Source of the DNA: a virus
Virus record (IMG/VR): IMGVR_UViG_3300042449_000346
Coordinates: 1-35,063 of that record
Strand: one strand, 5' to 3'
DNA length: 35,063 nt
Made by a program: the position numbers and the translations under genes. Under the pieces are notes generated by a model. It had not been told where the DNA came from and did not search any database. It saw nothing but the letters and a program-made list of their open reading frames with translations. Below are positions 1-35,063 of this stretch, piece after piece (position 1 is the first letter of the stretch; every line of letters starts with the position of its first letter).

Positions 1-3000
1 CTTACACCATAAAATCCTGTAGATTTTTCCAAATACCTTTGGTTCGGTGATTTACCATCATATCCAATACTATTCGGATTTGTTGGTGTTACCGTATCAC
101 TTCCTTGACTTTCATAATGACTATAGCTTTCATTAAAAGGTGTTGACCTATAGTAATAATTTACAGTACCATCGGATTCTACTTTTTTGTAAACACATTC
201 TTTACAGAATTTATCTGCTCCTCTTTTTTTGAATTGGAAAAAATAAAGTGCTCCATTCAACCACGAATTACTAAATGTGTAAGAAGTAACACCTCCACAC
301 ATAATTTTTCCAAAAAGTTTTCTTCTTCTATAATTGTTTAATAGTTCACCGTTTCTACCCGCTGATGGTACAATTCTATAAACACCGTCTCTAAATTCGG
401 ACCAACCTGAAATTGTTCCATTTACTGTTAATTGTTCTTCAACCCAATATGGTCCTTTTTTCTTAACCTCGCCGTAATATTCACCTTTATATATACATCT
501 GGCAGTTTGATTTTTAAAACCTCCACCTTCCGTCATTGGCCATTTTGCGTGTGTCGATGCCACAGCACCTACATTATATGGGTCTCTTTCCTCACAATCT
601 TTTACATTCGCCCCAATTATCGTTACGTTATAATCATCATCTAATTGATCGTATGGTCTAACCAAATATCTATTATGTGGTGTTGGTCGATAGGTATTGA
701 AGAAGTTTTTAACGTCTACATATGTGTTCAAAGTAACCAATGAACCTCCTTGTACTCTCGCTGTTAATGGAAAAACTAAACCTTTTAATTTCATATCACC
801 ACCTCTACCTAATTCATCCTCAATAATTGTGTCATATTTCGCACAACCTTCCTCAATTTCAGTTGAGATGGTATCGGATATTGTTACGTTATTGTCAACT
901 TGTTCTAATTTAATAATCTTTACATATCCATCAGTAGCGTGACTGGTTCCCGCAACCACTTGATCGGGTAATGTATTAAATGATGTTGATATTGAATCTC
1001 GAATTATTTGATAAATTCCTTTAACTTTCCATGTACTAAAAGCATCGTCCCAAACAATTTGATATTGTTGACCGATACCTAATGTAACGTAGCTTAACGT
1101 TCCGTCACCAATAACATCAATTGTTGCAACATAAGTTTGTTTTAAAACTTCATCATCTGGCAGTGTTGATTCAACTTGACCCGAAGTGGTACTATTAATC
1201 ATATAACCATTAAAACCACTTCCAGTAGGTCTGAAATATAAATCGTCATCAATATCAACAACTCCACTATAACCATCAGTGGTTATTGTTGGTGTTAGCA
1301 CCCATCCACTTTGTGATTGATTTGGTTTTGCTTGAACGTCGGCAGTCTCACCGGCGTCTAATGTTAATGAAGTGAAATTATTATCGCAATCAACATAACT
1401 AATGGTAACAGTTGTGGTTCCCGTATTATTAAATGAATACTTATCACATGTTCCTGAAGGTCTGCTTGTTGAATATTTTTCACCAAGATAGAAATTGGTT
1501 GCAACTGTTGTACCAGTATAATCTTCAATATCAATTGGTGGAACTGCGTTAATTGTTTGATTTGCTGTATCATCTTCAGTACAATCATAACAATCGGGAT
1601 AGGTAATTAAACTAAGTACCATTATATTATTGAACTGGTATTCCTTTGCTCTTTGAAACATTTTTGCCGCAGCTTTATTCGAAACACCCGTGCTTGAAAG
1701 TAATTCTGCTATACCTACAAATACCGATAATACTAATTCTTTAAATAACAAACTGATTCGTAAACCAATGTATTCGACAAAATTTAATATTGTGGTAATA
1801 AAAAATCCAAATTTATGATTTCTAACCGCATCATTTATTGGGAAATAGTTTATTCTATTTGAACAATCCCCTTCAGCTGGCCATATTTCTTTAATACCAA
1901 TAAACGATTCATTTCTGTCTCTAACAAAAAACTTAAATACTTTTTCCCAACTACTCGCCTTTTCAAATCGATTAATAAATTGAGATGCACTATAAACTCT
2001 ACCATATCTAAATTGGTAGAAGTAATCTTGTGGCACCCCTTTCCTATTATTATTTTTTGCCCATGTACTTAATCCAGCGATTTCTTTTAATGCGTCTGCG
2101 GGATAGTCATCGATGTTAGTACTAAATGAATATGACTTTTCATTAATCGTAGAATATCCACCAGTGTAAAGGGTGTCTCCTTGGTGGTACTCTCTAACGT
2201 TTGGAATTAAAACTTTTGCAACGTATCTATTCTCTTCTCCCGTATCATCATTTAATGTGATTCTGAAACGATAGTTTCCTTTTGTCGGTATACCTATTTT
2301 CTTATCTTGGGATTCAACAATGTCACCGAATTCATTCGTGGTTATATATCCAAGATTCATCGGTACTCTAAAAAAGAAAATACCGTCCTCACCAATTTTA
2401 CTATCTATTTGTAATTTTTCAAGTATCGGTCTTAACATGTTTGGGTTACCGTTTGAATCTTTTTGATATTCACCCGTAAACCTAATTGCTTCAATATCAC
2501 CTTTCTTGGTGGTAAGTTTACACTTTTCCCCTTGTTGGTTATCTACGTTACAATTTACACCTAATGAGTCTTCCGCAGCGTCTGAAAATGTGGACCCCAT
2601 CATAACCGCATATGGTTCTAATCTTACACCTTTCTCCCCTAAATCAAAATCTGTTCTCGTGATTCCGATTTCACATAAATCTTCATTACCCCAAAATGGA
2701 TATACATCAACTGTTTTGTCAAATGAAATAATTTGAGGTAATGCGTTCAGGTTATCTGACGCCATGTATGTGTATTTATTTTCAAATTTTTCTTCAGATA
2801 TTCCCTCATATATTAAATCATAAGGAACTAAAGATTGACAACCCATATCGGATAAATCTAAATCCACATGTACGACTTGTGTACCAAGTGGTACTCCCCA
2901 AATCATAAAGTCACCAGAGTCATTTGTTTTAACTGTATATGTGTAATATTTCTCATATACTTCCAAATATTCTTCTCTAGTTAATATGTCTTGTTGGTCA

Positions 3001-3365
3001 AAAAATGTACCTGTAGGTGTGTGTCCAGAATGTTGTTTTCTCTTAGGTAAAAGATTGTAACGATAGTTGTTATCGTCATTACTATTGGTTGATTTATACG
3101 GATAAAGGGTAGAAATGACTTGGTCTTGTTCATCTTCCAATGTTAAGGGTACAAATATTGAAACCTTTGCATTTGGAATACCAAAACCACCATTAACACT
3201 AATTCTACCACAAACCACTCCATAATCCGCACAAAGTGAGGTATACACTTCTTTTTGTGTAAATTTTAATGATAAGATTTCAAGTAAATCAAAGTCTTGT
3301 TTTAATTCGACTTTTACTACTTGGTCTTTACCGATATTTGTTGAGATTCTATGTTTCTGTACCAT
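1..3365 (-). CDS. Very large virion/baseplate-region protein with CarboxypepD_reg-like domain, C-terminus cut by left edge
   Basis: An open minus-strand frame runs from an ATG at 3365 (MVQKHRISTNIGKDQVVKVE) to the left edge without a stop, so at least 1121 residues are present and the C-terminus is missing. Residues about 50-73 (VCGRISVNGGFGIPNAKVSI) and 138-173 (VKTNDSGDFMIWGVPLG) form the two halves of a carboxypeptidase-regulatory/CnaB-like beta fold, split by an insert. Around residues 515-560 there is an unusually hydrophobic stretch (FGFFITTILNFVEYIGLRIS and following). CxxC pairs occur near residues 590 (CYDC) and 1055 (CKEC), in a generally Cys-rich protein. It follows gp25 and gp6 in one operon; in T4 this position is gene 7, a baseplate wedge protein of about 1030 residues. 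I do not recognise gp7 by sequence, so wedge or fibre-attachment protein is inference from context. Confidence 0.75.
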   Translation of the reverse strand, partial: MVQKHRISTNIGKDQVVKVELKQDFDLLEILSLKFTQKEVYTSLCADYGVVCGRISVNGGFGIPNAKVSIFVPLTLEDEQDQVISTLYPYKSTNSNDDNNYRYNLLPKRKQHSGHTPTGTFFDQQDILTREEYLEVYEKYYTYTVKTNDSGDFMIWGVPLGTQVVHVDLDLSDMGCQSLVPYDLIYEGISEEKFENKYTYMASDNLNALPQIISFDKTVDVYPFWGNEDLCEIGITRTDFDLGEKGVRLEPYAVMMGSTFSDAAEDSLGVNCNVDNQQGEKCKLTTKKGDIEAIRFTGEYQKDSNGNPNMLRPILEKLQIDSKIGEDGIFFFRVPMNLGYITTNEFGDIVESQDKKIGIPTKGNYRFRITLNDDTGEENRYVAKVLIPNVREYHQGDTLYTGGYSTINEKSYSFSTNIDDYPADALKEIAGLSTWAKNNNRKGVPQDYFYQFRYGRVYSASQFINRFEKASSWEKVFKFFVRDRNESFIGIKEIWPAEGDCSNRINYFPINDAVRNHKFGFFITTILNFVEYIGLRISLLFKELVLSVFVGIAELLSSTGVSNKAAAKMFQRAKEYQFNNIMVLSLITYPDCYDCTEDDTANQTINAVPPIDIEDYTGTTVATNFYLGEKYSTSRPSGTCDKYSFNNTGTTTVTISYVDCDNNFTSLTLDAGETADVQAKPNQSQSGWVLTPTITTDGYSGVVDIDDDLYFRPTGSGFNGYMINSTTSGQVESTLPDDEVLKQTYVATIDVIGDGTLSYVTLGIGQQYQIVWDDAFSTWKVKGIYQIIRDSISTSFNTLPDQVVAGTSHATDGYVKIIKLEQVDNNVTISDTISTEIEEGCAKYDTIIEDELGRGGDMKLKGLVFPLTARVQGGSLVTLNTYVDVKNFFNTYRPTPHNRYLVRPYDQLDDDYNVTIIGANVKDCEERDPYNVGAVASTHAKWPMTEGGGFKNQTARCIYKGEYYGEVKKKGPYWVEEQLTVNGTISGWSEFRDGVYRIVPSAGRNGELLNNYRRRKLFGKIMCGGVTSYTFSNSWLNGALYFFQFKKRGADKFCKECVYKKVESDGTVNYYYRSTPFNESYSHYESQGSDTVTPTNPNSIGYDGKSPNQRYLEKSTGFYGV

Positions 3366-3371
3366 TCCTTT

Positions 3372-3379
3372 AATAAATA
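3372..3379 (-). promoter_or_regulatory. Late-motif variant TATTTATT before the large virion gene
   Basis: In the sense direction the gap before the 3365 start reads CTATTTATTAAAGGAATG. The octamer differs in its last base from the TATTTATA found before six other late genes. It lies 6 bases from the ATG. AAAGGA abuts the start, too close for an ordinary ribosome binding site. Confidence 0.35.
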
Positions 3380-3419
3380 GAAAGTAGTTGATTTTCTATT
3401 ATAATAAAGAAAATTTTAC

Positions 3420-5252
3420 TTAGTATGTAGTCGAACCGAGAGTTTGAACCCTTATTTTAATATCTTTATTAGGGAACCTAATTTGGAATATCTGATTGTT
3501 CTTCATAAACACTACACTATTAGTTTGACGTATCTCTTTTGTTGCGGTGTCTTCATATGATTGTGATACTTGTGCTGACGAATATTCATTACCGATTTTG
3601 TTGAATACCCTAATTTTTACTACGTTCTCAACACCCGGTACATTACCAATAGAATTAGATAATTGTCCTACCATTAATGGATCTCCCATTTTTCTCTTTT
3701 CAATTCTAAAGAATTCAATAATTGATTCAATAGCGGACTTAATAATGTCACTTTGACTTTCGTTTTTATCAACAACCAAATCCACTTCTAAAGCTAAATC
3801 GATAACTTCACCACTCACAATATCCAAATAGTCGTTAATCATTCTATATTCAGAAAGATAAGATAAGATATTGTTTTTTAATGTGTTAGATACGGTATCA
3901 GTTAAATTACCTTTCTCGTCGTATGATAATAATTTAATTCTGATTTTATTATTTTCTTCCATCACGTTAACCTTCGCTGGTGCTCCGTATATTGATGGCA
4001 TTGTTTCGATTAATGATTTATAGTCATTTAAGGTAACTGCTCTATTTTGAGCCGCGAAATTATAAGAAATCATGTTTCTTATTTCTTCAATTGTCGGTTG
4101 GTCTGCACCACCTACAGCTGGAGTTACGTTGGTTACTCTTAAAGATTGTTCTACCTGTGTATTAGTTCCTGATATTGGACCGTTTATGTTAAATTCAACA
4201 GTATCTATTGACGTGATTACGTTAACCCCTAAATTGGAATCTTTACCTCCACCAATTCGATATTTCACAAATAGTGTTGAGTTATTCTTAGGTATTGCTC
4301 CTAATGAAAGGTTGTTAAGATATGTTGCTAAATTTACTTTTAATTGACCTGTAATGTAGTTGTCAAGGTTATCCATTGGATTAACTGAACCCGACCCAAA
4401 AATCATTGAGAAGTATCCTTCTGGTGTGTATTCAGTTGTAAATTTATTATTTACATCAATATACGTTCCAGCCTTGAAATTGTTCTTATCTGATGAACTT
4501 GTAGGGTTGGGTACAAATACTTTATCCTGCATTAATGATTTAACCTCATACCATTTATTTGCAATTTCAGAAAATTCCGAGTTTGTTGGATTACCAGCAA
4601 ACGTTGTACCATCTTTATGGATTACGGAAACTACTCCCAAAACATTTTGTTCAGGTAAGAATATTTTTAAAAACGGTTTTTGGTCGAACTCAGTAATAAC
4701 CTTTCTGAAAATTCTTGTTACCCCATTTACAACCGCCTCTCTTTTAGTAATAGTATATGATATTAATTTATTATTTCCGTCAAAATTTGGAATCTTTAAT
4801 CTATTTGGTTCACCTTTACTATTAAATGGATTTGAAAAATCGATGTCCTCTAATGTTTCAAATACTTGTCCTCCACCTGATACTTGTGCACCACTTTTTA
4901 TTATACCCAAGTATCTTTCATCTTCCTTATCACCTCTAACGGGTACATTTATTGAAAAGTCACATAACGCAACCGAAGGTCTATTACCCGGTAATCTTAA
5001 ACCATATGTTTTTGCAATATGAAATAATGATTGTCTTTGTTGTGCAAAGTCCAACATTGTTTCTTGCCAAACTCTATCTATATGAAAGTGTAAGTTATCC
5101 GCAACGGCAGCATTTAAATCTAATAATACTGAAAAGATAGATGCGTCATTAGTATTTTTTACTAAATCAGGATAATAATCATTAGTCAGGTTTACAAGTT
5201 CTTCCCTTAAACCCGCAAAATCTCTCGTTGCGTATGTTATTTTTTTTGCCAT
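3420..5252 (-). CDS. 6: Baseplate wedge protein, gp6-like
   Basis: This 610-residue protein resembles the T4 gp6 / phage J-family baseplate wedge subunit that joins the wedges into the ring around the hub and dilates on contraction (T4 gp6 is 660 aa). The N-terminus (ATRDFAGLREELVNLTNDYY, then DASIFSVLLDLNAAVADNLH and FHIDR) is the conserved gp6/J start. The C-terminal half (about residues 400-600) has the typical LNDYKSLIETMPSIYG and late VNVMEENN-type arm region. The ATG at 5252 follows the gp25 stop at 5254 with one base between, so the two are translationally coupled. That gp25-gp6 pairing is also seen in T4-like phages and strengthens the call. No truncation or frameshift is visible. Confidence 0.88.
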   Translation of the reverse strand: MAKKITYATRDFAGLREELVNLTNDYYPDLVKNTNDASIFSVLLDLNAAVADNLHFHIDRVWQETMLDFAQQRQSLFHIAKTYGLRLPGNRPSVALCDFSINVPVRGDKEDERYLGIIKSGAQVSGGGQVFETLEDIDFSNPFNSKGEPNRLKIPNFDGNNKLISYTITKREAVVNGVTRIFRKVITEFDQKPFLKIFLPEQNVLGVVSVIHKDGTTFAGNPTNSEFSEIANKWYEVKSLMQDKVFVPNPTSSSDKNNFKAGTYIDVNNKFTTEYTPEGYFSMIFGSGSVNPMDNLDNYITGQLKVNLATYLNNLSLGAIPKNNSTLFVKYRIGGGKDSNLGVNVITSIDTVEFNINGPISGTNTQVEQSLRVTNVTPAVGGADQPTIEEIRNMISYNFAAQNRAVTLNDYKSLIETMPSIYGAPAKVNVMEENNKIRIKLLSYDEKGNLTDTVSNTLKNNILSYLSEYRMINDYLDIVSGEVIDLALEVDLVVDKNESQSDIIKSAIESIIEFFRIEKRKMGDPLMVGQLSNSIGNVPGVENVVKIRVFNKIGNEYSSAQVSQSYEDTATKEIRQTNSVVFMKNNQIFQIRFPNKDIKIRVQTLGSTTY

Positions 5253-5253
5253 T

Positions 5254-5706
5254 TTATATGTTTATAATTACAAAGTCGGAAGAAGTGAACGTTCCGTTAT
5301 TAACCGTATAGTCAATTTTAACTTTTGCGGTATATGGTCTGGTGGAGTCGTCCGAAACTCTAAATAATCTCGCATCTTCATCTTGCGAATATAATTTATC
5401 TCTATCGGGGTCGTCTTCAGCTGACATGATATTAATTGAATTAATGTCTAAATTTGGTATATATGTTCTAACTCCTTCTCTAATTTCTTCCTCAATTAAA
5501 TTAAAGGTTACAACGTCATTTTGGTCGAAAATAAATTCATATAAACGAGTACCGAAATCCGGTAAAAAATACCTACTTCCTTTTCTTGTTAATAATAGAT
5601 GAATCAAATTCGCACGAACTTCCCTTTCAGGTGTTTCTGTCATTTTTAGGTAAGTCCCCTTTGGACTATCTCTAAATGGAAAATCTATACCATATGTTAC
5701 CGCCAT
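5254..5706 (-). CDS. 25: Baseplate wedge protein, gp25-like (GPW_gp25 family)
   Basis: This 150-residue protein matches the gp25/gpW baseplate family that nucleates the sheath on the baseplate. The N-terminus has GIDFPFRDSPKGTYLKMTE. The middle has the conserved arrangement of an arginine-containing helix (REVRANLIHLLLTRKGSRYF) and LPDFGTRLYEFIFDQND, followed by an IEEEIREGVRTYIPNL segment. T4 gp25 is 132 aa, so the length is normal. It is the first gene of a baseplate operon that reads into gp6 and the large left-edge gene. The upstream gap holds a TATTTATA octamer only 3 bases from the ATG and, further up, the nrdA terminator. Late expression independent of nrdA is therefore likely (inference). 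Confidence 0.9.
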   Translation of the reverse strand: MAVTYGIDFPFRDSPKGTYLKMTETPEREVRANLIHLLLTRKGSRYFLPDFGTRLYEFIFDQNDVVTFNLIEEEIREGVRTYIPNLDINSINIMSAEDDPDRDKLYSQDEDARLFRVSDDSTRPYTAKVKIDYTVNNGTFTSSDFVIINI

Positions 5707-5709
5707 ACC

Positions 5710-5717
5710 TATAAATA
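5710..5717 (-). promoter_or_regulatory. Late-motif TATTTATA upstream of gp25
   Basis: Sense reading is TTTATATTTATAGGTATGG, with the octamer ending 3 bases before the start codon. This is one of six exact copies found in gaps ahead of tail genes. If it is a promoter, the mRNA would be nearly leaderless. Confidence 0.5.
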
Positions 5718-5743
5718 TAAACTAATATAAAATATTAATAAAC

Positions 5744-5768
5744 AAAAAATCCCGACCAAAGTCGGGAT
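5744..5768 (-). terminator. Rho-independent terminator after nrdA
   Basis: A perfect 8-bp stem, ATCCCGAC with GTCGGGAT around a 4-base loop, is followed in the minus direction by TTTTTTG. It lies 30 bases beyond the nrdA stop and ends the replication/nucleotide operon before the gp25 baseplate operon. Confidence 0.88.
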
Positions 5769-5798
5769 TATTATTCTGTACTATTCTACCTATCTGTT

Positions 5799-8234
5799 TT
5801 ATGAACCACATCCTTCACACTCAAACGGTGAATCTGTTGGTCTTTCCGATGTCATTACAACTTCGGGTGTTTGTTCACTAATTAACGTATTATTTGTAGG
5901 TACTTCTACGTTATTCACAGAAGGGGTTTGTTGTTCAACGGGTTTTGACGATGAAGTGTCAACACCCAATCCTTTAATTGCATCAACCGCCGCTCTAGTT
6001 CGTAAATAATACATACCAGTCTTTAAACCCAATTTCCAACCGAATAAATGGGCTGCCAATAATTTAGGTTTAGTTGCATTATCCACAAATAAATTCAATG
6101 ACTGTGATTGGTCAATGAACACACTTCTATTTGCAGCCATTTGTAAAACTCTCTTTTGAGACATTTCCCAAACCGTCTTATAAACTTCTTTCATTTCAGT
6201 TGGAATTTCAGGAATGTTTTGAACTGAACCATTTTCCATGATTAACTTATTCTTAATCGTATCATTCCATAATCCTAACTTCAATAAATCAGCAACCAAA
6301 TGTTTGTTAATCATAACAAACTCACCACTTAATGTTCTACGTGAATATAAGTTTGTTGTGAATGGTTCAAACGCTTCGTTATTACCTAAAATCTGTGCGG
6401 TAGATGCTGTTGGCATCGGTGCAACCAATAATGAATTTCTAACACCATAGTTAACGACATTCTTCCTTAATTTTTTCCAATCCCAACGACCTGACAAATC
6501 TTTGTCAGTTTTACCCCACATCTCAAATTGGAAAATTCCTTTTTCGATTGGTGAACCTGTAATTGATTCATAAGGTCCATGTTCCTTCGCTAAGTCATTC
6601 GAAGATGTCATAGCAGCAAAGTATATTGTTTCAAAAATGTCGGTCTGTAATTTATCTGCAACTTCTGATTCAAATGGTAAACCTAACATACAAAACACAT
6701 CCGCCAATCCTTGAACACCGAGTCCAACTGGACGATGTTTAAAGTTAGAACGTTTTGTTTCTTCCGTTGGATAGTAGTTTAAATCAATTACATTATTCAA
6801 GTTCTTAACAACTTGGTAAGTATACTCGTATAATAAATCGTGATTAAATTCGTTATCAACAATATACTTCGGTAACGCAATTGATGCTAGATTACAAACC
6901 GCTTGTTCTGTTGGTGAACTATACTCAATAATCTCAGTGCATAAGTTTGATGACTTAATGGTACCTAAATTCTTTTGGTTTGATTTATAATTCGCAGGGT
7001 CTTTATATAACATATAAGGTGTACCAGTTTCGATTTGTGCAGTTAAAATGGCATCCATTAACTTTCTTGCCTTAATCACCTTTCTACCTAAACCTTGTTG
7101 TTCATAAGATTCATATAAACGAGTAAATGCTTTGTCTTCTGGACTATCGTAAGCATCTGACAAACCAGGTGCCTCATCAGGTGAGAACAATGTCCAATCA
7201 CCATCCAATTCAACTCGTTGCATAAATAAATCGGGAGTCCACATTGCTAAGAACAAATCTCTTGCTCTCATTTCTTCTTTACCATGATTCTTTCTTAAAT
7301 CAATAAATTCAAAAACATCGGAATGCCAAGGTTCTAAATAAACCGCAAACGAACCCTTTCTCTTTCCACCCTGATTAATCCAACGTGCCACTTCATTATA
7401 GGTTTTCATCATTGGTAATAGACCATCAGATTGTCCACCAGTTCCTTTGATATAAGCGCCCTTAGCACGAACATCATGAACATGTAAACCAATACCTCCA
7501 GCCCACTTAGAAATCTTCGCAACATCTTTAATTGTATCAAACAATCCATCAATATCATCACCTTTGTTTCCAATCAAGAAACAAGAAGACATTTGTGGTC
7601 TACGTGTACCTGCGTTAAATAACGTTGGTGTCGCGTGTGTATAGAAGTGTTGTGATAAATCATCGTAGATACGAAGTGCTTCGTTAATGTTTCCTTTACA
7701 GATACCAACCGCAACTCTCATATAAAGATATTGTGGTCTTTCAACAACTCTATCTCCAATCTTTAAAAGATATGAACGCTCTAATGTTTTATAACCAAAA
7801 TAATCAAACTCTAAATCCCTTTCTTGATGAATTGCCCCATCTAAAGTTTCTCTATTTTCAATAATGAATTTATAAACTTCATCATCAATTAAAGATGATT
7901 CTTTTCCTGTTTTTGGTTCAACAAAAGAATAAAGTTCTTTAATACATTGTGAGAACTTCTTATGTGTCGTTTTATGTAGATTTGAAACTGCTAATCTTCC
8001 TGCTAACTTTGCATAGTCAGGATGAGTAGTAACCATTGCAGCCGCAGTTTCTGCTGCCAACACATCTAATTCAGTTGTTGAAATTCCGTCATATATACCT
8101 TGTGTTACTTTTAAAGTAACATATGTTGGATCGACATATTCTAAATTTAAATCACTACAGAACACACTAATTCTTCTCGTGATTTTATCATACCTCATTT
8201 CCTCTAAGGACCCGTCTCTTTTTTTTACTTTCAT
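5799..8234 (-). CDS. nrdA: Ribonucleoside-diphosphate reductase, class I, large (alpha) subunit
   Basis: This 811-residue enzyme reduces ribonucleoside diphosphates to deoxyribonucleotides with the NrdB radical subunit, feeding phage DNA synthesis. An ATP-cone regulatory domain occupies about residues 1-90 (VKKRDGSLEEMRYDKI). The active site is intact: Cys218 (MSSCFLIG), Asn430-Cys432-Glu434 (SSNLCTEI) and Cys447 (AVCNLAS). PMPTASTAQILGNNEAFEP is the conserved phosphate-binding loop. The C-terminus ends CEGCGS, giving the Cys806/Cys809 pair that re-reduces the active site. It lies 14 bases after nrdB and is the last gene of the replication operon, ahead of a strong terminator. A Pro/Thr/Val-rich linker (about residues 755-800) joins the barrel to the CxxC tail. 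No thioredoxin or glutaredoxin gene is seen in the window. Confidence 0.97.
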   Translation of the reverse strand: MKVKKRDGSLEEMRYDKITRRISVFCSDLNLEYVDPTYVTLKVTQGIYDGISTTELDVLAAETAAAMVTTHPDYAKLAGRLAVSNLHKTTHKKFSQCIKELYSFVEPKTGKESSLIDDEVYKFIIENRETLDGAIHQERDLEFDYFGYKTLERSYLLKIGDRVVERPQYLYMRVAVGICKGNINEALRIYDDLSQHFYTHATPTLFNAGTRRPQMSSCFLIGNKGDDIDGLFDTIKDVAKISKWAGGIGLHVHDVRAKGAYIKGTGGQSDGLLPMMKTYNEVARWINQGGKRKGSFAVYLEPWHSDVFEFIDLRKNHGKEEMRARDLFLAMWTPDLFMQRVELDGDWTLFSPDEAPGLSDAYDSPEDKAFTRLYESYEQQGLGRKVIKARKLMDAILTAQIETGTPYMLYKDPANYKSNQKNLGTIKSSNLCTEIIEYSSPTEQAVCNLASIALPKYIVDNEFNHDLLYEYTYQVVKNLNNVIDLNYYPTEETKRSNFKHRPVGLGVQGLADVFCMLGLPFESEVADKLQTDIFETIYFAAMTSSNDLAKEHGPYESITGSPIEKGIFQFEMWGKTDKDLSGRWDWKKLRKNVVNYGVRNSLLVAPMPTASTAQILGNNEAFEPFTTNLYSRRTLSGEFVMINKHLVADLLKLGLWNDTIKNKLIMENGSVQNIPEIPTEMKEVYKTVWEMSQKRVLQMAANRSVFIDQSQSLNLFVDNATKPKLLAAHLFGWKLGLKTGMYYLRTRAAVDAIKGLGVDTSSSKPVEQQTPSVNNVEVPTNNTLISEQTPEVVMTSERPTDSPFECEGCGS

Positions 8235-8248
8235 CTTATATTAATATT

Positions 8249-9226
8249 TTAAAAATCAATGTCATCACCAAATGCCGAATCTAAATCTTCAGTTGCTACG
8301 TTGTTAACTCCGGCTTTTTGATACTCAGCAACTCTTTTTTCAAAGAAATTAGTTTTACCTTGTAATGCAATGTTTTGCATAAAATCAAAAGGATTTTCTG
8401 AATTATATACTTTAGGACAACCTAACGCGACTAATAATCTATCTGTAACAAATTCAAGATATTGTGACATTAAATCTGAATTCATACCAATCAAACGAAC
8501 CGGTAATGCTTCAAGAATAAATTCTTTTTCAATCTCTAACGCTCCACAAATGATTTCTTTAATTCTGTCTTGTGAGATTTTGTTTTCAATATGGTTGTTA
8601 TATAAATGACAAGCAAAATCACAGTGTACTCCTTCATCACGAGAAATTAATTCGTTTGAGAAAGTTAAGCCTGGCATTAAACCTCTTTTCTTTAACCAGA
8701 ATATAGAACAGAATGAACCTGAGAAGAAGATACCTTCAACCGCAGCAAACGCTAATAATCTATCTACAAATGATTCTGAATTAATCCATTTAAGTGCCCA
8801 TTCAGCTTTCTTCTTAATTGCTGGAACAGTTTCAATTGCGTTAAACAATTTATGTTGTTCATCTTTGTCTCTTACTAACGTATCAATTAATAATGAATAC
8901 GTTTCACTATGGATATTCTCCATCATGATTTGGAAACCATAAAAGAATTTAGCCTCAGTATATTGAACCTCATTTACAAAGTTCATGGCCAAGTTTTCGT
9001 TTACGATACCGTCAGACGCCGCGAAGAACGCTAACACATGTTTAACGAAATGTTGTTCATCATCATTTAATTTATTCTCCCAATCGTTAATATCTTGACT
9101 TAAATCAATTTCTTCAGCGGTCCAAAACGATGCTTCAGATTGTTTATAGAACTTCCATAAGTCATGGTGTTCGATAGGAAAAAGGACAAAGCGTCCAGGA
9201 TTGTCTTGTAAGATTCTCTCAGTCAT
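8249..9226 (-). CDS. nrdB: Ribonucleoside-diphosphate reductase, class I, small (beta) subunit
   Basis: This 325-residue ferritin-like protein carries the di-iron/tyrosyl-radical cofactor for Nrd[13 protein letters not shown] (about residues 35-45) supplies the first carboxylate. [20 protein letters not shown] holds Glu103, His106 and the expected radical Tyr110. [13 protein letters not shown] supplies the later Glu/His ligands. The acidic C-terminus (FGDDIDF) is the likely NrdA-docking tail. The radical tyrosine is present, so it looks like a classical Ia-type subunit rather than a Tyr-less variant. Its start at 9226 is 17 bases after the helicase stop, behind an A-only leader without Shine-Dalgarno. 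The order helicase-nrdB-nrdA suggests co-expression of replication and dNTP supply. Confidence 0.96.
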
Positions 9227-9243
9227 AATTTTTTTTTTAATTT

Positions 9244-10620
9244 TTAAACTCTTGGTTTTACTTGTTGTCTTCTGTTGAAAGCTTCAGCCGCTCTATCTAC
9301 ATTATTACGAACTCTTTCTTGTTCGTGACCTAATAATGTATTTTGTGAATCGGTATCAATAATTAAAAATTCATTATTGAATTTACAGTTAGTGAATACT
9401 ACACCATCACGACCAATACGTGACTTAACTAACGTAAGTGTTGCTAAGTTTTGGTCTTTTTGTTCTAACGATTTGGCAATCGATAGTATTACGTGTGCAA
9501 TTTGTGCCTTTTTAATCGAACCTCCCATTTGGTCCCCCGTTACAACTTCAGATGAAATTGATTCTCTGTTACCTTGTGTTGCCGTCCAAATTGCCATATT
9601 AAACTCGCCAGTCATTGATTCTAAACTTCTCATGATTGAACCTTCCCCTTTCCATTCGTCACCATTAGTACTTCTTTCGGGTGTGATACAATCCACGTAA
9701 TCTAAAACTAATAAATCAACTTTAATTCCGTCCGCGGCCATTTTTCTCAATTTAGATTTAATATCTGAAATTGTAATGTTATCTGACGGAAATTTCATAA
9801 GATTGATACTACCACTTGATCTTTCTTGAGCCTCAAAAACCTTTTCTTTTACCTCCGCAGCATGTTCAGGTTGTTCATCAGGTGCAATACCCGACCAAAT
9901 AGTGTAGTGTTTTCTTTTAATATTACCCGGATTATCCTCGAAGAAAATTTGTACAACATTTAAACCGAGATTATATGCGGTGTTAGCAAATTTAGTCAAT
10001 AGGGTAGTTTTACCTGTACCAGTTGGAGCTAATACAACACCCAATTCACCTTTTCCTAAACCACCTTTTAAAAGATTATCTATACCCACAATACCTGTTG
10101 GGATTGGTAATCTAAAATCTTTTTCTAACGCCGCGTCAATGTCGTGGAAAACGTCAAGTACTTCATCATTTGAAATACCAACTTGTAAAGCTTTCTTAAT
10201 GATTTCTTCAATCTTACTATAAGCTTCAAACTGTCCATTTTCAATGATACTCTGTACAGATTTTAATTCTCTTTTAAGGTTCTGTTGTTTGCAAAAATTC
10301 AACGCTGTATCCTTAACATAAGACGTATCCTTAATGTCGTCCTTAATTGCTTCTAACGTGTCAATATGAATTCTGGAAGAATCTTTGTTTCCTCCTTCAG
10401 CCATAACTTTTTGAGACAATGTGTGATAATCAGGTAACTTCTCGTATGTTTTATACAATTCTTTAATGTTTTCCATTAAAAATCTAAAAGAATTGTTCTC
10501 AAAATATTTGCTCTCTAAAACATCAATAATTGTTTCACCATATTTTTTATCTTCTATAATTGCCTTAATAAGAGATTGCTGAAATGAAAACCCTAAATAG
10601 CCAAAATTCTTTTCTTCCAT
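9244..10620 (-). CDS. 41: Replicative DNA helicase, DnaB/gp41-like
   Basis: This 458-residue protein has the two-domain layout of DnaB-type hexameric helicases. A helical N-terminal domain (about 1-150; [20 protein letters not shown]) precedes a RecA-fold core. Walker A is APTGTGKTT (198-206), the catalytic Glu lies in QIFFEDN (about 228), and Walker B is [10 protein letters not shown] (301-310). [12 protein letters not shown] is the sensor-like H3 region and VKSRIGRDG the arginine-finger region. T4 gp41 is 475 aa, so the length fits. It would unwind DNA 5'-3' at the fork. It is expressed downstream of gp32, uvsX and rnh. A gp61-like primase is not in this window. Confidence 0.93.
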
Positions 10621-10648
10621 GTTATTATTTTATATAAATTTTTAAATT

Positions 10649-11098
10649 TTACAGTTGGTATTGGAGATACGTTGTTTCCAAATCGTAAGCGGATAAAATG
10701 TCAGTCAAATCTGACAAAATACGCTTAAGTTTTGGTCGAACATCTACCGTGTATCTAACTTTTGGATGGTAGTAGTACGCCGGAAATATCCTTGAAATAA
10801 ATACGTCGTCACCTAACTTAATTTCCATTAAAAAGTGTTCTTTTTCTTGTTCATTCACATCTTCCACATATTCAGAAGATAGAAAAAAGTTTTGATTTTC
10901 GCTCATATAATCGGAAGTTTTCATTTTCAAATCTTCACTAATTTCTTCGCAAATATTTTTTATGTAATAGTGCATATCCATCGATCTTCTTGCTTGTGGA
11001 TTATGGTCTTTTACGTTAAAGAATCTTTGACATACGATGTTTCCACCTAAACTAAGCAAAAATTCAAATTTTGTGATGTCCATTTGTTGGTTACTCAT
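10649..11098 (-). CDS. Conserved-looking hypothetical protein in the replication operon
   Basis: This 149-residue protein was not recognised. It overlaps the end of rnh by 8 bases and lies 28 bases before the helicase gene, so it is part of the replication operon. It starts MSNQQMDITKFEFLLSLGGN. It has an acidic middle and ends with a basic, aromatic section (YYYHPKVRYTVDVRPKLKRI) and a helix. No signal peptide, membrane segment or catalytic motif is visible. By position it could be a helicase-loading or fork accessory factor, because T4 encodes gp59 near these genes, but gp59 is longer (217 aa) and I see no specific gp59 motif. Treat the function as unknown. Confidence 0.8.
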   Translation of the reverse strand: MSNQQMDITKFEFLLSLGGNIVCQRFFNVKDHNPQARRSMDMHYYIKNICEEISEDLKMKTSDYMSENQNFFLSSEYVEDVNEQEKEHFLMEIKLGDDVFISRIFPAYYYHPKVRYTVDVRPKLKRILSDLTDILSAYDLETTYLQYQL

Positions 11099-12110
11099 AG
11101 TTTTTAATTTTAATAGTCCTTTTATTTTTTTCTTTTCTTGTTAATCTAAGAAATGGGTTTAGAAAGTTGGTCCAAGCGTCATCTGATTTAGGTAATACTT
11201 GGAAGAGTCCATCTTCCATCATCATTTTCATAGTGTTTTTATATGACCGTCCTTCGGGGTCTAATTTTTCATTAATTAATGCAGTTATATTTTCTTTTGC
11301 TTCATCAGTTATGAAGGGTTCACTAAGACTAACGATTCTACTGTTAATGTCATAAAACTCCTCACCAAAGACTCCATGTTTGGTAACACCTGTTAGTATA
11401 TTTTTCAATAACCAATTGTGTCTATCCTCTTCGAATAAAAGATTAGTTTTTTCTTTTACTTCTTCCAAAGTCACCTTTCTTTCTCTAACCTCAGGAAATA
11501 ATGATAGGAGTCTTTTGATTCCCATATTTTTAATTCCTGATATGTTGTCGGAAGGGTCACCACATAACATTTTAACCAATGTGACATTTTCAATTAGAAT
11601 GTCTTCATGACTATACGTTATAGTATCATTTACCTTGTAAAGTTTCTGATGTGAAGGATTGTAAATTTGTGTGGTTTCAGAAACGAGTTGTGTTAAATCT
11701 CCATCGCCTGAATAAACAATCTTTTTTTCGTTTGGTGAATTTTGAGTGTAGTATGCGATGCAGTCATCTGTTTCACATAAAGGATATTCTCCTTGTCTCA
11801 CATATAATTCTTCCAAATACTGTTTAACTCTTTGTCTTTGAGAATTATATGAATTAATTTCTTCGTCAGTTCGTAAACGAGATTTTCTATTTTCTTTATA
11901 TAAATGATATATCTGTTTTCTTGGTTGAGACCCATTTTCACCATCCCAAAAAACAACTATCTTGTCTAAATGGTATGTTTCAAACGATCTTCTAAGAGTA
12001 TTAATAAAATGATACAATGCTCCAAAGTGCTTTCCCTTATAGAAGTGATTCTTAAGGCCATAGAAACCAATCGTAAGTAAATTATCGCCATCAACTAGTA
12101 AAACAGACAT
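11091..12110 (-). CDS. rnh: RNase H / 5'-3' exonuclease (FEN superfamily), T4 Rnh-like
   Basis: This 339-residue protein is a flap-endonuclease-type 5' nuclease like T4 RNase H (305 aa), which removes RNA primers from lagging-strand fragments. Metal-binding acids are visible in order: Asp7/Asp9 (LVDGDN), Asp56 (VVFWDGENG), Glu113/Asp115/Asp116 (CETDDCIAYY), Asp136/Asp138 (YSGDGDLTQL) and Asp185/Asp188 (CGDPSDNISG). The last leads into the H3TH DNA-binding motif (IKNMGIKRLLSLFPE). A basic arch lies around residues 64-80. The ATG at 12110 follows uvsX by 21 bases, and the 3' end overlaps the next gene. It is complete, with all expected acidic residues. Confidence 0.92.
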   Translation of the reverse strand: MSVLLVDGDNLLTIGFYGLKNHFYKGKHFGALYHFINTLRRSFETYHLDKIVVFWDGENGSQPRKQIYHLYKENRKSRLRTDEEINSYNSQRQRVKQYLEELYVRQGEYPLCETDDCIAYYTQNSPNEKKIVYSGDGDLTQLVSETTQIYNPSHQKLYKVNDTITYSHEDILIENVTLVKMLCGDPSDNISGIKNMGIKRLLSLFPEVRERKVTLEEVKEKTNLLFEEDRHNWLLKNILTGVTKHGVFGEEFYDINSRIVSLSEPFITDEAKENITALINEKLDPEGRSYKNTMKMMMEDGLFQVLPKSDDAWTNFLNPFLRLTRKEKNKRTIKIKNYE

Positions 12111-12131
12111 TTATTCATTTATATTATAGAA

Positions 12132-13106
12132 TTACTCTTCTTCAGTTACAACTTCCACATCTGTGATGTCTGTAACGTTAACACCTAACATCTTACTGAT
12201 GTAATCACCACTTTCTTTTTTATACTCTTCGATAGATTTCTTTTCTTCTCCATCTTCTCTACCAGGCATAAATCCGTGTGATGTAACCAAGATACGTCCA
12301 TCTTCATATCCTAAACCATTGATATGGTTTTTCATGATAGAGATTTTAGTTCTTGTTGCAATTTTAACTTTTCTCTTATCTTTAGTGATTGAGATTTTAG
12401 TTGTACCTGCTCCTTTTTGATTACCAAATAAAAATACAATACTTGAGTTTAACCAAATTGCTTCACCACCTTTTGCTTTAATCTTCGGTTGTCCGAAAGG
12501 ATTGTCAGGTAATTCTACCCAAGGTTGATTAACAATGATTAATGTGTTCGTATGAGGTTTATCAGTTCTTCTTGAGCCTGAAATACGTTGGTTAAGTCCC
12601 ATACCAATCTTATCTGCTAAAACTGATGCGTTGTGTTGTTTACCACCTTTACCATCATAAGTCATTTTACATGGAACCGAACCTACAGAATCCCATAGGA
12701 TTAATAAATCGTGAGGTAAATCCCCTTTCTCTTGTGCGTCTAATAATTCATTGATATAATCTGTAATTTGTTCAATGTATTCAAAGTCACTATTGAAAAG
12801 ATAATCTCCGTCTTTATCGAATCCCATTAATTCAGCATGGTCCCAACTCCATTTTTGTTCTGTGATAATAAACACAGGAACGATACCTTTCTTTTGAGCA
12901 TCTACCGCTGACTTCACAAGTGCCGTGGTTTTTCCTGTATCACTATGTCCTAACAACATATTGATGTGACCCATTGCAGGACCTGGAATTCCACAAGCAT
13001 CTAAGAAGGCATCTCCCAAATCGAAAAAACGGTCTGGTTTATACTCGGCCTCTTTCGAGAACTTCTTCTTAATAGAAGAAAAATCTGTTTTTTTAATACC
13101 TGCCAT
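12132..13106 (-). CDS. uvsX: UvsX-like RecA-family recombinase
   Basis: This 324-residue protein is a RecA-fold strand-exchange protein of the T4 UvsX type, driving recombination-dependent replication and repair. Walker A is GHSDTGKT (53-60). The catalytic Glu region is ITEQKWSWDHA (about 81-91), and Walker B is LLILWDS (134-140). GGKQHNASVLADKIG and LIIVNQPWVELPDNPFGQPK cover the L1/L2 side, and KAKGGEAIWLNSSIVFLFG is the conserved post-L2 strand. The C-terminus is acidic (DVEVVTEEE). UvsX of T4 is 391 aa, so this is on the short side. It sits 49 bases after gp32 with a G/C-rich hairpin between, matching the functional pairing of gp32 and UvsX on ssDNA. No UvsY is identified. Confidence 0.93.
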   Translation of the reverse strand: MAGIKKTDFSSIKKKFSKEAEYKPDRFFDLGDAFLDACGIPGPAMGHINMLLGHSDTGKTTALVKSAVDAQKKGIVPVFIITEQKWSWDHAELMGFDKDGDYLFNSDFEYIEQITDYINELLDAQEKGDLPHDLLILWDSVGSVPCKMTYDGKGGKQHNASVLADKIGMGLNQRISGSRRTDKPHTNTLIIVNQPWVELPDNPFGQPKIKAKGGEAIWLNSSIVFLFGNQKGAGTTKISITKDKRKVKIATRTKISIMKNHINGLGYEDGRILVTSHGFMPGREDGEEKKSIEEYKKESGDYISKMLGVNVTDITDVEVVTEEE

Positions 13107-13118
13107 GTTTTTGTTTTT

Positions 13119-13146
13119 AAAAATGGGGTGGATATTTCACCACCCC
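13119..13146 (-). terminator. Hairpin with T-run between gp32 and uvsX (terminator or attenuator)
   Basis: A perfect 7-bp stem, GGGGTGG with CCACCCC around an 8-base loop, is followed in the minus direction by ATTTTTAAAAAC. It begins 10 bases after the gp32 stop. A partial terminator here would leave gp32 more abundant than the enzymes downstream; that role is inference. Confidence 0.7.
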
Positions 13147-13155
13147 GTGAATTAA

Positions 13156-13998
13156 TTAGAACGGTAAATCTGAATCCGTATCATCTTCTTCTTGTGGGTC
13201 AACCACAGGAGTAGATACTTTTGGTGATGCCAATAGTTCTTCACCTTGAGCGTTTGAAACCCACTTTTTGGTTTCAGAATCCCAACGAGGAGCTTCACCT
13301 CTTGCAACCATTTCAAGATATTCTTCAGGTTTTTTAGAATATACATCAGACCATGTTAATTCATCATCTAACCAAACTTTAGCAACCGCCTCATCAGTAT
13401 TAAGAGGTGACGCGTCTTCAGGGATAATTGAATTAATCGTTGTGTATTCTTTACCTGTACCTGATTTAGTTAAGGTTAAGAATAAAGTTAAATCACGTCC
13501 GTTTTCAGGATTAGTAACATCACCTTTCTTTTGGAAAATTGGGAAGATTTTGTCCAAGATACCATCTTGTTTTGCATTGTGTTTAAATCTCCAAAATTTT
13601 GGACCGTCTTGTTCGTGGTCACGGTCAATAACCTTTACAATGTAGAATTTACGTGAACGGTATTGACGAGCTAATTCACGGTCAGCGTCGACACCTGTCA
13701 TCTCTAAACCTTCTTTAACTTCGTTCAATGGTGAACGTTTTCCTTCTTGTTTTGGGTCATATAATTTCACCCACTTCCCGTCTACTTGAATCTCGTGGAA
13801 GTAAACCTCTTTGAATGGAGAGGAACCATCTGGAGTAGGAAGAATACGAATTCGTCTCTCCTCACCTTTAGAACCTTTAGGAAGTACAGTTGTGAAGTAT
13901 TTCTTCATTCTGTCTTCTTGGTTAAATTTGTTAGCGTTGCCACTTGTGGCGTTTTTGCTTTTCTCGTACTGTGCCAGTACCGCGTCGAATGTTGACAT
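13156..13998 (-). CDS. 32: Single-stranded DNA-binding protein, gp32-like
   Basis: This 280-residue protein has the gp32 layout. A basic N-terminal segment (to about 35) would give cooperativity. The central OB-fold region includes RRIRILPTPDG, FHEIQVDGKW, RKFYIVKVIDR and KFWRFKHNAKQDGI. A strongly acidic C-terminal tail ends EEDDTDSDLPF and would bind partner proteins. It coats ssDNA for replication and recombination and sits upstream of uvsX, rnh and helicase. Oddly, it has no cysteine. Where T4-type proteins place a CxxC-type zinc knuckle, this one has KLYDPKQEGKRSPLNEV, so the T4 zinc site is absent. T4 gp32 is 301 aa. The ATG at 13998 has an A/T-rich leader and no Shine-Dalgarno sequence. 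Confidence 0.9.
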   Translation of the reverse strand: MSTFDAVLAQYEKSKNATSGNANKFNQEDRMKKYFTTVLPKGSKGEERRIRILPTPDGSSPFKEVYFHEIQVDGKWVKLYDPKQEGKRSPLNEVKEGLEMTGVDADRELARQYRSRKFYIVKVIDRDHEQDGPKFWRFKHNAKQDGILDKIFPIFQKKGDVTNPENGRDLTLFLTLTKSGTGKEYTTINSIIPEDASPLNTDEAVAKVWLDDELTWSDVYSKKPEEYLEMVARGEAPRWDSETKKWVSNAQGEELLASPKVSTPVVDPQEEDDTDSDLPF

Positions 13999-14045
13999 AA
14001 TAGTTAAATTTAAGTTATAAAATCAGTTATAGAAAAAAGATACAT

Positions 14046-14074
14046 AAAAAAACCCGAATTTGGAAATCCGGGTT
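14046..14074 (-). terminator. Rho-independent terminator of the long tail operon
   Basis: The 11-base arms AACCCGGATTT and AAATTCGGGTT pair with one G-U wobble around a tight loop and are followed in the minus direction by a 7-base T run. It lies 27 bases after the stop of the Pro-Thr-repeat protein gene and separates the late tail operon from gp32. Confidence 0.88.
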
Positions 14075-14101
14075 AAATTATTTTTAAAATATTTTTTGTT
14101 C

Positions 14102-14857
14102 TTAACAAGGAACCGAAGGATTCGCTGTTTGAGTTGAAACAAGACCTGTAGTTACTAAGACATTATCTTTATAATATCCTAAAACAGGTACGTCGGTTTT
14201 TAATGAAATCAACCATGATACGTATGAAGGTCCTGCAGCATCAAATGAGTATGTAAAGTTACGAACTGTTGTGTTTCCACAGTTATAACCATTTGTTACT
14301 ACAACAACAACTTTATTGTTAAATCCTGCCAATCCACCAGTATTACCTGTTGCTGCCATTATATCGGTAGCACTGATGCTATAGTTATACGATTGATAGA
14401 GTGAGGTTGCTGTAGGTGTTGGTGTAGGTGCCGCAGGTGTTGCCGTTGGGTTCGCAGTTGGTGCTGGTGACGCCGTTGGGTTAGGGGTCGCACTTGGGTT
14501 AGGTGTTGATGTAGGATTAGGTGTCGGGTAATTCGTTTCGGTTGGGTTAGGTGTAGGGTTAGGCGTCTGAGTTGGTGTTGCAGTTGGGTACGCTGTCGGT
14601 GCAGGTGTTGCAGTCGGCATCGGTGGAGCCCATGATATGATATAATCATCAAAAGTACCCATTAAAGATGTTCTTGATTGAACTTGGTATCCATATGTAC
14701 GTCTTAATACGTTAGCCATATTATCATCCATATATTGATTTGGTACCACAATACGATAAAGTCCTTGTGCAGTTGCACCTGTAACTAAATCGTTAATGTA
14801 TGAAAGTGTGGTTCTTGTTTGTGTTGAACCTGTTGTTGCGAATGAACCTGAAATCAT
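14102..14857 (-). CDS. Pro-Thr-rich-linker protein of the tail operon, unknown function
   Basis: This 251-residue protein has three parts. The N-terminal region (1-76) starts MISGSFATTGSTQTRTTLSY and contains GLYRIVVPNQYMDDNM. The linker (77-152) is almost only Pro, Thr, Ala and Asn in PTATP/PNPT-type repeats. The C-terminal domain (153-251) is beta-rich, with NGYNCGNTTVRNFTYSFDAA and a final Cys. There is no signal peptide. Pro-Thr linkers resemble those of secreted modular enzymes and would act as a stiff spacer between two domains. As the last gene of the tail operon it may be a virion decoration or fibre-associated protein, but I do not recognise either end domain. The frame is intact through the repeats. 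Confidence 0.8.
   Translation of the reverse strand: MISGSFATTGSTQTRTTLSYINDLVTGATAQGLYRIVVPNQYMDDNMANVLRRTYGYQVQSRTSLMGTFDDYIISWAPPMPTATPAPTAYPTATPTQTPNPTPNPTETNYPTPNPTSTPNPSATPNPTASPAPTANPTATPAAPTPTPTATSLYQSYNYSISATDIMAATGNTGGLAGFNNKVVVVVTNGYNCGNTTVRNFTYSFDAAGPSYVSWLISLKTDVPVLGYYKDNVLVTTGLVSTQTANPSVPC
14402..14629 (-). repeat. Degenerate tandem repeat coding a Pro-Thr linker
   Basis: The plus strand shows repeated GGTGTNGNNGTTGGG-like blocks encoding about 76 residues of PT, PNP and PTAT repeats in the 251-aa protein. The repeat is more G/C-rich than the flanks and is likely to expand or contract by slippage. Confidence 0.9.
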
Positions 14858-14871
14858 TTTTCTTAATTATT

Positions 14872-15237
14872 TTATTCTAAAGTTAATAAGTAACTTAATT
14901 TATTTAATTCACCTAACATTTCATCACGTATATTTAATAAATCGGTATCAGAAGAGTCCAATTCCATTTGAACAAAGGCACTTCTTACTGTGGTTATTAA
15001 TCCTTTCATATCAATATCGGAAAGATTATTTAATTGAATATTTTTAGTTTCTTCGTCTAAAACGAATCTACCGTATTTTCCCATTGCTGCTTCTACAAAC
15101 ATATCGATTAAACCACCTAATACATCGTAAAATCCACCAAACGCATTATGTCTAGCATAACCTTTAGTTTGCCAATGGTTGATTTTCATTTGTAATTGTA
15201 AACCTAATAAGAAGTTTACATTAGTAGCTATATTCAT
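14872..15237 (-). CDS. Small helical Dps/ferritin-like protein (DUF5856-like)
   Basis: This 121-residue, all-helical protein starts MNIATNVNFLLGLQLQMKIN. It carries HWQTKGYARHNAFGGFYDVLGGLID, with His21, His30, Asp38, Asp45 and Glu49. The pattern LxxLxxQLxxHWxTK...H...Y/D resembles the first helices of Dps/ferritin-type proteins, and it is the kind of short protein I know from T4-like phages as DUF5856. The spacing could place metal ligands as in Dps, but only half of a four-helix bundle's usual length (about 160 aa) is present. Its start overlaps the preceding gene by 17 bases, so the two are coupled. Its role in a late tail operon is unknown: metal or DNA binding, or a virion part. The family assignment is from memory of the motif. 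Confidence 0.7.
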   Translation of the reverse strand: MNIATNVNFLLGLQLQMKINHWQTKGYARHNAFGGFYDVLGGLIDMFVEAAMGKYGRFVLDEETKNIQLNNLSDIDMKGLITTVRSAFVQMELDSSDTDLLNIRDEMLGELNKLSYLLTLE

Positions 15238-15877
15238 CTTGTTCTAATTCCGGGTTAAATGATGATCTTATTGTATCGTTTGAATAGTCTTGAACGTCTT
15301 GTTTTGTTAAAACATACTCATTTTTACCACTTTGTCTCATTTCTCCTTGTTTTGCTGCGAAGAATTGTTGTGGGTTTTGGTTAAATGGATAAGAATCTAA
15401 AGAACGCATCTCAAGTCTTTCTTGTGCTGTCGGTTCTTTGATACCTTCAATTTTAGAACCTAATTCTTCGATTTTTGCAATCACCGAATCCATAGTAGAT
15501 AGTTTCATTTCTAATTCACCTAATTTACTAAAAACTGAATCCATTTGACCTACCACATTACTTTGGTCGTTTTTATTGTCTTCGATGTCTTTTTTAATAC
15601 TTTTAGTCATATTAACTAAATCAGTAATATCAATTTCTTCCGTACCACCCATGTCTCCACCTAAGTCATCTGTTGGTGGTGCTGGTGGCATTGATGTGTC
15701 GTCCGCCGGAGGTGCTGACATATCATCCATTGGAGGTAATGCTGAATCATCAGCAGGAGTCATTGCATCATCCGTTGGAGGTGCTGGTGGAGCATCCTGT
15801 TCCATAATCATTTTAGTGGCATATTTGTTAATAGCCTTGTGACGATTAAGTTCTTCTAATAATTTTTGTTCTAACAT
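15221..15877 (-). CDS. Asp/Pro/Met-rich coiled-coil protein, putative virion or assembly protein
   Basis: This 218-residue protein was not recognised. Residues 1-25 form a charged helix. Residues 26-78 are low-complexity and acidic, built from APPTDD, PPADD and PPMDD-type repeats. Residues about 80-140 are predicted coiled coil (DITDLVNMTKSIKKDIEDNK and EMKLSTMDSVIAKIEELGSK). The C-terminus is polar (YPFNQNPQQFFAAKQGEMRQ). There is no signal peptide or membrane segment. It lies between the 67-aa and Dps-like genes with a 17-base overlap downstream. The acidic linker plus coiled coil suits an assembly or scaffold-like protein or a virion accessory, but that is only inference. Confidence 0.8.
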   Translation of the reverse strand: MLEQKLLEELNRHKAINKYATKMIMEQDAPPAPPTDDAMTPADDSALPPMDDMSAPPADDTSMPPAPPTDDLGGDMGGTEEIDITDLVNMTKSIKKDIEDNKNDQSNVVGQMDSVFSKLGELEMKLSTMDSVIAKIEELGSKIEGIKEPTAQERLEMRSLDSYPFNQNPQQFFAAKQGEMRQSGKNEYVLTKQDVQDYSNDTIRSSFNPELEQDEYSY

Positions 15878-15881
15878 AGCT

Positions 15882-16085
15882 TTAGTCTTGTAATAATTGT
15901 CTACCGTCTTCGGTAATATATTTTTTATTTATTCTTTCAACAATCCCATCTTTTGATCTGATTACGTAACACTCACCGGTTACCATATCGCATTCTTCTC
16001 TTTCCATTCCGTCGTTAGAAACAGTTTTAACTTGTTTCGGACTTAGGAATTGATTGATACTATTATTTATTTTATTTTTCTCCAT
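15882..16085 (-). CDS. Small conserved-looking protein in the tail operon (67 aa)
   Basis: This short gene sits between the 1955-residue protein and the Asp/Pro-rich protein, 4 bases before the latter. The product begins MEKNKINNSINQFLSPKQVK and contains REECDMVTGECYVIRSKDGI, with two Cys seven residues apart, then a short beta-like segment VERINKKYITEDGRQLL. Tight packing and an upstream TATTTATA octamer 17 bases from the ATG support a real gene. No function is recognised. The paired Cys could bind metal or form a disulfide. The neighbours suggest a late role. Confidence 0.75.
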   Translation of the reverse strand: MEKNKINNSINQFLSPKQVKTVSNDGMEREECDMVTGECYVIRSKDGIVERINKKYITEDGRQLLQD

Positions 16086-16102
16086 AATAATAATGTTATA
16101 AG

Positions 16103-16110
16103 TATAAATA
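16103..16110 (-). promoter_or_regulatory. Late-motif TATTTATA before the 67-aa gene
   Basis: Sense reading is GGGATATTTATACTTATAACA, 17 bases from the ATG at 16085. It lies in the 39-base gap after the 1955-residue gene. It is one of six exact copies and would provide a second late start inside the long tail operon. Confidence 0.5.
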
Positions 16111-16124
16111 TCCCGTAATTAGTA

Positions 16125-19100
16125 TTATTTCTTTTTAATTCTGAAATAAAGAACTCCTCCAGGATAAACTCCTAAATCGTCCATTAATTTCTTTGATAAA
16201 CCAATACCATAACCTGTGACATTTGGTCCAATATTAATAGGTCCTTGGAATGTTGATTGGTCATATTTAACCGCATCGTTCTCTAACACTTGATTAACAT
16301 TATGACCTAATGTTATTGGTGTATCAGGTTTTTCGGGATTTAAGAATACCGTTTCAACTTGATTCGAAAGTAGATACTTTGCGTTGGTTGACGCGGGTAT
16401 GAACTTTGTTGAATAGTATTTTTGTCCGTTTCCTTTAATACCTGACCATTTAATTTGTTTCAATGTTCCGTGTAGATTAACAACAGACATTGTTGTGTCG
16501 TCAGGTATCGGATACTTTTCAGTTCCCATTTCAACCGCAACCGCTCTATACCAATCTTTATCTCTAAACTTAACTTTTTGTATGAATTTTTCATTTTCCG
16601 CCCCGTTATAAGGAATTCCAAATTCATCAACACCAGCCTCTTTAATTGTTTCTTCCCCACTTATTTGTTTCTCACCTTTATCGATTACGAAACTTCCTTG
16701 TGGTGTTATTACAATTTCACTAGTCTTGGTGGTTGTATTTAATTCATTAATTTTAGCAACTGCTCTATTCATTATCTTATCGAATAATGTTCTATAACTC
16801 GATATAAATGAATCTTTAGGGTCAGGTAACGAAATGGACGGTAATCTCGTGCCCTTGAATACTGTCTCAATACCCGTTCCTCTAATTTGATGACTAACCT
16901 CAGTAATCCAATATGAACCTCTGAACATTGGTACATTCTTTAAATAGAAAAACATAGTTGGTTGAATCATCACATTTCCCATACATGTCACCTCACAACT
17001 ATATGATGCTTGTCTATAATAATCAAATAATCCAATATCAACGTTATACGTACCTGCACCCGATTCAGACCTGGCTAAGTTTTCTAAAACCACAAAAGAT
17101 TCTGATGTGTTTTTTAGTGTAGCTTGGTCTAATTGAATACTTTTAAAAATTCCTTGGTTTTGGTCACCAACACTTACTTCAAAAGCAACAACTTTATTCG
17201 ACTTCGCCAAATTCTCAGCATTAAACACGTCAGGGGTGGTGATGATTAATGAGTTGTTATTAACATTACCAATGTTAAAACTATCGTCTTGGAATTTATA
17301 TTTCTCTCCCATGTCAGACGGTCTCTTTGAAACAGGACCATCTACATATTGTACTACAATTTTAGGTGCCGATTCTTGATAATCGACTTCTAAGAAAGTT
17401 CCGAATAGATTCTTTGCAACAGTTTTAGATGGTGTGATTTTGGTCTTATTAGAAAAATTACTTCCATAAAAATTAACGTATGCCGGTAATGCTCTCATGT
17501 CAAAACCCGTACCCGCAATTAATGAACCTAATGCTCCATAAAGATTTAATTTACCGTTTTTCTCATCTGTTAAATCTATAAGTTTATCTAAATTTAAAAA
17601 TACCCTATCACCAATATCTCTATTTGCTTTATCTAAAAATAAAAACTCTTCTAATAACGTTCTTTGACCTATCGAATTACCAGCAACCCATTTATCATTA
17701 AATGATTTGAAGTGATTATATATTTCAAGTTTTAATGTTTCATTATTATAACCATTGTCTATTTTTATTCCACTGGTTCTCTGTTTGGTTCTTAAACCAT
17801 TAAATAACGGTATTAGTATTTGTAAGAAATCAGTTTGTCTTTTTTTAGAACCATAATCACCATCAAATATTGATGTTCTTAAATAGGTTTTAAAATTATT
17901 TGAGGTTGGTGTAAATCCCGTAGGATTGGCGGTATATCCACTATTTGCCCAACCGGCATATAATTGAATGATTGGTCTAAATAATTTTACATTTTTACCC
18001 TCTTTATCAAACTCAACATCATTTACAATGAAAAATTGTTCATAAAACGAAAGTCCTGTAATTGAGCTGGATAATACTTTCTCCACATCGGTAAATTTGT
18101 TTGGCCCTAAGTAAAGTTTTAAATAATCTCTAGCAATGGCACCATCGTCACCCGTTGATTGATTTATATAATAACGATTGTAACTAAATGTATTTCCTGT
18201 ACTAATACCACAAAATCCGTCAAAAACATGTGGATTGATTTCTTTAGGGTTACCAAGTGTTACTTTTATTAAAGAATCGTTTACCAACAAATCTTTAGTG
18301 GTTTGTTTTAATTTCTCAACTTGTCTTTCTTTAATTTCCTTTACAAGTTCAGTAATTGGTAACGAGTCGTCACCCGCTTTTTTATCTACGGTTAATATAC
18401 TTTGTAGTAAATCTTGGAACTTATAATGATTTACCTTATTAAATGTTTTATAAGGTAATTCTTCTTCTAATCTTTCGCTGGCAAAGTTTAAGAATATATT
18501 TTCAAACTCATCCAATATATCTGAGTTGAATGTTGCGATTAAATCTAAAACTTTTTTATAATCACCATTTTCATATGTGTTACCTGTTGTTGTGAAATAT
18601 TCTTCGTGAGATGGTAAAGTAATTCCACTGTAAGAATTGTTAATCGTGTCATCCGACCAAATTACTCTAAAATTCAATTGTTCTTCAGTTGCAAAATTAT
18701 TTCCCGAAATGTCCGCAGAACCCGCAGATGTACCTAAAACAGTTGCAGTTTCAGTATTAAAAGTTTCAACCTTTTTACCACTATATAAATTTGCACCATC
18801 ACATGGTAATATTGTGTATGTTTTATCAGAACTATTTCCTCCAAATTGTGAATTATCAACAAATTGTGTTATAAATTTGGTTTTATCAAAAACATTTCTT
18901 TTACTAATTCTCAGTACCTTATCGTCGATACTTTCTTGAAAAGCGGTTGTACCTCCACTAACTACGTAATGATTTATACCTTTTACGATTTGGTGATATA
19001 CTGCGTCGTAAAATGGATGCACTCCCACACTGTCATTATAGTTAATTGTTACTGATGTTGATGATTCATCCGTATACGTAAATCCAGTTATCGGTGTCGG

Positions 19101-21992
19101 AGTTTCTCCACTTACACCAAAAAATAATTGTGTATTGATGTTATCTGTTAATCTTTTTTCATAAGTTGACCCACTGTAAGTCGAACCTTTTAAAATATCA
19201 TCAAACCCAATATTTTCAACATTTATGTATGTTTTATATCTGTGATATATTGACCCCCATCTTAATATTTGATAGTATGGAATAAAGTGTGTTGAACCAA
19301 GTTCTCTGAACATGGTAGACATTCTCGTTTTCTTTCCATTAAAATCAATTTCATCAGTCAAATCTTTGAAAGGTAATGAATTTAATAGATAATACGCCGA
19401 TGAGGCAAATTTACCATATGGACTACTTTTTATAAAATCACTATGTAACTGTTTATGGAAAAACGAAGTGTTTAGAATACTTGTTGAGGTTTCAGTTTTC
19501 TTATTTTTAATCTTAAAATATTGTCCAAATAGATTATCAACATATTCACTCTTAACCCATGATTTTCCATCTATTGGTGAGCATATAAATCCTTCTTGAA
19601 GGTTTAAACTAAGTACCCCATTCGTATTTAATTCATTAATGTCAAAACTTGTTTTATTAATATAGGACAAATATGTTGACGTGTTAAATGGATAAATGTT
19701 TGTCCTATATCCATCACCCGTAAATGTTTTCAAATTTTCAGTTAATCCTGTGTACTCATCGGCAACACTAACTGTTTTACTTTCGTTTGTATATTGTTTT
19801 ATAGAAAATGGAAAATCAAACGCATCAAGAATCGCTGGCGTTGTTGGTATATTGTCTTTTTTATATGGATACCTATCAAAAACTGAAACGCCGGGTAATA
19901 ATTGTTCTAAATCAGTATCTGATTTTACATTATTATAAAGTACACCTAATAAATCATCATCATCTTGTATTGATTCTTTTATGTTATCAAACTCTCTTCT
20001 TGCCAATTCCTGTACTGTTGTGTTATTAAATGAGTCGATAAGTGTTGCATATTTCGACCTCTCCCATATTTCATATAATAATGCAGGATGGGTTTTATCG
20101 GTATACGGAAATGAACCATTAACATTTAATAACGTGCTTATTGGTTTAATTTTTGTTTCGTCAAAATCACTACCTTCAAAAATATAACTGATGTTATTAG
20201 CACCTTGCTCTTTATTACCTAAAGGATCATATCTATTAGTTGTAATACCTATATAGTTTTCAATAAACTCAACTTCAGGCCAAAGAACTGGATTATTTGA
20301 TTCCAATTTACTAACTAATTCCGAATCACCCGGATAGGCAATTATATTTTGTTTACCGTTTGAGAAATTCTTTTTAATTTCAGGCCACGGGTAAATTGAT
20401 TCTCCTTTACTTTCCTTACTGAAATTTTGTATTTTCTTTTTCCTATCTTGTCCAATGTCGATTGCTCGTCTATGAACATCTTTCATTAATTTGATGTAAA
20501 CTTCAGCGTTTGCTAATATGATTGCAAAAACGTTACGAACTGTAGGTTCAAAACCTAAAGTGCCAGGTCCGTTTCTTTTTACAATCGTATTCATTTTTTG
20601 TTCAACAAAATCTTGTAGTTTCTGTTTTTGTTGATTAAATGTTGTACGTATACCTCCAATGTCATTAATTAATTCATTAATTGATACAACTACTTTTGTA
20701 TCTTTAATTTTATAATAATCACCAACATTTCCTACGTTTTTAGAAAGAATTGTTTGTGTGTTAAATTTAGTTCCAGTTTTATTAGTTACGTTTAGTGTAA
20801 GTAATTGACTCTCCTTAACTTTAATTTTATTATTGTTAATTAAATTTTCTAATGTTGTTGTTGATGCATTACCCGTAATGTTTGTTGTTTCAGATTTGTT
20901 TATAGATGATAATTCAAACCAAAGTACATCATTTTCTTTTGTGTATGTTTGACTTAAATTTCTTCTAGCCCAAGACTTAATATCGTTTTCAAATGAAGTA
21001 ATTCTGTCACCAAACTCTTTTAACGCCGCAAATAATTTCATATCTACAACCTCATCAAATATTTCTTTCTCTAAAAGTTTATCTAACGATTTTGCAATGA
21101 TACCCACTTCCTTTAATGTTTTGGTTGGGAAATCCTTTGGTATTAAATTTTTTCTTTTGTATTCTGAATACACCGAATTAAGTAATGCATAACCTCTTGA
21201 TGATTTTGATACTTTTTGAATATACTCTTTTGTTGATTCATTAAATTGGGGGGTATCTACAGTTTCAATACCATACATAAATGGTGCATATAATGCAGCC
21301 TTTAATGGTATGTCGCTCATGTATGCATATGTGGAACCCACAAAAGTTGTTGATACTTCGAAATTACCGTTTGTTGGATTAAACTTACTACTAAACTTAA
21401 CTAAATGTAATCTATATTTTATTGCCTTTCCGTAATAACCTTTAACTGTTAAATAAAATATCGGCCAAGGGATATGAAAGAATGCTTTGTATGCTGAATT
21501 TTCTGGTGATTCAAATAACGTTTTACCTCTAACGTCAACAAAGTTAATTTGTACTTGAGGGACAAAATTAGCACCTTTTACTGTTATGTTAATACTTTGA
21601 ATACCAAATGATTGTGGAGTCGCGTCGTAGTTTGTATCTGATACCTTAAATTCAATCGCCTTTCCTTTTTCGTCAAACTTTGTTGGTGTATCGGTTCCGT
21701 TATATGCGTTAGTCCATGATGAATCAAAATCATTACCACCATTTGACATGAAATTTAAAGTTCCCTTCACAATTTCTGTCATGGTATTTTGGTCATTTGT
21801 TGCAAGTAGTGTTGACCTTGGGATTAAATCAGCCTCAAGGTTAACAAACATTACTAAATTCTCTTGGTCGATTCCTCTTGGTAAAATCTCTCCTTTTTTG
21901 GAAATAACACTATTAGGGTCAATATACATCAGATTGTTCTGATCGACCTTAACTAATATATTTTCACTCTGTTTTTCTCTGTTACTCCCCAT
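16125..21992 (-). CDS. Giant baseplate/hub-region structural protein (1955 aa)
   Basis: This 1955-residue protein is much larger than any T4 baseplate protein. Residues about 170-200 hold IPWPIFYLTVKGYYGKA, a motif I associate with large virion proteins of far-T4 and jumbo myophages. Residues about 1690-1722 (YWITEVSHQIRGTGIETVFKG, then RLPS) look like the end of a hub/gpD-type domain that closes a tube-like ring. The last about 40 residues (VTGYGIGLSKKLMDDLGVYP, GGVLYFRI) resemble a double-psi beta-barrel end. Between them lies a long beta-rich, Asn/Thr-rich region. It overlaps the gp53-like gene by 11 bases. Separate gp27, gp5, gp48 or gp54 genes are not seen, so this and the 1595-aa protein may cover those roles (inference). 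The reading frame is uninterrupted. Confidence 0.8.
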   Translation of the reverse strand: MGSNREKQSENILVKVDQNNLMYIDPNSVISKKGEILPRGIDQENLVMFVNLEADLIPRSTLLATNDQNTMTEIVKGTLNFMSNGGNDFDSSWTNAYNGTDTPTKFDEKGKAIEFKVSDTNYDATPQSFGIQSINITVKGANFVPQVQINFVDVRGKTLFESPENSAYKAFFHIPWPIFYLTVKGYYGKAIKYRLHLVKFSSKFNPTNGNFEVSTTFVGSTYAYMSDIPLKAALYAPFMYGIETVDTPQFNESTKEYIQKVSKSSRGYALLNSVYSEYKRKNLIPKDFPTKTLKEVGIIAKSLDKLLEKEIFDEVVDMKLFAALKEFGDRITSFENDIKSWARRNLSQTYTKENDVLWFELSSINKSETTNITGNASTTTLENLINNNKIKVKESQLLTLNVTNKTGTKFNTQTILSKNVGNVGDYYKIKDTKVVVSINELINDIGGIRTTFNQQKQKLQDFVEQKMNTIVKRNGPGTLGFEPTVRNVFAIILANAEVYIKLMKDVHRRAIDIGQDRKKKIQNFSKESKGESIYPWPEIKKNFSNGKQNIIAYPGDSELVSKLESNNPVLWPEVEFIENYIGITTNRYDPLGNKEQGANNISYIFEGSDFDETKIKPISTLLNVNGSFPYTDKTHPALLYEIWERSKYATLIDSFNNTTVQELARREFDNIKESIQDDDDLLGVLYNNVKSDTDLEQLLPGVSVFDRYPYKKDNIPTTPAILDAFDFPFSIKQYTNESKTVSVADEYTGLTENLKTFTGDGYRTNIYPFNTSTYLSYINKTSFDINELNTNGVLSLNLQEGFICSPIDGKSWVKSEYVDNLFGQYFKIKNKKTETSTSILNTSFFHKQLHSDFIKSSPYGKFASSAYYLLNSLPFKDLTDEIDFNGKKTRMSTMFRELGSTHFIPYYQILRWGSIYHRYKTYINVENIGFDDILKGSTYSGSTYEKRLTDNINTQLFFGVSGETPTPITGFTYTDESSTSVTINYNDSVGVHPFYDAVYHQIVKGINHYVVSGGTTAFQESIDDKVLRISKRNVFDKTKFITQFVDNSQFGGNSSDKTYTILPCDGANLYSGKKVETFNTETATVLGTSAGSADISGNNFATEEQLNFRVIWSDDTINNSYSGITLPSHEEYFTTTGNTYENGDYKKVLDLIATFNSDILDEFENIFLNFASERLEEELPYKTFNKVNHYKFQDLLQSILTVDKKAGDDSLPITELVKEIKERQVEKLKQTTKDLLVNDSLIKVTLGNPKEINPHVFDGFCGISTGNTFSYNRYYINQSTGDDGAIARDYLKLYLGPNKFTDVEKVLSSSITGLSFYEQFFIVNDVEFDKEGKNVKLFRPIIQLYAGWANSGYTANPTGFTPTSNNFKTYLRTSIFDGDYGSKKRQTDFLQILIPLFNGLRTKQRTSGIKIDNGYNNETLKLEIYNHFKSFNDKWVAGNSIGQRTLLEEFLFLDKANRDIGDRVFLNLDKLIDLTDEKNGKLNLYGALGSLIAGTGFDMRALPAYVNFYGSNFSNKTKITPSKTVAKNLFGTFLEVDYQESAPKIVVQYVDGPVSKRPSDMGEKYKFQDDSFNIGNVNNNSLIITTPDVFNAENLAKSNKVVAFEVSVGDQNQGIFKSIQLDQATLKNTSESFVVLENLARSESGAGTYNVDIGLFDYYRQASYSCEVTCMGNVMIQPTMFFYLKNVPMFRGSYWITEVSHQIRGTGIETVFKGTRLPSISLPDPKDSFISSYRTLFDKIMNRAVAKINELNTTTKTSEIVITPQGSFVIDKGEKQISGEETIKEAGVDEFGIPYNGAENEKFIQKVKFRDKDWYRAVAVEMGTEKYPIPDDTTMSVVNLHGTLKQIKWSGIKGNGQKYYSTKFIPASTNAKYLLSNQVETVFLNPEKPDTPITLGHNVNQVLENDAVKYDQSTFQGPINIGPNVTGYGIGLSKKLMDDLGVYPGGVLYFRIKKK

Positions 21993-22305
21993 AATATAAG
22001 TTATACAATTCTACACCTCTTTTATAATCTTGTAAAGAGCTTGTTAGGGGAAATGGAATTCTTAATATAAAATTATCAGGAATTTCAAACTCAATACTAC
22101 CAGATTGTGGATTAGCCAATAAAATTAACCAACCAAAAACAGGAGTGCCGTAAAAATCTTGAGAGACTTTATCCAATCTTGTTTGTCCTTTTTTATAGTT
22201 AAGGTATTTGTCGGTCCCCTTAATAGGTAACTCAATACCGGGAACTATTTTAAAATTACCGTCTTCTATAAAAAATTGATACCTATCGAAATAATCCCTA
22301 CTCAT
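21982..22305 (-). CDS. 53: Baseplate wedge protein gp53-like, LysM-type fold
   Basis: This 107-residue protein carries DKVSQDFYGTPVFGWLILLA, then ANPQSGSIEFEIPDNFILRI and PFPL. This is the LysM-like pattern D.ia..YG.p..ww.il.aN....f.ip.g..LriP found in T4 gp53 and in small LysM baseplate proteins of other contractile systems. T4 gp53 is 196 aa, so this is a shorter version covering the core fold. It would hold hub and wedge together. The start overlaps the stop of the 1595-aa gene as ATGA (4 bases), and its end overlaps the 1955-aa gene by 11 bases, so the three are tightly coupled. Confidence 0.78.
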   Translation of the reverse strand: MSRDYFDRYQFFIEDGNFKIVPGIELPIKGTDKYLNYKKGQTRLDKVSQDFYGTPVFGWLILLANPQSGSIEFEIPDNFILRIPFPLTSSLQDYKRGVELYNLYYGE

Positions 22306-25300
22306 GGTTTATAGTAATTTAATGTAGAACCTATTTTATTTTTAATACTAAATATTTTTTCTAATTCACTCTTCTTTACGTTATCCGTTATCACATCGGT
22401 AGTTTGAATGTTAAAAATAACCTCCTCCAATGATGTTTTTGGTTTCGCCTCTTTATGAGTTTTAAATTTCTTTTCTTCTGGTTGTCTTGCAAACTTTTTG
22501 AGTTTTCCTTCCATTTTAGAAGTGTCAACTTGACTACCAAATACGTCAATTACCTCACCTATTAAAATCGGGTCTTTCATAACAATACTTAAAACCTCTT
22601 CAAAATCACCTTGACTTATTGATGTACTATTAAAATTGATAGATAAATCTAAGTCCTCGGTAAAATCTTTATGATGTTTCTTTATGTAATCAATTACATC
22701 TGAATACTTACCATAAAAATCACTACTACTTGTTATACCTGGTAATGTGAATAAAGCGTTTGATACAGTACTTCCACTAATCGTACCGTCTTCTTTATGT
22801 TTAACTATGTAATTTGCTTTATCAATTAAACCTATTATTTCATTTCTAGCGTCTTCAAGTGTTTTAACCGCAGAAACATTTAACATTCGATTAACCAATG
22901 AGTTATCGTTTGAAATTAAAATCTCTTTAAATTTCTTCTTTAATAACTTATTTGAATTCGCTTCCATTGAGTTTGGTAAAATTTTATTAAATCCTAAAAT
23001 ATCAACAAAATCAGATGATTCGATTTTTGAGTCGAGTGCGGCTTTAAATCCTCTTAATAAAACTTCCATCTCTTTACCTGATGGATAAACACCTAATAGT
23101 TCAATGTTTTCTGTACTTGATTCACTTTTTTGAACTGTTAAATCTTTAACACTTCTATATGTTGGTGAAAAGAATATACTACCCAATTTAGTATCATATT
23201 CTTTTACTACTATGTTATATGTTTTTTGATATGTGTCAAAATAATCTTTTACCTTATCAAAAATATTGGTTACTAAAGTTTTATATTCGATTGTGTTTGT
23301 ACTGTCAGTTTTAACATATTCACCAATATAAGAACCTTCTTTAATTCCTTTACCATTTATATCACTAGATTTCTCTGAAGTTCGTTTACCATTTTTTTGT
23401 AAGTCCTCTAAAAATTCTTTAGTGAATTCTGATGCATCTCTTCCTCCAATTGTTTCATTCGTGGATTCTGATCTCTCGTCATACATTTCAGTATTTGCAT
23501 AGAAATTAGATGACAACGCGTTTTGTAATCTTGAGATTGGTTCTTTTAATCCTTGACCCCCAATAAAGTTTACTTGTAATGATACGTTTGCAATCATTGG
23601 TTGCACTCCAATTCCTTCGGGATTTAAATCCCATGTAGAGTCTTCAAATGTTATATTAACGTCTCTTATAATAATTTTAGAATGATAAAAATCACCAACT
23701 CTTAATACACAAACTGGTGGCGGTCCAAATGTTGTATTTCTTGCATTTACGTCACTATCTTCCGATATTCCTTTAATTGGAATAGTATCGCCAGGTCTAA
23801 TACATTGTTGTAAAAAAGTTAAACGTGCGTTTAATCCTTCAGGTGTTGTTGAGTGGAAACCTGGGTGAAAATATTTTAACTTTTCAACTAAAGATTTAAA
23901 AACCAATGGTGTATTTTCTTCAACTGTTTTGAAATAATAACATTCAGACAGAGTCTTCATGATAATTCTTTTCATTACATCAATAGTCGGTCTTTTGAAT
24001 TTACTTGGTATTTGTTCTTTATCTCCAGGTACTAGTTTACTTGGTGGTATATTTCCATCTCCCGGTACAGGATTCACGTTTGGTGTTATATCTTCTTTTT
24101 TAGGGGTTCTTTGATATTCCATTCTAACATATGATTGTCTACAACCAAAAGCAATAGGTGAATGGCGTTTTAATTTTTCACTGACGAATTCTTCTTTATG
24201 ACAGTTTTGATTACTTTCATTAATAACTTCTTCTCCAGCATTTTTACTGACAATGATTAATTTTCCTTCTCTTTCAAACCCTAAATCATCTTTATATGAA
24301 AATTCTTTTTTAATTTCATACTTTTCTTTTGACGCGTCAACGGGTAACTCTTTAAATGACCACCAATCTCTTGAATCATATTTAGCACCATCATTAGATA
24401 CTTTGGATAAAATATCTTGTATAATTGAATGTGATCTTCTTATTGAAAGTTTAAAGTTATATTTGTTATCCGCAGCTGCTGAACAACTTGATAGAATGTT
24501 AATTGTTACATCGCCACAAGTGTTTTCCTTTATATCTTTTTTAAGTGTTTCTAATTTTGTATTAAATTCTGTAAAACCAGTTGATGCGTTTGTTATTATA
24601 GTTGTTAATTCAGTTACTTTCTTATTTACATTTTCAGTAATATCTCCAGTTGGTTTTGTAGAATTATATAATAACTTACGGTCTTTATCGTATTTGGTTT
24701 TATTATAAGTTGTATTTGATGGGTCTAATAATTTATTTAATTCACTTGTTAATTCGTTAACAGTTCTTCCTGAACTATTAATAACATCGTCATAAAAATT
24801 TTTGTAAGCACGATTAGATATAAAATCTTTTTTTAATGTTATTTCAGGTGTATCATTTAAAAATTTTAAATTAATATCTAATTTAATTGTTTCGGCATTA
24901 GGGTCTATTCCCGGTGTAATAGAACTACTTACTGTTGGTGGGGTGAATACACTCTTATATTTTATAATCTCATCAGGGTTACCACCTCCATTTAAGAACT
25001 TAGTTATTAAATTAATATCTTCAGGGTCTAATGTTGCGTATCTTCTAATTAAATCATAGAAGTCAACATCAACACAACCAGCAAAAAACGCGTTAATATA
25101 CTCATCAGCCTCTTTGTCTGACTTATCTTTAAAATGTTCTCTAACTAATAGATTTAAAACACTTGGGTGATCGACAACAACTTTAAAAGATATTTGTCCA
25201 CTTCTTTCAGTATTTTGATATGTGTAAATTGGTTCGGGTCTACCTAAGAAAGTATTACTTTCCCATTTAGCACTATTTTGTTCCGACACTTTTAAATCAT

Positions 25301-27089
25301 ATGGTGGGAACCACATTACACGTCCACCATTTGGACCCCTTTCACAATATGGTAAATCTAAAACTGTAAAACCAGGTCTTGTTGACGTTTTCCATGCAAG
25401 ATTCTCAATTGAGAACATATATTTTTTTGCATAAAAACTTTTACCGTTATAATCTTGTCCGTATTTGTATTTGTCAAATATGTTTGTTGAACCTGAAAAG
25501 TCATCTTTAGTTCCATTTGACATAGGTCCCATGTTGATGTTCCAAGGTCTACTTGAACCTCCCATTACACTATCATCAAATTTTCGAATGTTTGCAGTTC
25601 TTTTCATTGTGTCAGAATAGTTAAAATATGGTCTATCCTTAGTCCATACTCTACAAAACTCTGCACCACTTTCTTCACCTGTTGCTTTATCAACAAATTT
25701 TACTGCCGAACCTCTTGACATTAAGATGTCACCATCTTTAAATGCTCTACTAGTTTGGTCAATTACATTTGCAACATGTGATAAACCCGAACCATCTGAT
25801 GGTAATGAATTTAATATTCTTTGTGTTTCTCCTAATATTGAATCTTCTCTAAAACCGTATTTTGTCGACAATGAATTTTCTAAATTAGAAGATTCTTCAC
25901 CGTACTCCATGTTCTCAAGACCTAACTTGTTTTGAGAGTTCGTACTAATCCAAGTTAGGTTACCACTGATTGGTCCTCCTTCGTTAATATTAACGTCTCT
26001 ATGAAATAAATTTGCGGCAACAGGGTCAAACATTAGACTTAAGTAATAACTACTTCTAACGGGTCTACCATTAAAGTCTGACATAGCGAACTGTACGTCC
26101 TCACCTCTATCGTCACCAATATATGCAACACCTCTTGGTGCTTCTAAACCTAAAATATTTTTAACACCTTCAGCAAAATTATCCGCAAATTGAAATATTT
26201 TTGATGAATTTTGTGATCTCGCACTTGTGGTATAGTCGGGTGCATATTTTGAAAACGACAAGTTTCTATAAAGGGTTTGTTTTTGACCCTCACCCATATA
26301 TTCAATCAATAGGTCGGAAGGTTTCCTTGATATTTTTGGTCTTCTCTGTATTCCTAATAACGAACCTAATGCACCTGTTACATCTTGCCATAATTTACCG
26401 ACTCCTGTTTTTGCTTCAGGTCTAAAATTTTGAACAGGGTTTTCAGGGTTCGATAAATAATCTCCTGGTATTTCAGAAAATGGAAATGTTACACCCGCTA
26501 TCGTTTGTAAGAAATCGATAGTTTTTCCTGGTAATGTTCTTGCAACAGTAATTTTATAGTTAGGTAATATAAATGGTTGTCTACCTGTTACAATATCTGA
26601 AATTGTACTAATGTCACCACTTAAAGCTTCACTAATTCTCATTCTACCATCAGTTATTCTAATTAGATTTTGTCTAATTCTTGATAACATTGGTCCATCA
26701 CTAGACCTCATGTAGTTTGATGAGAATTTTAATAATTCAGATTCGTTATTGTTAGAAGTATTAGTAAATAAACTTATAAATGTATGATTAACATTCGTAG
26801 TAAAATAAGGATATAATTCTAAATTCGCTCTTCTGACTGAAGTATCTAACGTTTCGAAAATTGAAAAATTTTCGGGTTTATATATGTTTAGATTTGATGG
26901 TTTACTTAAATCGTTTGGTCTATTACTATCAACGGGAGGTAAGTTTGTTACCGAATAATCATTTTGTTTTGATACAGAATAACTAGCAGGGGTAAACAAT
27001 TGAGGTCCGTCGCTAGGATTCTTGAGATTCTTAGCTAAAAGTTTGTCCCTTTCAGATTTTGTTGAGTCGAAATTTAAGTAACTTGGCAT
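22302..27089 (-). CDS. Giant baseplate/tail-tube-initiator-like structural protein (1595 aa)
   Basis: This 1595-residue protein lies between the tape-measure-like gene and the gp53-like gene, where hub and tube-initiator proteins are encoded. Around residue 593 it has FPPYDLKVSEQNSAKWESNT, then FLGRPEPIYTYQNTERSGQI, SFKVVVDHPS. Around 1133-1180 it has FYHSKIIIRDVNITFEDSTW, DLNPEGIGVQPMIANVSLQV, NFIGGQ. These two beta segments look like the paired halves of a tube-like domain, as in baseplate tube initiators (gp48/gp54 type), separated by a long insert. The C-terminal about 400 residues are helical and charged. Two late-motif bases precede it. No membrane helix or lysozyme motif is visible. 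The exact counterpart in T4 is uncertain. Confidence 0.78.
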   Translation of the reverse strand: MPSYLNFDSTKSERDKLLAKNLKNPSDGPQLFTPASYSVSKQNDYSVTNLPPVDSNRPNDLSKPSNLNIYKPENFSIFETLDTSVRRANLELYPYFTTNVNHTFISLFTNTSNNNESELLKFSSNYMRSSDGPMLSRIRQNLIRITDGRMRISEALSGDISTISDIVTGRQPFILPNYKITVARTLPGKTIDFLQTIAGVTFPFSEIPGDYLSNPENPVQNFRPEAKTGVGKLWQDVTGALGSLLGIQRRPKISRKPSDLLIEYMGEGQKQTLYRNLSFSKYAPDYTTSARSQNSSKIFQFADNFAEGVKNILGLEAPRGVAYIGDDRGEDVQFAMSDFNGRPVRSSYYLSLMFDPVAANLFHRDVNINEGGPISGNLTWISTNSQNKLGLENMEYGEESSNLENSLSTKYGFREDSILGETQRILNSLPSDGSGLSHVANVIDQTSRAFKDGDILMSRGSAVKFVDKATGEESGAEFCRVWTKDRPYFNYSDTMKRTANIRKFDDSVMGGSSRPWNINMGPMSNGTKDDFSGSTNIFDKYKYGQDYNGKSFYAKKYMFSIENLAWKTSTRPGFTVLDLPYCERGPNGGRVMWFPPYDLKVSEQNSAKWESNTFLGRPEPIYTYQNTERSGQISFKVVVDHPSVLNLLVREHFKDKSDKEADEYINAFFAGCVDVDFYDLIRRYATLDPEDINLITKFLNGGGNPDEIIKYKSVFTPPTVSSSITPGIDPNAETIKLDINLKFLNDTPEITLKKDFISNRAYKNFYDDVINSSGRTVNELTSELNKLLDPSNTTYNKTKYDKDRKLLYNSTKPTGDITENVNKKVTELTTIITNASTGFTEFNTKLETLKKDIKENTCGDVTINILSSCSAAADNKYNFKLSIRRSHSIIQDILSKVSNDGAKYDSRDWWSFKELPVDASKEKYEIKKEFSYKDDLGFEREGKLIIVSKNAGEEVINESNQNCHKEEFVSEKLKRHSPIAFGCRQSYVRMEYQRTPKKEDITPNVNPVPGDGNIPPSKLVPGDKEQIPSKFKRPTIDVMKRIIMKTLSECYYFKTVEENTPLVFKSLVEKLKYFHPGFHSTTPEGLNARLTFLQQCIRPGDTIPIKGISEDSDVNARNTTFGPPPVCVLRVGDFYHSKIIIRDVNITFEDSTWDLNPEGIGVQPMIANVSLQVNFIGGQGLKEPISRLQNALSSNFYANTEMYDERSESTNETIGGRDASEFTKEFLEDLQKNGKRTSEKSSDINGKGIKEGSYIGEYVKTDSTNTIEYKTLVTNIFDKVKDYFDTYQKTYNIVVKEYDTKLGSIFFSPTYRSVKDLTVQKSESSTENIELLGVYPSGKEMEVLLRGFKAALDSKIESSDFVDILGFNKILPNSMEANSNKLLKKKFKEILISNDNSLVNRMLNVSAVKTLEDARNEIIGLIDKANYIVKHKEDGTISGSTVSNALFTLPGITSSSDFYGKYSDVIDYIKKHHKDFTEDLDLSINFNSTSISQGDFEEVLSIVMKDPILIGEVIDVFGSQVDTSKMEGKLKKFARQPEEKKFKTHKEAKPKTSLEEVIFNIQTTDVITDNVKKSELEKIFSIKNKIGSTLNYYKP

Positions 27090-27104
27090 TAGTTATTCTT
27101 TTAT

Positions 27105-27112
27105 TATAAATA
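27105..27112 (-). promoter_or_regulatory. Late-motif TATTTATA before the 1595-aa gene
   Basis: Sense reading is AATCTATTTATAATAAAAGA, 15 bases from the ATG at 27089, in the 52-base gap after the tape-measure-like gene. The flank AATC is shared with the copy at 29056. Confidence 0.5.
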
Positions 27113-27141
27113 GATTATTAGGTAAAAACTTTGTCATCTAT

Positions 27142-29052
27142 TTAAAGTGTCGTATAATCCTTTTCCGTTCTTGAGAATACATCCGACCATACATCTTGAT
27201 TTCTAACAATTTCCCTACTTATTGCATCCCCAATGTTTGGAACCGTAACATTTAAGTTAACATTTTTTGTGGTAGGTAATGACGTATTTGGTGCTGAACT
27301 GTTAGTTCCAGTATTACTTGCACCTGTAACTTCATTTAGTTTCGCCTGTAAACTATTTATTTGAGAAGTAATAACTGAACCTGCACCTGTTGATTTAAGT
27401 TCATCAATTGTGGATTGAATGTTGGCTTTTAAATCTTCAATAATTGTTCCCGATTCACCCTTTTGTACTTTATTTGTATATTCAGTTAATTGGTTTTGTA
27501 ATCCTTTTGTGATATTATCTAAATTTAAACCTCCTTCACCTCTAATTCCACTTGTCAATCTCATTCTAGCTAATGTTACTATTGAGTTCACATCTCTCTG
27601 AATGTTTATGATTGACTCAAATTGGTCTCTAGCAACTTCTTCGGAAGTCATGTTTCCTAATTCTTGTTGATACTCTTTTAATCGTTTTGCTTGATTTTCT
27701 GATAAATCAGTTAACGCTACTTGAGTATCTTTTATACCTAAACTATCTTGTAAACTTTTTGGAACATCAATTACCATTCTACCACCATCCATTCTTGACA
27801 TGTTAATAAGAAATTCTTTATCCTTCTCATCCATGTTAAAACCTCGAGCCATCAAATCACTACTAGCCGCTAATCTTTCTTGTGAAGCAATTGCACTTCT
27901 TGTAAGTTCTTTGTAGTCGACACCTAACTGAGCAGCCATTTCTTTTGCTCTTCTTAAATTGACTCCCGTGATTTCAAATCTTCCTTGTTCACTGTTATAA
28001 TCCGCCAAACTTCCCGCAGCCTCAATTAACGCATCTTGTAAACCTTCAACATTGTTGGTGGCCATGTACATTAATTTTAATGGATCATTAAAATCACCAA
28101 TAGCACCACCCAATACTTGCAAATTTGCTGATAATTCAATTGCTTTGTCAGGGTCCATTACACTTTCTGCTACTTTAAAAGCTTCACCCATATTCATTCT
28201 GAATTCTGCCGCCTTTCTTGACATTTGAGCTAACCCATCAATACCCTTTTGAAAGCCATATTGATTTAATTTATCAATGTTTTCTCTTATATCTTTAACA
28301 GTAGTTTTTCCTCTTAAACCTAAACCCTGAGATTCTCTACCGGCTTTATCTATTGCTTGTATTGCACTTCTTGCCCCAAAACCAACCTTTTCAAACTCAT
28401 TGAATATTTTTCCAATTTCTTTATAATCACCTATAAATGCTCTTGATACTCCTAAAGCACCTTCTAATGTTTGTTGGTTAACTATGTTAAATCTACCACT
28501 TTCCTCAATTAAATTCTCAAACGCACCTGTAATATCTTCGATACCATATCCGAATCTAACTGCTTGACTTGTGGATTCGGTAATTTCAGTTCTAACATCT
28601 TTTGATAATTTTCCAGCTAATCCTGTACTTTCATTAATGTCCGTTCTTAGTTGAGCCTCAATTGCTAATTGATTAGTTATTTGTTGAATAACGTCCTTAC
28701 CCTGACCTAATATAGCGTTGGCTGATAAACCGTTTTTTTGTATGTTTTCTAAAACACTAGATATATTGTATTCTTCTTTATCCGTTATGCGTCCATAATC
28801 CGAATTAGTTTCAAATGTGTCTAATAATCCTTTTATACCACCCGCAATATTTCCTGTGAAATTTGTATTTCCGTTTGAATTATTATTTGAGGTGTTATTC
28901 GATGTAGGAGGACTCATTCTCATTTTTCGATCATAAAAAGTTCTCGCTGAAGATTTTGTACCCAATCCGGCAGCCTCAACTTTAGTTGCAAAGTCTTCTC
29001 TACTTGTTGAGTTTCTTAAAATATCATCTAATTGATCTATAGGATTCGCCAT
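27142..29052 (-). CDS. Tail tape-measure-like protein
   Basis: This 636-residue protein is mostly alpha-helical (about residues 75-520), with an N-terminal helical segment and an Asn/Ser/Thr-rich linker (NNTSNNNSNGNTN, about 52-66). SANLQVLGGAIGDFNDPLKL, then MYMATNNVEGLQDALIEAAG, is the kind of repeated helical core seen in phage tape measures. T4 gp29, the tape measure, is 590 aa, so the size fits a T4-length tail. The C-terminus is a short Pro/Thr-rich tail plus SREIVRNQDVW. It follows tube, gp26-like and a short +1-frame ORF, exactly where the tape measure gene sits after the tail assembly chaperone in other long-tailed phages. No membrane segment is apparent. Confidence 0.78.
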   Translation of the reverse strand: MANPIDQLDDILRNSTSREDFATKVEAAGLGTKSSARTFYDRKMRMSPPTSNNTSNNNSNGNTNFTGNIAGGIKGLLDTFETNSDYGRITDKEEYNISSVLENIQKNGLSANAILGQGKDVIQQITNQLAIEAQLRTDINESTGLAGKLSKDVRTEITESTSQAVRFGYGIEDITGAFENLIEESGRFNIVNQQTLEGALGVSRAFIGDYKEIGKIFNEFEKVGFGARSAIQAIDKAGRESQGLGLRGKTTVKDIRENIDKLNQYGFQKGIDGLAQMSRKAAEFRMNMGEAFKVAESVMDPDKAIELSANLQVLGGAIGDFNDPLKLMYMATNNVEGLQDALIEAAGSLADYNSEQGRFEITGVNLRRAKEMAAQLGVDYKELTRSAIASQERLAASSDLMARGFNMDEKDKEFLINMSRMDGGRMVIDVPKSLQDSLGIKDTQVALTDLSENQAKRLKEYQQELGNMTSEEVARDQFESIINIQRDVNSIVTLARMRLTSGIRGEGGLNLDNITKGLQNQLTEYTNKVQKGESGTIIEDLKANIQSTIDELKSTGAGSVITSQINSLQAKLNEVTGASNTGTNSSAPNTSLPTTKNVNLNVTVPNIGDAISREIVRNQDVWSDVFSRTEKDYTTL

Positions 29053-29055
29053 AAC

Positions 29056-29063
29056 TATAAATA
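29056..29063 (-). promoter_or_regulatory. Late-motif TATTTATA before the tape-measure-like gene
   Basis: Sense reading is AATCTATTTATAGTTATGG, 3 bases before the ATG. It directly follows the stop of the short +1-frame ORF at 29066, so the gap between the two is only the motif and its spacer. Confidence 0.5.
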
Positions 29064-29065
29064 GA

Positions 29066-29197
29066 TTATTTTTTGTTTTCTAATTCTACCAAATAGTTGA
29101 CATAATAACGTCTTTCCCATACCGGCATGGTGAGAATGTCACCATATGTGAAACCTCTTTTAATTAAGAATAAAAATTCGTCTAATTGTCCTTTTTT
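29066..29197 (-). CDS. Short +1-frame ORF, probable frameshift extension of the gp26-like gene (tail assembly chaperone-like)
   Basis: After the gp26-like stop (29196-29198) a frame at +1 encodes 43 residues: KKGQLDEFLFLIKRGFTYGD, ILTMPVWERRYYVNYLVELE, NKK, then a stop at 29066. It has no ATG except an internal one in TMPVWERR, and the +1 frame is open back into the gp26-like 3' end. The pattern of a helix, MPVWERR and a charged helix recalls short phage tail-assembly proteins. In most long-tailed phages the gene before the tape measure makes two products by programmed frameshift (gpG/gpGT). A slip of -2 on the T-run at 29217-29222, or +1 at the stop codon, would give a protein of about 292 aa. 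Expression by frameshift is inference. Confidence 0.6.
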   Translation of the reverse strand, partial: KKGQLDEFLFLIKRGFTYGDILTMPVWERRYYVNYLVELENKK

Positions 29198-29945
29198 ATA
29201 ATCCGTAGAAAGGACGAAAAAACTCAACCCCGAATCCAATTTCAACTTGGATTGTGTCTCCTGACGGGGTGGTTACTGTTTGGGTCAAATCAAGACCGGG
29301 TTTATTTTCTCTTACGAATTTCTTGAAGTCTTGAGAATCTTTAATAGGTAAATTTTCAACAAAATCCCTTATTGACATGTTATCTCTAACACCTCCTACA
29401 GATTGAATCATCATCTCAAGTTGTTTTGTTACAATGGGTGCAATACCAAGTCCACTCCAACTTTTCTCAATGTCCTTAATTTCGTTTTCTTGTTTTTGGG
29501 TAAGGAATTTAAAAGTTACTTCTTTTTTAGACCTTTCCATAAAGTAGGTATATTCACCATTTGAATCTTCTTTTAAATTGAAATCTTTAACTTTAAGTAA
29601 AGAAAGGTCAATTTCAAACGTAAATTGTTCATTTGTTTTAGGGTCAACTGTATTAATTGTATATTCAGAACCAAACGCAGTATTTCTTAAGAATATTAAG
29701 ATTGCTTGTTTATCTTCTTCAACAATTTCATCAATAGAAATATCTCTATCAAGAATCTTTCTTTTTAATAATTCAGTAACAACACTGTTTGTTGAAACTA
29801 AACTTGGTGCCGCTAAGATGTTTTCGTCAGATGCTGTAAGATACGCAACTCGTAGTGATTTCTTTTTATTTGCGTAGTGAATACCTTTACTTGGTAATTC
29901 AACAACGTCGTATGCGATTGAGGGGTCTATTCGTAATTGTTCCAT
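29196..29945 (-). CDS. 26: gp26-like baseplate/tail assembly protein
   Basis: This 249-residue protein resembles the T4 gp26 baseplate hub family. It has VVELPSKGIHYANKKKSLRV, the conserved TASDENILAAPSLVSTNSVV, then ELLKRKILD, which is the sort of region gp26 proteins share. The rest is a mixed alpha/beta domain (residues 100-150) and helices, ending FGVEFFRPFYGL. T4 gp26 is 208 aa. It lies between tube and tape-measure-like genes, where non-T4 phages encode tail assembly chaperones, and the short +1-frame ORF after it fits that reading. The start at 29945 lacks a TATTTATA octamer, so transcription may come through the tube terminator or from an unseen promoter. Confidence 0.68.
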   Translation of the reverse strand: MEQLRIDPSIAYDVVELPSKGIHYANKKKSLRVAYLTASDENILAAPSLVSTNSVVTELLKRKILDRDISIDEIVEEDKQAILIFLRNTAFGSEYTINTVDPKTNEQFTFEIDLSLLKVKDFNLKEDSNGEYTYFMERSKKEVTFKFLTQKQENEIKDIEKSWSGLGIAPIVTKQLEMMIQSVGGVRDNMSIRDFVENLPIKDSQDFKKFVRENKPGLDLTQTVTTPSGDTIQVEIGFGVEFFRPFYGL

Positions 29946-29992
29946 ACTCTAAATTTAACTAATAACTATTGTAAAGTAAAGTTTAATAAAAT

Positions 29993-30021
29993 AAAAAAGG
30001 TGTTATAAAAATAACACCTTT
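29993..30021 (-). terminator. Rho-independent terminator after the tail tube gene
   Basis: An 11-bp perfect stem, AAAGGTGTTAT with ATAACACCTTT around a 4-base loop, is followed in the minus direction by a T-rich tail. It begins 23 bases after the gp19 stop. Most likely it raises tube mRNA above that of the downstream genes. Confidence 0.85.
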
Positions 30022-30044
30022 CAATATGACAGATTAACTTATTA

Positions 30045-30533
30045 TTAGTAAATTTGGATACATCTATCCATTCTTAAAGAACACGTGATTGAAGCTAAGT
30101 CATCTCTTGAGTAATCAAGTTCGTTAAAGTTTAAATCAGTGATGAAACAACCCTCTAATTTCCATTTTTCAACCACAACACCTGTTGGGTCTAACATTTC
30201 TAAATCTACGTTTTTCTTATATCCTGCAGCATATCCCATTCTACCTGTTACAGACTCCGCATGTAAACGGAACCATTCCATCAAAGCTTGAGACGCAGAA
30301 GGTCCAATTGGGTCTTTAAATGTTACACGAATCTCATTCCACTCAAATCTACCAGCAACATAAGTTGAGGTATTCAAGAAAGGAATTGCAACTGAGTTAA
30401 TTTTTGCACTAGGTCTAGCTGCAGAGGTTACGAACCATTCGTTGATACCCAAAGATGAGTCGAATCTAACGATAAATCGGTTTACTCTTTTCGGCTCATA
30501 TGGAGCCGGCATTTTCATTAATAAATCTGCCAT
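30045..30533 (-). CDS. 19: Tail tube protein, gp19-like
   Basis: This 162-residue protein matches T4 gp19 (163 aa), the subunit of the inner tube through which DNA passes. It has NRFIVRFDSSLGINEWFVTS, RFEWNEIRVTFKDPIGPSAS, then QALMEWF, and the conserved GYKKNVDLEMLDPTGVVVEK, WKLEGCFITDLNFNELDYSR segment of the gp19 fold. The gene is a monocistronic-looking unit with a terminator at 29993-30021 and a TATTTATA octamer 39 bases upstream of its ATG. This allows the very high dosage of tube protein that a tail needs. Confidence 0.94.
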   Translation of the reverse strand: MADLLMKMPAPYEPKRVNRFIVRFDSSLGINEWFVTSAARPSAKINSVAIPFLNTSTYVAGRFEWNEIRVTFKDPIGPSASQALMEWFRLHAESVTGRMGYAAGYKKNVDLEMLDPTGVVVEKWKLEGCFITDLNFNELDYSRDDLASITCSLRMDRCIQIY

Positions 30534-30572
30534 GTTGTATTTGTTAAGTTTTTTTTGTTATTTTTACTTTCT

Positions 30573-30580
30573 TATAAATA
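30573..30580 (-). promoter_or_regulatory. Late-motif TATTTATA upstream of the tail tube
   Basis: Sense reading is GGATATATTTATAAGAAAGTA, 39 bases from the ATG at 30533, almost the same spacing as at the sheath gene (37 bases). This makes a transcription start just downstream plausible. Confidence 0.55.
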
Positions 30581-30670
30581 TATCCTATTTGGAAATAATT
30601 TTTTTTTGAATTATTCTTCAGAAGGACTTGATTTTATCAATTTTTTTCATTAGTTTTTTACAGGCTCCAG

Positions 30671-30751
30671 TATCTAGTTCCAGAATAAATAATAAAGCTT
30701 TTCTTAAATAATATAAAATATAATAATAAATACTAGTATATCTAGTTCCAG
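30671..30751. repeat. Direct repeat TATCTAGTTCCAG, two copies
   Basis: TATCTAGTTCCAG occurs at 30671-30683 and 30739-30751, 68 bases apart. CCAGTAT also recurs at 30667 and 30748. The arms CCAGAAT (30680-30686) and ATTCTGG (30753-30759) face each other across the AT-rich interval. ACTAG/CTAGT (30732-30736, 30742-30746) forms a further small inverted repeat. Confidence 0.7.
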
Positions 30752-30792
30752 TATTCTGGGTGAAATATAAAAGTATAATTGTTATAAAAATT

Positions 30793-30808
30793 GGTTCCTC
30801 GTGGAACA
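30793..30808. other. Inverted repeat GTTCC-TCGT-GGAAC
   Basis: A 5-bp stem with a 4-base loop sits between the sheath terminator and the direct repeats. Read on the minus strand it is TGTTCCACGAGGAACC, which shares 12 of 16 positions with the bacterial parS consensus TGTTTCACGTGAAACA. That likeness may be chance. Confidence 0.4.
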
Positions 30809-30838
30809 TTACTACTCTACCTGTAAAGGTGTTTAAAT

Positions 30839-30863
30839 AAAAAAGGAGGACCAAAAGTCCTCC
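30839..30863 (-). terminator. Rho-independent terminator after the tail sheath gene
   Basis: A perfect 7-bp stem, GGAGGAC with GTCCTCC around a 5-base loop, is followed in the minus direction by TTTTTTATTT. It begins 30 bases after the sheath stop and separates the sheath from the structured gap and the tube. Confidence 0.9.
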
Positions 30864-30892
30864 CTTCTCATTTTTATATATCCCTTCAGAGA

Positions 30893-33814
30893 TTAAACGT
30901 TATCGAATGATGCTCCTGTTGGTGTAATAATGAACTCAACATCAATAAATTCAAGAGAACGAGTAGGTTTGATATAAATCTTACCTCTTAACGTGTTAGC
31001 ATCAATATCTTCTGGATCATTTGATACGGTTACACGGAACTCATATAAACCTCTTTCTTTCTTAATTGATTCAAGAATTGGATTAACCAATCTCAAGAAT
31101 TCATTTCTTACTTGTTCGTCGTTTTGTTCAAATAACAATCTAACCGCAACTGCTGAAATCAATTTTCTTGCTCTTAATAACAATCTTCTTACGTTGATTC
31201 TATCAAGTGCAGATTCTCTAACTTGAAGAGTTTTGTTACCCCAAATAATAGTACCTGTATCAGAGAATGTTGCAATTGGGTTAATTCTAGCTTTATAAAG
31301 TTCATCTCTTTCGTCTAAAGTTAATTTTTTAGACGCTTTGATAGCGTTTACTAAACCTCTTGAATAACCAGCGACTGCGAACCAAGGATATGATACGTTA
31401 TCGGTTAATGCGATATTCTTCAATACTTCACCTGTTGGTGGGATGTAAAGTTGAGTTGCGTTATCTACGTCTCTTACTTGAATCCAAGGCCAATATGTTG
31501 CTGAATAGTTAGAGTCGATAGCGGCATCATCTAAGAAACCTACCACATCTTCTGCTGCAGTTGTTCCTGTAACGTTAGGTGAGTTCATAATATACAATGA
31601 ATCCGCTCTATCGTTTTCAACCATGTCAATTGCTTGATTGACTAATGAACTTTGGTCGTAGAAGTTAATACCTGGAGTAGCAAATACGTTGATGTCTACC
31701 GCTTCAGGGTTAGCAAAGGTGTTGATACCTGCTAAGTATGAATAGTAATCTGAGTTTCCGTTATACTCATCAAAAACACCACTGTTTCTAGTGTTACCAC
31801 TTACATAAGTTGTTTTTCCAAATATAAAACCATCACCAAAAGTTCTAACACCTCTGTAAATGTCCCATCCGTCAAAACCACCACAAACCGCCATCGTGAA
31901 TTTACGATTTGCTACCGTTAATAATTTATTAGTAATACCATTTGTTGCGTCTGCTTGACCTTCCAAGTCGTATGGTGTTGTTTTAAACATATATCCACTT
32001 GGTGTTGCACCTGTGATAGTTGCAGCATTTTTTGATAAGTGGAAACCATATGTGTACTCTTCAGCACCAGTTCCTTTGAATTTCAATAAATCTCTATCAT
32101 AACCTACTTGAGATGACATACCTAAAGTTACCTTTCTAATCTTGTCACCCGCTTCAATTATTGAAGAACCATCTGAATTGTATCTTACAACATCTCCGGC
32201 GTCTTGATATTGTGTTTTGTAAACAATACCTCCTTGTGTTTTACCTGAGAAGTTTGTTTCAGTTGTAAAACCTTTGAAACCAGCAGGAATTGCGTCTACA
32301 GGATGATTATCCGCTAAAACTAATGTTACAATTTTAGAACGTAATTCGTATTCACCATCAGAAGTACCAACTTTTCTACCAATATATCCTGGTAAATCAG
32401 GGTTCATTGAACATCTTGAAAATTTCTCTAATACAACAATGTTTTCATCGGTATCGTTGAAATCACGGATTAACACATCAAAGTCACCCGTTTCAAGGTT
32501 AATGTTTTGAATTGTAATCTTAATTTCAAAATTTGCAGCGTCACCGTCAGAAATAGTTTGGAATTGGAATAAATCCGAAACTTTACCACCTCTTACTTCT
32601 GAAACCACCATTGGTGACAATGTAGTATCCCACTCTCTTAAGAAATTATCTCCTTCTAGATTGTATACTTCGTCTAAACTTAAACCTCTAATTTGACCTC
32701 TTTCGAAAGCCGATTTTAATAAGTTAGGATAAACTTCATGTACATAAAGAGGAAATTCTCTATATGATTTTTCAAAAACACCAATACCTAAAACTTTACT
32801 AATGTATTTTGTTGATGTTGTGTCTAATGAACAAGTAAAACTTTTAGCACCGTCGGTATCACCTGTTACGTTAATAACAAATTCTGATAATGGATTACTT
32901 GTTATGTCAAAATTAGAACTTAATGATAAAGCGAAGTCACTATTGTTAGTTACTTCTAATAACAATTCTTGAGTAGCGTTATAACGACCTCTTGATCTTA
33001 AAACTGCCACAACCGTATCTGCGAAGTCAGTATTTAATGATGCTGGATATGTAAATCTCTTTACATCAAATCCTCCGTTTATGTTGTTATAAACAAAAAG
33101 ATAAGAATATACTGAAACAATTGTTGAATCTGTACTTCCGGTTTTATGGAAACATGTGTTATACCACTCTTTTCCGTTACTGTTACCATCAGTTTTATTA
33201 CCTGTAAGAGGAGAGTCAATTTCTTTTGAACTAGTTAATGAAGACAATTCATCAGAAGGAACTAAACCTATTGTAAACCAATAACCATTATTACCACTTG
33301 TTGGAGTGTAACCACTAAGTTGTGATTGAACATACTCCGCAATTGTGTTCCCTGACCACGAATTTACACCATCTAAATGTGTGTAGAATGAACTGTTAGT
33401 CATTCCCGTTAATGTTCTCGGGTCCATGATTGATGTATCTTCCGTTGGTGTTGCGCCGGTGTTTACAACTACTCCACCTAAGGATTTAATACCGAATGAT
33501 TTATATGGTTTGTATCCAGTCAATCCTAAGATTCTGGTTACAAATAATTGGTTTGATTCTTGTAAATAAGATTTTGCCACATAAGGTAATTCATATTTTA
33601 GGTTTCCTCCCTCGTCTTTTGCAGGAGATGTACCGCCAAAATATGTTCTAAATTCGTCGAAATTTGTTATCAACAATGGTTCAAATGCTGGACCTTTTAA
33701 AGTCTCACCCACTAAACCCAAAGTTGTAACCCCGACGCTCTGTGCCACGAATGTTAAATCTTTCTCTGATGTGTAGACACCTGGAGAAACGAATACTCTG
33801 TTTGAATTTGCCAT
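30893..33814 (-). CDS. 18: Tail sheath protein, gp18-like
   Basis: This 973-residue protein matches contractile tail sheath proteins. The N-terminus (VFVSPGVYTSEKDLTFVAQS) inserts into the neighbouring subunit, and VGETLKGPAFEPLLITNFDE, FRTYFGG follows. The conserved C-terminal half has PWFAVAGYSRGLV (about 806-820) and WGNKTLQVRESALDRINVRR, then LLLRARKLI. It ends with EFRVTVSNDPEDIDANTLRG, then KIYIKPTRSLEFIDVEFII. T4 gp18 is 659 aa, so about 300 extra residues are inserted in the middle, between about residues 120 and 620, and probably form outward-facing domains. It is a single-gene unit with its own terminator and a late-motif octamer 37 bases upstream. Sheath would be one of the most abundant virion proteins. 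Confidence 0.95.
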   Translation of the reverse strand: MANSNRVFVSPGVYTSEKDLTFVAQSVGVTTLGLVGETLKGPAFEPLLITNFDEFRTYFGGTSPAKDEGGNLKYELPYVAKSYLQESNQLFVTRILGLTGYKPYKSFGIKSLGGVVVNTGATPTEDTSIMDPRTLTGMTNSSFYTHLDGVNSWSGNTIAEYVQSQLSGYTPTSGNNGYWFTIGLVPSDELSSLTSSKEIDSPLTGNKTDGNSNGKEWYNTCFHKTGSTDSTIVSVYSYLFVYNNINGGFDVKRFTYPASLNTDFADTVVAVLRSRGRYNATQELLLEVTNNSDFALSLSSNFDITSNPLSEFVINVTGDTDGAKSFTCSLDTTSTKYISKVLGIGVFEKSYREFPLYVHEVYPNLLKSAFERGQIRGLSLDEVYNLEGDNFLREWDTTLSPMVVSEVRGGKVSDLFQFQTISDGDAANFEIKITIQNINLETGDFDVLIRDFNDTDENIVVLEKFSRCSMNPDLPGYIGRKVGTSDGEYELRSKIVTLVLADNHPVDAIPAGFKGFTTETNFSGKTQGGIVYKTQYQDAGDVVRYNSDGSSIIEAGDKIRKVTLGMSSQVGYDRDLLKFKGTGAEEYTYGFHLSKNAATITGATPSGYMFKTTPYDLEGQADATNGITNKLLTVANRKFTMAVCGGFDGWDIYRGVRTFGDGFIFGKTTYVSGNTRNSGVFDEYNGNSDYYSYLAGINTFANPEAVDINVFATPGINFYDQSSLVNQAIDMVENDRADSLYIMNSPNVTGTTAAEDVVGFLDDAAIDSNYSATYWPWIQVRDVDNATQLYIPPTGEVLKNIALTDNVSYPWFAVAGYSRGLVNAIKASKKLTLDERDELYKARINPIATFSDTGTIIWGNKTLQVRESALDRINVRRLLLRARKLISAVAVRLLFEQNDEQVRNEFLRLVNPILESIKKERGLYEFRVTVSNDPEDIDANTLRGKIYIKPTRSLEFIDVEFIITPTGASFDNV

Positions 33815-33851
33815 CGATTAATGTTTGGTTAATTATTTTTATTAGTTATTC

Positions 33852-33859
33852 TATAAATA
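33852..33859 (-). promoter_or_regulatory. Late-motif TATTTATA upstream of the tail sheath
   Basis: Sense reading is AAAGATATTTATAGAATAACT, 37 bases from the sheath ATG. The same bases on the plus strand read TATAAATA, the T4 late consensus, pointing toward the small plus-strand gene. Either direction could be used. Confidence 0.5.
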
Positions 33860-33865
33860 TCTTTG
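33858..33865 (+). promoter_or_regulatory. Bacteroidota-type -7 element TATCTTTG for the small plus-strand gene
   Basis: TATCTTTG fits the Bacteroidota sigma consensus TAnnTTTG exactly and lies 70 bases upstream of the ATG at 33936. The nearest TTTG to serve as the -33 box is at 33824-33827, 30 bases away, longer than the usual spacing. It could give early host-sigma transcription. Confidence 0.35.
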
Positions 33866-33906
33866 TTTTTATGAAAGATTTCCGTAATTTTTTTAAATAA
33901 GATAGT

Positions 33907-33914
33907 TATTTATC
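33907..33914 (+). promoter_or_regulatory. Late-motif variant TATTTATC before the plus-strand gene
   Basis: The plus strand reads AGTTATTTATCTTTAATTATC, 21 bases from the ATG at 33936. Seven of eight bases match the octamer found in the sense direction of minus-strand tail genes, so the orientation relative to the gene is the same. Confidence 0.35.
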
Positions 33915-33935
33915 TTTAATTATCTTTTTTTATCT

Positions 33936-34100
33936 ATGACTGAAGAAAACAAAACGAAAAACGTAAAGATTAGTGAAAAACATCACGAGATGTTGAAAAT
34001 CCATTGTGATAAAAATGGACTTAAAATCTATAAAGTTTTAGAAAAATGGATTGAGGATTACTGTAAACCTAAAAAAAGGGATTTATACGGCGACGATTAG
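33936..34100 (+). CDS. Small ribbon-helix-helix (CopG/Arc-like) protein, putative transcription regulator
   Basis: This 54-residue plus-strand gene is the only supported gene on that strand. The product starts MTEENKTKNVKISEKHHEML, continues KIHCDKNGLKIYKVLEKWIE, and ends DYCKPKKRDLYGDD. The short beta strand KNVKIS followed by two helices joined by KNGL is the ribbon-helix-helix layout, which binds DNA as a dimer through the strand. It lies opposite the sheath gene, across a 121-base divergent gap, and its stop TAG overlaps the stop of the gp15-like gene on the other strand. Codon use and composition look like the neighbours. A regulator of the adjacent late genes is an attractive inference. 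The gene is short, so alternative non-coding status is possible. Confidence 0.65.
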   Translation: MTEENKTKNVKISEKHHEMLKIHCDKNGLKIYKVLEKWIEDYCKPKKRDLYGDD

Positions 34101-35063
34101 TATAGATATGTAATATTAATTCTATCACCAATCAATGGTTCACCATTCAATGTTATAGTATCTCGACCACTAATATCAAACCCAACACCTTCCTCTTGAA
34201 CAAGACCATTTATATCTAAAGTAACCACACTATCAATTGTGTTGTTAACATTAAACACTAAAGAAGACCCATCATACTCAAATGATTCATGAGTTAATTG
34301 AACAGGTTTACCATAGTTATCAACCCATACGTTGTTTTTACCCTTATAGTATGTTATTGTGATTTGACTACCTTCGTAAGGAGCCTCAGAAAATGTTATT
34401 TTTGATGTGGTTGATACGTGATAATAATCAACATCTCTTTCCTGTATTAATCCGTTAACCGATACATTAAACAAAAATCCAATACTTTCACCAACACTAA
34501 AAGTTGTCTGTAAACCATCTCCTGGAAAAGTGATTACCGTTATATCAATTGTTTTATTGATAAATTTCTTTTGGTATCCTTTATTTTGAATGAATTCATT
34601 TAAAAGAAACATTCTACTAACTGCCGGTTTTACTTCAAACTCTTCACTATCAATTAAGAAACCTAACATGGTGAACGTATAATTTTGAATATAGAACCTA
34701 CGACCGTCTACTGTTTCCATTGGGGTATTATCTTCAACCCTATCCAAAACAATAGGAATATAATGACCTTTTACCGTTGTGTATGATTGTCTTGATGAAA
34801 ATTTTTGCATCACAATCTTACTGAATTTATTTAAATCCCTGAATTTATTACATATAATAGTAACGTCAAACGTAATGTCGACCGCAACGGGTTGTGGCAT
34901 TTTGTAAATGTCGGCACCCGCCTGTGTTCCATTCCACGTTGGGACTGAAGCATAATAAAAAGTTCTTCTATCAGGTATAGTTCTTTGAACTACAGGATTT
35001 GTACCTGGCTGTACGTCAGGTTTTCTGATTACCGCAATGAATGGTAATTCAACATTTCCATCG
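34097..35063 (-). CDS. 15: Tail sheath completion protein, gp15-like, with two added beta domains; start outside the window
   Basis: The minus frame is open to the right edge, with no stop before it, so the N-terminus is missing and the ATG at 34900 is internal. At least 321 residues are visible. The first part (RTFYYASVPTWNGTQAGADI, then PQPVAVDITFDVTIICNKFR, DLNKFSKIVMQKF) and GRRFYIQNYTFTMLGFLIDS follow the pattern of T4 gp15, which caps the sheath and joins tail to head. The C-terminal portion has two similar beta modules: FPGDGLQTTFSVGESIGFLF, NVSVNGLIQERDVDYY and FEYDGSSLVFNVNNTIDSVV, TLDINGLVQEEGVGFD. Each ends in an ITITYY/INITYLY strand. T4 gp15 (272 aa) lacks such modules. It converges on the small plus-strand gene. 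Confidence 0.78.
   Translation of the reverse strand, partial: DGNVELPFIAVIRKPDVQPGTNPVVQRTIPDRRTFYYASVPTWNGTQAGADIYKMPQPVAVDITFDVTIICNKFRDLNKFSKIVMQKFSSRQSYTTVKGHYIPIVLDRVEDNTPMETVDGRRFYIQNYTFTMLGFLIDSEEFEVKPAVSRMFLLNEFIQNKGYQKKFINKTIDITVITFPGDGLQTTFSVGESIGFLFNVSVNGLIQERDVDYYHVSTTSKITFSEAPYEGSQITITYYKGKNNVWVDNYGKPVQLTHESFEYDGSSLVFNVNNTIDSVVTLDINGLVQEEGVGFDISGRDTITLNGEPLIGDRINITYLY

Follow-up and report, generated by a model that had tools for sequence, protein, structure and literature searches.

Gene Layout at the gp26-like Locus

The stretch of DNA analysed here, referred to below as the window, comprises positions 1–35,063 of the IMG/VR record IMGVR_UViG_3300042449_000346 (35,063 nt) and belongs to a T4-type phage. 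The tail sheath, the tail tube, a gp26-like gene, a short open reading frame (ORF), and a large gene are all encoded on its minus strand (Table 1). The gp26-like protein scores above the curated cut-off of PF12322, the T4_baseplate or gp26 family (30.4 vs. 24.5 bits, E = 4e-7), and matches phrog_150 (E = 3.3e-11). Its gene terminates with a stop codon at 29198–29196 and lies between the confirmed tube gene (PF06841) and the large gene, which is assigned as a tape measure by position and by the annotation of relatives only. The short ORF, referred to below as the extension, occupies the +1 frame relative to the gp26-like gene, is open back across the gp26 stop codon, and continues for 43 codons beyond it. 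An AF2 model of the unshifted gp26-like protein, which does not cover the fusion, has a pLDDT of 88.9 and a disordered tail after the putative slip site.

Table 1. Coordinates of the gp26-like gene, its predicted recoding elements, and neighbouring tail genes in the window.
Feature	Position	Strand	Basis
Tail sheath (gp18-like), upstream neighbour	30893..33814	(-)	PF04984, phrog_23
Tail tube (gp19-like), upstream neighbour	30045..30533	(-)	PF06841, phrog_4542
gp26-like gene, unshifted product of 249 aa (G-like form)	29196..29945	(-)	ORF; PF12322; phrog_150
Predicted 292-aa fusion (GT-like form)	29066..29945	(-)	Translation with TTTC read as F
GGGG 5′ of the slip, possible Shine-Dalgarno-like stimulator within the gene	29228..29231	(-)	GGG codon conservation
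Putative slip site TTT TTT C, TTT to TTC re-pairing (+1) on the second codon	29216..29222	(-)	Codon conservation
A-site codon CGT (Arg, rarely used)	29214..29216	(-)	CGN bias
Extension, +1 frame, 49 post-slip codons and a stop (29066–29068)	29066..29215	(-)	Purifying selection, profile comparisons
Large gene, 636 aa, tape-measure position	27142..29052	(-)	Position only

The sheath protein of the window is 973 aa long, with recognised sheath domains confined to its C-terminal third. Elsewhere, positions 14872–15237 encode a small protein that matches phrog_858 (E = 4e-15; starvation-inducible transcriptional regulator) and sits among replication genes, namely those for gp32-like, RecA/UvsX-like, 5′-3′ exonuclease, and DnaB-like helicase proteins.

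Relatives were gathered through gp26 only and never through the extension, and comprised six isolates together with IMG/VR contigs. A search of plasmids for gp26 returned no match, and a genome scan using the SP-15-type gp26 as a query found no relatives.

Conservation and Coding Capacity of the Extension

Across 188 distinct loci, the +1 frame remained open for at least 30 codons beyond the gp26 stop in 184, compared with 21 for the other frame. Three of the four exceptions reach the contig end, and the fourth, L215, carries the extension in the −1 frame. The extension of the +1 group showed a dN/dS of 0.156 with no stops in 90 loci, whereas the other two frames over the same region gave dN/dS values of about 1.0–1.3 and about 250 stops each. 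The same +1 extension was also present behind the gp26-like genes of immuto, Mel-JY01, GXN1, LIS04, SP-15, and LR756508. By comparison, the extension is protein-coding, evolves under purifying selection, and is far from a chance ORF.

These results bear on an earlier sequence-only reading of the window, which had described a short ORF in the +1 frame, open back into the 3′ end of the gp26-like gene, and a 43-residue extension yielding a fusion of about 292 aa. Both claims held: ORF analysis and the proposed alignment of homologues confirmed the frame relation at 184/188 loci, and a +1 slip at TTTTTTC gives a product of exactly 292 aa. A lack of amino-acid conservation in the peptide, named there as grounds for refutation, was not observed, as the dN/dS value indicates.

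L215 is the sole locus with TTC TTC TGG at the slip position, and its extension lies in the −1 and not the +1 frame. A switch of direction or an assembly error could account for this.

Putative Slip Site and Inferred Direction of the Shift

Codons were tabulated at the C-terminal Phe-Phe (FF) pair, without requiring the heptamer in the −1 group, which kept the slip table unbiased. In window-type loci the second slip codon was invariably TTT (105/105), while the rest of gp26 contained 938 TTT and 273 TTC codons (p about 1e-11). Marine relatives had 78 TTT, 5 CTT, 1 CTA, and 1 TTC at this codon, usually followed by TGG. The Fisher p-values reported here and below disregard kinship among the sequences, and it is the effect sizes that carry the weight.

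The extension frame was retained in three types of natural variants: TTC TTT CG (L024, L029, L076, L139), TTC TTT TGG (L153, L194), and TTT CTT TGG (immuto, L207). All of them allow +1 re-pairing of the P-site tRNA (TTT to TTC or TTT; CTT to TTT) but not −2 re-pairing, and in all of them the T-run is interrupted. Re-pairing from CTT to TTT is the event known from prfB. Because the variants permit the +1 but not the −2 movement and break the T-run, +1 ribosomal slippage is favoured over both −2 and transcriptional slippage.

A −2 ribosomal shift on the six-T run, as reported for Mu, had been offered in the sequence-only reading. It would yield the same frame, and TTTTTT permits re-pairing of TTT with TTT two bases back in most loci; the product would carry one Phe more than the +1 product. 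However, −2 re-pairing is impossible in the three variant types, which nonetheless keep the frame, and this alternative is virtually ruled out. Transcriptional slippage at the T-run, which would generate mixed mRNAs for the two products, draws support from runs of 6–7 Ts at the slip site and from a 9-T run in myxobacterial loci. Against it, six Ts are short for polymerase slippage, the frame is still kept where the run is interrupted (TTCTTT, TTTCTTT), and the upstream GGG/GGAGG conservation described below suits ribosomal stimulators rather than a polymerase event. We regard this alternative, too, as practically excluded, although it remains conceivable at the myxobacterial T9 site.

A programmed frameshift remains the preferred reading, and it very probably fuses the gp26-like protein to the extension; the evidence is comparative only, and both the actual slippage and its efficiency are inferred. 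The predicted junction peptide of the +1 fusion in the window is GVEFFVLSTDYK. The earlier proposal of a programmed shift, either +1 or −2, is thus supported by comparison and narrowed to +1 at TTT-C within the six-T run, with the −2 option disfavoured by the natural variants. Conservation of the T-run, suggested there as a check, was examined and gave the invariant second TTT codon in window-type loci and interrupted runs elsewhere.

A +1 slip at the stop codon itself (TTA TAA AAA) had also been suggested. This candidate failed and was rejected, as it showed no conservation across relatives.

Codon Bias and a Candidate Stimulator

The codon bias around the slip extends to both of its sides. 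Arg codons at the A-site position were CGN in 102/102 cases, compared with ~5.5% of the Arg codons elsewhere in the gene; dual coding may possibly account for part of this bias. At codon −3, three before the slip, Gly was encoded by GGG in 100/104 window-type loci, as opposed to 69/841 (8%) elsewhere (p = 5e-83), and Glu directly before the slip was enriched for GAG in these loci (p = 4e-22). In many relatives the shifted frame contains stops at the GGG position, and in 17 window-type loci a shifted-frame stop lies at most two codons before the slip. Dual coding does not explain the fixation of GGG, because the shifted frame there often has stops. The simplest reading, inferred but in our view probable, is that GGG/GGGG acts at the RNA level as a Shine-Dalgarno-like stimulator. 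Analysis of downstream RNA structure in the window revealed no stable stimulator (z = −0.87, not significant).

Relatives with the Extension in the −1 Frame

The same extension was found in the −1 frame at 88 of 89 loci of a second group, which consists of cyanophages together with Atu_ph07, PA5oct, RAS14, and PC-Liy1. The slip site of this group reads T TTT TTC/T, with the cyano-type T TTT TTC present in 84/87. The extension of the cyanophage −1 group had a dN/dS of 0.066 and no stops, and a GAG codon, used in 72/80 cases vs. a 28% background (p = 4e-29), creates the motif GGAGG, placed 9 nt 5′ of T TTT TTC. Such a combination of GGAGG and T TTT TTC is a dnaX-like arrangement. Although the evidence is comparative only, cyanophages and jumbo phages very likely arrive at this fusion through a −1 slip.

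The cyanophage gp51 was described in 2010 as resembling the C-terminus of T4 gp51, with ~200 residues missing (PMC3037559); frameshifting is not mentioned in the text of that paper. For some phages at least, the start annotated for cyanophage “gp51” is probably an artefact. Annotated stand-alone cyanophage “gp51” genes at 3693–3884 of L219 and 3732–3869 of L226 resemble the −1 half of gp26.

Relationship to T4 gp26 and gp51

Profile comparison shows that T4-type gp26 and gp51 are paralogues. The Straboviridae gp26 and gp51 profiles matched at 99.7% (E = 1e-25), with gp26 residues 1–207 aligned to gp51 residues 3–206, and PF12322 covers the whole of T4 gp26 and residues 1–201 of gp51. T4 gp26 ends in ...KEFFELL. 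The cyanophage fusion aligned with T4-type gp51 over its full length (99.3%, E = 9e-21) and was colinear with it across the junction (DFFRLS vs. DVFKLL); the +1 fusions also matched the gp51 profile (93.5%, E = 2e-7). The extension alone mapped to gp51 residues 201–259 (E = 8.5e-11), a score reached by none of 100 column shuffles. The hhalign E-values derive from single comparisons and are rough, with the shuffles serving as a control. On fusion, the phrog_150 match of the window protein grew from positions 15–233 (44.1 bits) to 15–281 (51.0 bits), reaching the end of the profile; the same match improved by 4–8 bits in L118, L142, and L198, with no gain in SP-15.

The gene order 51-26-25 occurs in RB43 and PF-CE2, which is the order that a tandem duplication would be expected to leave. 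Given the gp26/gp51 paralogy, the colinearity of the fusion with gp51, the phrog_150 gain, and this gene order, T4 therefore seems to encode the two products separately, with 26 corresponding to the unshifted form and 51 being a paralogue with the extension in frame. This assignment is inferred, and we consider it likely. In the Pseudotevenviruses contigs L224 (4001–5294) and L318 (1501–2794), genes 51 and 26 adjoin in tandem, an arrangement that fits duplication.

Possible Independent Translation of the Extension

Alternatively, the short ORF could be a gene of its own, translated into a separate small protein from an internal TTG of gp26 (at 29245 or 3′ of it) or through re-initiation downstream of the gp26 stop. 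The +1 frame of the window does hold upstream TTG codons (ORF from 29245) that would permit such a start, an ATG lies 5 nt beyond the gp26 stop in many cyanophages, and cyanophage databases carry the extension as a separate gp51. A TAATG/TGATG start could also make the extension separately in PC-Liy1, SD25, K362, Y68, XG4, and S-CRM01. However, no ATG, GTG, or TTG lies between the upstream stop and the slip in 24/104 window-type and 31/82 marine-type loci, and 7/85 cyano-type loci have no start codon until 24 nt past the slip. These counts come from a table in which some loci were scored at an incorrect FF pair and members of the −1 group were required to carry the heptamer. The 17 window-type loci with a shifted-frame stop immediately upstream of the slip also speak against an internal start. 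Moreover, an independent gene would leave unexplained the conserved residues right after the slip, the fixed slip codons, and the upstream GGG/GAG, and the profiles are colinear with an in-frame gp51 across the junction. As a general explanation, an independent gene is thus very unlikely, while independent translation in some phages, beside or instead of the frameshift, remains possible.

The sequence-only claim that the short ORF has no usable start codon held in part: its wording was slightly too strong for the window, because TTG codons are present, but these are not conserved among relatives. An independent start codon in homologues, which that reading would have taken as refutation, is possible in several (TAATG/TGATG), whereas many others lack any start before the slip. 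For the preferred frameshift reading, the frame relation, the coding status, the conservation of the slip site and stimulator, and the colinearity with gp51 are shown by comparison.

K362 (L230) and SD25 (L228) have lost the FF slip pair and possess only a TAATG-started extension ORF, which represents a natural uncoupling.

Contractile Injection Systems and DUF6760

In Myxococcota, the gp26-like genes have T TTT TTT TTG or T TTT TTA/G at their ends, and the extension follows in −1. The operon of L426 runs in the order sheath, tube, gp26-like, extension, Pvc16_N, AAA ATPase, CIS_tube, hub, and spike, and encodes an extracellular contractile injection system. In L426 (8619–19171), a gp26-like gene with a 9-T slip site lies inside a GC-rich myxobacterial genome.

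The Pfam family DUF6760 (PF20546) mapped to the extension in G118, and in 20/20 myxobacterial loci (L428–L448) the DUF6760 peptide was in the −1 frame relative to the upstream ORF. The slip sequence preceding it was mostly the near-invariant GGGGGAATCGTAAGCTACCC, and otherwise G GGC CCT TGA or T TTT TTA/G. The window extension alone scored below the DUF6760 cut-off (13.5 vs. 27 bits, E = 0.075). Profile comparisons matched the window-type extension to DUF6760 members (95.1%, E = 3e-8) and the DUF6760-type to the phage extensions (97.1%, E = 6e-11), with 0/40 shuffles in either case. DUF6760 and the phage extensions are homologous at the profile level.

Tail Assembly Chaperone or Hub Component

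An ORF of at least 300 codons lies directly downstream in 174/186 loci of the +1 group and 73/84 loci of the −1 group, and this gene is annotated as a tape measure in immuto and LIS04. The tape-measure candidate of the window had no sequence match to T4 gp29, and candidates were also unmatched across lineages; the earlier claim of a location just before a tape-measure-like gene is upheld as to position, without a gp29 match. One criterion for a G/GT pair, an overlapping ORF joined by a conserved programmed frameshift, is met on comparative evidence only. A second, the gpG fold, is not met: the gp26 model had no PDB fold match at E ≤ 0.001 among solved structures, comparison of the gp26-like protein with PDB sequences gave no meaningful match, and the suggested comparison with gpG found neither a fold nor a sequence match.

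It could be argued that the frameshift is real but that both products are structural parts of the hub or baseplate. gp26 is annotated as “baseplate hub”, genetic work cited in PMC3004832 puts it in the hub, and no binding data are available here. However, the same source gives gp26 and gp51 as hub assembly chaperones, with gp51 required for T4 assembly yet absent from the particle. The location of the gene ahead of the tape measure and its G/GT-like architecture also argue against a purely structural role, and the injection-system operon shares the order sheath-tube-gp26-extension. We find the structural alternative unlikely. The preferred reading is that gp26 and its fusion are probably the T4-type counterparts of the lambda tape-measure chaperones gpG and gpGT; this rests on analogy, and binding to the tape measure and tube is inferred. 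The earlier suggestion that gp26-like proteins act as the chaperone is accordingly supported by architecture, gp51 paralogy, and injection-system operons, but not by tape-measure binding or a gpG fold match.

Proposed Mechanism and Implications

Under this model, most ribosomes would terminate at 29196 and produce the 249-aa protein. In a fraction of them, the Phe tRNA would occupy the second TTT as P-site codon while the rare CGT waits in the A site; aided by the upstream GGGG, it would move +1 from TTT to TTC, giving the 292-aa fusion. If lambda gpG/gpGT is taken as a model, the short form may coat the tape-measure protein encoded immediately downstream, and the less abundant long form may start tail-tube assembly by recruiting the tube through its C-terminal extension, both forms leaving the finished tail. 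Relatives would obtain the same two products by −1 slippage, and T4 from genes 26 (short) and 51 (the paralogue with the extension in frame). Frameshifting at a useful frequency, its efficiency, and the roles in tape-measure and tube binding are inferred; with no junction peptide, reporter, or ribosome profile, we consider this two-product explanation of the gp26-like gene likely.

According to PMC5009743, the G-T frameshift is conserved widely but not in T4, which makes T4 the standard exception to the G-T rule of long-tailed phages. On the present reading this exception dissolves: most of the sampled gp26 relatives, which number in the hundreds, look frameshifted, and T4 carries the products as two genes. 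What would be new is a G-T tail-chaperone frameshift, in a +1 form, within just those phages that are named as lacking it (PMC5009743), which the comparative evidence, the only kind at hand, makes probable. No prior report of a gp26 frameshift was found in the open-access literature searched; subscription papers and preprints were outside its scope. The relatives also form a natural series in which the direction of the slip varies and the product is conserved.

A bolder reading, which we hold to be somewhat more likely than not, is that a single ancient frameshift-encoded chaperone pair (gp26 and gp26-extension) is common to T4-type and jumbo phages and to the contractile injection systems of bacteria. 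Over time, its slip would have switched repeatedly between +1 and −1 and among T-run, G-run, and GGGCCC while the fused protein stayed unchanged, and T4 would have duplicated the gene into 26 and 51. If true, this would assign a function to T4 gp51 and DUF6760.

Comparison with Known Systems

Like the lambda gpG/gpGT pair, made by a −1 frameshift, and those of other G-T phages, the gp26-like gene lies directly upstream of the gene in the tape-measure position. It also shares with gpG/gpGT a putative slip near the 3′ end, a small C-terminal extension from an overlapping ORF, and two predicted products from one gene, but belongs to the gp26 family (PF12322), gave no fold or sequence match to gpG, and would shift +1 in the window lineage. 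The putative slip site resembles the +1 site of prfB (RF2) in the CTT T of immuto and L207, and both prfB and dnaX sites in the Shine-Dalgarno-like element upstream, with dnaX-like spacing in cyanophages; unlike prfB, the window group uses TTT C followed by a rare CGN codon and no stop codon. The cyanophage and vibriophage “gp51” (phrog_634) is the same extension as in the window, but lies in −1 behind T TTT TTC. DUF6760 likewise matches the extension behind a gp26-like gene and differs in its slip sites (G GGG GA, G GGC CCT, or T TTT TTA/G); Pfam assigns it no function. Finally, T4 gp26 corresponds to the unshifted form and ends at the same FF, and T4 gp51 resembles the fusion end to end, but in T4, 26 and 51 are separate genes and no frameshift is involved.
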